Assembly (NCBI RefSeq): GCF_022347785.1
Contig: NZ_JAKRGA010000002.1
Coordinates: 124,001-188,000, forward strand
Reading direction: 5' to 3'
DNA: 64,000 nucleotides
Origin: Psychrobium sp. MM17-31
Lineage (GTDB): Bacteria > Pseudomonadota > Gammaproteobacteria > Enterobacterales > Psychrobiaceae
Shown here: positions 1 through 64,000 of the stretch, piece after piece
How the letters are laid out: each line of letters begins with the position of its first letter
Position numbering within the stretch: position 1 is the stretch's first letter
Made by a program: the position numbers and the translations under genes
Notes under the pieces: generated by a model
Seen by the model: the letters and a program-made list of their open reading frames with translations, nothing else
The model's database searches: none
Told to the model about the DNA's origin: nothing

Positions 1-2238
1 ATCGAATGGCGCCGGTAACATTGTTAGCTGTTGACTAAAGCCTAGTTCAATGCCTGTGATTTCTGCGCTATCTAGATTGGTTGGCTCAGTAACTAATACA
101 TCACCTTGGTTACCCGTTTGATTATTTGACGCGCCAACCACTAAGTAATTATCGATATCTTTGTGATAAGCAGCAACTGACAGGTAGCCCGTTTCCATGT
201 AGTACTCAAACGAGATATCTAAATTAGTAGACTCTTGTGGCTTTAAATTGATGTTTTTACGCGAAATTGAATCTATTTCATTACCATCATAGTTGTAACG
301 AGTTTGACCGGCGATCATGCTAAACGCAGGACGAGTAAAGCTGGTCCAAATTGCGCCGCGTACGGTAATTTCGTCGCTAGGACGGTAATTAACGTGAAAA
401 CTTGGTAAAACGTTGTCGTAGTCTGCTTCTGCAACTTCAGCGCGAGTCACGTTTTGGCCATTGCGACTTTCAGTGGCCAAGGCATCAGATGAATGCTCAG
501 TGTATTCATAACGGATACCCGAAATCACTTCCCACTCATCTTGCGCACCAAAGTTCCACGTCCCCATCACGTAAGCCGCCAAGATATCTTCTTCAAATTT
601 CAACTTATCATCGCGGGAACCTTCACCGCTGCGGTTACAATCTTCGCTTTGGAAAAAGTTTGTATCACAGTTGTTGATCAAAGCATAAACGGCGTTGATA
701 TCTTGACTGCCGCCTAAGGTGCGTAGACCGCTGTAACGACCATCGAGATGAGAGTTAAAATAAGGACCTTTTATACGGTCATCAGCCAAACTAATGCTAT
801 CGAGGGCTCTAAAGTTAACACGGCCTTCATCTGAATTACGCTCAGAGGTTGAGTATTTAGCACCAAAATCAATAGTAGTTAAGCTGCCAGAATTAAACTG
901 ATAACTGAAATCGATTTGACCGCTTAAACGCTTGTCTTCCGATTCTTCCCACTTATCCCAAGCACCTACATTGCGATACTTAGTCATATCTTGCAGATCT
1001 CTTAATCCTTGCTCGCCATTACGCGGATTAAATTGAGGGTAACGCGGATCGCTAATATCAAATAATATACCGCCAGCTTCATTGAGTTGCGCGGTATTGT
1101 AGCTGCCTGCAATACCGTATGCTTTAGGCAAAGAAGTCTCAGACTTAGCATGAGAAATTGCATAATCAATGGCTAGCATATCGGTGTTGTGCTCACCACC
1201 AATAGTGATGATGGCTTGATTTTCTGTTTCTTCACGAAACTCAGTACGACGTGCTGTGCGATGGGCCACGGGATCCCACTGACCTTGCTCGTTGTATAAG
1301 CTATTATTGCCATTGGCGCGAGCTGTCGGGTAATTACGCATCTCTAATGAACGATGCACTTCTTCGTCAGTGTAATCGTTGTAACTACCGCGTAAATAAA
1401 CGCGATTATCATCGCCATAACGACGATCTAGGGAAAAATTCACGCCATAACGATTAAGTTCTTTCTCGTAGCGATCTAATTCATCACCTTGCATATGCAG
1501 CGTGTGCTGGTCAGCGTATTGATTCGTAGCAGTTTGAGTCTGAGGTTCCCAGCGTCCCCAGTTTTCGCTTTCCTCAGAAACGATATCCTTATTGCCTACA
1601 TAACCAGCTAAATAGATCCCCCAGTCGTCACCGAGGATGTTTGATACCGAGCCAGAGAATAAGGTACCAGATTTATCAGAGCGATCTTGCACACTGTAGT
1701 CTGCGCTAAAGCTTGTTTGAAAACCATCGAAATCAAATGCGTTAAACAACTCAACATCAACCGCTCCTCCCAATGCATCACCATCCAAATTTGGCGTCAG
1801 CGTTTTAGTGACAGAAATAGACTTTACACCTTCTGGTGGTAACGATTGCAATGACACTCGACGGTCACCACCCGACGTTGCCATACGTACACCGTTAACA
1901 CTGTATGTGTTTAATGAAGCGTCTAACCCGCGAATAGTAACGTATTTACCTTCACCAGTTTCAAAGTTCAACACAACACTCACGCCCGGTAAGCGACCTG
2001 CCGCTTCTGCGATATTATTCTCAGGTAATTTTCCCAAAGCGTCGACACCGACAAAATCAGCAATCACAGATTTGTCTTGTTTCATTTGTTGAGCTTTAAG
2101 ACTCTGCGCTACTGAACCGTAAACACTAATGGTTTCAACTTTTTTATTGTTGTTTGCATTTGCCTCAGCGATAGCCTGCTGGCTCAATATTAAGGCAGTT
2201 GCTATGGCACTAAATTTAAACGTCATGTTGTTTTTCAT
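1..2238 (-). CDS. TonB-dependent outer-membrane receptor, C-terminal end outside window
   Basis: Outer-membrane active transporter driven by TonB-ExbBD; the substrate is not known. 746 codons are present and the reading frame runs off the left edge, so the last beta strands are missing. The start at 2238 gives a signal peptide ending near ALILSQQAIA, then a plug domain with the segment GKLPENNIAEAAGRLPGV, typical of the large TonB receptors (TonB-Xanth-Caul type) of Alteromonadales and Caulobacter that take up oligosaccharides or other large nutrients. The rest reads as alternating aromatic beta strands. A palindrome at 2351-2362 upstream is shared with the phosphoesterase gene in front of it, which suggests common control and a common substrate. 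The family is certain; a phosphorus-containing substrate is only an inference from the neighbour. Confidence 0.93.
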   Translation of the reverse strand, partial: MKNNMTFKFSAIATALILSQQAIAEANANNNKKVETISVYGSVAQSLKAQQMKQDKSVIADFVGVDALGKLPENNIAEAAGRLPGVSVVLNFETGEGKYVTIRGLDASLNTYSVNGVRMATSGGDRRVSLQSLPPEGVKSISVTKTLTPNLDGDALGGAVDVELFNAFDFDGFQTSFSADYSVQDRSDKSGTLFSGSVSNILGDDWGIYLAGYVGNKDIVSEESENWGRWEPQTQTATNQYADQHTLHMQGDELDRYEKELNRYGVNFSLDRRYGDDNRVYLRGSYNDYTDEEVHRSLEMRNYPTARANGNNSLYNEQGQWDPVAHRTARRTEFREETENQAIITIGGEHNTDMLAIDYAISHAKSETSLPKAYGIAGSYNTAQLNEAGGILFDISDPRYPQFNPRNGEQGLRDLQDMTKYRNVGAWDKWEESEDKRLSGQIDFSYQFNSGSLTTIDFGAKYSTSERNSDEGRVNFRALDSISLADDRIKGPYFNSHLDGRYSGLRTLGGSQDINAVYALINNCDTNFFQSEDCNRSGEGSRDDKLKFEEDILAAYVMGTWNFGAQDEWEVISGIRYEYTEHSSDALATESRNGQNVTRAEVAEADYDNVLPSFHVNYRPSDEITVRGAIWTSFTRPAFSMIAGQTRYNYDGNEIDSISRKNINLKPQESTNLDISFEYYMETGYLSVAAYHKDIDNYLVVGASNNQTGNQGDVLVTEPTNLDSAEITGIELGFSQQLTMLPAPFD

Positions 2239-2350
2239 CGTTTCAAATTCCGAAAGAGAGAGTTATGTTGGTAAAAACTCAGTGCCCTAATCTCTGTTGA
2301 GCAACTTTGAGTTTTACTTTTATTTACACAGTTTATATTCGCTACAAATC

Positions 2351-2362
2351 TGGTATAGACCA
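2351..2362. promoter_or_regulatory. GntR/HutC-type operator in front of the TonB receptor
   Basis: The site TGGTATAGACCA is a palindrome (TGGT-N4-ACCA) 113 bases upstream of the receptor start. The flanks continue the similarity to the second site at 3337-3348: both read AAATC before it. The form is that of sites bound by HutC-subfamily GntR regulators (DasR, NagR/YvoA and PhnF are known to bind TGGT..ACCA). The regulator is not in the window. Confidence 0.6.
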
Positions 2363-2445
2363 AACTTTAAAGACTCAAGATGACAGAAATATTTAACTAA
2401 AGTTAAAGTTATAATTCGCAGAGGTTACAATCTGATTACGATAAG

Positions 2446-3318
2446 CTAAAAACCAAGCTGGTAACTAGGTTGGCGCCCATAACCAAATATTTCGATAACA
2501 TCTTTTTTAAATAAAACTCTCGCAAAAGACGTATTTTGGGTGTCTAGCATCGCGTGAAGGGTCAGGTAATGGATGCCGTCTTTTTGAGCATAATCACCAT
2601 TGTGTTGATGCCCGTTAAACCACACTTTTACATTGTCGTATTGTGATAACAGCAATCTCACTTGCTCTGCGTTCCATAGATTGTGAGCGTTGGTTGGGTA
2701 TATAGGGAAATGGCAAAACAATGCTACTTTTTGATTCGCTGTTTTCGCATCCTTTAATTGAGACGTTAACCAGTTAAGTTGCTGCTTACCAATACCGCCA
2801 TTCCAGTCTTTTTTATCCTTAAAAACCGCTTGATATAATTTACTACTACGCAAATATTGAGGACTATTCTTAGGCCACGCATACAAACTTACATCATTGC
2901 CATCGAGATAAATAAAGCGCCAATCGCCAATAACTTGTGATGAATATCGCGTCGAAAGTCCCAAGTGTTGAGGCACCTTGAGCTTTTCGTCATCACTCAC
3001 CCAAAATTCGTGATTCCCTAACACATGCTGTATTTTGAGCGGATGCTTATTGACAACGTCATCGAGAGGCTTAAAACTCTGCCAGTCGCGATCGATGTAA
3101 TCCCCCAAATGCACAACAAAATCAACCTGCTGTTTTGATAACGTATTCAAAGCATTATCAAGTTTTTGTGGACAACTGCGATACAAACGCTGCCCTTTTT
3201 CAGCTTGATCCGCGTATTGGCAATCAGCAATCAGTCCGATATCAATTGTTGTGTTGGTCGGTTCGGCAAACGCAATGGCCGAAAATAATGAGGCGATAAC
3301 ATAATATTTATAATTCAT
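2446..3318 (-). CDS. Secreted metallophosphoesterase, ADP-ribose/CDP-alcohol diphosphatase-like
   Basis: Two-metal phosphoesterase of 290 residues with a signal peptide (cleavage near AIAFA-EP, residue 19), so it acts in the periplasm or outside. The family motifs are D32-x-Q34 (IADCQYAD), GD73 (LGDYID), GNHE at 101-104, CHFP near 203 and GHQH near 237. Gln instead of His in the first motif, followed by YAD, is the hallmark of the manganese-dependent ADP-ribose/CDP-alcohol diphosphatase group, which splits CDP-choline, ADP-ribose and similar compounds. It lies upstream of a TonB receptor on the same strand and carries the same operator in its leader. I infer that the pair releases and imports a phosphorylated organic nutrient. 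Confidence 0.85.
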   Translation of the reverse strand: MNYKYYVIASLFSAIAFAEPTNTTIDIGLIADCQYADQAEKGQRLYRSCPQKLDNALNTLSKQQVDFVVHLGDYIDRDWQSFKPLDDVVNKHPLKIQHVLGNHEFWVSDDEKLKVPQHLGLSTRYSSQVIGDWRFIYLDGNDVSLYAWPKNSPQYLRSSKLYQAVFKDKKDWNGGIGKQQLNWLTSQLKDAKTANQKVALFCHFPIYPTNAHNLWNAEQVRLLLSQYDNVKVWFNGHQHNGDYAQKDGIHYLTLHAMLDTQNTSFARVLFKKDVIEIFGYGRQPSYQLGF

Positions 3319-3336
3319 AATTCACTCCGTCAAATC

Positions 3337-3348
3337 TGGTATAGTCCA
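3337..3348. promoter_or_regulatory. GntR/HutC-type operator in the leader of the phosphoesterase
   Basis: TGGTATAGTCCA lies 19 bases before the start codon at 3318. With its flanks it forms the inverted repeat TCTGG-TATAGT-CCAGA. It matches the site at 2351-2362 in 11 of 12 core bases plus five flanking bases on the left. Its position just upstream of the start fits repression by blocking the promoter or early transcription. Confidence 0.6.
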
Positions 3349-3439
3349 GACTAACGTTAAATTATGACAATTAGATGGCATTGAGTGTTGAAGTAATGTG
3401 AACATTTTTTCAACGGAATGTAAAAGTGGGCAAAGTTAC

Positions 3440-3461
3440 TTGCGGCGGCACTGCGCCGCAA
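3440..3461. repeat. GC-rich hairpin
   Basis: Perfect inverted repeat TTGCGGCG / CGCCGCAA around a six-base loop, in the AT-rich gap between two divergent genes. No T-run follows on either strand, so a terminator role is doubtful. Function unknown. Confidence 0.4.
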
Positions 3462-3522
3462 TTATGATGAGCGTGTAAGTGTCAAATTCAGTCTAAACTA
3501 CCGCATTCTAAGGAATAGAAAC

Positions 3523-3726
3523 GTGATCTCGATGAAAAGTTTTGCAATTGCTCTAATGGCTATCGGCATTATTTCAGGTGCCGGATTATTGTTTGTGCTA
3601 ATGGACTCAAGCACGCATGCCAAACTACCGTTTGACAGCATTCGCTGGTTTTTAATCATCCCTATTAGCGCTCTAGTCAGTGGGATTGTTTTATCCTTTA
3701 ACCTCGACGCGTCTTCGTCTGACTAA
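3523..3726 (+). CDS. Small two-segment inner-membrane protein, unknown
   Basis: 67 residues with two hydrophobic stretches (about 5-27 and 41-60) and a short polar tail ending in SSSD. A GTG start at 3523 is preferred because AAGGAA at 3510-3515 lies seven bases before it; the ATG at 3532 is too far away. The 3' end overlaps the convergent EamA gene by 29 bases. I do not recognise a family. The Shine-Dalgarno sequence and the clear membrane pattern make it a likely real gene. Confidence 0.6.
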   Translation: MISMKSFAIALMAIGIISGAGLLFVLMDSSTHAKLPFDSIRWFLIIPISALVSGIVLSFNLDASSSD

Positions 3727-4579
3727 TCGCCAAACCAACACCTACTACAACACAAGCGAGCAATTGAAATGACGTTAATTGCTCGTCTAAAATTAGCCAT
3801 GCCAGTAATAGTGTGAACACTGGAATCAAGTTAATAAAGGCGCCTGCAATAGTCACAGGCAATTTAGTAATCGCCAAGTTGTAGCACAAGTACGCGCCTA
3901 GCGTGACACAGGCACCTAGATACAATATGGCGCTAATGCTCGGCCAATTAATTTGTGTTGGCCACGGCTCAATCACTACAAACACGCTAAAAAATAACAA
4001 ACCGATAAACGCCGGAAATGCCGTTAAAAACATTGGCGAATAGCGACTACTAAAACGCTTTAACAACACTGAATACGCCGCGGCGCAGCACATGGCAAGG
4101 AATTCTAAGAAATTACCTAACAGCGGATTTGGCGCGTCTTCTGTCGCTTCGCCACCAAGCGATAATGCCACTACACCAGCAATAGAAATCACAAAGCCAA
4201 ACAACTGACGCCGAGTAATGTTTTCATCAAGCATATAATATGCGAGCACTGCGATTATCAGTGGGCTAAGCGATGCAATCATCCCAGCTTCTGACGCACT
4301 GGTTAGCTGCAATGCTTTGGCCTCTAAAATGAAATACAAACAAGGCTCAAGCGCCGCCATTACTAAGAGTAATTTCCAATCCCCTGCTTTATATTCAAAG
4401 CGCATCACCTGTTTGATAAACACCAAAAAGCAAACTGAAGCGATCAACATCCGCGCCCAAATCACTAACATCGGCGAATAATTCTCAAAGGCAATCTTAA
4501 GTGCGATAAAAGAGCTCGCCCACAACAGCATCGCGAAAACGAGCAGGATCATCGATGAATAATAAACAGGTTTTTGCAT
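3698..4579 (-). CDS. EamA/DMT-family transporter
   Basis: Inner-membrane drug/metabolite transporter of about 293 residues with ten predicted hydrophobic segments in two homologous EamA halves; signatures include LLWASSFIALKIA near the N-terminus and LIPVFTLLLAWLILDE in the second half. The start at 4579 (MQKPVYYSS) is chosen over 4642 because the extra 21 residues are polar and not usual in the family. Substrate unknown; relatives export amino acids, nucleotides or other small metabolites. It is divergent from the rnf operon and convergent with the small gene at 3523. Confidence 0.88.
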   Translation of the reverse strand: MQKPVYYSSMILLVFAMLLWASSFIALKIAFENYSPMLVIWARMLIASVCFLVFIKQVMRFEYKAGDWKLLLVMAALEPCLYFILEAKALQLTSASEAGMIASLSPLIIAVLAYYMLDENITRRQLFGFVISIAGVVALSLGGEATEDAPNPLLGNFLEFLAMCCAAAYSVLLKRFSSRYSPMFLTAFPAFIGLLFFSVFVVIEPWPTQINWPSISAILYLGACVTLGAYLCYNLAITKLPVTIAGAFINLIPVFTLLLAWLILDEQLTSFQLLACVVVGVGLAISQTKTRRG

Positions 4580-4766
4580 GATAATAAACAGCGACCTCGA
4601 ATGAAATTGGCGCCAGTGTAATTGAAAACCACCGTTTGGCAATCAAAACGCCATGATTTGCGTCAAATGATAGGAATTTTCTGCATTACACCTATAGCTT
4701 ATGTGGTTGTTTATCGGCGAATAAACACGGATAATATGCGCCATTAAAAATACAATGAATAGCATA

Positions 4767-5342
4767 ATGGTCGAATACTTTTTACTATTAATTGGCACAG
4801 TGTTGGTAAACAACTTTGTGTTAGTTAAATTCCTTGGCTTATGCCCGTTTATGGGGGTATCGAGCAAACTCGAATCCGCCATCGGCATGTCCATGGCAAC
4901 TACCTTCGTACTCACGATAGCCTCGCTTTGTAGTTATCTAGTTAACGAATTTTTGCTGGTGCCACTCGAACTAGAATACCTTCGTACCTTGAGCTTTATC
5001 CTCGTTATTGCTTTCGTTGTTCAATTCACCGAAATGGTGGTACGCAGCACGAGTCCAGCGCTTTACAAAATGCTTGGTATCTTCTTACCACTAATTACTA
5101 CCAACTGTGCGGTTCTTGGTGTTGCGCTGTTAAACACCAATGAAAACAACAACTTCATTGATTCTATTATTTACGGTTTCGGTGCCGCAGCAGGCTTCTC
5201 TCTAGTATTAATTCTATTTTCGGCCATGCGTGAGCGACTTGCGGCCAGCGATGTGCCTATGCCATTTCGCGGCGCTTCGATTGCCATGATTACCGCCGGA
5301 TTAATGTCCTTAGCCTTTAGCGGTTTTAGTGGGTTAGCTTAA
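4767..5342 (+). CDS. rnfA: Electron transport complex subunit RnfA/RsxA
   Basis: Six-helix inner-membrane subunit of the Rnf complex, which couples ferredoxin:NAD electron transfer to ion movement and, in enterobacteria, reduces SoxR. The N-terminus [20 protein letters not shown] aligns with Rsx[18 protein letters not shown] carries the conserved membrane cysteine involved in an Fe-S centre between RnfA and RnfE. Starting at 4767 gives 191 residues, close to the usual 193; an in-frame ATG at 4755 would add four residues. First gene of a six-gene operon; its stop overlaps the rnfB start as TAATG. Confidence 0.95.
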
Positions 5343-5902
5343 TGTTGAGTGTTGTATTAATTGCCATCGCCGTATTAGGCGTACTCGGCCTAATCTTTGG
5401 TATGGCGCTTGGCTTTGCGTCAATCAAATTCAAAGTACAAGAAGATCCTATCGCCGAGAAAATCGATAACATTTTGCCGCAAACTCAATGTGGTCAATGT
5501 GGTTACCCAGGTTGTAAGCCATACGCCGAAGCCGTTGCCAATGGCGACGACATCACCAAATGTGCACCGGGAGGCCAGCAAACTATTGAGACCATCGCCG
5601 AGATTATGGGTGTTGAAGTTCCTGCCGCCGGTGGCGATGTCGAAGAGCCAGTTAAAAAAGTCGCCTTTATTATCGAAGAGGATTGTATTGGCTGTACCAA
5701 GTGTATTCAGGCGTGTCCTGTCGATGCCATTTTAGGCACCACCAAACAAATGCACACCATTATCGCCGATGAGTGTACGGGGTGTGATTTGTGTGTCGAT
5801 CCTTGTCCAGTTGACTGTATAGAAATGATCCCAGTGGCGCAAAAGACCAATAACTGGAACGGTCAACTCAATATCATTCCTGTGAAGCAGTTGGAGCCTT
5901 GA
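5342..5902 (+). CDS. rnfB: Electron transport complex subunit RnfB/RsxB
   Basis: Membrane-anchored ferredoxin-like subunit, 186 residues. One N-terminal helix (1-27) is followed by the Fe-S binding fold with CGQCGYPGC and a distal Cys, then two 4Fe-4S motifs ([12 protein letters not shown] and [12 protein letters not shown]). It passes electrons from the donor to the membrane part of the complex. Start codon overlaps the rnfA stop by one base. Confidence 0.96.
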
Positions 5903-5904
5903 TT

Positions 5905-8502
5905 GTGAGTAGTATTTTTGAATTAATCGATCAAGGTCAACTGGGACAATTCCACGGTGGCATTCACCCGCCGTCGCGTAAAGATCGCACCAAAGATTTA
6001 GGCATTATCGACATGCCAATGGTGGACAAAATTGCGCTACCACTCGCCCAACACTCCGGCCAAGCGGCATTGTGCAGCGTAAAGGTTGGCGATAGCGTCA
6101 GCAGCGGTCAAATTATTGGCCACAGCGATGGTTTTGTCTCAGCCAACGTATTAGCCCCGCTTGGCGGCATAGTAAGCGATATTACCCAGTATCCAGCCAG
6201 TCATCCATCAGGACTTAACACCGAAACAGTGGTGATAAAAACTGAATCAGATGCGCTAGAGTCGTGGGAGAAATTATCGTTAGAAGACGACAATCAACTG
6301 ATTTTAGATCGCATCAAACAAAGTGGTATTACCGGACTTGGCGGCGCAAGTTTCCCAACGTCAGTGAAATTATCACCACGTAAATCTATCGATTTATTGC
6401 TGATTAACGGCGCGGAGTGTGAACCTTATATCACCGCAGATGACGCGTTAATGCGCGCCCACAGCGAACAGATTATCGCTGGCATTATGGTAATGAATAA
6501 ACTACTAACGCCACAGCGCGTGGTTATCGCCATTGAAGACAATAAACCACAAGCCATTAAGGCGATGGAAAACGCCGCCAGTAAACACGAGCATATCGTC
6601 GTTCGCCCTATTCCAACGCTTTATCCTGCCGGTGGCGAAAAACAGCTAATCGAAGTTATCACTGGGCATCAAGTGCCTAGCGGTAAGATCCCAGCCGATA
6701 TCGGCGTTGTCGTACAAAACGTAGCAACAGCGCATGCTATTGCCGATGTTGTTTTTCACGGCAAACCACTATTGTCGCGCGTTGTTACTGTGACTGGCGA
6801 CCTCGTCGAGCGCCCGGGTAACTATCGCGTATACCTTGGCACCCCGATTATCGACTTGCTTAACTTCTGTGGTTTTAAAGCCCAAGAACGACAAAAAATC
6901 ATCATGGGTGGCCCTATGATGGGCTTTGCATTGCAAAACCTCGATGCACCTGTAGTCAAAGCCACCAACTGTATTATTGCCGCCAGCAATCAAGAGTTAC
7001 CAGATGCACCAGCAGAGCAAAACTGTATTCGCTGTGGTGATTGTGAACAGGTATGTCCTGCACAGTTATTGCCGCAACAGCTACAATGGTTTGCCAAAGA
7101 CAAAGATCACGACAAGCTGCAACAACACAACCTATTTGATTGTATTGAATGTGGTGCTTGTGCCTACGTTTGTCCGGCGCATATTCCACTGGTTCAATAC
7201 TATCGCGTTGCCAAAGCAGAGATTCGCGAAGCGCACCAAGAGCAGCTTGCCGCGCAGCGCGCGAAAGAGCGCTATGAACAGCGCCAAGCACGACTTGAAC
7301 GTGAAAAACAAGAGCGCGAAGAGCGCAATCGTCTCGCAAACGAACGCCGTAAAGCCGCGATGGCGAAAAACAATGATGGTGACGCTATTGCCGCCGCGCT
7401 AGCTCGTGTAAAGGCGAAAAAAGCAGGTACACCAGAGCCAGCAGCTGACACCCCAGCGAAACCGCAAAACGATCGCGTCGCAGCAGCGATTGCCAGAGCA
7501 AAAGCTAAAAAAGCGGCAGCGGCTGGCGAGCAAGCTGTCACAGATACAAACAGCGACAGTCCAGCGCCAATTAATCCAGATAAAGCCCGTGTTAGCGATG
7601 CCATCGCCCGCGCCAAAGCAAAAAAAGCAGCTAAGGCGGCGCAAGCATCAAATGCTAACAACAATGTGGCAGCTGAAAGCAGTGCTGCGCCTGAAAGTGG
7701 CGATGACAAAAAAGCGCGCATCGCCGCGGCAGTAGCCAAAGCGAAAGCCAAAAAAGCGGCGCAAGCAACTGACGTAGTGGAAACAGCTGAAACGGCTGAA
7801 AGTACTGATGATGCAACTGCATCGACCCCAGCCGATGACAAAAAAGCACGCATCGCAGCGGCGGTAGCCAAAGCAAAAGCGAAGAAAGCGGCGCAAGCAG
7901 CTGGAAATGAAACAGCCAACAAAACCGTTGTTGAAGCTCCAAACGATTCTGAAACATCAACGCCAGCCGATGACAAAAAAGCGCGCATTGCTGCGGCAGT
8001 TGCCAAAGCAAAAGCGAAGAAAGCAGCGCAAGCTGCTGGAAATGAAACAGCCGATGAAACCGTTGTTGAAGCTCCAGTCGATTCTGAAGCATCGACCCCA
8101 GCCGATGACAAGAAAGCGCGTATTGCTGCCGCTGTAGCCAAGGCTAAAGCCAAAAAAGCAGCGCAAGCAGCTGACACTGTGGAAACAACTGATGATGCAC
8201 CAACATCGACACCAGCTGACGACAAAAAAGCGCGCATTACCGCTGCGGTAGCCAAAGCGAAAGCAAAGAAAGCGGCAAAAGAAGCGGGTTCACAAACTAA
8301 CGATGACAGTGCTAGCGATACTCAGCAGTCGCCAGAGCCAAAACAAGCGCAAGATTCAGAGGTTGAAACAGACTCTGAAAGCACCGTCACGCCAGCTAAT
8401 GAAGCAACACCAGCTGATGAAAAAAAAGCACGTATTGCTGCGGCAGTTGCCAAAGCCAAGGCTAAAAAAGCTGCGCGCGATTCTCAAACAAATGATAAAT
8501 AG
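5905..8502 (+). CDS. rnfC: Electron transport complex subunit RnfC/RsxC with long Ala/Lys repeat tail
   Basis: NADH- and FMN-binding soluble subunit of Rnf. The first 440 or so residues form the RnfC core: N-terminal barrel-sandwich part, glycine-rich nucleotide-binding part (GGASFPTSVK, NGAECEPY), and two 4Fe-4S motifs (CIRCGDCEQVCP, CIECGACAYVCP). The remaining half is a charged Ala/Lys/Glu tail with nine imperfect repeats. At 865 residues it is longer than the 740-residue E. coli RsxC because of the tail. GTG at 5905 is chosen: GGAG at 5893-5896 is eight bases before it, while the TTG at 5899 is only two bases after GGAG. Confidence 0.95.
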   Translation: MSSIFELIDQGQLGQFHGGIHPPSRKDRTKDLGIIDMPMVDKIALPLAQHSGQAALCSVKVGDSVSSGQIIGHSDGFVSANVLAPLGGIVSDITQYPASHPSGLNTETVVIKTESDALESWEKLSLEDDNQLILDRIKQSGITGLGGASFPTSVKLSPRKSIDLLLINGAECEPYITADDALMRAHSEQIIAGIMVMNKLLTPQRVVIAIEDNKPQAIKAMENAASKHEHIVVRPIPTLYPAGGEKQLIEVITGHQVPSGKIPADIGVVVQNVATAHAIADVVFHGKPLLSRVVTVTGDLVERPGNYRVYLGTPIIDLLNFCGFKAQERQKIIMGGPMMGFALQNLDAPVVKATNCIIAASNQELPDAPAEQNCIRCGDCEQVCPAQLLPQQLQWFAKDKDHDKLQQHNLFDCIECGACAYVCPAHIPLVQYYRVAKAEIREAHQEQLAAQRAKERYEQRQARLEREKQEREERNRLANERRKAAMAKNNDGDAIAAALARVKAKKAGTPEPAADTPAKPQNDRVAAAIARAKAKKAAAAGEQAVTDTNSDSPAPINPDKARVSDAIARAKAKKAAKAAQASNANNNVAAESSAAPESGDDKKARIAAAVAKAKAKKAAQATDVVETAETAESTDDATASTPADDKKARIAAAVAKAKAKKAAQAAGNETANKTVVEAPNDSETSTPADDKKARIAAAVAKAKAKKAAQAAGNETADETVVEAPVDSEASTPADDKKARIAAAVAKAKAKKAAQAADTVETTDDAPTSTPADDKKARITAAVAKAKAKKAAKEAGSQTNDDSASDTQQSPEPKQAQDSEVETDSESTVTPANEATPADEKKARIAAAVAKAKAKKAARDSQTNDK
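7375..8478 (+). repeat. Nine imperfect coding repeats in the rnfC tail
   Basis: Each unit has a conserved core like KKARIAAAVAKAKAKKAAQA and a variable acidic Thr/Ser/Pro/Glu linker of 15-45 residues. Units 4-8 are nearly identical in the core and units 5 and 6 also share the linker GNETA..TVVEAP, so the most recent duplication lies there. On the opposite strand the repeats create a long Ala-rich open frame that is not a gene. Confidence 0.9.
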
Positions 8503-8513
8503 GCACCGATAAT

Positions 8514-9578
8514 ATGTTTTTATCCGTCTCACCATCACCACACAATTTAGCGCAAGTTGATGTCTCGCGTGTTATGCGCGCCGTCGCACTGGCGACTATT
8601 CCCGGCATCATTGCCATGGTGTTTTTCTTCGGCATCGGTAGCCTAGTTCAAATCGCCTTATGTATCGGCGTTGCGCTGATTAGTGAAGCGGCCATATTGA
8701 AGATCCGCAAGCGCCCAATTAGCCATGTGCTAAAAGACAACAGTGCCCTGCTAACCGGGTTATTACTAGGAATTTCCATTCCTCCGCTTGCCCCTTGGTG
8801 GATCAGCGTTATTGGCGTTGGCTTTGCGATTATCGTCGCTAAACAACTCTACGGCGGTTTAGGTTTTAACCTGTTTAATCCTGCAATGGTGGGATATGTA
8901 CTGTTGCTGATTTCCTTCCCTGTGACTATGACCAACTGGCAAGTTCCTAGTGAACTGGCGCAATATCCACTGAGTATTGGCGATGTATTTAGCGCTATTT
9001 TCACTGGCGTAACAACCTCGGGACTGACGGTTAACGAACTGCGTCAAACCGTTGATGGCGTGACTATGGCAACGCCACTAGACACACTGCGCACCGATTT
9101 AAGCCTTGGCTTAACCACTTACGAGAGTTTTACCAAACCAATCTTTAATGGCTTTGTGAGCGTTGGCTGGGTATGGGTTAATCTCGCCTTTTTATTTGGC
9201 GGTTTATGGTTAGTGGCGCAGCGCATTATTCGCTGGCATATTCCTGTGGCAATACTGGCAACCCTGACAGTTTGTGCCACCTTGGGATATTTAGTTGATC
9301 CTGATACTCACGCATCGGCATTTTTCCATTTGCTTAGCGGCGCAACCATGTTTGGCGCATTCTTTATTGCTACCGATCCTGTAACAGCGGCCACTAGCAA
9401 CAAGGGAAAAATCATCTTTGGCATCATTATCGGCATGCTGCTGTATATCATCAGACAATACGGCGGTTACCCTGACGCCCTTGCCTTCGCCGTATTGTTA
9501 GCCAACATGACAGTGCCAGTAATTGATATGTACACCAAGCCATCGAGCTATGGTCATCAGCGTCAGGGAGGTAAATAA
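8514..9578 (+). CDS. rnfD: Electron transport complex subunit RnfD/RsxD
   Basis: Polytopic inner-membrane flavoprotein, 354 residues. Thr187 in DGVTMATPL is the predicted covalent FMN attachment site, the same number as in RsxD proteins. The segment SGATMFGAFFIATDPVTAAT near the C-terminus is typical of the RnfD/NqrB family. Eleven bases separate it from rnfC, and its stop overlaps rnfG as TAATG. Confidence 0.95.
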   Translation: MFLSVSPSPHNLAQVDVSRVMRAVALATIPGIIAMVFFFGIGSLVQIALCIGVALISEAAILKIRKRPISHVLKDNSALLTGLLLGISIPPLAPWWISVIGVGFAIIVAKQLYGGLGFNLFNPAMVGYVLLLISFPVTMTNWQVPSELAQYPLSIGDVFSAIFTGVTTSGLTVNELRQTVDGVTMATPLDTLRTDLSLGLTTYESFTKPIFNGFVSVGWVWVNLAFLFGGLWLVAQRIIRWHIPVAILATLTVCATLGYLVDPDTHASAFFHLLSGATMFGAFFIATDPVTAATSNKGKIIFGIIIGMLLYIIRQYGGYPDALAFAVLLANMTVPVIDMYTKPSSYGHQRQGGK

Positions 9579-10210
9579 TGACTAAAGTTATCTCGAAAAA
9601 CGGATTAATTTTAGCGGTATTTGCGCTCATAGTTACCGCCATTGTTGCCCTCACTCAACAGCTAACCAAAGATGCTATTAACAAACAAGAACAGCGCTAC
9701 CTGTTGACCTTGTTAGAGCAAGTTGTCGATCCTAAAACCTATAACAACGATTTAGCCAACCAATGTGTTTTAGTGACTTCACAAGACATGCTTGGCCGTG
9801 CGACACCACAACGCGCTTTTATCGCTAGAAAAGACAATACTCCTGTCGCCATAGCTATTGAAACCACTGCGCCAAATGGCTACAGCGGCAATATCGACAT
9901 TATCGTTGGCATAACCACCGAAGGTGTTGTTAGCGGGGTGCGTACCTTGCGTCACCAAGAAACACCGGGCCTTGGCGATAAAATCGAAATCACAAAATCG
10001 TCTTGGATGGACAGCTTTAAAGGCTGGTTACTCACCGATAAAAACGAATCACAATGGCGGGTTAAAAAAGACGGCGGCGAGTTTGATCAATTCACCGGCG
10101 CAACCATCACGCCGCGCGCCGTGGTTGAAGCCACGCGTAAAGCGCTTGCGTTTGTTAACAAAGAGCAACGCGCAATTATCGAATCAACTCAACGCTGCGG
10201 AGGTCAATAA
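9578..10210 (+). CDS. rnfG: Electron transport complex subunit RnfG/RsxG
   Basis: Single-span membrane flavoprotein with a periplasmic FMN-binding domain, 210 residues. Helix at about 9-27; the covalent FMN site is Thr176 in the motif TGAT (173-176) of [23 protein letters not shown] is also typical of the family. Both ends overlap the neighbours by one base (TAATG), which shows translational coupling. Confidence 0.95.
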
Positions 10211-10908
10211 TGAATACCTACGGCGAACTCACATGGCAAGGATTGTGGAAAAACAACCCCGGACTAGTACAACTACTTGGTCTGTGTCCACTACTCGCGG
10301 TTACTTCGACCCTCACCAATGCACTGGGTATGAGCTTGGCGACAATCTTGGTAATGGTCGGCTCAAACGCCACTGTCTCCCTTATTCGTCAGTTCATTCC
10401 CAAAGAAATTCGCATCCCAATCTTCGTGATGATTATCGCGGGCTATGTAACCTGTGTTCAATTGCTGTTTAACGCCTATGCATTTGGTCTCTATCAATCA
10501 CTGGGTATTTTCCTACCGCTGATTGTAACTAACTGTATTATTATCGGCCGCGCCGAAGCCTACGCCTCTAAAAACGCGCTTATTCCGTCTATTTACGATG
10601 GCTTCATTATGGCAATTGGCTTTAGCGTAGTATTAGTGCTGTTAGGTGCTATCCGTGAAGTATTGGGCCAAGGCACCTTATTTGATGGCGCAGATTTACT
10701 ACTAGGTCCGTGGGCGAGTAGCCTGCGAATCGAACTATTCGCCATCGATCAATCCTTCTTATTCATTATGCTGCCACCGGGTGCATTCGTCGCCTTGGGC
10801 TTTATTTTGGCACTTAAAAACAGCCTCAATAACAAAGTTGAAGCTATGGTGGTGCCGCCCGTTGAAAAGAAAGAAATCGAGCGCGCCCGCGTTAGTAAAG
10901 TCTCATAA
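10210..10908 (+). CDS. rnfE: Electron transport complex subunit RnfE/RsxE
   Basis: Six-helix inner-membrane subunit, homologous to RnfA and inserted in opposite orientation; 232 residues. [10 protein letters not shown] and [16 protein letters not shown] are the pseudosymmetric counterparts of the RnfA cysteine segments. Last rnf gene; the endonuclease III-like gene begins 15 bases later, the same rnf-nth order as in E. coli. Confidence 0.95.
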
Positions 10909-10923
10909 TAATCGGAATAAATA

Positions 10924-11634
10924 ATGACTCAGCCACTATCAAAACAACAAAAAGTACAGGCGATCATCGATATTCTCGACGAGTTATATCCAGAAGTACC
11001 GATCCCTTTAGATCACACCGATGCCTACACACTTCTGGTGGCGGTATTGTTATCGGCCCAATGCACCGATGAGCGCGTTAACCAGATTACCCCGCTGTTA
11101 TTCGCTAAAGCAGATAATCCGTACGACATGGTGAAGATGACCATTGAAGAAATTCAAGAAATCATTCGCCCATGCGGTTTATCGCCAATGAAATCGAAAG
11201 GCATTTGGCACCTATCGCAAATGATTATCGAGCAACACGACGGCGAAGTGCCAGCTGATATGGCCGCGCTTGAAGCCATGCCGGGAGTTGGCCATAAAAC
11301 CGCATCTGTTGTTATGGCGCAAGCCTTTAATATTCCAGCCTTTCCAGTTGATACCCACATCCACCGTCTGATGTATCGCTGGGGTTTGTCTAACGGTAAA
11401 AGTGTTGAGCAAACCGAGCGCGACGGTAAACGCCTGTTTCCAAAAGAACGCTGGAACGACTTACACCTACAAATAATTTACTACGGCCGTGAATATTGCC
11501 CCGCCCGTGGTTTTTCGCTAGATAAGTGTATTATCACCCGCGAATATGGCCGCAAGAGCTTTATTAATGAAGTGCTTAAAGAGCAAGAGAAGAAAGCCCA
11601 AAAACAAAAAAAGCAGCAGCAAAAGAAGAAATGA
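10924..11634 (+). CDS. Endonuclease III-like DNA glycosylase without Fe-S cysteines
   Basis: HhH-GPD glycosylase fold, 236 residues. The helix-hairpin-helix MPGVGHKTASVV holds the catalytic Lys and FPVDTHIHR the catalytic Asp, as in endonuclease III, so a bifunctional glycosylase/AP-lyase activity is expected. The C-terminal four-cysteine cluster motif is absent: only two Cys remain in YCPARGFSLDKC. The tail is a Lys/Gln-rich stretch after residue 215. It overlaps the canonical nth gene by four bases (ATGA). Such cluster-less paralogues exist in other bacteria, but the tandem coupling is unusual. Substrate range unknown. Confidence 0.85.
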   Translation: MTQPLSKQQKVQAIIDILDELYPEVPIPLDHTDAYTLLVAVLLSAQCTDERVNQITPLLFAKADNPYDMVKMTIEEIQEIIRPCGLSPMKSKGIWHLSQMIIEQHDGEVPADMAALEAMPGVGHKTASVVMAQAFNIPAFPVDTHIHRLMYRWGLSNGKSVEQTERDGKRLFPKERWNDLHLQIIYYGREYCPARGFSLDKCIITREYGRKSFINEVLKEQEKKAQKQKKQQQKKK

Positions 11635-12266
11635 ATAAGTCGAAGCGCCAACAAATACTAACGATTTTGCGTGACGAAAATCCACATCCGGAAACGGAGC
11701 TGGAATTCAATTCACCATTCGAACTTTTGGTGGCCGTGACGCTATCAGCGCAATCGACTGATGTTGGTGTTAACAAAGCCACTCGCGTTCTTTTTCCAAT
11801 AGCCAACACACCACAGGCCATCGTTGATTTAGGCGTTGAAGGGCTTGCAAGCTACATCAAAACCTTGGGGTTATATAATTCCAAAGCGAAAAATGTTCAC
11901 AAAGCCTGCCAGATGCTCGTTGAGCTGCACAACGGTGAAGTACCAGAGAGTCGCGAAGCATTAGAAGCACTGCCGGGAGTGGGCCGCAAAACCGCCAATG
12001 TCGTCCTTAACATCGCTTTTGGCTGGCCAACAATTGCCGTCGATACCCACATTTTCCGCGTCGCCAATCGCACCAAATTCGCGATGGGTAAAAACGTCGA
12101 TCAAGTAGAAGAAAAACTACTAAAGGTCATTCCCGCAGAGTTTAAAGTCGACGCCCACCATTGGTTTATTCTACACGGTCGTTATATCTGCACCGCCAGA
12201 AAACCCAAATGCGGCGCCTGTGTTATTGAAGAGCTGTGTGAGTTTAAAGAAAAAACAGAGTATTAG
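11631..12266 (+). CDS. nth: Endonuclease III
   Basis: Base-excision repair enzyme that removes oxidised pyrimidines and cuts the abasic site. 211 residues, the standard length. LPGVGRKTANVV contains the hairpin and catalytic Lys; VDTHIFRV contains the catalytic Asp; the C-terminal Fe-S motif C-x6-C-x2-C-x5-C is complete (CTARKPKCGACVIEELC). Start overlaps the stop of the cluster-less paralogue. A terminator follows 18 bases after the stop. Confidence 0.97.
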   Translation: MNKSKRQQILTILRDENPHPETELEFNSPFELLVAVTLSAQSTDVGVNKATRVLFPIANTPQAIVDLGVEGLASYIKTLGLYNSKAKNVHKACQMLVELHNGEVPESREALEALPGVGRKTANVVLNIAFGWPTIAVDTHIFRVANRTKFAMGKNVDQVEEKLLKVIPAEFKVDAHHWFILHGRYICTARKPKCGACVIEELCEFKEKTEY

Positions 12267-12283
12267 TTCTCTTCAAAAAATCA

Positions 12284-12311
12284 AAAAAGGAAGGTTTACA
12301 CCTTCCTTTTT
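12284..12311 (+). terminator. Rho-independent terminator after nth
   Basis: Eleven-base stem AAAAAGGAAGG / CCTTCCTTTTT with a six-base loop and a T-run, ending the rnf-nth operon. The A-run on the left lets it also act on the convergent receptor gene that ends at 12330. Confidence 0.9.
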
Positions 12312-12329
12312 ACTTCTCCATCAAAACCC

Positions 12330-14309
12330 TTAATGACCAAACTTAAAGCGAATGCCCGCATTAACTGTGAATCCGTCATTACGAGACCAGATATCTGTCG
12401 CCCAACGACCACTTGGGGCACGTTCTAACAACAAAAGTGACTCGTCTTTAGTTTGACGTACATTGAGTAGGTTTTCCGCGTTAATGAAGTAACTCACCTT
12501 ACCAATGGTAATTTGGCCAAGCAGTCCTAAGTGCCAATAAGCATCACTTTTCTCGCGATAGGGATTACCTTCAAGGTGCTGAGTACCTGTGTAATAGGCT
12601 TCAAAGCCAACAAGATGACTCCCGTGCTCTTCCCACATTAATACTGCACCTGCAGAATGTTTCGGTGTTAAGGTAAGCGGCGCGCGGCCAATATCGTTTT
12701 GCGCTTGCTTTGTAGCGTCAGTATATAAATAACTGCCTGTTAGCTTAATGTCTCGCCAGCGATAACGCAGCAGTAATTCTGCGCCGCGAATTTCGCTCTC
12801 TCCCGCTGCGTTAATAATTCTTACCTGCTTAGCTGCCTCGCTATTAACAAGCGGATCAATCACTTCAAGCTCGGTAACATTATCAACATTAGACGCAAAC
12901 AAAGTAACGCTGGCTTCAACATTATCCATCGCGTAGCTGACATCGATAGATGCCGTCGTAGCTCGCTCCTCTTCAATGCCATCAAGCGGCGCTAAGCGTG
13001 ATAGCCCAGCGTCTTCAATATCTTCAATAAACGGCGTTGGCGCAAAGAACCCTTGGCCATAAGAGCCGCGAATTGTCCAAGTCTCTGGGCTATAAAGCAC
13101 CGACACACGTGGGCTGACCTGTGTGCCGTATTCACTATGCCAATCAGCACGGGCACTAAGTGACATAGACACATCATCGTTGGCTTGATAGTCAACTTGT
13201 GAGAATAATCCCGGCACTTGGTAGTCGTAATTAAACTCACTAAAGTCTTGCGAATCAAAACGCTCTGATTGATATGCAGCGCCCAGTAGCCATGCTATTT
13301 CGTCGCTATAACCAGAAATGCTCGACTCCAAAAGATAGCTCTCATGAGTATCGTTTTCTTCAACGACACCATAAAGATGATCGTGCTCTTGCCGCATCGC
13401 TGAGCCACGCAGGTTGAGATTAAGATCATCTGCCAGTGGCTGATCGAAAATAAAGCCACTATCGAGCCTTAACGAGTCTTGGTTTTGGGCAAACGGATTG
13501 CCATCGGCAACAGTGCCTTGTGCGGTAGTGCCTCCTTCTCGCTCTTCTTTCATTGCGCCAAAGGTTACATACAAATTAGCGCCACTGTCGCTCTCCCAAT
13601 ACAAACGCGGACGAACCGTTGCTCGTTGATATTGGGCAATATCATTCCAGCCATCACTATCGAGATCTTTATCTGCTTGATTATGTAAGCCAGCAGTTAC
13701 TGAGGCACTTGTCGACTCATTAATTGGCGAGGCAAAATAAGAAGTAACATCTTGGCCGCCTTTTGAGGTGGCATTTAATAACACCTCTCCCTCAAATTCA
13801 TCAGATGGCGTGCGAGAGATAAGTTTAATTACGCCGCCAAGTGCTGAACCGCCATAGAGTGAAGACGCCGAGCCTTTGATGATTTCAACGTTAGCTAAAT
13901 CTGTCGGCGGAATTTGCAATAAGCCAATGGATGCGGTTTGGCCGCCATATAGCGGTAAACCATCGCTCAGTAGCTGTGTATAACGACCATATAGACTTTG
14001 TAATCGAATGTTGGCACTGCCTAGCGCAGGCGAAGTATTTTGGACTCGCACGCCGCCAGTTTCAGCCACCAGCATTGAAATGTTTCCGGGTCTCATGAGC
14101 GCTTTTTCTTGCACTTCTTCGCCGTTGATAATTTCAGTGCGGGTTGCTGATTCCGTAACAATGCGACCTAGGCGCGACGCCGTCACTTGAATTTTCTCTA
14201 TCTTTTTATCTTCGTGTTTATGATGCTCGTTATGATCATCGCCACCAGCGATTGCCATTGATGGTGCAAACAACACTGCCAGTGCCACTTTAGAATATTT
14301 AGTAAGCAT
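12330..14309 (-). CDS. TonB-dependent receptor, probably metal-related
   Basis: Complete outer-membrane receptor of 659 residues: signal peptide to about AIAGG, a His-rich start of the mature protein (DDHNEHHKHEDKK, 24-36), plug domain from about 37 (IQVTASR, then ANVEIIKGSASSLYGGSALG), and a 22-strand barrel ending in Phe-Gly-His. Start is supported by GAGG nine bases upstream (GAGGTCGAAATG). The His-rich N-terminus and the Cys-rich exported protein encoded just upstream point to uptake of a metal such as zinc or copper; this is inference. The 3' end faces the nth terminator. Confidence 0.92.
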   Translation of the reverse strand: MLTKYSKVALAVLFAPSMAIAGGDDHNEHHKHEDKKIEKIQVTASRLGRIVTESATRTEIINGEEVQEKALMRPGNISMLVAETGGVRVQNTSPALGSANIRLQSLYGRYTQLLSDGLPLYGGQTASIGLLQIPPTDLANVEIIKGSASSLYGGSALGGVIKLISRTPSDEFEGEVLLNATSKGGQDVTSYFASPINESTSASVTAGLHNQADKDLDSDGWNDIAQYQRATVRPRLYWESDSGANLYVTFGAMKEEREGGTTAQGTVADGNPFAQNQDSLRLDSGFIFDQPLADDLNLNLRGSAMRQEHDHLYGVVEENDTHESYLLESSISGYSDEIAWLLGAAYQSERFDSQDFSEFNYDYQVPGLFSQVDYQANDDVSMSLSARADWHSEYGTQVSPRVSVLYSPETWTIRGSYGQGFFAPTPFIEDIEDAGLSRLAPLDGIEEERATTASIDVSYAMDNVEASVTLFASNVDNVTELEVIDPLVNSEAAKQVRIINAAGESEIRGAELLLRYRWRDIKLTGSYLYTDATKQAQNDIGRAPLTLTPKHSAGAVLMWEEHGSHLVGFEAYYTGTQHLEGNPYREKSDAYWHLGLLGQITIGKVSYFINAENLLNVRQTKDESLLLLERAPSGRWATDIWSRNDGFTVNAGIRFKFGH

Positions 14310-14334
14310 TTCGACCTCAAATAATGCTAATGCT

Positions 14335-14357
14335 TATTCCATGTTATTGATGGAATA
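14335..14357. repeat. Inverted repeat in the leader of the metal-type TonB receptor
   Basis: TATTCCAT and ATGGAATA are separated by seven bases, 26-48 bases upstream of the receptor start. The size and position fit an operator for a dimeric repressor. It does not match a consensus I can name with confidence. Confidence 0.4.
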
Positions 14358-14409
14358 GCGTTAAACCGCGTCAATTCGCAGCAAGTAATGTAATTAAGAA
14401 TGTGAAAGA

Positions 14410-14787
14410 TTAAGAACCGAAAATGGGAGGTCGATATAAGGATTTGGCGAATAAATGAGGCTGCTTAGTTGAGACTATGCACTGCGCTTCATTCAACATC
14501 ACTAATTCTGACAATGAGAAATTGGCGATGAGATAGGCGTAAGAACTACAACTGTTGTCAGGGCAAATACACTCGCCGACACAACAATCTACGTCACAAC
14601 AATCATCCTCTGCTGAGGACTCATTGCTATGGTTCGATTCTTGGTAAATCTCAGCTGTTTTTTGCTGCTGGGTTTGAGAAGACGCGAGATCGTCATGTAC
14701 TGTCGCCATATGATAAGCCATTGATTGCCCTGTAAAGGCCACCAAAGTAACTAACATAACTAAACAGCGTAACAATGATTTAATCAT
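14410..14787 (-). CDS. Small exported Cys-rich protein, possible metal binder
   Basis: 125 residues starting at the ATG at 14787 (MIKSLLRCLVM); a TTG at 14802 is less likely. An N-terminal signal peptide ends near GQSMA. The centre is dense in acidic residues and cysteines (DDCCDVDCCVGECICPDNSC, about 76-95) with His earlier (YHMATVHDD). It resembles the small DUF2946-like proteins found before TonB receptors for metals. It is 100 bases upstream of the receptor and on the same strand. Metal sequestration or delivery is inferred, not shown. Confidence 0.65.
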   Translation of the reverse strand: MIKSLLRCLVMLVTLVAFTGQSMAYHMATVHDDLASSQTQQQKTAEIYQESNHSNESSAEDDCCDVDCCVGECICPDNSCSSYAYLIANFSLSELVMLNEAQCIVSTKQPHLFAKSLYRPPIFGS

Positions 14788-14929
14788 AACTATCTCAAAC
14801 AAAAATCGCCGCTATTGTAGGTGCTTTTATAATAGATGTGAAGACGTTTCAAATCAGTGAATCACCTGTCATAAAACTTCGGTATAATCACGCTCATAAA
14901 AAATAGAGCAAAGCAATCTGGAGAAAATC

Positions 14930-15340
14930 ATGCGTTTTTTACACACCATGTTACGCGTCGGCAACTTAGAACGTTCAATAGAGTTTTACACTAAGGCGCT
15001 AAAAATGCGCTTGTTACGCCAATCTGAAAACACCGAGTATCGTTACACACTAGCGTTTCTTGGTTACGACGATGAAGCAACAGGTACCGTATTAGAATTG
15101 ACTTACAACTGGGACACCAGCGAATACGATATGGGCACGGCCTTTGGCCACTTAGCCATTGGTTGTGATGACATTTACGCCACCTGTGACGCTTTAAAAG
15201 CAGCAGGCGCAACCATTTGCCGCGAGCCTGGCCCAGTGAAAGGCGGCACAACAGTGATTGCCTTTGTTGAAGATCCAGACGGTTATAAAATTGAGCTGAT
15301 TGAAAACAAGTTTGCAGGTAAGGGCTTAGGCGAAGATTAA
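14930..15340 (+). CDS. gloA: Lactoylglutathione lyase (glyoxalase I)
   Basis: Detoxifies methylglyoxal by isomerising its hemithioacetal with glutathione in the cytosol. 136 residues, the standard size; starts [20 protein letters not shown] with metal ligand His5, and has the later ligands in FLGY..LELTYN (Glu) and FGHLAIG (His), and [13 protein letters not shown] (Glu). A Shine-Dalgarno GGAG precedes the ATG by six bases. Confidence 0.96.
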
Positions 15341-15361
15341 GTTACAACAGATACAACAAAC

Positions 15362-15398
15362 AAAAATGGCGCTACTTCATTATGAGAGCGCCATTTTT
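15362..15398. terminator. Bidirectional terminator between gloA and motY
   Basis: Twelve-base perfect stem AAAAATGGCGCT / AGCGCCATTTTT around a 13-base loop. The A-run and T-run on the two sides suit both convergent genes. Confidence 0.9.
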
Positions 15399-15418
15399 AT
15401 TTGAATATTAGGATTGGT

Positions 15419-16303
15419 TTAGTATCCACGATTCATGGTGATCACCACGCGTCTGTTCCCGTTACGTCCTTGCACCGTTTCATTTGATGCGATGTGACGT
15501 TTTTCACCGTGTCCTGTCACTAAAATTTTATCGCCAGCGATGCCCGACTCTTCTAACATGCGCTTAATATCATTAGCACGCTGCTTAGATATTTGACGGT
15601 TTTTCTCACGGCCACCGTAACTATCGGTGTATGAGTCTACCAGCACCAACTCCATCTCAGGCTCGTATTTAAGATAATCGCGGATCATCTTGAGCTTTTG
15701 CTGTGAGCGGCGATCTAAAATCTGCGTATTCTTTTTGTAATTGAGCGTCGTAAATGAAATATCTTCGAAGCTATATGGCAGCAACTTGCTTACGCATTCC
15801 ATAAACGCTAGATGTTGCGGTGCGAAATTAACCGCTGACACACCAACGGCAACAGAGTCGTTGCTGTTGTACCAATCGCGATAGAAAAAGGTTGGATTCA
15901 TGCCCTTTTCTAATTCGTTAAGCATTAACCACGCTTGATCGTCTAACACTTCGCCATCGAACTGCTTGTAATAAGCGAGATCGGCAATATGGGCTGACGG
16001 TGAATTTGCACGCCAGCTTGGCGGCATTGAGCGCAGTTCAACTTCGGTATATTTAGCCGGCTTTTGCAACATATTCATTGCAAAATCGAGATTGATGTTT
16101 TTGTTGGCAACACTGGAAAAGTTCACTTTGCCAAAACGCGGAATACTGTGTTCAAGTACACAGGCAGTCGGCGTGTTTTTGGTCATCGACCAACTAGATT
16201 CCTGCATCGACGCACCATAACTACGCATCATGCCATTGGCAGGTAAAGCCAATAATGCCGTTACGCTAAGCGCTGCACTAAAACTAAGCAATCGATTTGT
16301 CAT
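15419..16303 (-). CDS. motY: Sodium-type flagellar protein MotY
   Basis: Periplasmic T-ring component that holds the PomAB stator units of sodium-driven polar flagella. About 294 residues with a signal peptide (to ALPANG), a MotY-specific N-terminal half, and a C-terminal OmpA-like peptidoglycan-binding domain (VDSYTDSYG..NRQISKQRANDIK..GHGEKR..NRRVVI). The length and the position next to rnt match Vibrio and Shewanella motY. ATG at 16303 is chosen over the GTG at 16309. It implies polar sodium-driven motility; no other motor genes are in the window. Confidence 0.9.
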   Translation of the reverse strand: MTNRLLSFSAALSVTALLALPANGMMRSYGASMQESSWSMTKNTPTACVLEHSIPRFGKVNFSSVANKNINLDFAMNMLQKPAKYTEVELRSMPPSWRANSPSAHIADLAYYKQFDGEVLDDQAWLMLNELEKGMNPTFFYRDWYNSNDSVAVGVSAVNFAPQHLAFMECVSKLLPYSFEDISFTTLNYKKNTQILDRRSQQKLKMIRDYLKYEPEMELVLVDSYTDSYGGREKNRQISKQRANDIKRMLEESGIAGDKILVTGHGEKRHIASNETVQGRNGNRRVVITMNRGY

Positions 16304-16446
16304 TGACACCTGTCCTGTGTTGTCTGAGGAATACTTAAAAATACTATCGGCGCTGTTTATTAGATCTTTAGCAATAAAAACGATCTTTATTTGCCAGCTA
16401 AAACCTTGGATAATGTCGACTCTTTAAATCGAAATTACCGAATAAT

Positions 16447-17097
16447 ATGTCTGACCAAGCACCTTCATTGATGAGCCAACGCTTTCGCGGCTACTTCCCT
16501 ATCGTTATCGACATCGAAACCGCAGGCTTTAATGCCCAAACTGATGCCGTGCTCGAACTCGCTGCCAGCATATTGCAATTCGACGATAACGACAATCTAG
16601 AAATCGCGCAAACGCATCACTATCACATCGAGCCATTTGAAGGTGCGAACCTAGAGCAAGCATCATTAGATTTCACAGGCATCGACCCATACAATCCATT
16701 GCGCGCTGCTGTTAGCGAGCATGATGCTTTACACGATTTATTTAAGCACGTGCGTAAAGCCATGAAAGCACAAGGTTGTCATCGCGCCATCTTAGTGGCC
16801 CACAACGCCGCCTTTGATCAAGGATTCTTTAAAGCCGCAACAGCGCGTAGTGGCCTTAAGCGCGACCCATTCCATCCTTTTGTTACCTTTGATACCACAA
16901 CGCTTGCAGGATTAGCAATTGGCCAAACAGTGCTAGCCAAAGCCTGTATCGAAGCCGGCATTCCATTTGACAATAAAGAAGCCCATTCGGCACTTTACGA
17001 CACTGAGCGCACTGCCGAACTGTTTTGCTACATAGTTAATAAATGGAAAGACTTAGGCGGTTGGCCAATGGCAGTGCCAGCGCAAGACGAAGAGTAA
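16447..17097 (+). CDS. rnt: Ribonuclease T
   Basis: 3'-5' exoribonuclease that trims tRNA and other stable RNA 3' ends. 216 residues; DEDD-type active site: D and E in [10 protein letters not shown] in [10 protein letters not shown], and the final HxxxxD in [14 protein letters not shown]. Divergent from motY across 143 bases. Confidence 0.97.
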
Positions 17098-17160
17098 CCA
17101 TTAGGAAATACTCAGTGTTTAGCATTTAAATGAACAACACTAGACGTAAAGTGATATTCA

Positions 17161-17182
17161 GCGCTAAGGGACTACTTAGCGC
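17161..17182. terminator. Possible weak terminator hairpin after rnt
   Basis: GCGCTAAG / CTTAGCGC stem with a six-base loop, in the gap between convergent rnt and the DM13 gene. The following sequence is only moderately T-rich. Confidence 0.4.
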
Positions 17183-17214
17183 GTTCTATGTTATGTAATT
17201 AACCTCAGCATAAA

Positions 17215-17691
17215 TTAGCGATATTTCGCTGCCGTAATAAATTCATTAAAACTCTCGCACCACACAATCACTGTATTGTATTGCGACGGATCGACATCAC
17301 TTGGCAGGTTAACCACAAAATTATCGAAGGTTTTTACATCCCCCACTAACGCCATTTGCGATTTTAGTTGTTTAAATTTCGCTTCGGTCTCAACAAACTC
17401 TTTAGCTAAATACAGCTTATAAGATGGTCCCGGAGCCAGCTCCCCCATTAGCGTAATGGCGTTGTTACCAATAGTAACCTCGCCTTCTCCCCAATGCAGC
17501 GTGTCACTATCGGCAAGATCACGCGTAAATTGCGCTGAATATTGTACATCGCTGACGGCATTGGTGACTTGCTGTGCTGTTGGCGCAGGCGGCGCACTTA
17601 AAATAGGCAGGGTATAAATCCCTAGTGCGAATCCGAAAAAGCCAATGGCCAAGTGGCTCACAACCAAAAATGCTAATAATCTCTTACTCAT
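17215..17691 (-). CDS. DM13-domain membrane-anchored protein
   Basis: 158 residues: one N-terminal hydrophobic anchor (4-33), then a DM13 domain with DTLHWGEGEVTI, GELAPGPSYKLYL and the conserved end YNTVIVWCESFNEFITAAKY. DM13 domains have been proposed to take part in electron transfer or redox chemistry using the conserved cysteine of this last motif. Function here unknown. It precedes no obvious operon partner; rnz lies 43 bases upstream on the same strand. Confidence 0.8.
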   Translation of the reverse strand: MSKRLLAFLVVSHLAIGFFGFALGIYTLPILSAPPAPTAQQVTNAVSDVQYSAQFTRDLADSDTLHWGEGEVTIGNNAITLMGELAPGPSYKLYLAKEFVETEAKFKQLKSQMALVGDVKTFDNFVVNLPSDVDPSQYNTVIVWCESFNEFITAAKYR

Positions 17692-17734
17692 TGTTCTACC
17701 GTTAAAAATTTTTCTTCTGTTAACTACTTAAATT

Positions 17735-18694
17735 TCAATCTTGTTCAATATGTAAAACACCCCGTTTATCGAGTGTCAATACTTGAAAATCCTGCGCTAA
17801 AAACAATGACCGTGAATAAGCTGTTTTTGCTTCATTTTCAATGTCACTAATATTTGGCGACTTAGTGAGATCTTGCTGATAGCGCGCACTAAAATGCGTC
17901 AGTACCAAGTTATCGATGTTGGCACTCTCAGCAAATTCTGCAACTTGTCGTGCATAACTATGACCAACATCGCCTGCCTTAGTTGCCATCTCTTGGGTAT
18001 AAGTAGATTCATGTACAAGCACCTGAGACGACTTACACAACTCCTGCAATAACTCAGGATTATCATTGTCACCACACACCACGATTTTACGCGGTGCATT
18101 ATCCACAATCAGATAATCGCAACTCTTAATGGTGTTACCTTGAAATTCAATGTCATTACCAGCTTGTAGTTGCCCCCACAGCGGCCCTTTGGGAACACCA
18201 AGTGCACTAAGCTTAGCGCCATCAAGTCGTTTAGTGTTTTCCGTTTCGGTAAAACTGTAGGCAAACGAAGGGACGCGATGAGACAATTGCGCCATATCAA
18301 TTCGCGTCTTACCAATCAATTTAGGCGTAAAATCCTCAACTTGTTCATACTTAATTTCATAAGGAAAAAACAGTTCTGTGTGGCGTTGTGTCGCTTCAAG
18401 CCACTCTCTTATACCGCGTGGCGCAACTATTGTGAGCGGCGCAGTTCGCCCGTTCATTCCAGCACTTGCTAGCAGTCCCGGCAGACCATAACAATGGTCA
18501 CCGTGAATATGCGTAATAAAAATAGCCTTTAATGAATTCACCGATAATGATGTGCGCAGTAGCTGATGCTGAGTTCCCTCGCCGCAATCAATCAAATACC
18601 AATCACTACCCTGACTTTCAATAATGGCAACCGCTGATACATTGCGATCTCTAGTTGGCGCCCCCGACGAGGTGCCTAAAAAACAAATTTTCAT
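17735..18694 (-). CDS. rnz: Ribonuclease Z
   Basis: Zinc phosphodiesterase of the metallo-beta-lactamase fold that cleaves tRNA 3' trailers. 319 residues; FLGTSSGAPTRDRNVSA at the start, the HIHGDHCYGLPGLL metal motif, GDN and LVHESTY, and the late VLTHFSARY histidine. A complete ATG start at 18694. Confidence 0.93.
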   Translation of the reverse strand: MKICFLGTSSGAPTRDRNVSAVAIIESQGSDWYLIDCGEGTQHQLLRTSLSVNSLKAIFITHIHGDHCYGLPGLLASAGMNGRTAPLTIVAPRGIREWLEATQRHTELFFPYEIKYEQVEDFTPKLIGKTRIDMAQLSHRVPSFAYSFTETENTKRLDGAKLSALGVPKGPLWGQLQAGNDIEFQGNTIKSCDYLIVDNAPRKIVVCGDNDNPELLQELCKSSQVLVHESTYTQEMATKAGDVGHSYARQVAEFAESANIDNLVLTHFSARYQQDLTKSPNISDIENEAKTAYSRSLFLAQDFQVLTLDKRGVLHIEQD

Positions 18695-18710
18695 AATGGT
18701 TCAATAACTA

Positions 18711-19004
18711 CTAACAATTAAACTTATAAGCTCTTTTTACTTCGACCACTTGCACTAAATACGACTCATACCATTTATCGCGGCCAAGTTGCTGGGCTAT
18801 GGTGTGTTCACTGTCGCTTTTCCACTCTCGAATAGCTTCTTCGGTTGGCCAATAGGAAATAGCAATTTCTTGATCGCCCTCGGTCACCGCGACAAAATCA
18901 ATGCAACCGTATTTCTCAAACGCCAACTCACGCATTTTCGCCACCATAGTCCCGTATTGACTATCCTGCTGTCCCGCTTTTGCTCTAAAAATTACAGCGT
19001 ACAT
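18711..19004 (-). CDS. Antibiotic biosynthesis monooxygenase (ABM) family protein
   Basis: 97 residues with the ABM dimeric alpha/beta-barrel pattern: MYAVIFRAKAG, FVAVTEGDQEIAISYWPTEEAIREWKSDSEH, and a final strand YLVQVVEVKRAY. Such proteins act as small oxygenases or unknown stress enzymes. One base separates it from the kinase-like gene upstream, so they are coupled. Confidence 0.8.
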   Translation of the reverse strand: MYAVIFRAKAGQQDSQYGTMVAKMRELAFEKYGCIDFVAVTEGDQEIAISYWPTEEAIREWKSDSEHTIAQQLGRDKWYESYLVQVVEVKRAYKFNC

Positions 19005-19005
19005 A

Positions 19006-19485
19006 TCATTTTCTCAGTATATTAAGTGCTTCGTCAGCCAATGGCGGCTCAAAGTATTGGGTGACTTGATGAAATACTTGTGGCGTGTCGAATTTAGCCC
19101 GCGCTGGCTGTTCAATGCGGCGTTTAGCAATTTGCCTTAAACACACCTCATCGCTGACCTCGAGATAAATCAGTTGGTGCTGACAGCCAACTTCCTGCGC
19201 CAGTGTTAAGAACCAAAGACGTTGACGTTTCATATTGGCTGGAAAATCCATCACCACGCTTACGCCTTTAGCTAACAATTGCTGCACATGCTGTTTGATA
19301 AAAGGTTTTATTTGCGCCGAATAACGGATGTAATCATCAAACGAGTGTATCTGCTCAGGATAATGCGCGGCAAGCCAATCATCTTCACTGATCAGAATAG
19401 CCTCGTGCTCACTTGCTAGTTCTTTAGCTAGCGTCGATTTTCCCGCGCCCATCTTTCCACAAAGAAAATATAACGTTGCAGTCAA
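19006..19485 (-). CDS. P-loop kinase-like AAA family protein
   Basis: 159 residues with a Walker A motif GKMGAGKST (10-18) and a DDWL segment, then VVMDFPANMKRQR; close in layout to small kinases of the zeta/shikimate type that phosphorylate small molecules. Starts with TTG at 19485, supported by GGAG seven bases before it. Substrate unknown. Same strand as the ABM and NIPSNAP genes on either side, with gaps of 1 and 15 bases. Confidence 0.75.
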   Translation of the reverse strand: MTATLYFLCGKMGAGKSTLAKELASEHEAILISEDDWLAAHYPEQIHSFDDYIRYSAQIKPFIKQHVQQLLAKGVSVVMDFPANMKRQRLWFLTLAQEVGCQHQLIYLEVSDEVCLRQIAKRRIEQPARAKFDTPQVFHQVTQYFEPPLADEALNILRK

Positions 19486-19500
19486 ATTTAACTCCGTTAG

Positions 19501-19803
19501 TTAGAACAATGGATTAAAGAAACTGCGCTCATAACTAACGATGCAGCGTGTTTTCTCGGCATACGCAAATGCGGCAATACATTCATCATCTTGCATCGAG
19601 CGCTTACGATAGTCTTCATAAGCCGCCATGCTTTCGAACGTAAACAGTGCCAATGCAATGTTATTAGCGCCTTCTGACGGTAAAAAGTAACCGTGATGTT
19701 GGCCGCCAAATTTATTCACCAACGGGATCCACAGCTTGGCGTAATGTTCAAATTCATCGAGCTTATAAGGGTCGATAACATACCTTAAATAACAAGTAAT
19801 CAT
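19501..19803 (-). CDS. NIPSNAP-family protein
   Basis: 100 residues of ferredoxin-like fold: MITCYLRYVIDPYKLDEFEHYAKLW and the end IVSYERSFFNPL are the family features. NIPSNAP proteins are of unclear function in bacteria. AAGGA lies seven to eight bases before the ATG. Part of a same-strand run of small genes. Confidence 0.8.
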   Translation of the reverse strand: MITCYLRYVIDPYKLDEFEHYAKLWIPLVNKFGGQHHGYFLPSEGANNIALALFTFESMAAYEDYRKRSMQDDECIAAFAYAEKTRCIVSYERSFFNPLF

Positions 19804-19812
19804 GAAGTTTCC

Positions 19813-20361
19813 TTAGTTAATAAAGGTATCTTTAGCACGCTGCGAAACAAATAAATACGGCGTCCAAATAAGTAATGCAAAACCACTACGAGCAAGCGCT
19901 CTAATGGTATCTATGTCAAACATTTCTATCTCGGGAAAGAAGACGATTTTGGCAATGGCGGCATCAAATAAAATAAAGCCGGTAGAGGCCAGTGCCAAGC
20001 CAAAGTACCAATGAGGAAAATAGCGCTTCTTTTTAAAAAACAGCACCATCAAATAAAAACTACAGCTAATAATCAATAAATTAATGACGATTTCACTAGC
20101 AATAAAAGCTGCTAATAGCGGAGCGTAATGTTCACTCGTTGGCTCAACAAACATATCCCAAGTGCCATCAGTGAAAATTGGAATAAATAATGACGCCATT
20201 TCAAACGACACCCTAAAAGGTGCGATAACGACGCCGATTGCAACAAGAATTAACCAGCCACCAATAGGCAATGCCGTTGCTTCATTTTCGGGTTGTAAAG
20301 AAGTTACTTGTGCGGGAATGGTCTGCGAAGAGTGCTGTTGAGATTCCAAAATTAAGTCCAT
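19813..20361 (-). CDS. DUF2569-like membrane protein
   Basis: 182 residues with four hydrophobic segments and the family opening PIGGWLILVAIGVVIAP at 31-47; the charged KKKRYFPHWY loop separates segments 2 and 3. Inner-membrane, function unknown. Nine bases upstream of the NIPSNAP gene on the same strand. Confidence 0.7.
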   Translation of the reverse strand: MDLILESQQHSSQTIPAQVTSLQPENEATALPIGGWLILVAIGVVIAPFRVSFEMASLFIPIFTDGTWDMFVEPTSEHYAPLLAAFIASEIVINLLIISCSFYLMVLFFKKKRYFPHWYFGLALASTGFILFDAAIAKIVFFPEIEMFDIDTIRALARSGFALLIWTPYLFVSQRAKDTFIN

Positions 20362-20430
20362 CTAATATCGTAAATATGGACACCGATAATAGACTACTTA
20401 ATGCCCTTTTGAATACCTCTATTCAAATAA

Positions 20431-20461
20431 AAAGGCCACTTCATAATGGGAAGTGGCCTTT
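20431..20461 (-). terminator. Terminator of the S9 peptidase gene
   Basis: Perfect 12-base stem AAAGGCCACTTC / GAAGTGGCCTTT with a seven-base loop; on the minus strand it is followed by TTTTTATTT. It lies 18 bases after the peptidase stop at 20479. Confidence 0.92.
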
Positions 20462-20478
20462 GAGTTTACTAATATCGC

Positions 20479-22512
20479 TTATTGATACTTGTTAAACCAT
20501 GCGATGGTATTTTCTATTTTGGCAATCATTCGCGATGGTCGCCCAGCGATGCCGTGAGGCGCATCAGGCACGCGCACCATAATGGTATCGACCTTTTTAA
20601 GTTTCAGCGCTTGATAAAACTGCTCTGTTTCTGACATCGGCGTACGGCGGTCATTCTCGCCAGTAATCAACATGGTTGGCGTTGTTACATTGCCAACAAG
20701 TGATAGCGGTGAACGCTCCCAATAATGCTCAACGTTATCCCAAGGTAAGCCCGGGAATTGATACGGGATTTGGCCTAAATAGCTATCTGCCGTCAGTACC
20801 TTAGACAACCAGTTAATAACGGGTTTAGATACCGCAGCCGCTTTAAAACGATCAGTTAAGCCAATGGCATAGGCACTGGCGATACCGCCTGCCGAACCAC
20901 CAGCAACATACAAGCGGTTTTCATCAATAAAGCCTTTATCGATCATCGCGTTAATACCACTGTTGTGATCGGCAAAGTCCCACTTACTTGAATATTTATT
21001 TTGCAGCAATAACGCAAAGCGCTCGCCATAAGAGGTACTACCGCGATGGTTGTCGTAAAACACCACGTAACCTTCCGCCGCAAAACGCTGTAGTTCAGCA
21101 GTAAAATGCGGGCCATATGATAGATGCGGGCCACCGTGAATTTCTAAAATCAGTGGGTATTTTTTCTTAGGATCAAAATTCGGTGGCAAGATATACCAGC
21201 CTTGAATTTCCTCACCGTCGATAGACGATTTATAAACAATCTCTTTCACTTCACCCAAGGTTTTATGGCCCAGCACGTCTTCGTTTAACTCAGTCAACTG
21301 ACGTTCTTTACCGCGGTATAGGCTATAAATATCTGCTGGGCGATCGGTGCGACCTTTGGTAAAAGCAATGACATCATCGTTAACGTCAAAGGTTGCCGAT
21401 GTATATGGACGCCCCATACTGCCGCCACCTAAACCAGTCACTAGCTTCTTGTGTTTACCTTTGATTGTGGTGTAGCCAATGGTTACCGAGCCACGCTCTG
21501 CCATTTGGTAATACAAGCCTTTGCCTTTCTTTTGCCAATGAATATTAGCAATCGAATTATCGATATCTTTCGACAGGTTCTTAGTTGAATCGCTACCAAT
21601 TTTCTTCACCATCAAATAGCGATTGCGATAAGCGAGCTTTTTGCCGTCGGTGTCCAAGTAGGCTAAGTACTTGCCATCAGGGCTGACTGTTGGATTGTAT
21701 TCGCTACCTTCGTCATCGGTAATTTGTACGATGTCACCTTTAAGACTGACCGAGAAAATATCAGAGTCGCGTTGCTGATATTCCCACTCTTTATTGCGAT
21801 TAGCTGAGAAATAAATTTTATCGCCGTTGCTGCTCCACGATAATTTACCGCCGTGATTAAAGTTGCCAGACGTTAGCTGACGCGGCGTACCACCTTCACT
21901 AGGCACCACGAAAATATGCTTATAAGCTGGCGATAATATGCCGCGACCATCTGCTTGATACTTCGCCTTGGTCACATACTTAACCGGTTTAGACCACTTA
22001 GCGCCTTTCGGTTTTTTCGGCATCTTAACTTTTAGTGGCTTACTGTTATCACTTACATTCATTGCAAAAGCGATTTGTTTACCATCAGGTGACCAAGTAA
22101 TGCTGCCAATAGATGATTGCACGTTAGTCACTAGCGCCGTTTGGCCACTATCCATCCAGCGCACATAAAGCTGCGTTTTACCTTCTACATTCGACAAATA
22201 CGCCAATCTATCACCACTTGGTGAGTAGACTGGTGACCAAAAGTTGCTTCTACCAGAAAGCAGCGGACGATGAGAATTACCGTCGATACTAGCAATCCAC
22301 AAATTAGAACGACTAGAGTCTTTCATGATGTCGTTAGAACGGCGTACATACACCACATTTTCACCATCAGGTGAGACCTTGGGTGATGTGGCAACTTCAA
22401 GATTAAAAATATCTTCCGAGGTAAAGGTTGTTACTTCATCTGATTGTGCGGCAGCGTTAAACGACGAAGCACATAACAACCCAAGCATTAATGGCTTAAT
22501 AGGAAATTTCAT
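20479..22512 (-). CDS. Exported S9 family prolyl oligopeptidase
   Basis: 677 residues: signal peptide ending near NAAAQ, a seven-bladed beta-propeller made of TolB/DPP-like repeats (VSPDGENVVYV, YSPSGDRLAYL, WSPDGKQIAFA, VSPDGKYLAYL), then an alpha/beta-hydrolase domain with the nucleophile motif GGSAGG, an Asp in ITGENDRRTP, and the final His in APHGIAGRPSR. It degrades peptides outside the cytoplasm. ATG at 22512 is chosen; the codon at 22515 is GTG with the same register. Own terminator, so a single-gene unit. Confidence 0.93.
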   Translation of the reverse strand: MKFPIKPLMLGLLCASSFNAAAQSDEVTTFTSEDIFNLEVATSPKVSPDGENVVYVRRSNDIMKDSSRSNLWIASIDGNSHRPLLSGRSNFWSPVYSPSGDRLAYLSNVEGKTQLYVRWMDSGQTALVTNVQSSIGSITWSPDGKQIAFAMNVSDNSKPLKVKMPKKPKGAKWSKPVKYVTKAKYQADGRGILSPAYKHIFVVPSEGGTPRQLTSGNFNHGGKLSWSSNGDKIYFSANRNKEWEYQQRDSDIFSVSLKGDIVQITDDEGSEYNPTVSPDGKYLAYLDTDGKKLAYRNRYLMVKKIGSDSTKNLSKDIDNSIANIHWQKKGKGLYYQMAERGSVTIGYTTIKGKHKKLVTGLGGGSMGRPYTSATFDVNDDVIAFTKGRTDRPADIYSLYRGKERQLTELNEDVLGHKTLGEVKEIVYKSSIDGEEIQGWYILPPNFDPKKKYPLILEIHGGPHLSYGPHFTAELQRFAAEGYVVFYDNHRGSTSYGERFALLLQNKYSSKWDFADHNSGINAMIDKGFIDENRLYVAGGSAGGIASAYAIGLTDRFKAAAVSKPVINWLSKVLTADSYLGQIPYQFPGLPWDNVEHYWERSPLSLVGNVTTPTMLITGENDRRTPMSETEQFYQALKLKKVDTIMVRVPDAPHGIAGRPSRMIAKIENTIAWFNKYQ

Positions 22513-22647
22513 CACTTTCTCTTGTTATCAATTTATCGGGGATTAATACTGGCTCAAGGCTAGCATGGTGAAACCAATAAATCACGACAGTAATCTCCAT
22601 AGATTGTAACAAGTTACTCGATAAAATCCTTAGTTCACGATAAGCAT

Positions 22648-23232
22648 TTATTTCTTAGCAATCGCCTGTACTACTGACGCTAACCCCGTATGATAGATTC
22701 CCTCCACCACCTCGCGCTCAATCTCTTGTAAGTGAATAAACTCTAGCTGCGGAAACTCCGCTGCTAGCGAGGCTTTGGACTGCATAGTATCGGCATCATC
22801 GCCACCGCCAGTACCATAATGTACTTGCGCTGGTGTGTAAGATTCAGTTAAGAAAACACCACCCTTTTTCAGTCCTTTTATTACTCGTTGATGCATCAAC
22901 TTACGCGCTTGAGAACCTAACGGGCTGTAAATGGATACAATGGCATCCCAGCAAGCTTCACCCATATCAAAAGTCGCTAGATCAGCTTGAATACATTCAA
23001 TGACTACGCCTTGTTGCTTAGCCAACTGCTGCGCTTTTTCGAGCCCCACTGCAGAGCTATCGACAGCCGTTACTTCATAACCCTGTTGAGCAAGAAAAAC
23101 CGCATTGCGCCCCTCCCCTTCTGCTAAGCTTAATACTCGCCCTTTTGGCAAGGCACTAAAATGCTCACGTAAAAAATCATTCGGCTCAGTGCCATAAGCA
23201 TATTCTTCACCACTAAATCGTTGATCCCACAT
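22648..23232 (-). CDS. Class I SAM-dependent methyltransferase
   Basis: 194 residues. The SAM motif I is VLSLAEGEGRNAVFLA, followed by TAVDSSAVGL (acidic ribose contact) and IQADLATFDMGEACWDAIVSIY. It starts MWDQRFSGEEYAYGTEPNDF, the usual opening of TehB/thiopurine-type small-molecule methyltransferases. The start at 23232 is clear from GAGGAG six bases before it. Divergent from a MerR regulator 100 bases away, which may control it. Substrate unknown, perhaps a metalloid or thiol. Confidence 0.88.
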   Translation of the reverse strand: MWDQRFSGEEYAYGTEPNDFLREHFSALPKGRVLSLAEGEGRNAVFLAQQGYEVTAVDSSAVGLEKAQQLAKQQGVVIECIQADLATFDMGEACWDAIVSIYSPLGSQARKLMHQRVIKGLKKGGVFLTESYTPAQVHYGTGGGDDADTMQSKASLAAEFPQLEFIHLQEIEREVVEGIYHTGLASVVQAIAKK

Positions 23233-23331
23233 CGTTAACTCCTCGTCATTGTTCAATTAATCAAATGTGTGAGACCATGCTACAACGTCAAGTCGACTTT
23301 AAGTCAATAACAAATTTATCAGGGGAGAAGA

Positions 23332-23730
23332 ATGGATATTAAAGAGGTTTCTAAACGCGCCAATTTACCCGCTTCAACACTGCGTTATTACGAAGAAAAG
23401 GGATTGATTCAATCCATTGGCCGCAGTGGCATCACACGCGTATTTGCAGAAAACATAGTAGAGCGCTTGGCTTTTATTTCACTAGGGCGCTCGGCGGGAT
23501 TATCACTTGATGAAATTAAGCTCATGCTTGCACCAAACAACATTACCATCGATCGCACATTACTACTTAACAAAGCAGATGAACTAGACGCCCAAATCAA
23601 ACAACTCAAATCAATGCGCGATGGCCTGCGCCATGCAGCACAGTGCACAGCGCCCAATCATTTTGAATGTCCTACCTTTAAACGGCTATTAACGATTGCA
23701 AATCAGCGTTGGAACAGAACAAATAGATAG
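23332..23730 (+). CDS. MerR-family transcriptional regulator
   Basis: 132 residues: winged helix-turn-helix with LPASTLRYYEEKGLI, a dimerisation helix (LDAQIKQLKSMRDGLRHA) and a short C-terminal effector part with two cysteines (AAQCTAPNHFECPTFK). Two Cys nine apart are a possible metal or redox sensor as in related MerR proteins. GGGGAG precedes the ATG by five bases. The likely target is the divergent methyltransferase promoter. Confidence 0.9.
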   Translation: MDIKEVSKRANLPASTLRYYEEKGLIQSIGRSGITRVFAENIVERLAFISLGRSAGLSLDEIKLMLAPNNITIDRTLLLNKADELDAQIKQLKSMRDGLRHAAQCTAPNHFECPTFKRLLTIANQRWNRTNR

Positions 23731-23765
23731 CACTTGAGAAACAATTGCTAGCAGCAAGCAGCTAG

Positions 23766-24989
23766 CTATTCATTTGGCCGAATTGCTTTAATATCCTGAT
23801 CTGCCGCCCAAGACAATACATCCTCGCGTTTTAATGCCGTCGCCATAAGATCCGGAAATTGATCTGGTGAACATGCAAATACCGGGCTTCCGATTGCTGC
23901 AAAATCCCCAGCCATTTGGCTATCATACGAAGGTTTACCATCATCACTAAGCGCCAACAGTGTAATCACGTTGACATCTTGCCTAATTAAGTTAGCAACC
24001 CGTGTTTTTAGTGCTTCACCGTCACCGCCTTCATAAAGATCGGTAATTAGGATCAAATGGGTCTTACTCGGCTGCTCAATTTTTCCTTCACAATAAGCCA
24101 CAGCCTGATTAATATCCGTACCACCACCAAGCTGCACACCAAATAATACGCTAACGGGATCGGCTAAATCTTCAGTTAAATCAATGACTGCAGTATCAAA
24201 ACAAACGAGCTGTGTATTTACCGCTGGAATCGATGCCATAACGGCCGCAAAGATTGAACTATAAACCACAGAAGTCGCCATAGAGCCAGATTGATCAACG
24301 CACAAAATCACATTGTCCAAATCAGCTATTCTGCGCTGCTGACGCATAAAGCCTATGAGTTTTTCGGGAATAACAGTATTTAAATCAGGCTGATAATGAC
24401 GTAGATTGGCACCAATAGTACGATGCCAATCGATGTCATTAAACCGCGGGCGAAAGGTCTTTTTAGACCTATTAATTGCACCACGAATCGACTCAGTGGT
24501 GCGTTGTTCTAGACGCTCCATTAGTTCATCAACGACTTTTTGAATAACTTGTCGCGCCGTTTCCATGGTTTTTTCTGGCATAACTGAGCGTAAACTAACA
24601 AGATCTGCCACTAAATGAACGTCTGCTTCAATTGCCGCTAAAAACTCCGGTTCCATTAGCATTTCTTTTAGCCCCAAGCGTTCAAAAGCATCCTTTTGCA
24701 CCACTTGAACTACGCTCGATGGAAAGAACTCGCGGATATCACCAAGCCATTTAGATACTTTTGGCGCAGAGCGAGAAAGGCTACCGCGTCCTTTATCAGA
24801 CGCTTCACCGCCATAAAGAGCAGTAAGTGCAGACGACAAACGTCGATCAGATGCAGATAAACTACTGCTCTCATCGCTCTCTGCCCCCAAGACTAACCGC
24901 CAGCGGCGATCTTTATCCTGCTGCGAGCTCTCATCTTGATTAATATCTTGTAATGAAGTGCCCTGTGATGAATTATCTATTGCTGCCAC
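23766..24989 (-). CDS. VWA-domain protein of the SWIM/MoxR operon (YehP-like)
   Basis: 407 residues. The C-terminal von Willebrand A domain (about 225-400) has a complete metal site: D232-x-S234-x-S236, T291 in GGGTDINQA and D317 in ITDLYEG. The N-terminal half is helical and charged. VWA proteins work with MoxR ATPases as substrate or target adaptors. GTG start at 24989 overlaps the upstream gene by 13 bases with AAAAGGAATAAGG before it. Last gene of the five-gene operon. Homology to E. coli YehP is by domain and gene order from memory. Confidence 0.88.
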   Translation of the reverse strand: MAAIDNSSQGTSLQDINQDESSQQDKDRRWRLVLGAESDESSSLSASDRRLSSALTALYGGEASDKGRGSLSRSAPKVSKWLGDIREFFPSSVVQVVQKDAFERLGLKEMLMEPEFLAAIEADVHLVADLVSLRSVMPEKTMETARQVIQKVVDELMERLEQRTTESIRGAINRSKKTFRPRFNDIDWHRTIGANLRHYQPDLNTVIPEKLIGFMRQQRRIADLDNVILCVDQSGSMATSVVYSSIFAAVMASIPAVNTQLVCFDTAVIDLTEDLADPVSVLFGVQLGGGTDINQAVAYCEGKIEQPSKTHLILITDLYEGGDGEALKTRVANLIRQDVNVITLLALSDDGKPSYDSQMAGDFAAIGSPVFACSPDQFPDLMATALKREDVLSWAADQDIKAIRPNE

Positions 24990-27268
24990 GCCTTATTCCT
25001 TTTCAATAACAGTGAAACACGAGCGAGTTGCAGTGGCCACGTCTCTAACATTGATTCATTAACCACCAACTCAGATTGACGCTGCTCTCTTCCTAACAGC
25101 ACACGATCGATGAGACGCTTTCGCTCCATGGCGTCTAGATCGGAAAAGATACGGCGAAATAGCGGTAAATTTTGAACAAAGTCATCTTCATCAATACCAA
25201 TCAGCCAATGTTCTATCGCGTTTAACAACACGTCGTCATAAAGTAACCTATCCACAGCATCGCTAAAAAAGCCATCGAAATAACGTGCAGCCTGTGCAGG
25301 TTCAATTGCTAGCGACAACATTTTCGCCAACAATATTTCTAGCTCGTCATCAGATAATCTTTGCGCTTGATAAAGCAGACGAGAACACAACCCTGAAACT
25401 TGGCGAGTACTGGCTTCAGTTTCGATGATTACCTGTAAAGTTTTCCACCATTGTTCGGCGGTGGCGTCATCCCAATCAGTCAGAAGTAATGCCTGATGCG
25501 CATCACTAATGGCGCGGCGATAATGCCAAGCCTCGTCATCGTCTAGATTACGGCAAGCATAAGGCAACGCCAAAGCGGCTTGAATCGTTAAACGTTCTAT
25601 CAATTGGACAATATGTGGCAATGAAATTTCACGCGCAGTACCGTAGCGACTAATTTCAATGAGTGGAGTGATACTTTCTAACAGCTCAAGGCAATCACTA
25701 GTATGTGCCGCGCGCTTGCTCAGCAACTCGATGCCCAAACTTGCTGCGTTATCCAGCTGCGACTCCAAACATAGGTGGACAGCATTAGCTAATTGACCGA
25801 GGTTCTTTTCCTTGCGAATGATTTCACTAATTTTATTGCTTGCCGCAAGTTCGATACTACTGCCGTAGACTAGGTTCTCCACTAGCTTTACCGAAAACTC
25901 AGGTTGCCAGCTCAACGTCCAATTTTCTCTAAAGGTTCCGCGACTCTTGCCACCACCATTGAGATTTCCCCAATCAACGCCGAGAATAACCAGACGATGT
26001 AACAATGTGGACTTGCGAAGTCCCGCATCGCTACGCAGATCTAGAGCAACCTCTCGCGGCAGTGCTTCTGGCTTTAACTTGAGCTTCTTTTGCTGACTTT
26101 GCAAATCCTCAATCAGCGGAATAAGAGGAGCGTCAGCAGGAATTTCCCCCACTGCGCTGCCGAGTAACAATTTCGCCTCAATTTGGTGCCACAAAGCCTG
26201 CTCACCAAAACACAAACAGGCGATAACGGCCTCGCGAATTTCTTCAAAACCAACAGCAGGTCTATTTCGCACAGCAGCTAATGTTTGGCACAAACGACTT
26301 GCTTCGATCACCGACGCAGTAGAGACAATATGACCAGTGGCTCTCAGTTCATGGCAAACCTGCGCTAGCCAGCGCTCAATTTTATTGACATCATTGTGAT
26401 ATTGCCACAAATGCTGATACCACATCGGTGCGTCAATCCCCGCACCGTAGCCTGAGCGCACTGATAGTCGTGCGCTGGTCCAAGGGATCCAGGTCGATTT
26501 TAATTTCTTGGCAGATAATTTATTCGGCAGAGTTTTCACTAACTCACGATCAGCTTTTAATGTGTGTTTTGCCGTTAAAGCAGGTACATGCCATGCGCCG
26601 CAAACGACAGCAATGGGACCGTCGGTAAGCTTTTTAGCTTTGTTAATTTCAAGACGCATATAGGCTTCACGAACCAAATCACGTTGCATTGATGGAATAT
26701 CACTGGCAATGCTTTGTCGTAATGTGCCCATCGCGTTTGCGACAACATCGAAAATAGCGGCATTATCATCGCTATTTTGTTCAATTAAATCATTCCACCA
26801 CGCCTCACCGTCTTGATAATCTGCAAGTTTTGCTAATTCACCGATAGGATCTAACACTACTGCGGGTGTTGCGAGATGCTCGTCTGTAGCTTCTGTCTCA
26901 GTATCAATTTCGTCCTCGCTTAATGCGCTTTCCTTCGCGGCCACTTGCACAGCTAACTGAATATTGACTGGAACATCGATAAAAGCAGCTTCAACATTAT
27001 GCTGTGCGGCGTAAAGCGTTGCTTGATACTCTGGCGAATATTGCGCAAAGGGATAAAACACACTACTATTGGCGTCATCGGTGGCATATGCTAGCAACGC
27101 CACCGGAGGTTTCATTTCTGCATGTGCCAAAAGTGACAACAACTCAGAACAATCTGTCGGCCCTTCGATTAAAATTCTCGCTGGCTGCAATGCTTCCAAT
27201 GCAGATATTAAACGTTGGCTCGATCCGGGACCGTGATGACGAATTCCAAAATAATGAATGTTGGACAT
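24977..27268 (-). CDS. DUF5682-like protein of the SWIM/MoxR operon (YehM-like)
   Basis: 763 residues, no membrane segment or signal peptide. The N-terminal 260 residues contain the conserved IRHHGPGSSQRLI, ILIEGPTDC, LLAYATD and VVCGAWHVPAL motifs, which resemble a TraB/ChaN/EreA-like enzymatic fold, though no activity is shown. The rest is helical (YGAGIDAPMWYQHLW, then Leu/Ala-rich repeats). Length and position between the MoxR and VWA genes match E. coli YehM. Ten bases after the ATPase gene. Confidence 0.8.
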   Translation of the reverse strand: MSNIHYFGIRHHGPGSSQRLISALEALQPARILIEGPTDCSELLSLLAHAEMKPPVALLAYATDDANSSVFYPFAQYSPEYQATLYAAQHNVEAAFIDVPVNIQLAVQVAAKESALSEDEIDTETEATDEHLATPAVVLDPIGELAKLADYQDGEAWWNDLIEQNSDDNAAIFDVVANAMGTLRQSIASDIPSMQRDLVREAYMRLEINKAKKLTDGPIAVVCGAWHVPALTAKHTLKADRELVKTLPNKLSAKKLKSTWIPWTSARLSVRSGYGAGIDAPMWYQHLWQYHNDVNKIERWLAQVCHELRATGHIVSTASVIEASRLCQTLAAVRNRPAVGFEEIREAVIACLCFGEQALWHQIEAKLLLGSAVGEIPADAPLIPLIEDLQSQQKKLKLKPEALPREVALDLRSDAGLRKSTLLHRLVILGVDWGNLNGGGKSRGTFRENWTLSWQPEFSVKLVENLVYGSSIELAASNKISEIIRKEKNLGQLANAVHLCLESQLDNAASLGIELLSKRAAHTSDCLELLESITPLIEISRYGTAREISLPHIVQLIERLTIQAALALPYACRNLDDDEAWHYRRAISDAHQALLLTDWDDATAEQWWKTLQVIIETEASTRQVSGLCSRLLYQAQRLSDDELEILLAKMLSLAIEPAQAARYFDGFFSDAVDRLLYDDVLLNAIEHWLIGIDEDDFVQNLPLFRRIFSDLDAMERKRLIDRVLLGREQRQSELVVNESMLETWPLQLARVSLLLKRNKAWQQ

Positions 27269-27277
27269 GATGCGCCC

Positions 27278-28357
27278 TTACAAAACTTCGTTCATTATCT
27301 TGTAATAATCAGCATATCCGGGACGTTTCTTAAGTACGGTTTCTAAATATTCTTCCAATACAGCTTTGTCTTGCACCGGATCTTTAACAATCGCTCCAAC
27401 GATATTGCTACTTAGATCTTGAGCATCTAGTGCGCCGTCGCCAAACCAATTCGCTTGACTCAAGCCACCCACCATCACGGCAATAGCTTCGGCAGTCGAT
27501 AAGTTGCCTGTTGGCGTTTTCAAAGTTACCTTACCGTCTAAAGTTTCTCCCCCGCGCAATTCTCGGAAAATGGTCACAACCTTTTCAATTTCCTGCTGAG
27601 CGTCTTTAGGCATAGGTAAGGCCAAGCTTTCACTCATTTCCTCAACGCGTTTAGCAATAATGGCAATCTCTTGCTCCATATCATCAGGCAACGGCAGCAC
27701 AACAACATTGAAACGGCGTTTGAGTGCAGCTGATAACTCATTGACGCCTTTATCGCGATTATTAGCGGTAGCGATGATGTTAAAGCCTTTCTTTGCATAA
27801 ACAGCATCATTAAGCTCGGGAATTGGCAACATTTTTTCAGATAACACAGTGATTAACGTATCTTGAACATCAGAGCCCATACGGGTTAATTCTTCTAAAC
27901 GACATAATGTTCCCGCTTCCATGGCGCGATAGAGTGGTGTTGGCACTAAAGCATCACGACTAGGACCGTTAGCGAGTAATTGCGCGTAGTTCCAACCGTA
28001 ACGAATTTGGTTTTCATCTGTCCCCGCCGTACACTGAATGACCTGTGTACTATTACCACAAATACCCGCTGCTAGGTGCTCCGAGACCCAAGATTTCGCA
28101 GTTCCAGGCACCCCCAAAAGTAATAACGCGCGATCTGTCGCCAGCGTAGCAACTGCGGTTTCAATAAGCCGACGATTACCAATGTATTTAGGGCTAATTT
28201 CAACGCCGTCTTTCGTTGTTCCGCCTAATATATAAGTGACTACAGCTTGTGGAGATAATGCCCAGTTTTCAGGTTTCTCGCCGATATCCTGTGCTTTTAA
28301 TGCATCCAATTCAGCTTGATAAATTACTTCAGCGGGTTGGCGAAGAATGTCATTCAT
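27278..28357 (-). CDS. MoxR-type AAA+ ATPase (YehL-like)
   Basis: 359 residues. Walker A is GVPGTAKS (82-89); the Walker B position reads LCRLEEL (Glu155-Glu156), lacking the usual Asp; sensor 1 is IIATANNRD and the arginine finger lies in ALKRRFNVV. MoxR ATPases remodel or activate partner proteins, usually together with a VWA protein coded nearby, here the last gene of the operon. 32 bases after the DUF5691-like gene. Confidence 0.9.
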   Translation of the reverse strand: MNDILRQPAEVIYQAELDALKAQDIGEKPENWALSPQAVVTYILGGTTKDGVEISPKYIGNRRLIETAVATLATDRALLLLGVPGTAKSWVSEHLAAGICGNSTQVIQCTAGTDENQIRYGWNYAQLLANGPSRDALVPTPLYRAMEAGTLCRLEELTRMGSDVQDTLITVLSEKMLPIPELNDAVYAKKGFNIIATANNRDKGVNELSAALKRRFNVVVLPLPDDMEQEIAIIAKRVEEMSESLALPMPKDAQQEIEKVVTIFRELRGGETLDGKVTLKTPTGNLSTAEAIAVMVGGLSQANWFGDGALDAQDLSSNIVGAIVKDPVQDKAVLEEYLETVLKKRPGYADYYKIMNEVL

Positions 28358-28389
28358 AAATAATTCCTTGTTTTGTTCACACCTGATAT

Positions 28390-29886
28390 TTACTGTAATT
28401 CAGAGAGTTTAATATTTAATTTAAGACAATCGAAAACAGGATCAACGTTTAGCATGCCTAGTTTTACCAAGCGTTCGATAATTTGTTTAGCGCAGTCACT
28501 TGAAACCAATAAACCAAGCGCGATAATTCCTCGAGTGGCGTATGACTGTTCGAGATAACTCGTTTTTTCAATTTGTTCGATAATCTGTTGTTCAAGCGTC
28601 TTCCACGCAAGTGTTTTAGCTAATACACGCCATTGAATGGCACCTATAGGCTGGTCAGTAAAAGGTAATAACTCGTCAAAACGATAAATAGCTTTGTTAT
28701 GCGACATAATTTCCGATACCAACTTCTGGCGTTCATCACTACTTAACCGAGGCAATAACAGCTCAAGTAAGTTGATAGCGTGTTGTTCTTCGTTCAAATA
28801 GTCTCTTAAACGCGTAATAACAATTTGAATAATTTCATCTGGCGCATGGCGAGCGACGTTGGTGATAAAATTGTAGTTATCGAGATAGCGATGCTGGCTA
28901 AATTGCCAGTTCTCTACCAACTCGCGTGGCGATAGTGACAGTGCTTGTGCTAAGTGAATTAAAGACACTTGCTCTAACCACTCTGAACGAAGCGCTTGTT
29001 GTTTCTTGCTCTTTAAGGGCGCAGCGACAACGTGTTTTGTTTTTTTAAACAAACCAGAAGTTTTTACAGTTAACCACGCCGCTAATTCATCCGCCAATTC
29101 ACATGCTCGCTGATCATCTGTAGGCGGTACATTCTCCCCTAAGCGCATCAGCAATTGAGTACTTAACTCGACGACCTTTTTAGAGCGATCATTGGCAAGA
29201 GAATTAAGATATTCGATATCTTGCTGTGACAACTTGATTGCTAATGTATCGATAACTTTATAACGTCGCTCTGCCGGCTCATTAGCGGCACATTGTGCAA
29301 TAATTTCACGCGCTTGTTGCGGGTTATTTCTGCGCAATGCGCGCAATAACTCTATGTGTTGAGCAGGTAAAAACTGTGACCAATTATCAGCGGTTAACGA
29401 TTGCTGTGACTGATTGACTTGCGTAACCCACGCTAACCACGGCCAATATAGTGCGGGTACATCGTCGTTTTGTTTTGGTAGCCAATCTGCTGGATGCGCA
29501 CTGATTTTGTGTTGTGCCAGTATATTCAATAGATGATTGGTTTTACTTGGTGAAAACTGTTTAGTTTGCTCAAGGCAGCGTTTAAACAGTCCTCGAAGAT
29601 CGTCAGCTAGCGTTACAAATTCGAGCTGCGGCAAAGGTGGCTTAGTAAGCAGTTCTTGAGGTTCAGACTGCGCCAGCAACCATGACCGTTGAGCGCTAGC
29701 CAAAATAAGTGCTTGGCGTCGTTGACAACTATGAGAAAGATTCTGATCCAGCTCTGGCCAACTCTTTGGCAATTGCGTATCAATTGCAGTTGTTCCCTGA
29801 CCACCAATTAACCAACGCTTATACAACTGATCAATTTGCGCGAGTTCTTGTCTTGCAGTTTCAATTAACACGAAATGGTCCCCCAC
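28390..29886 (-). CDS. DUF5691-like helical-repeat protein
   Basis: 498 residues without signal or membrane segments; almost wholly helical with HEAT-like pairs (LLRALRRNNPQQAREIIAQ, LNSLANDRSKKVVELSTQLL). Members of this family are found between SWIM and MoxR genes in many bacteria. A scaffold role is likely from the fold only. Its start overlaps the SWIM gene by 22 bases. Confidence 0.75.
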   Translation of the reverse strand: MGDHFVLIETARQELAQIDQLYKRWLIGGQGTTAIDTQLPKSWPELDQNLSHSCQRRQALILASAQRSWLLAQSEPQELLTKPPLPQLEFVTLADDLRGLFKRCLEQTKQFSPSKTNHLLNILAQHKISAHPADWLPKQNDDVPALYWPWLAWVTQVNQSQQSLTADNWSQFLPAQHIELLRALRRNNPQQAREIIAQCAANEPAERRYKVIDTLAIKLSQQDIEYLNSLANDRSKKVVELSTQLLMRLGENVPPTDDQRACELADELAAWLTVKTSGLFKKTKHVVAAPLKSKKQQALRSEWLEQVSLIHLAQALSLSPRELVENWQFSQHRYLDNYNFITNVARHAPDEIIQIVITRLRDYLNEEQHAINLLELLLPRLSSDERQKLVSEIMSHNKAIYRFDELLPFTDQPIGAIQWRVLAKTLAWKTLEQQIIEQIEKTSYLEQSYATRGIIALGLLVSSDCAKQIIERLVKLGMLNVDPVFDCLKLNIKLSELQ

Positions 29887-31256
29887 AATAGCGTATTGGC
29901 ACTCATAAGTTGCGCTTTGTAACCATCCGACAAAACAAATGCATGCGACAATTCACTCCCCAACAAGACGGAGTTAATCGATTTATTACTCAAAGCAATC
30001 GTTTGTTCAGAGACCTGATCACTCCACCAATAGTCGCCACTCTCACTCTGAGCAATACGACCAGCACCAATTAATACAGGAAAAGACTCTAGCCATGGCG
30101 AAGATGCTAAATACCGTTGAAAGGCAGCTTGATGGGTGCTTATTTGATAACTTGGAGTTTCTGATGCATGAGTTATGACTTGATACTCGCCAAGTACAGC
30201 GCGCAATGGCTGACGTGCAGGATAGAAAATCAATTCTCCTTCGATTAAACGGTCTATGCTGCTAATCATTTCTTTACGACCAGCACTAGCAGGATAAAAA
30301 TCGAGCAATAAAGCAGGCTCTTGATAGCGACCATCAACGTTTATTAACCACTTAGCGTGCGCTATCAAACCATCCTTACGGCTTTCGATATGTTCGCCGA
30401 CAGTCTGCCATATTCCAGTGATTCTTAATGCTTTTTCGTCACTAATGATTTGTTCTCTAGTTTCCGACTTCGCCACAGCACGCCTAACATCTACATCGTT
30501 ACAATCGGTAAACCACGCCTCTGATAACATAGCTAACTTGCCAAGTTCTTGATAAACCATCTCGGCTTGCACAGCGGCATCGGCAGCCATAACTTTAGCT
30601 GGTAACTCATCGACACGTGCAGCAAAGTTAGTTGCCTTAGCATCAACAAGACGCGACGCAATGCGTCGGCAACGCTCATTTACTTCCTTAATGAAGGTGG
30701 TAACACCATTGAGTAACTGATCATCTAACCACTGTTGAAACTCCACAAGTCCTTCGCTAATCGAGGTGTCTGTCTTAGCTTTGTTACTTGCAGCTCGCTT
30801 AGCCTGCGCCGCTTCTTTTTTCGCTAATTCCTCAGGAGATAATGGTTTAGCTTCTTGTGTTATCGCTCCAATATCTTTAGCTACTGTAGGTTTAGTTGCT
30901 TCTACGGAGCCAGCAGTAGGTTTACGCTTTCGCCTGCCTAACCAATCGTGCACCCATTGCGGTGGTTCCGCGTCAGCAAAACCGTGCTGTGCATCTGAAA
31001 ACTGCCACAGCAGAGCCAATACGTGTTTACAGGGAAATTTTCGTGATGGGCATGTACACTTGTAACCGTGCTCAACAACATCAGCGACAGTGTAATAGGG
31101 TTTAGAGCCAGAGCCTTGGCACTCACCCCAAATGGTATTAATTGCAGGTGCTTGTTCAAGTACTGGCCATTTTGCGGGTTTGAGTAGTTTTTTTGCGGCA
31201 TTCAAAGACGCCTGATCTGGCGCTAACTCTTGAATGGTTTCAAGCGAAATATTCAC
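29865..31256 (-). CDS. SWIM zinc-finger protein (YehQ-like), first gene of the operon
   Basis: 463 residues. The SWIM motif is C67-x-C69-x6-C76-x-H78 (CTCPSRKFPCKH), a zinc site that binds DNA or protein. A Lys/Ala-rich linker (about 115-170) leads to a C-terminal part without recognised motifs. Cytosolic. The first cistron of the five genes; 360 bases of AT-rich sequence precede it and should hold the promoter. Confidence 0.88.
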   Translation of the reverse strand: MNISLETIQELAPDQASLNAAKKLLKPAKWPVLEQAPAINTIWGECQGSGSKPYYTVADVVEHGYKCTCPSRKFPCKHVLALLWQFSDAQHGFADAEPPQWVHDWLGRRKRKPTAGSVEATKPTVAKDIGAITQEAKPLSPEELAKKEAAQAKRAASNKAKTDTSISEGLVEFQQWLDDQLLNGVTTFIKEVNERCRRIASRLVDAKATNFAARVDELPAKVMAADAAVQAEMVYQELGKLAMLSEAWFTDCNDVDVRRAVAKSETREQIISDEKALRITGIWQTVGEHIESRKDGLIAHAKWLINVDGRYQEPALLLDFYPASAGRKEMISSIDRLIEGELIFYPARQPLRAVLGEYQVITHASETPSYQISTHQAAFQRYLASSPWLESFPVLIGAGRIAQSESGDYWWSDQVSEQTIALSNKSINSVLLGSELSHAFVLSDGYKAQLMSANTLLWGTISC

Positions 31257-31613
31257 GTCCTTTTGAACTCTTGTATCTTAATTTTTATTATCGGCAGTGA
31301 TTATAGATTAAAAACAATAAATTGATACGGCGAATTTAGTTCGGTTCAATTGATATGTGTTGGAATCAATTGAAACACAATGAATAAAACAAAGTATAGA
31401 AGAGCTGTGAATGCTCACTAAACGTGACAGGATTATATAAAATATAGGACAACCGTAAATATCCCTAGCGGATTACAATGATTGGAGCTTTTAATATTTT
31501 GTGGGCGTCTAATATTTTGTGAATGAGCATTATTAGTTACCCAATGCGCTCAATCAATAAATTAACTATATTAATCACAAGGCTGCCAGTTAACCACCAA
31601 ATAAGAACTCTAA
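31257..31613. other. Intergenic region upstream of the SWIM operon
   Basis: AT-rich with stop codons in all frames and no gene that I can support. It contains two copies of TAATATTTTGTG (about 31492-31523) that could be a small direct repeat. The operon promoter must lie here; I cannot fix its boxes with confidence. Confidence 0.5.
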
Positions 31614-31832
31614 TTAATACAACTTTTTGAAATAGCTTAAAAGTTTTTCCCCCCCCCAAATATGTATTGAAACCAGAAACAACGATATTCCAACAATCAG
31701 TTCAAATATCAAACTCGATTCACCTAGTGTTAGATACAAAAATATACCAATATAAAACAGGAACACATGAAAAACCGCCGTTAAAACAGCGGTCTTAGCA
31801 TTTGGCTTTGGATAGGTAAGAATCTTTACAAT
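31614..31832 (-). pseudogene. Possible decayed small membrane-protein gene with a G9 tract
   Basis: An open frame of 72 codons, between stop codons, reads ILTYPKPNAKTAVLTAVFHV and continues with two hydrophobic segments before ending KKLLY-like (SYFKKLY). There is no ATG: the first codons after the upstream stop are ATT GTA AAG. GTG at the end of the first helix would cut it short. Nine consecutive G (plus-strand C at 31649-31657) lie within the frame at TGG-GGG-GGG-G. It may be a cassette gene that lost its start, or chance. Confidence 0.35.
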
Positions 31833-31893
31833 TTAAGTACACAATCATCACGAATTTAATAACTGTTCGACACAAAAATGTATCGAATAACAC

Positions 31894-32088
31894 TCAACCG
31901 TCATTCTCTCGTTTAAAGCAGTTAAAACAAAAATTCACTGTAACAAACATAAGAAAACTAAAGACGAATATAAACACTACCTTGTAGAAATAGAGTAACT
32001 GTTCAGCACTGAAAAAATACTGATAAATAGCATTCCCAATGGCAGTACATAATGACATATAAAAACTATGTATGACTTCCTTTTTCAT
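31894..32088 (-). CDS. Small hydrophobic protein, last cassette gene
   Basis: 64 residues with two membrane segments (about 9-28 and 33-55) and a charged end FKRENDG. AAGGAGAG lies four bases before the ATG, an excellent ribosome site, so it is very probably translated. No family recognised. The sequence before it (32092-32150) is the same as before the first cassette at 40407, so it starts at a cassette boundary. Confidence 0.6.
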   Translation of the reverse strand: MKKEVIHSFYMSLCTAIGNAIYQYFFSAEQLLYFYKVVFIFVFSFLMFVTVNFCFNCFKRENDG

Positions 32089-32091
32089 AAA

Positions 32092-32150
32092 CTCTCCTTG
32101 ATATATAACAATAGGTTATCCAGCATGCATGGAAGTAATGGATATTAAAT
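32092..32150 (-). promoter_or_regulatory. Cassette-boundary recombination-like site (copy B)
   Basis: On the minus strand it reads GCATGCTGGATAACCTATTG followed by TTATAT, where G-TTATAT is the same crossover heptamer as in the intact sites at 38184 and 38624. The segment matches the site in front of the first cassette (40424-40480) over roughly 45 bases with about 70% identity. It may be the 3' part of an attC or an attI-like site. Confidence 0.45.
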
Positions 32151-32228
32151 TAAGATAGGAAATTTAACTGTAGTAATGGCCTCAATATCTATCAACGAAC
32201 GGTGAAATAATACTAAATGCTAGTCCAG

Positions 32229-32390
32229 CGAACACAACGGGAAATGACGTGATAGAAAGGTGTAGCGGCAAAATCAATTAAACTGTTTCTTGCCCTAGCC
32301 ATAACAACCTCCTCAAAAAAGAGTGATTATTAGACTAGGACAAAATCAATTTATTGCCAGAATCTTTTGGGTGTCTATTTTTTGTTACGA
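32229..32390 (-). mobile_element. 5' fragment of a Y1-transposase element
   Basis: Contains the right end GACACCCAAAAG (minus strand), the leader with GAGGAGG, and the first 24 codons of the transposase (start at 32302, MARARNSLIDF), then similarity stops at about 32229 and the frame runs into a stop. It lies six bases from the end of the lipoprotein cassette gene, directly after CGTAAC, which looks like the first bases of that cassette's attC. Confidence 0.8.
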
Positions 32391-32396
32391 TTATGG

Positions 32397-33854
32397 CTAG
32401 TCTCTCTGAACAGATCTCAATTTTCTTTCATTTTTCGCGCTAACATACATCAAACACATTACGTGTTTATTTCTTTCTGAGACCTCAATAGAGTCCAAAT
32501 ATTTTCGCAAATTGTTTCTTGCATTTTTGGTAGAATAACCCTCCTTTCGATAGTCCCCTGTCATGCCAATTAAAACCTCGGGACTAGTCTTATCGCCAAG
32601 TACAGGGAAATAGTTGAAGTTCAGGCTAATTCCGCTTACAAGTGAATCACACTGTAATTCTTCAAAGTTTGGAAATGTAGCCATCTCTATTTTTCGGTTT
32701 TTTGACTCAACTATGGAGTAATGAGGGTGGTAGTCCGTAGTAGATCCCACATTCCTGTGGGCAGTAGTTGCAACTGTTGTAATATAAAAATTTTCAGCAA
32801 ACCTATTATTACGTGGACCTTCGTCAGGGTCTTCAATATGCGTATGTGCCGAAAGCCATAAGTTTCTATTTTTTCCCTTTAATAAAAGATCTGCTGGTCT
32901 TCCCACATAAACACTAGTATATCCAAGTCCTTCAATCGGATAGTGTGACGTTATGATTCGGACATCATCATATGAAGAATTTAAATTGCTATTTATCCAG
33001 TCTGTTTGCCCACCTTCTTCCCATGAAATACTTCCTCTAACACCATAAACTTCGGTTATTAACACCTCAGGTTTAACATTAATATCTTGGTAATCAGAAG
33101 TATCAGTCAAAATTATCTGCCCTTGAATTCCCCCTTTGCTGTATTCAATGATACCGGAGTAAAAGCATCCGTTCTTGTGCTGTTCCTGTGATGGCCCAGG
33201 ACATATGTCATCAAGGCTTTCTTCTATGGTTGTCCCTGCTTCAATGGGGTGTATATTGTCTTTGAATGTGATAAATATTGATGGATCACTAAAGCTTGAA
33301 AATGATTCCCTATTAAACTGGTAAGTCATTTTTATAATTTCTTTCTTTGTATAGTAGAATTTATCTGTCGAGCCTTCCTCGCCTCCACAAGACGCCCGTC
33401 GAATAGCCGGTTCAACTTGATTTCCGGTCGCCAAATAGTCATGATTTCCGATAACAAAATATATTGGTTTTCCAAGCTCTTTTCTTGAATGCCTTAGTGT
33501 TGAAAAAAATTCATCCGCCTCGTCCTTACAACCGCTATTCATTCCGTCGCCAAGGTAAAAAACAATATCTGGATTTTGATTCTTCATGTCAGAAAAAAAA
33601 TAGCCAAGATTTTCAAGTGCTAATGTTTCCTGTGTTGTTGTTCGCACAGCCCAATTTGAAAATTTGTCAGCAAGAGGCGTTCTAAAAGGGTTACCTTCGC
33701 TATTTTTCTCTGTTGTAATTTGAGAATCAGCAATCGTCGCGATCTTAATTCCAATATCTATATCTTCACCCTCTCCCATTAGTGATATATTTGTAACTAT
33801 TGAACATGAGCTCAGCATCAATGATGCAGTTAGAAGAGTAATTGCTCTTATCAT
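32397..33854 (-). CDS. Metallophosphoesterase lipoprotein (cassette gene)
   Basis: 485 residues with a lipoprotein signal (LMLSSC, Cys17). Calcineurin-like motifs: IADSQ (D-x-Q variant), GDGMNSG, GNHDYL, TSHYP and SAHTHIED. It is expected to hydrolyse a phosphoester outside the cytoplasm. The gene is AT-richer than its chromosomal neighbours. It is bordered by attC remnants on both sides, so it is an integron cassette. The D-x-Q form links it loosely to the chromosomal enzyme at 2446; overall sequences differ. Confidence 0.85.
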   Translation of the reverse strand: MIRAITLLTASLMLSSCSIVTNISLMGEGEDIDIGIKIATIADSQITTEKNSEGNPFRTPLADKFSNWAVRTTTQETLALENLGYFFSDMKNQNPDIVFYLGDGMNSGCKDEADEFFSTLRHSRKELGKPIYFVIGNHDYLATGNQVEPAIRRASCGGEEGSTDKFYYTKKEIIKMTYQFNRESFSSFSDPSIFITFKDNIHPIEAGTTIEESLDDICPGPSQEQHKNGCFYSGIIEYSKGGIQGQIILTDTSDYQDINVKPEVLITEVYGVRGSISWEEGGQTDWINSNLNSSYDDVRIITSHYPIEGLGYTSVYVGRPADLLLKGKNRNLWLSAHTHIEDPDEGPRNNRFAENFYITTVATTAHRNVGSTTDYHPHYSIVESKNRKIEMATFPNFEELQCDSLVSGISLNFNYFPVLGDKTSPEVLIGMTGDYRKEGYSTKNARNNLRKYLDSIEVSERNKHVMCLMYVSAKNERKLRSVQRD

Positions 33855-33921
33855 GGTTGTCCCCTATTACTAGCTTAAATGTATTGATTTTTTGACGTTA
33901 TTCTCTGTTGTAGGCCCGAAC

Positions 33922-33966
33922 ACTTAACGCCGCCAACACAGGCCGAGCGGACAAGAATAATTCGTC
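33922..33966 (-). repeat. 3' half of an attC site, interrupted by an element
   Basis: On the minus strand TTGTCCGCTCGG...TGGCGGCGTTAAGT ends with the crossover heptamer GTTAAGT in front of the lipoprotein cassette. The other side meets the transposon end GACACCC at 33967. Its bases TTGTCCG..GGC..TG..GCG..TTA complement the 5' half at 37204-37239, so the two were probably one site. Confidence 0.65.
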
Positions 33967-34262
33967 GACACCCAAAAATTAGCTTGGATATTTTACCTCT
34001 CAGCCAATGTCCTTATACCTACAGCGGTAATGCTCATTAGCGCACTGCCTTAACCGTTCTAGCGAGCCTACGAATTTACCGTATTGGCGTCTAAAGTGAT
34101 TTATGATTTCTATCCAGTCATCACTTGCAATCCCCAAACTATCAAGTAATTTAGGCTGATACTCTTCCACAAAACCGCGCTTATTAGGCACTATTTTCCT
34201 TGAACTCCAGTCAGCTAATTCAAAATAATCATATAGTGTAAATTGAATAGCAAGTGATAATA
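33967..34262 (-). mobile_element. 3' fragment of a Y1-transposase element
   Basis: Begins with the left terminus GACACCCAAAAATTAG and codes for the last 85 or so residues of the transposase (NKRGFVEE.. DDWIEI..FRRQYG..LRQCANEH). Similarity stops near 34262, just before the next copy starts, so that copy truncated it. About 165 bases of the usual left non-coding region are missing between two CTTGGAT repeats. Confidence 0.8.
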
Positions 34263-34267
34263 GTATT

Positions 34268-35545
34268 TCGTTGACACCCAGAAATTAGCATGGACGTTTA
34301 ACCAATTTTTTGCAATTCGTTTTGCAGCAAATTTCAATCAATTAACAATTTCATTTCAATTAAATCGGTAATAAATCGTTTTAGAAGTGTTTATTGCTAT
34401 CAGACGCCGAGAAAAGCACAAAGAAAGCCTGTAAACAACTCGATTATCTACATTTCTCAGATAGCTTGGCTAGTTTATCCGTTAGCCAACGCCCTTATAC
34501 CAACAGTGATGATGCTCATTGGCACACTGCCTTAACCGCTCTCGCGAGCCTGCGAAGTTACCGTATTGGCGTCTAAAGTGATTAACAATTTCTATCCAAT
34601 CATCACTAGCAATCCCCAAACAATCAAGTAATTTAGGCTGATGCTCTTCCACAAAACCGCGCTTATTAGGCACTATCTGTCTTGCACTCCAATCCGCCAG
34701 TTCAAAGTAATCATAGAGGGTAAAAGGGATGGCAAGCGATTGTTGCGAACCGCCAAATGGTAAAAGGTTAGCGGGTTGTTTCGGTGAGGCTTTATTGTGT
34801 TTGGAGGTGGTTCTTCGGTCTTGCTCATAACTACGGATTCTGGCTTGAATTGAGGTAAAATCACTCTCTTTAAAATCATTGGCCATACCTGCGCGAATAG
34901 GGTTTAAATCAACATACATCATGCAAGATAACAAAGCTTGTTCATCCAACAATGCCTGTGAATAATAACGACCTTCCCAGTAGCGTCCTTTGCAGTTATC
35001 TTCTTTATTAGCGGCTCGAGCTATCGACTCATTGAGGTGACGCATAAACCAACTAATGTCATAAAGCCTAAATCGCCACACGCTGACCACCTCAGCAACC
35101 TTGGCTAGACTCGCTTTGTCGTCTATCTCGCCTTTGCGATACCTATCAACGACAGGATGACCTTTATGCAGTTGATACCAACGTTCAATTACCTCATCAT
35201 CAGACCAACTTAACGCACGTTCTCGGTCTACACGCAATACTAAATGGTAATGGTTACTCATAATTGCATAGGCAGCGATATGGATAGCGAAAATCCCTGA
35301 TAACGCATGGAGCTTGTCCAACACCCATTGGCGCCTGTGGTTATAGTTCTTACCGGAGTATTTATCTTCACCACACAGAAATGCGCGACGAACACAACGA
35401 GAAATGACGTGATAGAAAGGTGTGGCGTCTAAATCAATTAGACTGTTTCTTGCCCTAGCCATAACAACCTCCTCAACAAAGAGTGATTATTAGCCTAGGA
35501 CAAATTCAATTTATTGCCAGAAACTTTTGGGTGTCTATTATTTTG
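34268..35545 (-). mobile_element. Complete Y1 (HUH) transposase element, copy 1
   Basis: About 1.28 kb between TCGTT-GACACCC (34268-34279) and GGGTGTC-TATTATTTTG (ending 35545), with inverted terminal GACACCCA / TTGGGTGTC. The left 210 bases are AT-rich and non-coding; the rest is one transposase gene. Its right end abuts a half attC site and its left end lies in the older fragment. Confidence 0.85.
34482..35462 (-). CDS. Y1 (IS200-like/REP-associated) transposase, copy 1
   Basis: 326 residues with the HUH motif in SNHYHLVLRVD and the segment MMYVDLNPIRAGMA, which holds the probable catalytic tyrosine and is typical of REP-associated tyrosine transposases. These enzymes cut and join single-stranded DNA at hairpins. 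GAGGAGG lies six bases before the ATG. About 90% identical to copy 2. Longer than the usual 150-220 residues because of a C-terminal extension (from about 215) shared by both copies. Confidence 0.9.
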   Translation of the reverse strand: MARARNSLIDLDATPFYHVISRCVRRAFLCGEDKYSGKNYNHRRQWVLDKLHALSGIFAIHIAAYAIMSNHYHLVLRVDRERALSWSDDEVIERWYQLHKGHPVVDRYRKGEIDDKASLAKVAEVVSVWRFRLYDISWFMRHLNESIARAANKEDNCKGRYWEGRYYSQALLDEQALLSCMMYVDLNPIRAGMANDFKESDFTSIQARIRSYEQDRRTTSKHNKASPKQPANLLPFGGSQQSLAIPFTLYDYFELADWSARQIVPNKRGFVEEHQPKLLDCLGIASDDWIEIVNHFRRQYGNFAGSRERLRQCANEHHHCWYKGVG

Positions 35546-35612
35546 TTTAAAATTAGCGAGGAACGAGCAAAAGCCAACTGTTTTTTGTCCGTTCTTTAGC
35601 GCCTTGTTAGGT
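35546..35612 (-). repeat. 5' half of an attC site
   Basis: On the minus strand it starts ACCTAACAAGGCGC and continues GGACAAAAAACAGTTGGC, the same architecture as the intact sites (ACCTAACAAGCC.. at 39496-39598 and GGACAAAAAAACAGTTG at 39943-40041). It ends TTTTAAAC against the transposon. The stop codon TAA of the cassette gene is inside the first heptamer. The 3' half is not next to it. Confidence 0.75.
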
Positions 35613-35926
35613 ATTGCCTACACCAATAAAATCACTATTGGCCGCAACCCCACATAATCCAGGAGTTTCAGGCCACCACATGACATGTAAGAAAGGTAGT
35701 AGATTCTCTCTTGGCACCACTGTAAAAGTTCCTACAGCATTCCCATCAATAACTTTAAAATCAAGTTTCTGCGATTCTTGCATAAACTTGAAACCTTCAG
35801 CATTCTTCGGAGAGTAACCCAAGTTTATCTCTAACTCATCTAACCCTCCTATTTCGGATGGAATAATAAATTTATATACACCTTTATCGTTAGTGCTGAT
35901 AACTTCTATTTGCTCGTTAAATCGTT
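35607..35926 (-). pseudogene. Cassette gene truncated at its 5' end by a Y1 element
   Basis: The frame is open from the element border at 35926 through NEQIEVISTNDKGVYKFIIP to the end FIGVGNT, with the stop at 35607 within attC. The first methionine in this frame is far inside (35822 is TTG/GTG-like at best), so the original N-terminus has been lost. The remaining 105 or so residues look like a beta-rich domain (YKFIIPSEIGG, VGTFTVVPRENLLPFLHVMW). No family recognised. Confidence 0.7.
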
Positions 35927-37203
35927 GACACCCAAAAATTAGCTTGGATGTTCAACTACTTTATTTCAAGTCGTTTTGCGCTAAAATTTCAATCAACTAA
36001 TACATTGACTTCAATTAAATCACTAATAAACAACTTTAATTACGTTTTTTGCTACCAAACACTGATAAAAACACATAGCGATCCCTCAAGTTGCACGATT
36101 ATCTGCTTCTTTTTTGAGATAACTTGGATGGTTTATCTGTCAGCCAACACCCTTGTACCAACAGTGATGATGCTCATTGGCACATTGCCTTAACCGCTCT
36201 CTGGAACCTGCGAAATTACCGTATTGGCGTCTAAAGTGATTAACGATTTCTATCCAGTCATCACTAGAAATTCCTAAACTATCAAGTAATTTAGGTTGGC
36301 TATCTTCTACAAAACCACGCTTATTGGGTACTATCTGTCTCGCGCTCCAGTCAGCCAATTCAAAGTAATCATATAACGTAAACGGTATGGCAAGCGGTTG
36401 TTTTGAACTGCCAAATGGCAAGAGTTTAGTGGGCTGTTTTGGTAATGTTTTACTCTCTTTTGAAATCTTTTTTCGTTCTTGCTCGTAACTTCGTATTCGG
36501 GCTTGAATTGAAGTAAATTCGCTCTCTTTTAAGTTCTTAGCCATTCCTGCACGAATAGGGTTTAAATCAACATACATCATGCACGATAACAGTGCTTGCT
36601 CGTCCAATAATGCTTGAGAATAATAGCGTCCTTCCCAGTATCGTCCTTTACAGTTATCTTCTTTATTAGCCGCTCTAGCTATCGACTCATTAAGGTGACG
36701 CATAAACCAGCTAATGTCATAAAGCCTCAATCGCCACATTGAGACAACTTCAGCAACCTTGGCTAGGCTCACTTTATCATCTATTTCACCTTTGCGATAC
36801 CTATCAACAACAGGGTGACCTTTGTGAAGTTGATACCAACGTTCAATTACCACATCGTCAGACCAACTTAATGCACGCTCTCGGTCAACACGCAATACTA
36901 AATGATAGTGGTTGCTCATAATCGCATAGGCAGCGATATCAATAGCAAAAGCCTCCGCTAACGCGTGTAGTTTATCCAGAACCCATTGGCGCCTGTGGTT
37001 ATAGTTCTTACCGGAATATTTATCTTCGCCACACAGAAATGCACGACGAACACAACGAGAAATGACGTGATAGAAAGGTGTGGCGTCTAAATCAATTAGA
37101 CTGTTTCTTGCCCTAGCCATAACAACCTCCTCAACAAAGAGTGATTATTAGCCTAGGACAAAATCAATTTATTGCCAGAAACTTTTGGGTGTCTCTTATT
37201 TTG
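35922..37203 (-). mobile_element. Complete Y1 (HUH) transposase element, copy 2
   Basis: Same ends as copy 1 (TCGTT-GACACCC at 35922-35933 and GGGTGTC-TCTTATTTTG to 37203). The coding part is very similar to copy 1, while the left non-coding 200 bases have diverged more. The right end abuts a half attC and the left end cuts a cassette gene. Confidence 0.85.
36140..37120 (-). CDS. Y1 (IS200-like/REP-associated) transposase, copy 2
   Basis: 326 residues, the same start MARARNSLIDLDATPFYHVI, HUH motif SNHYHLVLRVD and YVDLNPIRAG segment as copy 1; differences are scattered (for example LAEAFAIDIAAY against LSGIFAIHIAAY). Intact reading frame and Shine-Dalgarno GAGGAGG suggest that it is functional. 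Confidence 0.9.
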   Translation of the reverse strand: MARARNSLIDLDATPFYHVISRCVRRAFLCGEDKYSGKNYNHRRQWVLDKLHALAEAFAIDIAAYAIMSNHYHLVLRVDRERALSWSDDVVIERWYQLHKGHPVVDRYRKGEIDDKVSLAKVAEVVSMWRLRLYDISWFMRHLNESIARAANKEDNCKGRYWEGRYYSQALLDEQALLSCMMYVDLNPIRAGMAKNLKESEFTSIQARIRSYEQERKKISKESKTLPKQPTKLLPFGSSKQPLAIPFTLYDYFELADWSARQIVPNKRGFVEDSQPKLLDSLGISSDDWIEIVNHFRRQYGNFAGSRERLRQCANEHHHCWYKGVG

Positions 37204-37239
37204 GTGTAAAGTTTGTCCGACTGGCTGCGCTTGTTATAT
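37204..37239 (-). repeat. 5' half of an attC site
   Basis: On the minus strand ATATAACAAGCGCAGCCAG then TCGGACAAACTTTACACC, followed at once by the element end AAAATAAGAGACACCC. First heptamer ATATAAC. Complementary to the 3' half at 33922-33966. Confidence 0.7.
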
Positions 37240-38171
37240 CACCACGCCTCAGGATTTTCACACCTAGGACAAACGTTGTCATATGTATCTTCCCAATAGG
37301 ACATTTCCCCATTTGGCCAAGGGCAACCACAAATATCACAATCCACTTCGATTTCTTCTGATTCTTCATTCTCGCAACTATTTACAGTGCAACGATAGCC
37401 GGTGGAAGAGTCAGTATTAGGGATCATCGTATCATTGCCGCAACTCTCACATGTATATACGTTCCATTCGATATCCATCTGATGCTTTGGGCGTACGCCC
37501 GCGAAAAGCGCATGCTTTGCCTCAGTTACATCTATGGATGCTTCTTTAAGTTCGTGTTCGTACTCGTCGGCTAAAACTTCAAATACATGGTATTTCTCTG
37601 TGCCTATCTCTTCTACCAAATCAAACAGTGAGAAAATGTCAGTAAACTCTGAAAGTCCTCTAACCAGTCTACCAACACACAACCGTACATCTTTAGCTGT
37701 AAATTCAAACTGGAAATGCTCTATAGAGTTACGCAAAGATTTCATCCAGTTTATGTCGTCAATGAACTCCTGATCCACAAGATCATTACCTGTAACACTG
37801 CATACTTCGCACCTCGCAATGGCTAATGCTTGATCTACTGTTACTGTATGAGGATTACTTTGACCCTTAACTACATTTTCAAAATCAAAGCTTTCAGATT
37901 CGAGGGAGTTGAATGCCTCTAATAAACTCACTCCATCAGCTTTAGCTCGCTTTGTGACTTCTCTATAACATTTAGAAAAAACCAGGCTCTCATCTAGAGA
38001 TTGAAGATACATCTTCAATACCAGCTCGATGCAGTGTGATAGGTGTGTAATCGAGAATTTAAAGGCTTTTAATTCTCCCCCCTCACCTTCTTCATACTTG
38101 GACAAAGCCTCGTTGAAGCTATCTATAGCGTTTTCTTTGATATCAAATTCAAATTTCAAATTTAGCTCCAT
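37239..38171 (-). CDS. HEPN-like protein with C-terminal zinc ribbons (cassette gene)
   Basis: 310 residues. The N-terminal 200 are helical and contain MKSLRNSIEHFQF (near 145-157), an R-x4-H motif in the place and helical context of HEPN domains, many of which are RNases in toxin or defence systems. The C-terminal part has paired cysteines CESCGN, CTVNSCEN, CDICGC and CPRCENP, enough for two zinc ribbons. Cassette gene ending beside attC. The HEPN assignment rests on the motif and predicted helices only; it may bind rather than cut RNA. Confidence 0.65.
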   Translation of the reverse strand: MELNLKFEFDIKENAIDSFNEALSKYEEGEGGELKAFKFSITHLSHCIELVLKMYLQSLDESLVFSKCYREVTKRAKADGVSLLEAFNSLESESFDFENVVKGQSNPHTVTVDQALAIARCEVCSVTGNDLVDQEFIDDINWMKSLRNSIEHFQFEFTAKDVRLCVGRLVRGLSEFTDIFSLFDLVEEIGTEKYHVFEVLADEYEHELKEASIDVTEAKHALFAGVRPKHQMDIEWNVYTCESCGNDTMIPNTDSSTGYRCTVNSCENEESEEIEVDCDICGCPWPNGEMSYWEDTYDNVCPRCENPEAW

Positions 38172-38183
38172 CTATCTTTGGGG

Positions 38184-38282
38184 ATATAACGCCCGCTTAA
38201 CAGACAAATGCTGGTTGGCTAAAATCCGAAGCGCAGCGTAGGAGCCAATCAGTATTTGTCCTTGTTGAAGTGCTTGTTATGC
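38184..38282 (-). repeat. attC recombination site, 99 bp
   Basis: Minus strand: heptamer GCATAAC, then AAGCACTTCAACAAGGACAA, a central pair GATTGGCTCC / GCCAACC, and the end GCGGGCGTTATAT with crossover GTTATAT. The outer parts are imperfect inverted repeats. Separates the membrane-protein cassette from the HEPN cassette. Confidence 0.85.
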
Positions 38283-38286
38283 GCCG

Positions 38287-38619
38287 CTACCTTGAGTAAA
38301 AATAGGCTAGCGGACTAAGGAGTAACAATGTTAAAAGCAATAAACCAAACAACAATATGAAACTGGAAAGTCTTGCTAAAGCCAACGCTATGCTGTCATT
38401 CGATTTTTTGTAAATTACACCAGAAACCACAATTAAACAAATTGAAACCACATAGGTAATAAGTGCCATAGAGGTTCCGACTGTAATCCCTTCGCCATTA
38501 CTGCCATAAAACTTATACAGCCGCCATAGTGCACTAGAGATTCGCTCTCCAACACCATAAAGCTGAATAAAACCTATAAATAAGATAACCAGAGTTAAAG
38601 AACGATACAAAAATTTCAT
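38287..38619 (-). CDS. Small membrane protein (cassette gene)
   Basis: 110 residues, three hydrophobic segments (8-20, 48-67, 80-103). ATG at 38619 is chosen, six bases inside the attC end, giving MKFLYRSLTLVILFIG; an upstream ATG at 38739 would read through the attC site and overlap the HNH gene, which is not credible. No Shine-Dalgarno is obvious. Unknown function. Confidence 0.65.
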   Translation of the reverse strand: MKFLYRSLTLVILFIGFIQLYGVGERISSALWRLYKFYGSNGEGITVGTSMALITYVVSICLIVVSGVIYKKSNDSIALALARLSSFILLFGLLLLTLLLLSPLAYFYSR

Positions 38620-38623
38620 AGGC

Positions 38624-38701
38624 ATATAACGCCGCCAGCAGAGGCACGAAAACCAAAGCGAAGCGGCGGTTTTTGTGTCCCTCTGACTGGCCTTGTTAGC
38701 T
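38624..38701 (-). repeat. attC recombination site, 78 bp
   Basis: Minus strand: AGCTAAC, AAGGCCAGTCAGAGGGACAC, centre CCGCCGCTTCG, then GTGCCTCTGCTGGCGGCGTTATAT. The arms CCAGTCAGAGG / CCTCTGCTGG pair. Its first heptamer contains the TAA stop of the HNH gene. Confidence 0.88.
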
Positions 38702-39487
38702 GCTGGCATTTTTCCCACTGTAGAGAGGACTCTCATCATTATTTTCCTTTAGCCACATCTCGTATCCTTCAATGTCAGGGCCACCTACATTAATTGTCAT
38801 TTCTACGCCATATAGGGCTAAAATGAAATACAATTCTCCCTGCGGAGTATGAAGGAAATCATATTCATGGACTAGCTGGCCTTTTTCGCCATGAATCTCT
38901 TTATCTTCATTTGCGTCGTATATGCGCCTAGAGTAGATAGGCCATTCTTTTGGCTGGCCATAACGAGCATGATGTCTTATAGGGTCAAATTGTTCTTCGT
39001 CAACAATGTACTCAACCCCACCTTCGTTGCCGAGTACTCGTTGTGCTAATGCTTCAGTTGCTACTTTAGCGATAAATCTAGATGTTTCGCTAACAGTAGG
39101 TTTCTCAAAGCCCATGGGTAAGTACAATTGTGAAGAACCGCCGCTCTTTACGAGTTCAAATTGTTCCCTATCGAGCTCTATATTCATAACCACATCCTCT
39201 CCATCAAGAACTCGATGCGCTCTTATTGGGGACGATGACCCAGAAATAATACCCTTGATAGGTGGAATTCTGCCCTTCTTACTCGGGATAGCCTGATGAA
39301 AACGCAATGCTTCCATATCTGGAGAGCACAAAAAGGGCTTTTCAACTTTCCTTGAAAAATAATTATTGCACTTGTCACAAACAACTCCGGCAGGAAGTAT
39401 TTGCTTAGTATTCCATAAGCTCTCTGGAATGATATGTTCAACACTCTTTGATTCTGTCGAATCCTTTTTACAGAAAATGCACTTCAT
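38696..39487 (-). CDS. HNH endonuclease-like protein (cassette gene)
   Basis: 263 residues. The N-terminus has CIFCKKDST, SVEHIIPESLWN and CDKCNNYFSRKVEKP, the pattern of a zinc-ribboned HNH nuclease (Cys pairs around E-H and N). The rest has no recognised domain. Such nucleases occur in phage defence and in mobile elements. Stop codon TAA lies in the attC heptamer. Between attC sites on both sides. Confidence 0.82.
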   Translation of the reverse strand: MKCIFCKKDSTESKSVEHIIPESLWNTKQILPAGVVCDKCNNYFSRKVEKPFLCSPDMEALRFHQAIPSKKGRIPPIKGIISGSSSPIRAHRVLDGEDVVMNIELDREQFELVKSGGSSQLYLPMGFEKPTVSETSRFIAKVATEALAQRVLGNEGGVEYIVDEEQFDPIRHHARYGQPKEWPIYSRRIYDANEDKEIHGEKGQLVHEYDFLHTPQGELYFILALYGVEMTINVGGPDIEGYEMWLKENNDESPLYSGKNASS

Positions 39488-39495
39488 ATTTTTTC

Positions 39496-39598
39496 AGCTA
39501 ACGCCCCATTCAGGGGCTTTTAATTAGTTGGCTAAAATAACAAACGCAGTGAGGGAAGCCAACTGTTAAAAGTCCCACACTGCAATGGCTTGTTAGGT
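39496..39598 (-). repeat. attC recombination site, 103 bp
   Basis: Minus strand: ACCTAACAAGCCATTGCAG, centre pair GTTGGCTTCCC / TTTAGCCAAC, and the end CCCCTGAATGGGGCGTTAGCT with the crossover GTTAGCT. Outer arms GCCATTGCAGTGTGGGACTTTTAAC-like and GTTAATTAAAAGCCCC pair imperfectly. Confidence 0.9.
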
Positions 39599-39603
39599 AA
39601 CGT

Positions 39604-39936
39604 TTAATTACAAGTGTCACCTGTATGCCATAAAACTTTGCATTGCTCACAAACGAATATAATTGCTTCGTTATCTGCTCCACTATTTTGAGCTGGAGAA
39701 CTTATGCTACTGCCACAGTCTTTGCACGTAAAAGCTTCGTTATATTCAAGCTTTGTGCGAATAGATACCAAAACCCCAACTAAAAAACCAAGCCCTATTG
39801 CCGCATTTGAATACTCAGAATTTTCGATAAATAACGAAGCAACCCAACCTAAGATTATTGAACCAAACAGAAAACTAAAGGCAATGCTTCGTGACTTCAA
39901 ATTATAGTTTTTGGCTGACTTGACTCGAAATTCCAT
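39604..39936 (-). CDS. Small membrane protein with zinc ribbon (cassette gene)
   Basis: 110 residues: two helices (about 18-36, 44-58), then a zinc-ribbon-like part CKDCGSS .. CEQCKVLWHTGDTC. Cassette gene between two intact attC sites. Unknown function. Confidence 0.7.
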   Translation of the reverse strand: MEFRVKSAKNYNLKSRSIAFSFLFGSIILGWVASLFIENSEYSNAAIGLGFLVGVLVSIRTKLEYNEAFTCKDCGSSISSPAQNSGADNEAIIFVCEQCKVLWHTGDTCN

Positions 39937-39942
39937 TTAGTT

Positions 39943-40041
39943 ACCTAACGCCTCATTCAGAGGCAAAAATTGTTGCTTAAAAAAAGCGACGCAGGAGCAA
40001 AAAACAACTGTTTTTTTGTCCTTTGGAGTGACTTGTTATGT
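39943..40041 (-). repeat. attC recombination site, 99 bp
   Basis: Minus strand: ACATAAC, AAGTCACTCCAAAGGACAAA, centre TTGCTCCTGCGTCGC, then TTGCCTCTGAATGAGGCGTTAGGT. First heptamer contains the TAA stop of the gene at 40036. Confidence 0.9.
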
Positions 40042-40407
40042 TTTACATTTTGGCACATCTATTTGTTGCTTTAACTCTTCTCTATACGCTTTTACAGTTT
40101 CAATTGGCAACTTAAATACTTCACAATGAGACACATCAACTTCTTTCATTGGAAAAGAACCATAATTTACAAGGTGACTACACCCGCCACCAATATTTTT
40201 GCCTAACCCCTGTTTAGTGCATGCAGCAACAGCTTTCCAATGAAAAGCCTCCTTCATTGATTTTTTACAATCAAGATAAGGCTTAAGGATCTCTCTAGAT
40301 TTAATATAAACCTGTTTACGAGCGTCTTTATAAGACTCAGTTAAAATGCACTCTTCTGATGCAAATGTAAGTGAGCTAAAAAGTAGAGATAATATTAAAT
40401 ACTTCAC
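40036..40407 (-). CDS. Small exported Cys-rich protein, first cassette gene
   Basis: 123 residues with a signal peptide (cleavage near TFA-SE, residue 16) and six Cys in the mature part, an even number that fits disulphides. No family recognised. First cassette on the promoter side; ATG or GTG start preceded by ACAGGAG. Likely well expressed from the promoter at 40485-40513. Confidence 0.75.
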   Translation of the reverse strand: MKYLILSLLFSSLTFASEECILTESYKDARKQVYIKSREILKPYLDCKKSMKEAFHWKAVAACTKQGLGKNIGGGCSHLVNYGSFPMKEVDVSHCEVFKLPIETVKAYREELKQQIDVPKCKT

Positions 40408-40423
40408 AGTACTCCTGTAAAAC

Positions 40424-40480
40424 CTAACAATATATTATCCAGCATGCGCGATAATACCGGATTTAAATTTTAAAATTTGA
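40424..40480 (-). promoter_or_regulatory. Cassette-boundary recombination-like site in front of the first cassette (copy A)
   Basis: Minus strand GCATGCTGGATAATATATTG followed by TTAGGT: the crossover G-TTAGGT matches that of the intact attC sites. It is at the place where an attI site would be. The match with copy B at 32092-32150 (GCATGCTGGATAA..TATTGTTA) shows that it is a defined sequence. No integrase gene is next to it. attI identity is a guess. Confidence 0.45.
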
Positions 40481-40484
40481 ATTT

Positions 40485-40513
40485 ACATTATTAGTAAAAC
40501 TAATACCTGTCAA
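40485..40513 (-). promoter_or_regulatory. Pc-like promoter upstream of the cassette array
   Basis: On the minus strand TTGACA (40513-40508), 17 bases, then TAATGT (40490-40485); AATAAT with a 15-base spacer is an alternative -10. It faces the first cassette and is 78 bases before its start. The -35 box is perfect and the -10 is weak. Confidence 0.5.
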
Positions 40514-40644
40514 TTACTTAGGTAGGTGATTTGAATTCGAATTACTTTAAACTATTTGGAGAAAGCATGCATTGAGTTTTACATTGCACAACTATTGATA
40601 TATGACGATAACCTTTCTACTCCTTATAATTCTCCAAAAACAAA

Positions 40645-40666
40645 AAAGGCTGCGAAAGCAGCCTTT
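40645..40666 (-). terminator. Terminator of the suc operon
   Basis: AAAGGCTGC / GCAGCCTTT stem with the stable loop GAAA; on the minus strand a run of six T follows. 27 bases after the sucD stop. Confidence 0.92.
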
Positions 40667-40693
40667 TATCAAAACAAATTGTTAAGCCTTAGC

Positions 40694-41566
40694 TTACCAA
40701 CCAGTCTTTTCTTTTAGTGCAACACCGATGTCTGCTAGAGAACGTACAGTTTTAACACCAGCCGCTTCTAATGCAGCAAATTTCTCGTCAGCAGTACCTT
40801 TACCACCAGCGATGATTGCGCCAGCGTGGCCCATACGTTTACCTGGAGGAGCAGTAACACCAGCGATGTAAGAAACTACAGGCTTAGTTACGTTTTCTTT
40901 GATGTATTCAGCAGCTTCTTCTTCTGCTGTACCACCGATTTCACCGATCATTACGATAGCTTCAGTTTGGTCATCTTTCTCGAACATTTCTAGAACGTCG
41001 ATGAAGTTAGTACCTGGGATAGGGTCACCACCGATACCAACACAAGTAGATTGACCGAAACCAGCATCAGTAGTTTGCTTAACGGCTTCATAAGTCAAAG
41101 TACCAGAACGAGAAACGATACCTACTTTACCTGGCTTGTGGATGTGGCCTGGCATGATACCGATTTTGCTTTCACCTGGAGTGATAACACCTGGACAGTT
41201 AGGACCGATCATGCGAACGCCAGATTGCTCTAGCTTAACTTTCACATCAACCATGTCTAACGTTGGGATACCTTCAGTGATAGTAACGATTAGTTCGATA
41301 CCAGCATCGATAGCTTCTAAGATAGCGTCTTTACAGAATGGCGCTGGTACGTAGATAACTGTTGCAGTTGCACCAGTTGCTTCTACTGCTTCGCGTACTG
41401 TGTTGAATACTGGAAGACCTAGGTGCGTTTGACCGCCTTTACCTGGGCTTACGCCACCAACCATTTGTGTACCGTAGGCAATCGCTTGCTCTGAGTGGAA
41501 AGTACCTTGACCACCAGTGAAACCTTGACAGATTACTTTAGTATCTTTGTTAATTAATACAGACAT
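40694..41566 (-). CDS. sucD: Succinyl-CoA ligase subunit alpha
   Basis: Makes ATP or GTP from succinyl-CoA in the TCA cycle, with SucC. 290 residues; CoA-binding Rossmann part at the start ([19 protein letters not shown]), and the phospho-histidine in [20 protein letters not shown] near 246. The ATG overlaps the sucC stop by one base. Confidence 0.97.
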
Positions 41567-42732
41567 TATTTGCCCTCCGCAGCGGCAACAACTTTTTGTG
41601 CTGCGTCTGTTAGTGATTCAGCAGCGATTACAGCAACATCAGAGTTCTCTAATACTTCGCGACCAGCTTCTGCATTTGTACCTTCTAAACGTACAACTAC
41701 AGGTACTTTAACGCCTACTTCTTTAACAGCGCCGATGATACCTTCAGCAATCATGTCACAACGTACGATACCGCCGAAGATGTTTACTAGAACAGCTTTA
41801 ACGTTGTCGTCAGATAGGATGATTTTGAATGCTTCAGATACACGCTCTTTAGTCGCGCCGCCACCAACGTCTAGGAAGTTAGCTGGCTTGCCGCCGTGTA
41901 GGTTTACGATGTCCATTGTACCCATTGCTAGGCCAGCACCGTTAACCATACAACCAACGTTACCGTCTAGTGCAACGTAGTTAAGTTCCCACTGTGCAGC
42001 ATGAGCTTCACGCTCATCTTCTTGAGATGGATCGTGCATTTCACGGATTTTTGGTTGACGGTAAAGTGCGTTACCATCGATACCGATTTTGCCGTCTAGA
42101 CAGTGTAGGTTACCTTCGTCAGTGATTACTAACGGGTTGATTTCTAGAAGTGCGAAATCGTGGTCGTTGAACATGTTAGCTAGACCCATGAAGATCTTAA
42201 CGAACTGTTTCATTTGTGTTGGGTTTAGACCTAATTTGAAGCCTAACTCACGTGCTTGGTAAGCTTGTGGGCCAACTAGTGGATCGATTTCAGCTTTGTG
42301 AATTAACTCTGGAGTTTCTTCAGCAACAGTTTCGATTTCAACACCACCTTCAGTAGAAGCCATGAATACTACTTTACGAGTACCACGGTCAACAACAGCA
42401 CCTAGGTATAGTTCGTTAGCGATATCAGTACAGCTCTCAACTAAGATTTTTGAAACCGGCTGACCGTTTTCATCTGTTTGATAAGTTACTAAGTTTTTGC
42501 CTAACCAGTGTTGAGCAAACTCTTTGATTTCTTCTTTTGATTTAACTAGCTTAACACCGCCAGCTTTACCACGACCACCGGCATGTACTTGGGTTTTAAC
42601 AACCCACATGTCACCGCCAATTTTATCAGCTGCTTCAGCGGCTTCTTGAGGGGTATCACACGCGAACCCTTCAGATACTGGCAGACCATATTCTGCGAAA
42701 AGTTGTTTCGCTTGATACTCATGCAAATTCAT
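41566..42732 (-). CDS. sucC: Succinyl-CoA ligase subunit beta
   Basis: ATP-grasp subunit, 388 residues, the normal length. [34 protein letters not shown] and [16 protein letters not shown] are the family signatures. Coupled to sucD by a one-base overlap. A terminator-like hairpin lies between it and sucB, so sucCD may have additional own transcription. Confidence 0.97.
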
Positions 42733-42755
42733 GATGATTTTCCGTCATTTGGTTG

Positions 42756-42786
42756 AAAAAAAGTTGCCAGCCTTTTTACTGGCAAC
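42756..42786 (-). terminator. Intrinsic terminator or attenuator between sucB and sucC
   Basis: Minus strand GTTGCCAG - eight-base loop - CTGGCAAC followed by seven T. The stem is perfect. Its place inside an operon suggests partial termination that lowers sucCD relative to sucAB. Confidence 0.75.
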
Positions 42787-42834
42787 CCTCATAGTGGTGT
42801 GAAAACACCAAACTTAAAATTGTTCTACAGTTGA

Positions 42835-44031
42835 TTAAACATCAAGTAGTAGACGCGTTGGATCTTCTAGTAGCTCTTTAACAGTTACTAGGAAGCCAAC
42901 ACTGCCTTTACCATCAACGATACGGTGATCGTATGACAGTGCAAGATACATCATTGGTAAGATTTCTACTTTACCGTCAACAGCCATTGGGCGATCTTGG
43001 ATTTTGTGCATTCCTAAGATAGCGCTTTGTGGCAAGTTGATGATTGGCGTAGAAATTAACGAACCAAATACACCACCGTTAGTTACGGTGAAGTTACCAC
43101 CAGTCATTTCGTCAACAGTTAGTTTGCCGTCACGACCTTTGATAGCTAATTCGCGAATCTTCTTCTCGATGTCAGCCATGCTCATTTGGTCAGTGTCACG
43201 TAATACTGGCGTTACTAGACCACGTGGCGTAGAAACCGCGATGCTCACGTCGAAGAAGTTGTGATAAACGATGTCATCACCGTCGATTGACGCGTTGATT
43301 TCTGGGTAACGTTTCAACGCTTCAGTAACCGCTTTCACGTAGAAAGACATGAAACCTAAACGACAGCCATGACGCTCTTCAAATACTTCTTTGTATTGCT
43401 TGCGAAGATCCATGATTGGCTTCATGTTGATTTCGTTAAACGTTGTCAACATTGCTGTGTCGTTAGTCGCTTGTAATAAGCGGTTAGCGATTGTCTTACG
43501 CAGACGTGTCATAGGAACGCGTTTTTGATCGCGCGCGCCCATTGCTGGTGCAGGAGCTGCTGCTGGTGCAGAAGCTGGAGCCGCAGCGCCGCCTTTAATG
43601 TGCTTTTCAACGTCTTCTTTCGTTAAACGACCGCCAACACCAGTACCTTTGATGTTGTCCGCGTTTAAGTTGTGCTCAGCAAGTAGACGACGTACTGATG
43701 GGCTTAGTGCGTCAGAAGTTTCTTCAGAAGCAGCTGCTTCTGGTGCCGCTGCAGGAGCCGCTTCTTCTTTCTTCACTTCTTCGCCAGCTACAGCGCCTTC
43801 TTTGATGATGGCAATCACTTGCTCACCAAGAACCGTTGCACCTTCTTCTTCGCGAATTTCAACGATTACACCTTCAGCTGGTGAAGGAACTTCTAAAACC
43901 ACTTTGTCGGTTTCGATATCAACTAGGTTGTCGTCACGTGAAACGCTATCGCCCACGCTAACATGCCATGTTGCAACAGCAGCATCTGCTACTGACTCTG
44001 GTAATACAGGAACTTTAATTTCGACAGTCAT
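42835..44031 (-). CDS. sucB: Dihydrolipoyl succinyltransferase (E2 of 2-oxoglutarate dehydrogenase)
   Basis: 398 residues. Lipoyl domain with the lipoylated Lys in [15 protein letters not shown], an Ala/Pro linker, a peripheral-subunit binding domain ([14 protein letters not shown]), a second linker, and the catalytic domain with [16 protein letters not shown]. 18 bases after sucA. Confidence 0.97.
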
Positions 44032-44049
44032 CGACTTTTCCCTTAATAA

Positions 44050-46863
44050 TTATTTAATTGTTAACGCAGCGTCAACTAAATCTAGTTGTTGCTGTTTGTG
44101 CATAGCTGGGTAACCACACGCTGGTGCAGCTGAAGCAGCACGACCTGCATAAGTCAGGTTGGCCCCTTTTGGAATTGCATTCCAGAAGTGGTGCTGGCTA
44201 CAGTACCAAGCGCCTTGGTTTTGTGGCTCTTCTTGACACCAAACAAAATCTGTCACGTGGCTGTATTGCTCTAATAACGCATCAACTTCATCGTGTGGGA
44301 ACGGGTATAGTTGCTCAACACGAATAATAGCGATGTTATTAAGCTTATCTTCACGGCGTTTTTGCAGCAGTTCGTAGTAAACCTTACCACTACAGAACAC
44401 AACGCGTTCCACTTGCTTAGGATCGATCTCATCAATCTCACCGATAACGTTCTGGAAAGAACCTTCAGCTAGCTCTTCTAATGAAGAAACACACAGTGGA
44501 TGACGCAATAATGACTTAGGCGTCATTACTACCAATGGACGACGCATTGGGCGAACCACTTGGCGACGTAACATGTGATAGATTTGCGCTGGCGTTGATG
44601 GAATTACCACCTGCATATTGTGATCGGCACAAAGCTGTAAGAAGCGCTCTAAACGAGCCGATGAATGCTCAGGACCTTGGCCTTCATAACCGTGTGGTAA
44701 TAGCATAGTTAGACCACATAAACGGCCCCACTTTTGCTCACCCGATGAAATGAATTGGTCAAATACCACTTGGGCACAGTTAGCGAAATCACCAAATTGT
44801 GCTTCCCAAATGTTTAGACCAGCCGGCTCAGCTGTGGTGTAACCGTATTCGAAGGCTACTACTGAGTTTTCAGATAGCACAGAGTCGAATAAACGGAATT
44901 TACCTTGATCTTCAGATAAATTCTTAAGCGGCACATAAGTCGACGCATCGTTTTGGTTATGTAGCACTGCATGGCGGTGGAAGAAAGTACCACGACCACT
45001 GTCTTGACCGATGATGCGAACATTCGCTTTGTCGTTCAAAATAGTTGCGTAAGCTAGGTTTTCAGCAAAGCCCCAATCAACTGGTTTTTCGCCGTTAGCC
45101 ATAGTAACGCGGTCGTTGTAGATCTTAGCAACACGTGAGTGTAGCTTGTGATCTTCTGGGTATTCACACATCTTATGCGCAAGTGACTTAACCGTATCTA
45201 ACGGTAAAGTGTTGTCATAAGGGATGTCCCAATCGTGACCGATGTACGGAGACCAGTCAGTTGAATGAAGGGTCATTGGACGCCACTCGTCAACCACACA
45301 GTCACCGTGATCTAGACGATCGCGATAGTCATTAATCATGGCCGAAATATCACCCTGCTCTACTAGACTTTGACCTAATAGCTTGTCAGCGTAAATCTTA
45401 CGCGGGGTAGGATGACGTTTAATCTTTTGATACATCAATGGCTGTGTTGCATTCGGCTCATCGGCTTCGTTGTGACCGTGACGACGGTAACAAACAAGGT
45501 CAATAACCACATCGCGCTTAAACTTGTTACGGTAATCAACCGCAATGCGCGATACGAAAGCAACAGCTTCAGGATCATCACCATTAACGTGGAAAATAGG
45601 TGCCTGAACCATTTTCGCGATATCCGTACAGTACATAGTAGAACGGGTATCTTGTGGGTTGCTGGTTGTGAAACCAACTTGGTTATTAACCACGATACGA
45701 ATAGTACCGCCCACTTTAAAGGCACGTGCCTGAGACATGTTGAAGGTTTCTTGAACCACGCCTTGACCAGCAATCGCGCTATCACCATGAATGGTAATTG
45801 GCATTACTGAGCTGCCGTCACTACAACCTAAACGGTCTTGACGAGCGCGTACACTACCGATAACCACTGGATTAACAATTTCCAGATGAGATGGGTTAAA
45901 GGCTAATGCTACGTGCAGTGCACCAGATGGCGTTTCAAAATCTGAAGAGAAACCTTGGTGATATTTAACATCACCCGAGCCATTCATTTCGTCGTGGTTA
46001 CCAGCGAACTCGTCGAATAGTTCCGACGGTTTCTTACCTAGTAGGTTAACCAATACGTTTAGACGACCACGGTGTGCCATACCCAATACGATTTCTTTTG
46101 CGCCGTGCTCACCAGCTTTGTAAAGCACTTCGCGTAGCATTGGGATTAATGCACCACCACCTTCTAGCGAGAAGCGTTTTGCACCAGGGAACTTAGCACC
46201 TACGTATTTTTCAATACCTTCGGCACAAGTTAAGCCTGATAACAGACGTAGCTTTTCTTCTTTCGAGTATGCAGGTGTACTTTGCACTGATTCAAGTTGT
46301 TGTTGAATCCAGCGTTTCTCTTCTGTGTCTGTGATGTGCATGTATTCAGCACCAACACTACCACAGTAAGTTTGTTCTAACGCTTTGTGCAAGTCCTTGA
46401 GTTTCATTGAGTCTTTGCTTACCGCAAAAGAGCCAACGTTAAACTCAGTGTCCATGTCGTCTTTATCCAGATTGTGAAATGCTGGATCAAGCTCCGCCAC
46501 TTTATCACGCTGCCATAATCCTAATGGATCAAGGTTGGCGTGTTGATGACCGCGGAAGCGGTAGGCGTTGATCATTTGCAGTACTTTTACTTGCTTAGAA
46601 GCAGTCTGCGGATCAATTTCGCTTGCACCACCACCACGAATCTCTTTGGCAGCGCGACGGAAATAATCGCGGATTTTAGTATGATTTACTTCTTCAACGC
46701 CATCAGTTTCGCTGCGTGGTAGTTGCTCAAAAACAACACGCCACTCATCAGAAACTAATGTTGCATCTTCGAGGTATGCTTCATACATTTCTTCTATATA
46801 GCCCGCATTAGCACCAGCTAGGTGTGACGATTCAAGCCACTCCTTCATTATGCCTTCATGCAT
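44050..46863 (-). CDS. sucA: 2-oxoglutarate dehydrogenase E1 component
   Basis: Thiamine-diphosphate enzyme, 937 residues. LGMAHRGRLNVLVNLLGK, HGDSAIAGQGVVQE and the TPP motif GDDPEAVAFV..YRRHGHNEADEP are seen, as is the C-terminal LPHGYEGQGPEHSSARLERF. The C-terminus is complete. First gene after sdhB in the same direction. Confidence 0.97.
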   Translation of the reverse strand: MHEGIMKEWLESSHLAGANAGYIEEMYEAYLEDATLVSDEWRVVFEQLPRSETDGVEEVNHTKIRDYFRRAAKEIRGGGASEIDPQTASKQVKVLQMINAYRFRGHQHANLDPLGLWQRDKVAELDPAFHNLDKDDMDTEFNVGSFAVSKDSMKLKDLHKALEQTYCGSVGAEYMHITDTEEKRWIQQQLESVQSTPAYSKEEKLRLLSGLTCAEGIEKYVGAKFPGAKRFSLEGGGALIPMLREVLYKAGEHGAKEIVLGMAHRGRLNVLVNLLGKKPSELFDEFAGNHDEMNGSGDVKYHQGFSSDFETPSGALHVALAFNPSHLEIVNPVVIGSVRARQDRLGCSDGSSVMPITIHGDSAIAGQGVVQETFNMSQARAFKVGGTIRIVVNNQVGFTTSNPQDTRSTMYCTDIAKMVQAPIFHVNGDDPEAVAFVSRIAVDYRNKFKRDVVIDLVCYRRHGHNEADEPNATQPLMYQKIKRHPTPRKIYADKLLGQSLVEQGDISAMINDYRDRLDHGDCVVDEWRPMTLHSTDWSPYIGHDWDIPYDNTLPLDTVKSLAHKMCEYPEDHKLHSRVAKIYNDRVTMANGEKPVDWGFAENLAYATILNDKANVRIIGQDSGRGTFFHRHAVLHNQNDASTYVPLKNLSEDQGKFRLFDSVLSENSVVAFEYGYTTAEPAGLNIWEAQFGDFANCAQVVFDQFISSGEQKWGRLCGLTMLLPHGYEGQGPEHSSARLERFLQLCADHNMQVVIPSTPAQIYHMLRRQVVRPMRRPLVVMTPKSLLRHPLCVSSLEELAEGSFQNVIGEIDEIDPKQVERVVFCSGKVYYELLQKRREDKLNNIAIIRVEQLYPFPHDEVDALLEQYSHVTDFVWCQEEPQNQGAWYCSQHHFWNAIPKGANLTYAGRAASAAPACGYPAMHKQQQLDLVDAALTIK

Positions 46864-46993
46864 TTTTTGCCCTTATAAATTAGCCAAACGCTACAATTAA
46901 TTTCAGAAACCACCGCTACAAGTCAACTATCTCAATCGAGAATACTTATCATCTAGCGTAAATTCAATCAAAAATTTTAAAAGTTTCTAACGC

Positions 46994-47031
46994 AAAAATA
47001 GCCATACCTCCACGGGAGAATACGGCTATTT
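46994..47031 (-). terminator. Hairpin between sdhB and sucA
   Basis: Outer stem AAATAGCC / GGCTATTT with an inner imperfect stem; on the minus strand five T follow (with the stem T). It can terminate part of the sdh transcripts. 40 bases after the sdhB stop. Confidence 0.65.
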
Positions 47032-47073
47032 AATTCTTATTCTTTTATCAACCTAAGGTCAACAACCATACAG

Positions 47074-47784
47074 TTACACCGCGCGGTTTAACAGCATAGA
47101 TTTGATGTGACCAATGGCTTTAGTTGGGTTTAATCCTTTAGGACAAACATTTACACAGTTCATGATACCGTGACAACGGAATACACTGAACGCGTCATCC
47201 AACTCGCTCAAACGCTCATCTGTTGCTGTATCACGGCTATCGATTAAGAAGCGGTAGGCGTGAAGTAGGCCAGATGGACCGATGAACTTATCTGGGTTCC
47301 ACCAGAACGACGGACAAGCAGTCGAACAACAAGCACATAAAATACACTCGTATAGACCATCTAACTTGTCGCGATCTTCAATTGATTGTAAGTGCTCGCG
47401 TGCAGGCTGCTCTTTACCATCGTTAATTAGGTATGGCTTGATCTTCTCATATTGAGTGTAGAACTGGCTCATATCAATAATTAGGTCACGTATAACCGGC
47501 AGGCCTGGTAATGGACGTAAAACAATCTTGCTACCTTTAAGTGCAGATAGTGGCGTGATACACGCCAGACCGTTTTTACCGTTCATGTTAACGCCGTCAC
47601 TACCACATACACCTTCACGACAAGAACGACGGAAAGATAATGTAGGATCTTGCTCTTTAAGCATGATCAGGGCGTCTAGCACCATGATGTCAGAGCCATC
47701 TTCTAGCTCTAACGTGTAATCCTTCATGTAAGGCTTCGCATCAACATCAGGGTTGTAGCGATAAATTGAGAATACTTTTTTCAT
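47074..47784 (-). CDS. sdhB: Succinate dehydrogenase iron-sulphur subunit
   Basis: 236 residues with the start at 47784 (MKKVFSIYRYNPDVD), chosen because AAGGAGAGAG precedes it and the length is normal. Cluster motifs: CREGVCGSDGVNMNGKNGLAC-type 2Fe-2S, CILCACCSTACP 4Fe-4S and CHGIMNCVNVCP 3Fe-4S. Passes electrons from FAD to quinone. Confidence 0.97.
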   Translation of the reverse strand: MKKVFSIYRYNPDVDAKPYMKDYTLELEDGSDIMVLDALIMLKEQDPTLSFRRSCREGVCGSDGVNMNGKNGLACITPLSALKGSKIVLRPLPGLPVIRDLIIDMSQFYTQYEKIKPYLINDGKEQPAREHLQSIEDRDKLDGLYECILCACCSTACPSFWWNPDKFIGPSGLLHAYRFLIDSRDTATDERLSELDDAFSVFRCHGIMNCVNVCPKGLNPTKAIGHIKSMLLNRAV

Positions 47785-47794
47785 CACTCTCTCC

Positions 47795-49561
47795 TTAGTA
47801 TGTACGAGCTTTAGGTGGGAAGGCTTCGCGAGTCTTAGGCGAGAAGTTAACTTCACGCTTAGTCATCGTTTCTGATTGTGGGTGATAAACACTGTGACAT
47901 AGCCAGTTGTCATCATCACGCTCAGGGAAATCTTCACGAGAGTGAGCACCACGAGATTCTTCACGGAAGTTTGCAGCCATTGCCGTTGCAAATGCAGTTT
48001 CCATTAAGTTGTCTAACTCTAGACACTCGATGCGTTGAGTATTGAACTCTGCAGAGTTGTCAGACAATTTCGCGTTCTTAAGACGCTCACGGATCTTCTT
48101 AAGCTCTTCAAGACCTTCAGCCATTGCTTTACCTTCACGAAATACCGAGAAGTTAAGCTGCATACATAGCTGCATGTCTTTCTTGATTTGTGCAGGATCT
48201 TCACCGTCTTTGTTGTTTTCCCAACGGTTTAGACGCGCTAGTGCAGCATCGATGTCAGCTTCTGAAGCATCTTTGTGCTGTAGGTCAGATGTTAGGTATT
48301 CACCTAAGAACTTACCAGCGCTACGACCAAATACAACTAAGTCAAGCAGTGAGTTACCACCTAGGCGGTTTGCACCGTGTACAGATACACACGCAATCTC
48401 ACCAACAGCGAATAGACCTTCAACGATCTTATCTTCGCCGTCTTCGCCACGTGTTAACGCTTGACCGTGGATGTTAGCCATTACACCACCCATCATGTAG
48501 TGACATGTTGGTAATACTGGAATCGGCGCATCAACAGGATCAACGTGTGCGAATGTACGTGATAAATCACAAACACCAGGTAGACGAGATTCAAGTGTCT
48601 CTTTACCTAGGTGATCAAGTTTTAATAAACAGTGTGGACCTAATGGGCCATCTAAACCGCGACCTTCGCGGATTTCGTTCATCATAGAACGAGCAACAAC
48701 GTCACGAGATGCTAAATCTTTAGCATTTGGTGCATAACGCTCCATGAAGCGCTCGCCGTCTTTATTTAATAAGTAACCACCTTCACCACGACAACCTTCG
48801 GTTACTAGTACACCAGCACCAGCGATACCTGTCGGGTGGAATTGCCACATTTCCATATCCTGCATAGCACAGCCAGCACGGATAGCCATACCAACACCGT
48901 CACCAGTGTTAATGTGAGCATTGGTAGTAGATGCGTAAATACGACCAGCACCACCAGTTGCAAGTACAGTAGCGCGAGATTTGAAGTAAACTACTTCGCC
49001 AGTCTCGATGCTCATTGCTGTACAACCAACAACAGTACCTTCGTCGTTTTTAACTAAATCTAGTGCATACCACTCGCTAAATACGTTAGTTTTGTTTTTA
49101 ACGTTTTGTTGGTATAGCAAGTGAAGTAGTGCGTGACCTGTACGGTCAGCTGCCGCTGCAGTACGTGCCGCTTGCTCGCCACCGAATTCTTTCGATTGGC
49201 CACCAAATGGACGTTGGTAGATTTTACCGTTTTCGAAACGAGAGAATGGTAGACCCATGTTCTCTAATTCGATGATAGCTTCTGGGCCAGCTTCACACAT
49301 GTATTCAATAGCGTCTTGGTCACCGATGAAATCAGAACCTTTTACGGTATCGTACATGTGCCAGTGCCAGTTATCGTCGTGGCTGTTACCTAGAGCAACA
49401 GTGATACCACCTTGAGCTGATACTGTGTGTGAACGCGTAGGGAAAACTTTTGAGATTAACGCACAAGTTTTGCCTTCTTGTGAAATTTGCAATGCAGCGC
49501 GCATACCCGCACCGCCTGCGCCGATTACTACGGCATCAAATTCTAATACTGGAATGCTCAC
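47795..49561 (-). CDS. sdhA: Succinate dehydrogenase flavoprotein subunit
   Basis: 588 residues from a GTG at 49561, the same length as E. coli SdhA; GGAG lies eight bases before it. [14 protein letters not shown] is the FAD fold, SHTVSAQGG holds the covalent FAD His, and HPTGIAGAG and RGEGGYLLN the active site. One base after sdhD. Confidence 0.97.
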
Positions 49562-49562
49562 T

Positions 49563-49907
49563 TTACACTCTCCATAGGATAACAAGACCAGCAACTACGT
49601 AGCTGAACGCTGCCGCATTAAGTGCTAGTTGAAGAACAAAACGAAGGCCAACAGGTTTAACGTAATCCGTTAATACTTGCCATAAGCCAATCCAGATATG
49701 TGCGAGTAGTGAAAGCAAAGTAATAATTGTGAATACTTGCATTCCTAGGTTTGAAAATAGATCTTTCCAAACATTGTAAGTAACATCGTTGCAAAGGAAA
49801 AAACCAAGTAGGAAAATTGCATACAATGCTAAGTTAATACCGGCAACACGAATAATAATAAAGTCATGAACGCCACTGCGTCCTAGAGTTGCTGCATTGT
49901 TTACCAT
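49563..49907 (-). CDS. sdhD: Succinate dehydrogenase membrane anchor SdhD
   Basis: 114 residues, three membrane helices, starting [17 protein letters not shown] as in E. coli SdhD; ATG at 49907 overlaps the sdhC end by seven bases and has AGGGG before it. [22 protein letters not shown] contains the haem-ligand His region and the quinone-site Tyr/Asp. Confidence 0.95.
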
Positions 49908-50287
49908 AACCACACCCCTGCTAATACTGAAAGAATCACCGAAATTACCATAGATAGTTGAGCCGATTTGGTAGCTGAATCAAATTCTTCACCGTAACCC
50001 ATATCCATAATAATGTGGCGAACGCCAACAACGAGGTGGTATGCAAGAGCAGTTAGAGTGCCCCAGATAATGAACTTAGCTGCGAAGCTATCCAGAATAT
50101 CTTGAACGTTAGCAAAACCCATTGGGCTTGATAGCGACTCAGATAACAACCACATAAGGATACCCACAGCGAAGAACATAATAACGCCACTGATACGGTG
50201 TAAGATTGATGCGATTGCAGTTAATGGAAAGCTAACGGTCTGTAAGTCTAGATTTACAGGTCTTTGCTTTTTCACGATTGTGCTCAC
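49901..50287 (-). CDS. sdhC: Succinate dehydrogenase cytochrome b556 subunit SdhC
   Basis: 128 residues, three helices. KKQRPVNLDLQT and SILHRISGVIMF are standard; the haem His is in ALAYHLVVGVRHIIMD. GTG start at 50287. First gene of the sdh-suc cluster. Confidence 0.96.
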   Translation of the reverse strand: MSTIVKKQRPVNLDLQTVSFPLTAIASILHRISGVIMFFAVGILMWLLSESLSSPMGFANVQDILDSFAAKFIIWGTLTALAYHLVVGVRHIIMDMGYGEEFDSATKSAQLSMVISVILSVLAGVWLW

Positions 50288-50782
50288 TTAAGCTAAAAAT
50301 TGAGGCCCATTATTTTTATAAAAGAGAAAGCCTCTCGGCCTCCGACAAGAAATATTTTCAGTAACTAACACCCATTAATTACCTATCTTTCTCTTTGTTT
50401 GGTGCTTACGGATTGTGTCAAATCACCACAAGCCGTTAAATCCGACGAAAGTATACTGGGACTGTTACATAAATACAATTAATGTGAGCCCATTATTCGT
50501 GCTTTTTCGGCGTCTAATATAGACTAATAACCAACATCAGTTTTAACAATTTGGACACATTCCCTAATTAAGGTATCTATTAATCGCACATAACGGTCAA
50601 CAAATAAACACCGGTCGTACATTATTCGTCCATCACAGCACTAAAACACGCATTTGAATTGACAAGTTATGCAAATATTAGGTTAAATACAGGCCATTTA
50701 TTTATGTAGCCTGAATATTTATTGGTCAGATTGAATAAACTGATATAAAAAAATAGACAGAAAAATTACAGGAGCAAATCGT
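50288..50782. promoter_or_regulatory. Shared upstream region of sdhC and gltA
   Basis: 495 bases without a credible gene between divergent TCA-cycle genes. It is AT-rich and should carry both promoters and sites for global control. I could not define promoters or a specific regulator with confidence. Confidence 0.6.
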
Positions 50783-52069
50783 ATGACAGAGCGTCACGCT
50801 ACCCTATCGATCGACGGAAATGATCTTATTGAACTTCCAATTTCATCTGGTACCGAAGGTCATGATGTAATCGACATCAGCAAGCTTGGCAGCACCGGCC
50901 ACTTCACATTTGATCCGGGCTTTATGGCGACAGCCTCTTGTGAATCTGAAATCACTTACATCGATGGTGCCAAAGGCATCTTATTACACCGCGGTTACCC
51001 AATTGATCAACTAGCAAGCAACGCAGATTACTTAGAAGTTTGTTACATTCTGCTACACGGCGACAAGCCTTCACAAGCAGAATACAACGAATTTGTTGCG
51101 CTAATTAAGAACCACACTATGGTTCACGATCAACTAATGCAATTCTTCAAAGGCTTCCGCCGCGATGCTCACCCAATGGCTATCCTTTGTGGTGTTGTTG
51201 GTGCATTATCGTCGTTCTACCACGATTCACTAGACGTAAACAACCCACGTCACCGCGACATTTCAGCGATTCGTTTAATCGCTAAAATGCCAACACTTGC
51301 AGCAATGAGCTACAAGTACAGCATCGGTCAACCGTTCGTATACCCTAAGAACGAATTATCTTACTCAGAAAACTTCTTAAACATGATGTTCTCTGTACCG
51401 GCCGAAGATTACAAAATCAGCCCGACTATCGCTCGCGCAATGGACCGTATATTCACTCTACACGCTGACCACGAGCAAAACGCTTCAACGTCAACTGTAC
51501 GTTTAGCAGGTTCTTCTGGTGCTAACCCATTCGCGTGTATCGCTGCAGGTATTGCGTCACTATGGGGCCCTGCTCACGGTGGTGCTAACGAAGCATGTCT
51601 AAACATGTTAGAAGAAATCGGTTCAGTAGATCGCATCGAAGAGTACGTTGCTAAAGCGAAAGACAAGTCTGATCCATTCCGTCTAATGGGCTTTGGTCAC
51701 CGCGTTTACAAAAACCACGATCCACGTGCAACAGTAATGCGTGAAACTTGTCACGAAGTACTTTCAGAACTAAACATTGACGATCCACTACTAGACGTAG
51801 CTATGGAACTAGAGCGCATCGCCCTAGAAGACCCATACTTCATCGAGAAGAAACTATACCCGAACGTTGATTTCTACTCAGGCATCGTAATGCGTGCTAT
51901 GGGTATCCCTGTATCTATGTTCACAGTAATCTTCGCCCTATCTCGTACTGTTGGCTGGATTTCACACTGGAAAGAAATGCTAGGTCAACCAGGTCACAAG
52001 ATCGGTCGTCCACGTCAGCTATACACAGGTGCAGCAGCACGTGATTTCGTATCTGACGCGAAAAAATAA
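50783..52069 (+). CDS. gltA: Citrate synthase, type II
   Basis: Condenses acetyl-CoA and oxaloacetate. 428 residues, the hexameric, NADH-regulated type. Active-site segments are [20 protein letters not shown] with [10 protein letters not shown] (His), [14 protein letters not shown] (His) and [10 protein letters not shown] (Asp). AGGAG precedes the ATG. A strong terminator follows. Confidence 0.98.
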
Positions 52070-52097
52070 GCTTTAAACATTACGTTTAAAAACTGTA

Positions 52098-52130
52098 AGC
52101 CCAATTGAAAGTTTTCAATTGGGCTTTTTT
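52098..52130 (+). terminator. Terminator of gltA
   Basis: Thirteen-base stem AGCCCAATTGAAA / TTTCAATTGGGCT with T6 after it. Confidence 0.93.
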
Positions 52131-52464
52131 ATGCCCTAAACTTTTTGACGAAAGCTCACCAACAAATATTTAATCAATTTCACCAATTCAATTGGTACAT
52201 TTCGCTAAAACAGCATATTACCCCTCAGTATGTATTTATTAAGCCTTTGTTTTGTTTAGGTTAATATTAATTGGCACAAGCTATGCTCTTTGGCTGTAGA
52301 TTTATAACATTAACCTTTATCGATATTAGAAACTCACGCGAATAAATACGCCATCATTGAAACTTATTTGTTATACACAAATCGTAACAATGCCAGCGTA
52401 GATTTAAACGCTAAGAAATGAGTAACTAATTATTGGATTGGTATTAAAACAAGAGCACAGGATC
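52131..52464. other. Gap upstream of the RND efflux operon
   Basis: AT-rich with no supported gene. It must contain the promoter of the efflux operon. No regulator gene is adjacent. I see no clear operator. Confidence 0.5.
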
Positions 52465-53577
52465 ATGCAAACTACTACTAAAGCGTCAATTATCACCGCC
52501 CTTCTTATTACAGGCCTACTTTCTGGCTGTAGTGAATCAAACGCCAAAGACGAAGAAAAGAAAGAAAAAGAATTTGCGATCCCTGTCGTCACAGCTCAAA
52601 TCAAACAGCAACCTATTTCCTCCACCTATCATTCAACAGCCACCCTAGAATCGCGTGATGATGCACAGGTTATCAGCCGCGTAACAGGTATCGTTGAACA
52701 GCTTAATGTTGAAGAAGGCGACTACGTTGAAAAAGGTCAATTACTCGCGAAGATTGATTCGCGTCGCTATAAGCTAGCGCTAGATAAAGCGAATGCTGAA
52801 CTGGCGAGTATCAATCAAGAACTTAACCGTCTTAAAAAACTCGAATCTAAAAAGTTAGTTAGTCACGATCAAGTCGATAAACTTAAGTTCTCATTCCAAT
52901 CAGCTAAAGCTGCGCGTGACTTAGCAGCACTCGATTTAGAAGATAGTTTAATCAAAGCACCAATCTCAGGTTTCATCGCTAACAAAATGGTTAAAGAAGG
53001 CCACTTTAGCCAGTCTTACCAACAGCTGCTGCACATCGTCAATCAACAAGACTTACAAGCGGTGCTTTACGTGCCTGAAGCGCAACTGGCGAATGTAAAG
53101 CTAAAACAACAAGCAACCTTGTCATTCTCGGCCCTACCAAACCAAACATTTAACGCTCATGTTCGTTCGATTGCGCCAGTTATTGATAACAAAAGTGGCA
53201 CCTTTAAAGTCATCTTAGCACTAGCTAATAACCAATCACTCTTAAAACCGGGTATGTTTGCCCAAATCTCGGTTATTTTCGACACCCATCAAGATTCATT
53301 AACGGTGCCGTCAGATGCAATTATTCACCGCGACGGTCAACAATATGTGTTCGTGGTGAGCAACAACAAAGCCAGCGAAGTAGCAGTAACCACAGGTTAT
53401 GTCGAAGAAGAAATCACAGAAATTACTGGTGATATCGATAGCCAAACGCAAATTGTCATTAAAGGTCATCGCAATCTTAAAAATGACACGCTAGTAGAAG
53501 TATTGAACCAACCTAAGGCCGACGTTGAACCGTCAACGGAAGAAGCACAACCACAAGCTGTCGCAAAAGCGTCTTAG
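52465..53577 (+). CDS. RND efflux periplasmic adaptor lipoprotein
   Basis: 370 residues. Lipoprotein signal with LLSGC (Cys20). HlyD-type layout: SRVTGIVEQLNVEEGDYVEKGQLLAKID lipoyl part, a coiled-coil hairpin (about 95-140), then beta-barrel and membrane-proximal domains. The start at 52465 gives the classic signal peptide; the upstream in-frame start at 52438 does not. Links the inner-membrane permeases coded next to an outer-membrane channel coded elsewhere. Eight bases before the first permease. Confidence 0.92.
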   Translation: MQTTTKASIITALLITGLLSGCSESNAKDEEKKEKEFAIPVVTAQIKQQPISSTYHSTATLESRDDAQVISRVTGIVEQLNVEEGDYVEKGQLLAKIDSRRYKLALDKANAELASINQELNRLKKLESKKLVSHDQVDKLKFSFQSAKAARDLAALDLEDSLIKAPISGFIANKMVKEGHFSQSYQQLLHIVNQQDLQAVLYVPEAQLANVKLKQQATLSFSALPNQTFNAHVRSIAPVIDNKSGTFKVILALANNQSLLKPGMFAQISVIFDTHQDSLTVPSDAIIHRDGQQYVFVVSNNKASEVAVTTGYVEEEITEITGDIDSQTQIVIKGHRNLKNDTLVEVLNQPKADVEPSTEEAQPQAVAKAS

Positions 53578-53585
53578 GATTTGTC

Positions 53586-56500
53586 ATGAAAATTATCGAT
53601 ACCGCAATCAAACGTCCGGTGACAGTTTGGATGGCCACCTTTGCTGTCATCCTGTTCGGCCTAGTCGGACTATCGCGCTTAGCCGTTAATCTATTACCTG
53701 AGCTAAGCTACCCAACACTAACCGTTAGAACCACATACACAGGTGCTGCTCCGTCTGAAATCGAACAGCTGATCAGTAAGCCCATTGAAGAAGCGGTTGG
53801 CGTAGTCAAAGGTCTACGCAAAATCAGCTCAGTGTCTAAGCCAGGTCAGTCTGACGTACTACTCGAGTTTGAGTGGGACGTGCAAATGGATATTACCAGC
53901 TTAGAAGTACGCGAAAAGCTCGATTTAATTTCATTGCCGCTCGATGTTGAAAAACCACTGATTTTGAAATTTAACCCAAGCTTAGATCCTATCGTGCGTC
54001 TTGCGCTACAGCCAAAGAATGCAGTGTCTACAGATACCGATGCTGGCGTCTATACTCTCACCGCAATGCGTACTTACGGTGAATATGACGTTAAGCGTCA
54101 ATTAGAATCTATCGTTGGTGTAGCCTCGGTTAAACTTGGCGGTGGTTTAGAGCAAGAGTATCAGGTGGTGATCGACCAGCATAAACTGGCTCAACTTAAT
54201 CTAAGCAGTGAGCAAATTAGCCAAATCATTCGCCGTGAAAACATTAATATTTCGGCGGGTAAGCTTATTGAAGGCAACACCCAATATTTAGTACGCACCC
54301 TCAATCAGTTTAACGATATTGCCCAAATTGGCGATTTGGTGGTGTATCAAGAAAACGACCAGATTATCTACCTCAAAGACATCGCTACTATTAAAGACAG
54401 CTACAAAGAGCGCACCGATGTTACCCGCATCAACGCTAAAGAAGCAGTTGAGCTCGCGATTTACAAAGAAGGTGATGCCAACACCGTTGAAGTAGCCAAT
54501 CGAATCAAACGTCAGCTTGAACGCGCCAAAGACCGTGGCGACAGTCGCTATGAGCTCACTCTGGTTTACGATCAATCTACCTTTATTAGCAACGCCATCA
54601 GCGAAGTTAAATCTGCTGCAGTTATCGGTGGTCTACTCGCCATGCTGGTACTGTATTTATTCTTACGCTCTATTATTCCAACACTGATTATTTCACTGTC
54701 GATTCCAGTCTCTGTTATCGCAACCTTTAACTTAATGTACGCCAATGACATTACCCTCAACATTATGTCACTCGGCGGCATTGCATTAGCGACTGGCTTA
54801 TTGGTGGATAACGCTATCGTAGTGCTGGAGAATATTGCGCGCTATAAAGAGCAAGGCTATTCCAACATGGAAGCTGCTGCCAAAGGTACCAATGAAGTAA
54901 GCGGCGCTATTGTTGCTTCAACACTTACCACCTTGGCGGTATTCGTACCACTTATTTTCGTTGAAGGTGTCGCGGGACAGCTATTTCACGATCAAGCCAT
55001 GACAGTAACCTTCGCCCTGCTTGCTTCATTACTTGTAGCACTAACATTGATTCCAATGCTCGCCTCACGTGAGCGCTCTTCAGCCAACGCCGACGGTGAA
55101 GGCTATCAACGCGTAGCGTTTCGCCAGCGTACAACGTGGGGCAAAATACTCTACATTCTAACGACGCCATTCTATTTATTATGCATCCTCTTACCAATGC
55201 TACTTTCGCGCATCGTACTACTAGTATTTTACGCAGTGAGCAAGGTGCTAGGATTTGGATTAAAACCAATAACTGGAGTATTCAACAAAACCTTTGATGT
55301 GGTCGCTATTGGCTTTAAAGGCTTACTCTCTGGTGCCCTCGCCCATCCGATTAAAACCTTAGTCATTACTCTCGGTCTTGCCAGTACTAGCGTAATTATC
55401 GCGCCGCGCGTTGGCTTTGAATTATTACCTCCACTATCGCAAGGTGAATTTTATTTAGAGCTCGAACTCGCTCCGGGAACGCCATTGGTTAAAACCGATG
55501 AAGCCATTAACCACATTGCCCAAGAGTTAGCGAATGATGAGCGTATCAAAAGCACCTACTCACTAACGGGTCGTGGCAGCTTAATGACCAGCAGCGCAAG
55601 TAAAGGCGGCGAGCATCAAGCGCGCTTACAAATTATTGTCCACAATCAAATTCACGAAGACGCGGTAATGGATAAAACCCGTCAAATTGCTCGCAATATC
55701 GTTGGTGCAAGTAACGAGTTAAACCGCCCTGCGTTATTTACGCTGAGCAAGCCTATGAGTATTGAACTGGCCAGTTATGATCTAGCTACCCTCAATACCT
55801 ACAGCAAGCAATTAACGACCTTAATGAGCAACTCGCCAGTGTTTGATGATGTGGTTAATAGCATGCGCCGCGGCCAACCAGAATTAGCTATCGAGTTTGA
55901 TCACAAACGCATCGCCAACCTTGGACTAAATACTGCCGATATTTCACAACTTATTGCGGTTAAAGTGGGTGGTAATGTGGCAAGTCAGTTTACGATGTTC
56001 GATCGCAAAATTGATATTCTGGTACGCAGTGATCTCAACGACCGTAACTCGGTTAACGACTTACGCGCCATGATTGTTAATCCTAATAGCGAGCACCCAA
56101 TTTCATTACAAAGCGTTGCTACCATCAAAGAAACCGTTGGCCCAGCACAAATCAATCGTGTTGATCAGCAGCGCGTGGCAGTCATTAGCGCCAATATCGC
56201 TGTTGGCGATCAACAAAGCGCCATCGAAGAAGCTAATCGTCTATTAAGCTCACTTGATTTACCACTGAATGTGACGAGTAATTTTGGTGGCCAAAGTGAG
56301 GAAATGGAGCAATCGTTTAACTCAATGATGATGGCATTAGCGCTAGCTGTTTTCCTTGTTTACCTAGTCATGGCATCACAGTTTGAATCGTTGCTACACC
56401 CACTGCTGATCTTATTTAGCGTGCCACTAGCCGGTGTTGGTTCACTGCTTGGTTTATACCTAACGGGCACTAACCTTAGTGTTATCGTTTTCCTTGGTCT

Positions 56501-56858
56501 GATCATGCTAAGCGGTATCGTCGTGAACAACGCCATCGTGTTAGTGGATCGCATTAATCAATTGCGCTTGGATGGCATGGCAAAAGTAACGGCAATTAAA
56601 ACCGCAGCTCAGTCTCGCTTACGCCCGATTATCATGACCACCATGACCACCATCTTAGGTCTATTACCTATGTGCTTAGGCCTTGGTGAAGGTAGTGAAC
56701 TACGGGCGCCAATGGCGATTACGGTTATCAGCGGCTTAATATTTTCGACCTTGCTGACGCTTATTGTTATTCCGGTGCTTTATCGACTGTTTGATAGCAA
56801 AAAGTTCGTTGAGCAAACCAAAGACGCACAACTAAGCAAACCAGCGGCGGAGGTGTAA
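53586..56858 (+). CDS. RND efflux permease, first of two
   Basis: 1090 residues, twelve membrane segments in two halves with large periplasmic loops. The N-terminal IKRPVTVWMATFAVILFG is typical of the HAE1/AcrB family. In helix 4 it has GLLVDNAIVVLENIARY, with Asp-Asn where AcrB has Asp-Asp, and in helix 10 GIVVNNAIVLVDRIN, without the AcrB Lys940. An insertion of about 60 residues (SRERSSANADGEGY to YAVSKVLGFGL, with two extra hydrophobic stretches) lies between helices 6 and 7. Followed after one base by another permease. Confidence 0.92.
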   Translation: MKIIDTAIKRPVTVWMATFAVILFGLVGLSRLAVNLLPELSYPTLTVRTTYTGAAPSEIEQLISKPIEEAVGVVKGLRKISSVSKPGQSDVLLEFEWDVQMDITSLEVREKLDLISLPLDVEKPLILKFNPSLDPIVRLALQPKNAVSTDTDAGVYTLTAMRTYGEYDVKRQLESIVGVASVKLGGGLEQEYQVVIDQHKLAQLNLSSEQISQIIRRENINISAGKLIEGNTQYLVRTLNQFNDIAQIGDLVVYQENDQIIYLKDIATIKDSYKERTDVTRINAKEAVELAIYKEGDANTVEVANRIKRQLERAKDRGDSRYELTLVYDQSTFISNAISEVKSAAVIGGLLAMLVLYLFLRSIIPTLIISLSIPVSVIATFNLMYANDITLNIMSLGGIALATGLLVDNAIVVLENIARYKEQGYSNMEAAAKGTNEVSGAIVASTLTTLAVFVPLIFVEGVAGQLFHDQAMTVTFALLASLLVALTLIPMLASRERSSANADGEGYQRVAFRQRTTWGKILYILTTPFYLLCILLPMLLSRIVLLVFYAVSKVLGFGLKPITGVFNKTFDVVAIGFKGLLSGALAHPIKTLVITLGLASTSVIIAPRVGFELLPPLSQGEFYLELELAPGTPLVKTDEAINHIAQELANDERIKSTYSLTGRGSLMTSSASKGGEHQARLQIIVHNQIHEDAVMDKTRQIARNIVGASNELNRPALFTLSKPMSIELASYDLATLNTYSKQLTTLMSNSPVFDDVVNSMRRGQPELAIEFDHKRIANLGLNTADISQLIAVKVGGNVASQFTMFDRKIDILVRSDLNDRNSVNDLRAMIVNPNSEHPISLQSVATIKETVGPAQINRVDQQRVAVISANIAVGDQQSAIEEANRLLSSLDLPLNVTSNFGGQSEEMEQSFNSMMMALALAVFLVYLVMASQFESLLHPLLILFSVPLAGVGSLLGLYLTGTNLSVIVFLGLIMLSGIVVNNAIVLVDRINQLRLDGMAKVTAIKTAAQSRLRPIIMTTMTTILGLLPMCLGLGEGSELRAPMAITVISGLIFSTLLTLIVIPVLYRLFDSKKFVEQTKDAQLSKPAAEV

Positions 56859-56859
56859 C

Positions 56860-59800
56860 ATGAGCACATCAAGTTCAGGCCTCACCGCCCTAGCGCTAAA
56901 ACGCCCAGTCACCACCTTTATGATTGCGCTGAGCATGCTATTGCTCGGCCTAGCGTCGGCGCGCTTATTGCCATTAGAAAAGTTTCCGGGCATCGATATT
57001 CCTGAGATGTACATCAATGCCCCTTACCCTGGCTCTAGTCCAGCGGAAGTTGAGCGCTTAGTCACCAAGCCCATCGAAGAAGCGCTGGCGACTATGAGTG
57101 GTATCACCCGCATGAACTCAAATTCCAATGAGCACGGCGCTGGTGTTTTTATTGAAGTTGAATGGAGTAAAAGTCTTACCAGTAAAGGGATTGAAGCGCG
57201 CGAAAAAATTGATGCGATCCGTCATTTATTACCAGAAGATTTAGAGCGCATTTTTGTTTATCAATTCTCCACCTCAGATATGCCTATTCTTACCATGCGC
57301 ATATCCAGCGAACGCGAGCTTCGCAACAGCTACGACTTACTGAATAATTTTCTTAAAAAACCAATTGAGCGCATCTCAGGCGTATCGAAAGTTGAGCTTT
57401 ATGGCGTCGACCCACGCCAAATCATCATTCGCCTATCTAGCGATCGCATGGCAAGCCACAACATTAATGTCGCGCAACTCACGGCAGTGTTAAGTAAGCA
57501 AAATTTCTCTATCAATGCAGGTGCGATAAAAAGCGATAATCAAACGATGCGTGTATCGCCACAAGGTGAGTACACCAACCTTAACGATATTCGTAATTTG
57601 AAAATCAACGATCACGTTTATTTAAGTGATATTGCCACCGTAAAATACGAGCAAAAAGAGCTGGAAGAAGCGCGCCATCTCAACCAAAGCTTTGCCATTG
57701 GTATGGATGTGTTTCGCGAATCGAGCGTTAACTTAGTCGATGTTGCCTCTCGCGTGAGTACTACCATCGACGAGATTGCTCGCAGTGACAAATTCCAAGG
57801 CATCGACATTTTCTTAATGGACGATCAAGCCAAAGGTGTAAAAGATTCATTAGGTGATCTATTACAAGCAGGCGGCATTGGTGCAATCCTATCTTTTGCG
57901 GTGCTCTATCTATTTATTCGCAATACCCCAGTGACTTTATTAGTGGTTACCTCGGTGCCTTTCTCTATCTGTTTAACACTGGCTGGTATGCACTTGATGG
58001 GTTATTCCCTCAATATTCTATCGATGATGGGTCTATTACTCGCCGTTGGTATGCTAGTTGATAATTCGGTGGTAATTACCGAATCCATTGCCGCACAATA
58101 CAAAAAAGATCCCACTAAGCCGATAAACCAGATCATTGAATTTGGTGTGTCGAAAGTGAGCCTAGCGGTCATTACAGGTACTGCCACTACAATGATTGTG
58201 TTTCTTCCAAACATTATTGGTGAAAAAGTTCAGCTAACCATTTTCTTAGAGCATGTGGCCATAGCAATTTGTATTTCGCTAGCGGCATCACTGCTGGTTG
58301 CTAAAACTCTGCTTCCACTATTACTGTCGAGAATGGATTTACAGAAACTACTGCCTAAAGAGAAGAACAACGACGCCAATAAACCTTCGCGTCGCTACTA
58401 CCAACGCAGTCTAGATTGGGTTTTACATCATCCGAAAATCACCGGTGTAATAGCCATTATCATCTTAGCCAGTACCGCGTTTCCAGCTAGCGTTGTCACT
58501 TCAGACAATAACAATAGCGACGATACCACGCGCATTCGTCTCCATTATCACCTCAAAGGGCAATACCCATTAGAAGAAGTGGAAAAGCTCGTAAACAAAA
58601 TGGAAGACTACTTGTATGGCAATCAAGAAAAATTCGAGATTGATTCGGTGTACACCTATTTCAATACCGAATATGCCAACTCAACGCTATTGTTGAAAGA
58701 AGGAAAAGCGAAATCCGTTGATGAAATAAAGCGCCTGATCCGCGAGGAAATGCCCAAGTTTGCCATTGCTGAACCGCAGTTTAGCTGGCGTAGTGCCTCT
58801 GCTGGCGGCGCATCACTGTCATTAACAGGGCCGTCGACTGATAAGTTAATTGAGCTGAGTGATCAAGTTATTCCACTACTTAGCCAAGTAGAAGGTTTAA
58901 CGGATGTGCGCAGTGAAGTAGATGAGCAGCAGCAAGAAATGGTGCTAATTGTCGACCGTCAAAAAGCCAGTCGATATAACCTAAGCTCGCAAGATGTCGC
59001 CTCGTTAGTGTCTAACGCTCTGCGCGGCAGAAACTTACGCAGCTTCCGCCACGATCCACAAGGCGAAGTACGCATCGAAATGCTATTTGAGCGTGAGTTA
59101 AAATACTCGCTGGCCAAACTCAAGCAAATTCCAATCACTCAATTTAATGATCAAATCATTACCTTAGAAAATTTGGTGCGCTTTGAAGTGAGACCACGTC
59201 TTAACAACATTTGGCGTCAAAACAGAATGACATCGCTAAAAATTGGTGCCAATCTGGACGACATCACTATTGAGCAAGCGGGTGATCGCATAAAACGCGC
59301 AATGGAAAATGTTAACCTGCCACAAGGTTACAATTGGAAATTAGGCCAAGGCTTTGAGCGCCAACAGCAAGAGCAAAACATCATGTTAGTCAATATGATG
59401 CTAGCGGTAGCGATGATTTATATCGTGATGGCGGCACTATTTGAATCACTGTTGTTACCAGCAGCGATCATCAGCTCCATTATCTACTCTATCGTCGGCG
59501 TGTTTTGGTTCTTCTTAGTCACAGGCACCAATATGAGTGTGATGGGCATGATAGGTATCTTGATCTTAATGGGTATTGTGGTTAATAACGGCATAGTGCT
59601 TATAGATCAAATCAACCAAATGTCACCAAAACGCGAGGAGCTAGAGAAAGTCGTTTCCGATATTTGTATTACCCGTCTGCGCCCTGTCTTAATGACGGTA
59701 GCTACAACGGTATTAGGGATGGTTCCTTTGGCGATGGGCAGCGCACAAATTGGCGGTGATGGTCCGTCATATGGCCCGTTAGCAATTGCGATTATCGGCG

Positions 59801-59934
59801 GCCTAAGCTTCTCAACTATTACCAGCTTATATCTAGTACCGTGGTTGTACTTAGTACTCAGTAAAACAGCACTCAATACCAGCGTAGGCGTTGGCAAAGC
59901 GAGTAAATTCGCTAGACGTTTTATACCGAGCTAA
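56860..59934 (+). CDS. RND efflux permease, second of two
   Basis: 1024 residues, same family and fold (LALKRPVTTFMIALSMLLLG). GMLVDNSVVITESIAAQYKK and GIVVNNGIVLIDQINQ are the helix 4 and 10 motifs; again Asp-Asn and no Lys. It differs clearly from the first, so the pair probably forms a heteromeric pump, as MdtBC does. A terminator follows 17 bases after the stop. Confidence 0.92.
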   Translation: MSTSSSGLTALALKRPVTTFMIALSMLLLGLASARLLPLEKFPGIDIPEMYINAPYPGSSPAEVERLVTKPIEEALATMSGITRMNSNSNEHGAGVFIEVEWSKSLTSKGIEAREKIDAIRHLLPEDLERIFVYQFSTSDMPILTMRISSERELRNSYDLLNNFLKKPIERISGVSKVELYGVDPRQIIIRLSSDRMASHNINVAQLTAVLSKQNFSINAGAIKSDNQTMRVSPQGEYTNLNDIRNLKINDHVYLSDIATVKYEQKELEEARHLNQSFAIGMDVFRESSVNLVDVASRVSTTIDEIARSDKFQGIDIFLMDDQAKGVKDSLGDLLQAGGIGAILSFAVLYLFIRNTPVTLLVVTSVPFSICLTLAGMHLMGYSLNILSMMGLLLAVGMLVDNSVVITESIAAQYKKDPTKPINQIIEFGVSKVSLAVITGTATTMIVFLPNIIGEKVQLTIFLEHVAIAICISLAASLLVAKTLLPLLLSRMDLQKLLPKEKNNDANKPSRRYYQRSLDWVLHHPKITGVIAIIILASTAFPASVVTSDNNNSDDTTRIRLHYHLKGQYPLEEVEKLVNKMEDYLYGNQEKFEIDSVYTYFNTEYANSTLLLKEGKAKSVDEIKRLIREEMPKFAIAEPQFSWRSASAGGASLSLTGPSTDKLIELSDQVIPLLSQVEGLTDVRSEVDEQQQEMVLIVDRQKASRYNLSSQDVASLVSNALRGRNLRSFRHDPQGEVRIEMLFERELKYSLAKLKQIPITQFNDQIITLENLVRFEVRPRLNNIWRQNRMTSLKIGANLDDITIEQAGDRIKRAMENVNLPQGYNWKLGQGFERQQQEQNIMLVNMMLAVAMIYIVMAALFESLLLPAAIISSIIYSIVGVFWFFLVTGTNMSVMGMIGILILMGIVVNNGIVLIDQINQMSPKREELEKVVSDICITRLRPVLMTVATTVLGMVPLAMGSAQIGGDGPSYGPLAIAIIGGLSFSTITSLYLVPWLYLVLSKTALNTSVGVGKASKFARRFIPS

Positions 59935-59950
59935 TCTCATCAGATGATAT

Positions 59951-59982
59951 AAAAGAGCGCCTAATTACGATTAGGCGCTTTT
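59951..59982. terminator. Bidirectional terminator after the efflux operon
   Basis: AGCGCCTAAT / ATTAGGCGCT stem with loop TACG, A4 before and T4 after. Also serves the convergent M23 gene ending at 59988. Confidence 0.92.
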
Positions 59983-59987
59983 ACTGG

Positions 59988-60527
59988 TTAACCAAAGCTA
60001 GGAATAGATATCAATTTATCATGCGGGCTCAGATAAAAAGCCTTCTTAAAACCCTGCTCACTAAAATCGATGCGCCATAAATAAGGCACCAGCGTCATTA
60101 TCGAATAATGGACATGCGGCTGTTTTCCCTTAGCATTACCAGTATCGCCAATGCCGCCAATTTCGTCACCTACGCTCACCCAATCTCCAACTTTCGCATC
60201 GCGATATTGTAAATGCGCCATATAGTGAATTCGCCATTTAGGGCCTAAAATCGCAACTGCGTGACCGCCACGCTTGAGCTCACCAGAGAAAACAACAATC
60301 CCACTCACTGGCGCAATGACCTGTTGAAAACGCTTACCAAAAATATCGATACCTTTGTGAACACCTGATGCGCCCCACGGCGAGTACCAAAAGGTTTGAT
60401 GATTCCAATCGCGACTTGTCGCGCCTTTGACAGGGTTAACAAGCCGCTCGGGAATCACTAGCCCTAGGCTAACAACGATAATAATAAAACTAAAATACAA
60501 TAGAATCTTGCGAGATTTATACAACAT
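59988..60527 (-). CDS. M23 family metallopeptidase (LytM-like)
   Basis: 179 residues from ATG at 60527 (MLYKSRKILLYF, a membrane anchor at 6-24); an upstream start at 60557 adds ten residues. Zinc-site motifs are GVHKGIDIF (H-x3-D) and HVHYSI (H-x-H), with the extra His in IHYMAHLQY. Acts on peptidoglycan cross-links in the periplasm, or is a regulator of such enzymes. All zinc ligands are present so it should be active. Confidence 0.9.
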   Translation of the reverse strand: MLYKSRKILLYFSFIIIVVSLGLVIPERLVNPVKGATSRDWNHQTFWYSPWGASGVHKGIDIFGKRFQQVIAPVSGIVVFSGELKRGGHAVAILGPKWRIHYMAHLQYRDAKVGDWVSVGDEIGGIGDTGNAKGKQPHVHYSIMTLVPYLWRIDFSEQGFKKAFYLSPHDKLISIPSFG

Positions 60528-60606
60528 ATCCTCACCGTAGAAATAGACATGAACCATGACATTGTTTGAACAACAGCCTTAATCAACGATGAAGGAACGT
60601 CATTAA

Positions 60607-61002
60607 TTAATTTTCGTAAAGTTCTAACGGCAAGCCATCAGGGTCGTTAAAAAACGTAAAGCGTTTGTTAGTTAGTTCATCAATGCGAATCGCTTCAACA
60701 GCAATATCTTGCGAGATAAGATACGCCACTGATTCATCGATATCATCAACGGCAAAGGCCAAGTGCCTTAGTCCTTGCGCTTCTGGATAACTTGGGCGCT
60801 TGGGTGCTCCTGGAAAAGAAAATAACTCTATTTGTGTGCCATCGGGTAGTCGCAAATCAAGCTTGTAAGAATCGCGAGGTTGGCGATAAGTTTCCCGAAT
60901 TATCTCGAAGCCGAGTACTTCACAATAGAATTTTTTAGAACACAGATAGTTATTGCAGATAATAGCGATATGATGAACGTGACTAATTGATAAATGATTC
61001 AT
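60607..61002 (-). CDS. VOC family protein, YaeR-like
   Basis: 131 residues from ATG at 61002, supported by TTGGAGGAAGT just before it. SHVHHIAIICNNYLCSKKFY, RHLAFAVDDIDESV and KRFTFFNDPDGLPLELYE match the YaeR branch of the glyoxalase/VOC fold. Enzymatic function unproven; the metal ligands (His, Glu, His, Glu) are present. Confidence 0.9.
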   Translation of the reverse strand: MNHLSISHVHHIAIICNNYLCSKKFYCEVLGFEIIRETYRQPRDSYKLDLRLPDGTQIELFSFPGAPKRPSYPEAQGLRHLAFAVDDIDESVAYLISQDIAVEAIRIDELTNKRFTFFNDPDGLPLELYEN

Positions 61003-61041
61003 ACTTCCTCCAATAGTCAAAAGTATCTCATCAATCAATAA

Positions 61042-61066
61042 AAAAGCCAGCTCAAAGCTGGCTTTT
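61042..61066. terminator. Bidirectional terminator between M4 protease and the VOC gene
   Basis: AAAAGCCAGC / GCTGGCTTTT stem with a five-base loop, 17 bases after the protease stop on the minus strand and upstream of the VOC gene. Confidence 0.92.
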
Positions 61067-61082
61067 ACTATTAAACATCAGC

Positions 61083-63004
<1,922 letters not shown>

Positions 63005-64000
63005 ATGTCACTAAACTGGATTAAAACTACATCGGTAATTGCAGTGGTAACGATTGCCGTTTATTCAATTAGCCAATTTTCGTCATCGCCAAACGAGGCT
63101 GCTCAGCAATCTCACTCTTATATCGTACAAACAAAAAATAAAGCAGCACTACAAGAAATCATGGTGGACTTAGACCTTTTGCCAAGCCATGACTTATCGA
63201 TAATTAATGCCTATGCACTGACACTTAATCAACAGCAACTAGAAACAATTCGCGAGCTTTCAGGCGTGACCATAACTCCCAATGCGACAGTGACACTTGC
63301 TGGCTGGGCCAAAGGAAAAAGACGCTGGCAACCTAAAGCCGATGCTTCACAATTAATCGAAGCCGATAAAGTACACGCTAATAAGATTTATGGTGATAAT
63401 GTCACCATTGGTGTGCTAGATACTGGCTTAGATCAGTTAGCAGGATTAGCAACAGACTTACGCGGACGCGACAAGGTATGGGGTACTTACGACGCGATAA
63501 ACAACACAGTACACAACTTCGAGCGTGAACAAAATGGTCATGGCACTCATGTTGCCAGTCTCGCAGTAAATAGTGATTTTGATATCAATGGTAAAATCTA
63601 CGGCATTGCGCCTAACGCTGCACTTGTTGGTATAAAAGCCTTTGACAGTGAAGGTAAATCAACTTACGCCGATGTTATTCGCGGTATTGCTTGGGCAATC
63701 GATATTAAAGATGTCATTAATCTTCGCGTATTAAATATGTCATTTAGTGGTCCTGCTCAATCTCATTATTGGCAAGATCCACTTAATCAAACTGTGATGA
63801 AAGCGTGGCAAGCGGGTATTGTTGTTGTCGCTTCAGCGGGTAATACAGGTCCTCAGCCAATGACAATTGGCGTGCCAGGCAACGTGCCATACATTATTAC
63901 CGTTGGTGCGATGACAGATAATTACACGCCAAGCGATAAGACTGACGACAAGCTAGCAACTTTCAGCTCGGCAGGACCAACTATTGAAGGCTTTATCAAA
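63005..64000 (+). CDS. S8 family subtilisin-like protease, 3' end outside window
   Basis: 332 codons are present. GGAGAG lies four bases before the ATG. N-terminal hydrophobic anchor or signal (6-24), an I9-like propeptide region (VQTKNKAALQEIMVDLD), then the catalytic Asp in TIGVLDTGLD and His in NGHGTHVASLA, and the oxyanion Asn in VASAGNTGP. The Ser motif is beyond the edge. Probably secreted; together with the divergent M4 enzyme it suggests extracellular protein degradation. Confidence 0.94.
   Translation, partial: MSLNWIKTTSVIAVVTIAVYSISQFSSSPNEAAQQSHSYIVQTKNKAALQEIMVDLDLLPSHDLSIINAYALTLNQQQLETIRELSGVTITPNATVTLAGWAKGKRRWQPKADASQLIEADKVHANKIYGDNVTIGVLDTGLDQLAGLATDLRGRDKVWGTYDAINNTVHNFEREQNGHGTHVASLAVNSDFDINGKIYGIAPNAALVGIKAFDSEGKSTYADVIRGIAWAIDIKDVINLRVLNMSFSGPAQSHYWQDPLNQTVMKAWQAGIVVVASAGNTGPQPMTIGVPGNVPYIITVGAMTDNYTPSDKTDDKLATFSSAGPTIEGFIK

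Follow-up and report, generated by a model that had tools for sequence, protein, structure and literature searches.

Does the five-gene set on the minus strand of the window (the whole stretch of 64,000 nucleotides of Psychrobium sp. MM17-31 DNA analysed here), at positions 23766-31256, represent an undescribed system, and what could its products do together? All five ORFs were found at this place and their Pfam families were confirmed, so the one-strand arrangement of SWIM, DUF5691, MoxR, DUF5682 and VWA genes described in the original prediction stands. In transcription order, the genes encode a ddrT-like SWIM zinc finger protein (29865..31256, GTG start, 463 aa; Pfam SWIM 3.1e-6), a ddrU-like DUF5691 protein (28390..29886, GTG start, 498 aa; Pfam DUF5691 1.3e-16), a ddrV-like, YehL-related MoxR AAA+ ATPase (27278..28357, 359 aa; Pfam AAA_5 3.6e-36), a ddrW-like DUF5682 protein (24977..27268, 763 aa; Pfam DUF5682 7.4e-209) and a ddrX-like, CoxE-type VWA protein (23766..24989, GTG start, 407 aa; Pfam VWA_CoxE 4.9e-49), with spacings of -22, +32, +9 and -13 bases. 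A predicted stem at 23747..23766 may serve as a bidirectional terminator where the VWA gene meets a convergent MerR gene, a weak candidate because stems in this region are no commoner than in shuffles (9 vs 8.7). No Rfam family reached its gathering score between positions 20000 and 42000 of the window, and no direct Pfam, PADLOC or NCBIfam match named a function for any of the five proteins.

The claim that the system is undescribed did not hold, as the operon was reported as early as 2009 (PMC2669436) and has carried the name ddrTUVWX since 2017 (PMC5552922), for a Deinococcus operon that is radiation-induced through IrrE/DdrO and whose function is reported as unknown (PMC5552922, PMC2669436). 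D. deserti was matched by its published gene order, in which the operon Deide_18730-18690 comprises SWIM (Deide_18730), MoxR-like (18710) and VWA (18690) genes (PMC5552922, PMC2669436), while homology was measured gene by gene against D. taeanensis. The D. taeanensis TS293 locus (L056) contains the five families in the same order as the window, and differs from it by the published additional 78-aa gene between ddrV and ddrW (PMC9510100). Every gene of the window operon has its homologue there, with identities of 62% for MoxR, 48% for VWA, 35% for DUF5682, 32% for the SWIM protein (E 2e-42) and 29% over 107 aa for DUF5691 (E 2e-5), and the ddrTUVWX order of SWIM, conserved protein, MoxR-like, conserved protein and VWA is also that of the window. 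On these sequence comparisons, the window operon almost certainly belongs to the ddrTUVWX family.

The two operons differ in their regulatory sites, since the Deinococcus operon has an RDRM and is radiation-induced in D. deserti, whereas neither an RDRM nor a LexA-type match was found at the window operon. An RDRM-like site lies 36 bases upstream of the SWIM start in D. taeanensis (one match in 20 kb vs 0.02 expected). Scanning -350 to +60 of the window operon with the RDRM consensus, TTATGT-N5-ACATAA, at up to three mismatches gave no match, nor did LexA-type patterns over the same interval, and a longer SOS box matched the window weakly at five places, none of them upstream of the operon. 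The pattern CTGT-N8-ACAG, with up to one mismatch, was likewise absent ahead of 20 operons, namely the 19 type A loci and L035 that made up the promoter scan, from which L058 was excluded. Other short LexA-type patterns gave a few matches with one or two mismatches (L033, L013, L042, L052, L053, L056 and L041), for which the chance expectation was not computed. Lacking an RDRM match, the window operon counts as of the same operon family as ddrTUVWX and as a putative member at most of the same regulon; damage control of the operon, by radiation induction, has been shown by others and for Deinococcus only.

Conservation of the five genes as a unit, which the original prediction had proposed, was borne out. 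Among 398 genomes of the phylum, taken in even draws, DUF5691 scored above cut-off in seven, the very same seven that had DUF5682 below E 1e-190, the two genes being a few kilobases apart; two further genomes had sub-cut-off DUF5691 matches with no DUF5682 among the matches listed. We also read 38 loci around DUF5682 genes (short duplicates L001-L008, L016-L027, L029, L030 and L034 removed), a set that is biased towards presence because it was chosen by DUF5682. DUF5691 was present in 20 of them, and in all 20 the five families stood in the window's order on one strand, an arrangement that is far from chance. MoxR was found in 37 loci and VWA in 35, where L015 lacks both within the fetched 22 kb and L028 and L050 end early; L058 is missing from the locus map owing to an overlapping ORF, although its DUF5682 exists. 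Trees of MoxR, DUF5682 and VWA for 31 loci, which exclude the broken, fused or oddly called genes of L047, L048, L053 and L059, had 16-17 of 28 splits in common, compared with three at most when the labels were shuffled 300 times. In each of the three trees, the 19 loci of this set that carry DUF5691 cluster as a single group. MoxR, DUF5682 and VWA are thus a co-inherited core. Gene fusions join DUF5682 to VWA in Streptomyces (L059) and SWIM to DUF5691 in Hymenobacter (L057). Apparent DUF5682 fusions in L050 and L028 overlap MoxR ORFs in another frame and are more likely upstream-extended starts, and the 682-aa protein of L035 was not recognisable as DUF5691.

The core extends to E. coli. The window MoxR belongs to the YehL subfamily, both by sequence (41% identity to YehL over the whole length) and by its adjacent DUF5682 and VWA genes, whose products are 22% and 32% identical to their E. 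coli counterparts. The proposed kinship with yehL/M/P/Q accordingly holds for these three proteins and fails for yehQ, which has one SWIM finger, as does the window SWIM protein, and no significant similarity to it elsewhere. The E. coli operon, yehL-yehM-yehP-yehQ with yehI, further differs in its order (MoxR-DUF5682-VWA-SWIM), in having DUF4132 upstream (with WGR in some loci) and with respect to DUF5691, for which E. coli, one of 14 control genomes, gave no match. It is near-universal within the species (5301/5426 genomes), whereas the window type is scattered. The literature searched contained no published biochemical role for YehLMPQ.

The residues of the MoxR and VWA proteins agree with the predicted logic of a MoxR-VWA machine with a full metal site. 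Walker A (GxPGTAKS), Walker B (EE), sensor N and the RRF pattern of the arginine finger are found in 36 of the 37 MoxR proteins, and a PDB sequence search with the window MoxR matched midasin, Lon and NorQ. The MIDAS (DxSxS..T..D) of the VWA protein consists of D232-x-S234-x-S236, T291 and D317, of which T291 is nearly invariant and the other four are invariant in 18/18 aligned proteins; DxSxS occurs in 34 of 35 loci and the full pattern in 30. NorQ-NorD, CbbQ-CbbO and RavA-ViaA also combine a MoxR AAA+ ring with a VWA partner, but unlike the window operon they have a known enzyme as target, and to our knowledge they are not accompanied by SWIM, DUF5691 or DUF5682 proteins. In the window SWIM protein the finger is C67-x-C69-x6-C76-x-H78; the CxC..CxH pattern recurs in all 21 SWIM proteins that the type A profile retrieved, and a PDB sequence search with this protein returned no meaningful match. 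The DUF5691 protein, which is probably helical, diverges fast (21-42% identity to six relatives).

Known MoxR-VWA pairs act as chaperones, according to PMC9976466 and PMC3893208, the former also reporting that the VWA MIDAS of NorQD is required for target activation and not for MoxR binding. The five-gene set might work in the same manner as a maturation chaperone, with MoxR-VWA inserting a metal into, or opening the site of, one metalloenzyme, as in NorQD, CbbQO and CoxDE, and with DUF5682 as client or scaffold. The CoxE type of the VWA protein and the retained sites of the pair favour such a role, and the invariant His/Glu set of DUF5682 described below could bind a metal. Nevertheless, no conserved client enzyme lies beside the operon, and no conserved neighbour points to a target protein: among 143 flanking proteins of 20 loci, no Pfam family was shared by more than five. 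The DUF5682-VWA fusion, moreover, points to a permanent partnership more than to a transient client, and we consider this explanation rather unlikely.

DUF5682 itself is predicted to consist of an N-terminal TraB/TIKI/Ere-like domain (about residues 1-290), of which the stretch at 26390..27268 on the minus strand was modelled as a putative hydrolase domain from the alignment and the AF2 model, and a helical C-terminal part. H11, E35, R200-E201 and H227 are invariant in 25/25 aligned members, those of E. coli and Capnocytophaga included. A combined residue pattern, drawn up after the alignment, matched 38/38 members and 0/473 other ORFs of the same loci without short duplicates (22/593 with the duplicates, which hold the same genes). 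As in the TraB/TIKI/erythromycin-esterase/ChaN superfamily, there is a putative strand-His, a putative strand-Glu and a putative last-strand His at similar spacing: 24 residues from H to E compared with 26 in TraB, and mostly 27 (range 24-30, n=37) from R to H compared with 26. The 2His/2Glu set would be H11, E35, E201 and H227, yet R stands where E-x-x-H has its E, so that DUF5682 has R-H in place of E-x-x-H or G-T-x-H; it also differs in its long helical C-terminus and in having no established sequence-profile link. Using hhalign, DUF5682 scored 27.9 against TraB (block shuffles up to 28.8, one column shuffle 132), 15.9 against Ere (shuffles up to 26.1) and 30.5 against ChaN, over its 60 shuffles (27.1) but under an unrelated VWA control profile (37.0), and a PDB sequence search with DUF5682 gave no meaningful match.

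The AF2 models were of low confidence (mean pLDDT 61 and 63; pTM 0.65 for the N-domain), and none of their Foldseek matches reached E 0.001 in either the PDB or the viral library. Members of the superfamily are nonetheless among the top structural matches: a TraB protein ranked first for the N-domain among viral protein models (E 1.6e-3, probability 1.00), and Bcr135, assigned to the Ere family (PMC6254334), took ranks 2 and 4 in the PDB (E 0.2 and 0.4, with a low-confidence query model). Ranks 1, 3 and 5 were Tetrahymena complex IV chains, which TraB/ChaN profiles did not explain. The full-length model, also of low confidence, matched generic helical repeats. The TIKI/TraB reading of DUF5682 predates the structure modelling. 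From alignment and models, the N-terminus of DUF5682 appears to resemble TraB/TIKI/erythromycin-esterase hydrolases, which is new. Alternatively, DUF5682 might be a helical scaffold whose TIKI-like head is inactive, in a complex that only remodels protein complexes, for example on damaged DNA. Residues about 480-670 are predicted to be helical with pLDDT mostly 80-90, and the chaperone activity of known MoxR-VWA pairs would fit. Invariance of the putative catalytic residues in all 25 aligned members would, however, be unusual for a dead enzyme, and such a non-catalytic assembly appears unlikely to us.

A conflict or defence role, as the original prediction also raised, found no support. Ternary MoxR-vWA conflict systems exist, as PMC7159879 describes, and likewise combine MoxR and vWA with extra partners; by Pfam scan of the five proteins, however, the window operon has no VMAP, iSTAND, FtsH or beta-propeller third component, and its bpMoxR score was below cut-off. 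The operon flanks gave no sign of defence islands either, matching 42 PADLOC families compared with 78 in control regions of system-bearing genomes (143 proteins each), these being counts of models inflated by redundant models on both sides; the flank set held those 143 of 146 proteins from the 19 type A loci and L035, not L058, that are shorter than 1000 aa, and the controls 143 of 144. A screen of viral contigs by a pair of degenerate patterns yielded no confirmed DUF5682, and the single "phage" record with DUF5682 was an unverified faecal scaffold. An anti-phage system akin to the ternary ones is therefore very unlikely: the patchy presence of DUF5682 (0/8 congeners, 7/58 relatives, the window's own genome counted), its occurrence on some plasmid records (36 records, some chromosome-sized) and the operon copy adjoining a type I restriction system in Iodobacter (L055) speak for it, but no PADLOC model fits the operon beyond weak ATPase matches, the flanks match fewer defence families than the controls, the related yehLMPQ is near-universal in E. 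coli and the Deinococcus operon is part of a radiation regulon (PMC5552922).

Overall, a stress-linked MoxR-VWA remodelling machine combined with a TIKI-type hydrolase is the most likely account, and we give roughly even chances to its specific form, a ddrTUVWX-family machine whose dedicated partner is DUF5682 with a TraB/TIKI/Ere-type hydrolase domain. We surmise that in this bacterium the complex would be docked onto its target by the SWIM protein together with the DUF5691 protein; a nucleic acid or nucleoprotein structure arising during stress is the probable target. The VWA protein would hold an acidic patch of the target via its MIDAS metal, and the MoxR ring would pull using ATP, passing the opened target to the DUF5682 enzyme or re-setting that enzyme. 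More speculatively, ddrTUVWX and yehLMPQ might both descend from one ancient machine, an ATP-driven protease with a novel architecture. In it, DUF5682 would be a peptidase of TIKI/TraB fold, supplied with substrate by the MoxR ring and the VWA adaptor, while exchangeable nucleic-acid-type modules (SWIM and DUF5691 in one branch, SWIM and WGR/DUF4132 in the other) would aim it at clearing or editing proteins on damaged DNA, an idea that we hold to be quite unlikely.

With H11, E35 and H227 as the predicted catalytic residues of DUF5682, the question becomes approachable by single point mutants. Two operons for which no published function was found, one radiation-induced in Deinococcus and the other near-universal in E. 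coli, have a three-protein core in common, and results from a simple host such as E. coli K-12 may thus be transferable to the damage-response operon, and vice versa.

The five genes predicted as an operon, SWIM (29865-31256), DUF5691 (28390-29886), MoxR (27278-28357), DUF5682 (24977-27268) and VWA (23766-24989), are all encoded on the minus strand, the successive spacings being -22, +32, +9 and -13 bases. Pfam assigned the proteins to SWIM (E 3.1e-6), DUF5691 (1.3e-16), AAA_5 (3.6e-36), DUF5682 (7.4e-209) and VWA_CoxE (4.9e-49); zero NCBIfam models scored above cut-off on them, and PADLOC gave weak ATPase matches and nothing else. The original prediction regarded the set as the best candidate in the window for an undescribed system, but the operon is already in print as ddrTUVWX of Deinococcus (PMC2669436; PMC5552922). 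A putative operon of five genes runs from Deide_18730 in D. deserti and includes a MoxR-like protein (Deide_18710) and a VWA protein (Deide_18690) that could form a chaperone system (PMC2669436). Deide_18730 is a SWIM zinc finger protein in the more than tenfold radiation induction class under IrrE/DdrO, and the motif of this regulon (RDRM) also precedes the homologous genes of D. gobiensis, D. maricopensis and D. peraridilitoris; the name ddrTUVWX was proposed for the operon, its function being given as unknown (PMC5552922). The operon of D. taeanensis TS293 carries an additional 78-aa gene between ddrV and ddrW (PMC9510100). In the corresponding locus, L056, the five families occur in order with a 78-aa ORF at the published ddrV/ddrW position, and T, U, V, W and X are therefore SWIM, DUF5691, MoxR, DUF5682 and VWA, the sequences compared being those of D. 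taeanensis, with D. deserti entering by its published description. A function for the operon is unpublished as far as we found among the matches listed from open-licence papers.

SWIM, DUF5691, MoxR, DUF5682 and VWA belong together as a genuine unit. Among 398 genomes drawn evenly from the phylum, 14 had DUF5682 above cut-off and seven had DUF5691, the latter being exactly the seven whose DUF5682 match lay below E 1e-190, with the two genes a few kilobases apart; two further genomes gave sub-cut-off DUF5691 matches and no DUF5682 among the matches listed. Both families are present in one of the control genomes, Deinobacterium chartae. Of 38 loci gathered by DUF5682, a choice that makes the set uninformative on the frequency of the other families on their own, 20 contain DUF5691, and all 20 show the five genes in the same order on one strand. 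Of 28 splits, the trees built for MoxR, DUF5682 and VWA at 31 loci had 16-17 in common; 300 rounds of label permutation gave at most three. The 19 loci with DUF5691 formed a single group in each tree. SWIM and DUF5691 share a single ORF in Hymenobacter (L057), as do DUF5682 and VWA on a Streptomyces plasmid (L059). On a Methylosinus plasmid (L053, 11226-12394) the VWA gene is fragmented into three ORFs, with IS elements nearby. The sole orphan seen was a Capnocytophaga DUF5682 gene (L015, 10001-12292), which stands without MoxR, VWA, SWIM and DUF5691 in the 22 kb fetched. Phyla beyond Pseudomonadota were sampled via records of named plasmids and contigs; loci were read from Deinococcota, Bacteroidota and Actinomycetota, and Fusobacterium was seen as a listed match.

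Three architectures were found among the loci read, the window having type A. In type B, DUF4132 lies upstream, followed by MoxR, DUF5682 and VWA and then by a SWIM protein distinct from that of type A; of four DUF4132 proteins scanned, one also carries WGR and one HEAT repeats. The yehI-yehL-yehM-yehP-yehQ genes of E. coli are of this kind, and yehF upstream carries a PF05406 annotation (WGR family). Identity between the window and E. coli is 41% for MoxR/YehL, 22% for DUF5682 and 32% for VWA, while the SWIM proteins are alignable at the finger only. YehL is listed as one of seven MoxR subfamilies (PMC3893208). The third form (L035) reads SWIM, a 682-aa protein lacking any Pfam family, MoxR, DUF5682 and VWA; L035 and L060 (MT835988.1) form a pair in the DUF5682 tree. 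L060 carries MoxR, DUF5682 and VWA under the label 'Bacteriophage sp.', and is more likely a bacterial contig than a phage. On an E. coli conjugative resistance plasmid (L054, NZ_CP103756.1), a yehI-to-mlrA segment lies between IS26 copies and adjoins CTX-M-15 and aac(6')-Ib-cr; it is probably a captured piece of chromosome.

DUF5682 occurs in 0 of 8 congeners and 7 of 58 relatives (the window's own genome counted), and in the congener stretches fetched, the flanking genes in common with the window (S9 peptidase; sucA-D) are present but the operon is absent. The operon is therefore accessory here, while its E. coli relative is near-universal, the yehLMPQ segment being present in 5301 of 5426 genomes and covering at least 80% of its length in 5162. 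Downstream of the window operon lies a convergent MerR regulator gene (23332-23730), which we place outside the set because MerR domains were found in just two of 143 flanking proteins of the compared loci. Two REP-associated/IS200-like tyrosine transposase ORFs (34482-35462 and 36140-37120, minus strand), 91% identical to each other, and an HNH endonuclease gene lie in a low-GC stretch at 31-41 kb, where a 29-codon remnant of the same transposase gene (32302-32213, minus strand) was spotted by eye upstream of the operon; together they are a sign of mobile-element activity beside it.

Ahead of all structure work, the DUF5682 N-terminus was noted to recall the TraB/TIKI/EreA/ChaN group. R10, H11, E35, R200, E201 and H227 are invariant among 25 diverse members, and the combined pattern, composed after viewing this alignment, occurs in 38/38 DUF5682 members and in 0/473 of the remaining ORFs in these loci that reach 250 aa. 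Eight aligned TraB proteins share G53, H56, E82, R254-N255, G277 and H280, with an H-to-E spacing of 26 (24 in DUF5682) and an R-to-H spacing of 26 (mostly 27, range 24-30, in DUF5682); the superfamily motif is 2His/2Glu, and Bcr135 (3B55) is an Ere-family member (PMC6254334). An AlphaFold model of residues 1-293 (eight sequences; pTM 0.65, mean pLDDT 62.7) had no match at E 0.001 in the PDB or viral protein models. Its best viral match, at E 1.6e-3 and probability 1.00, was a protein of the TraB family, and Bcr135 chains took PDB ranks 2 and 4 (E 0.2 and 0.4) among Tetrahymena complex IV chains at ranks 1, 3 and 5 (7w5z_E, 8b6h_DQ, 8bqs_DQ). Profile-profile scores for TraB (27.9) and Ere (15.9) fell within their own shuffles; ChaN (30.5) exceeded its 60 shuffles, yet the VWA profile, intended as an unrelated control, reached 37.0. 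Pfam TraB matched one of the 25 members weakly (E 0.03). We judge a TIKI-type fold of the N-terminus to be probable, and give the putative hydrolase an even chance of being an active enzyme. The stretch that follows may resemble an AAA+ lid; a weak AAA_lid_2 match was observed at residues 315-352 (best E 0.028, 2/25 members).

A defence role found no support in the neighbourhoods. At 20 loci (19 type A and L035), the 143 flanking proteins matched fewer PADLOC families at E <=1e-10 than 143 proteins from 18 control regions of nine system-carrying genomes (42 vs 78, figures that count models, many redundant, and not proteins). No DUF5682 was confirmed in IMG/VR in a scan with two degenerate patterns.

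In the D. taeanensis locus, scanning with the RDRM consensus gave one match with at most three mismatches, located at 4741-4757 and thereby 36 bases upstream of where SWIM starts; 0.02 were expected. RDRM-like matches with 2-3 half-site mismatches before the L010, L011, L035, L040 and L057 operons were given no weight. From -350 to +60, the 20 operons scanned (19 type A and L035) held no CTGT-N8-ACAG box (at most one mismatch), and that of the window had zero matches to seven patterns scanned. Judged from these upstream regions, regulation is not obviously common to the window operon and the Deinococcus operon.

In NorQD, target activation depends on the VWA MIDAS whereas MoxR binding does not, and ATP has to be hydrolysed (PMC9976466). 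The NorQD-type VWA MIDAS and MoxR residues are kept in the window's VWA and MoxR. The MoxR ring and VWA adaptor would act jointly with DUF5682, and the SWIM protein would aim this machine. SWIM and WGR are putative nucleic-acid or damage-related modules. Since none of the patterns matched from -350 to +60 of the window's operon, it is from Deinococcus that we infer a possible damage role for the operon in Psychrobium sp. MM17-31.
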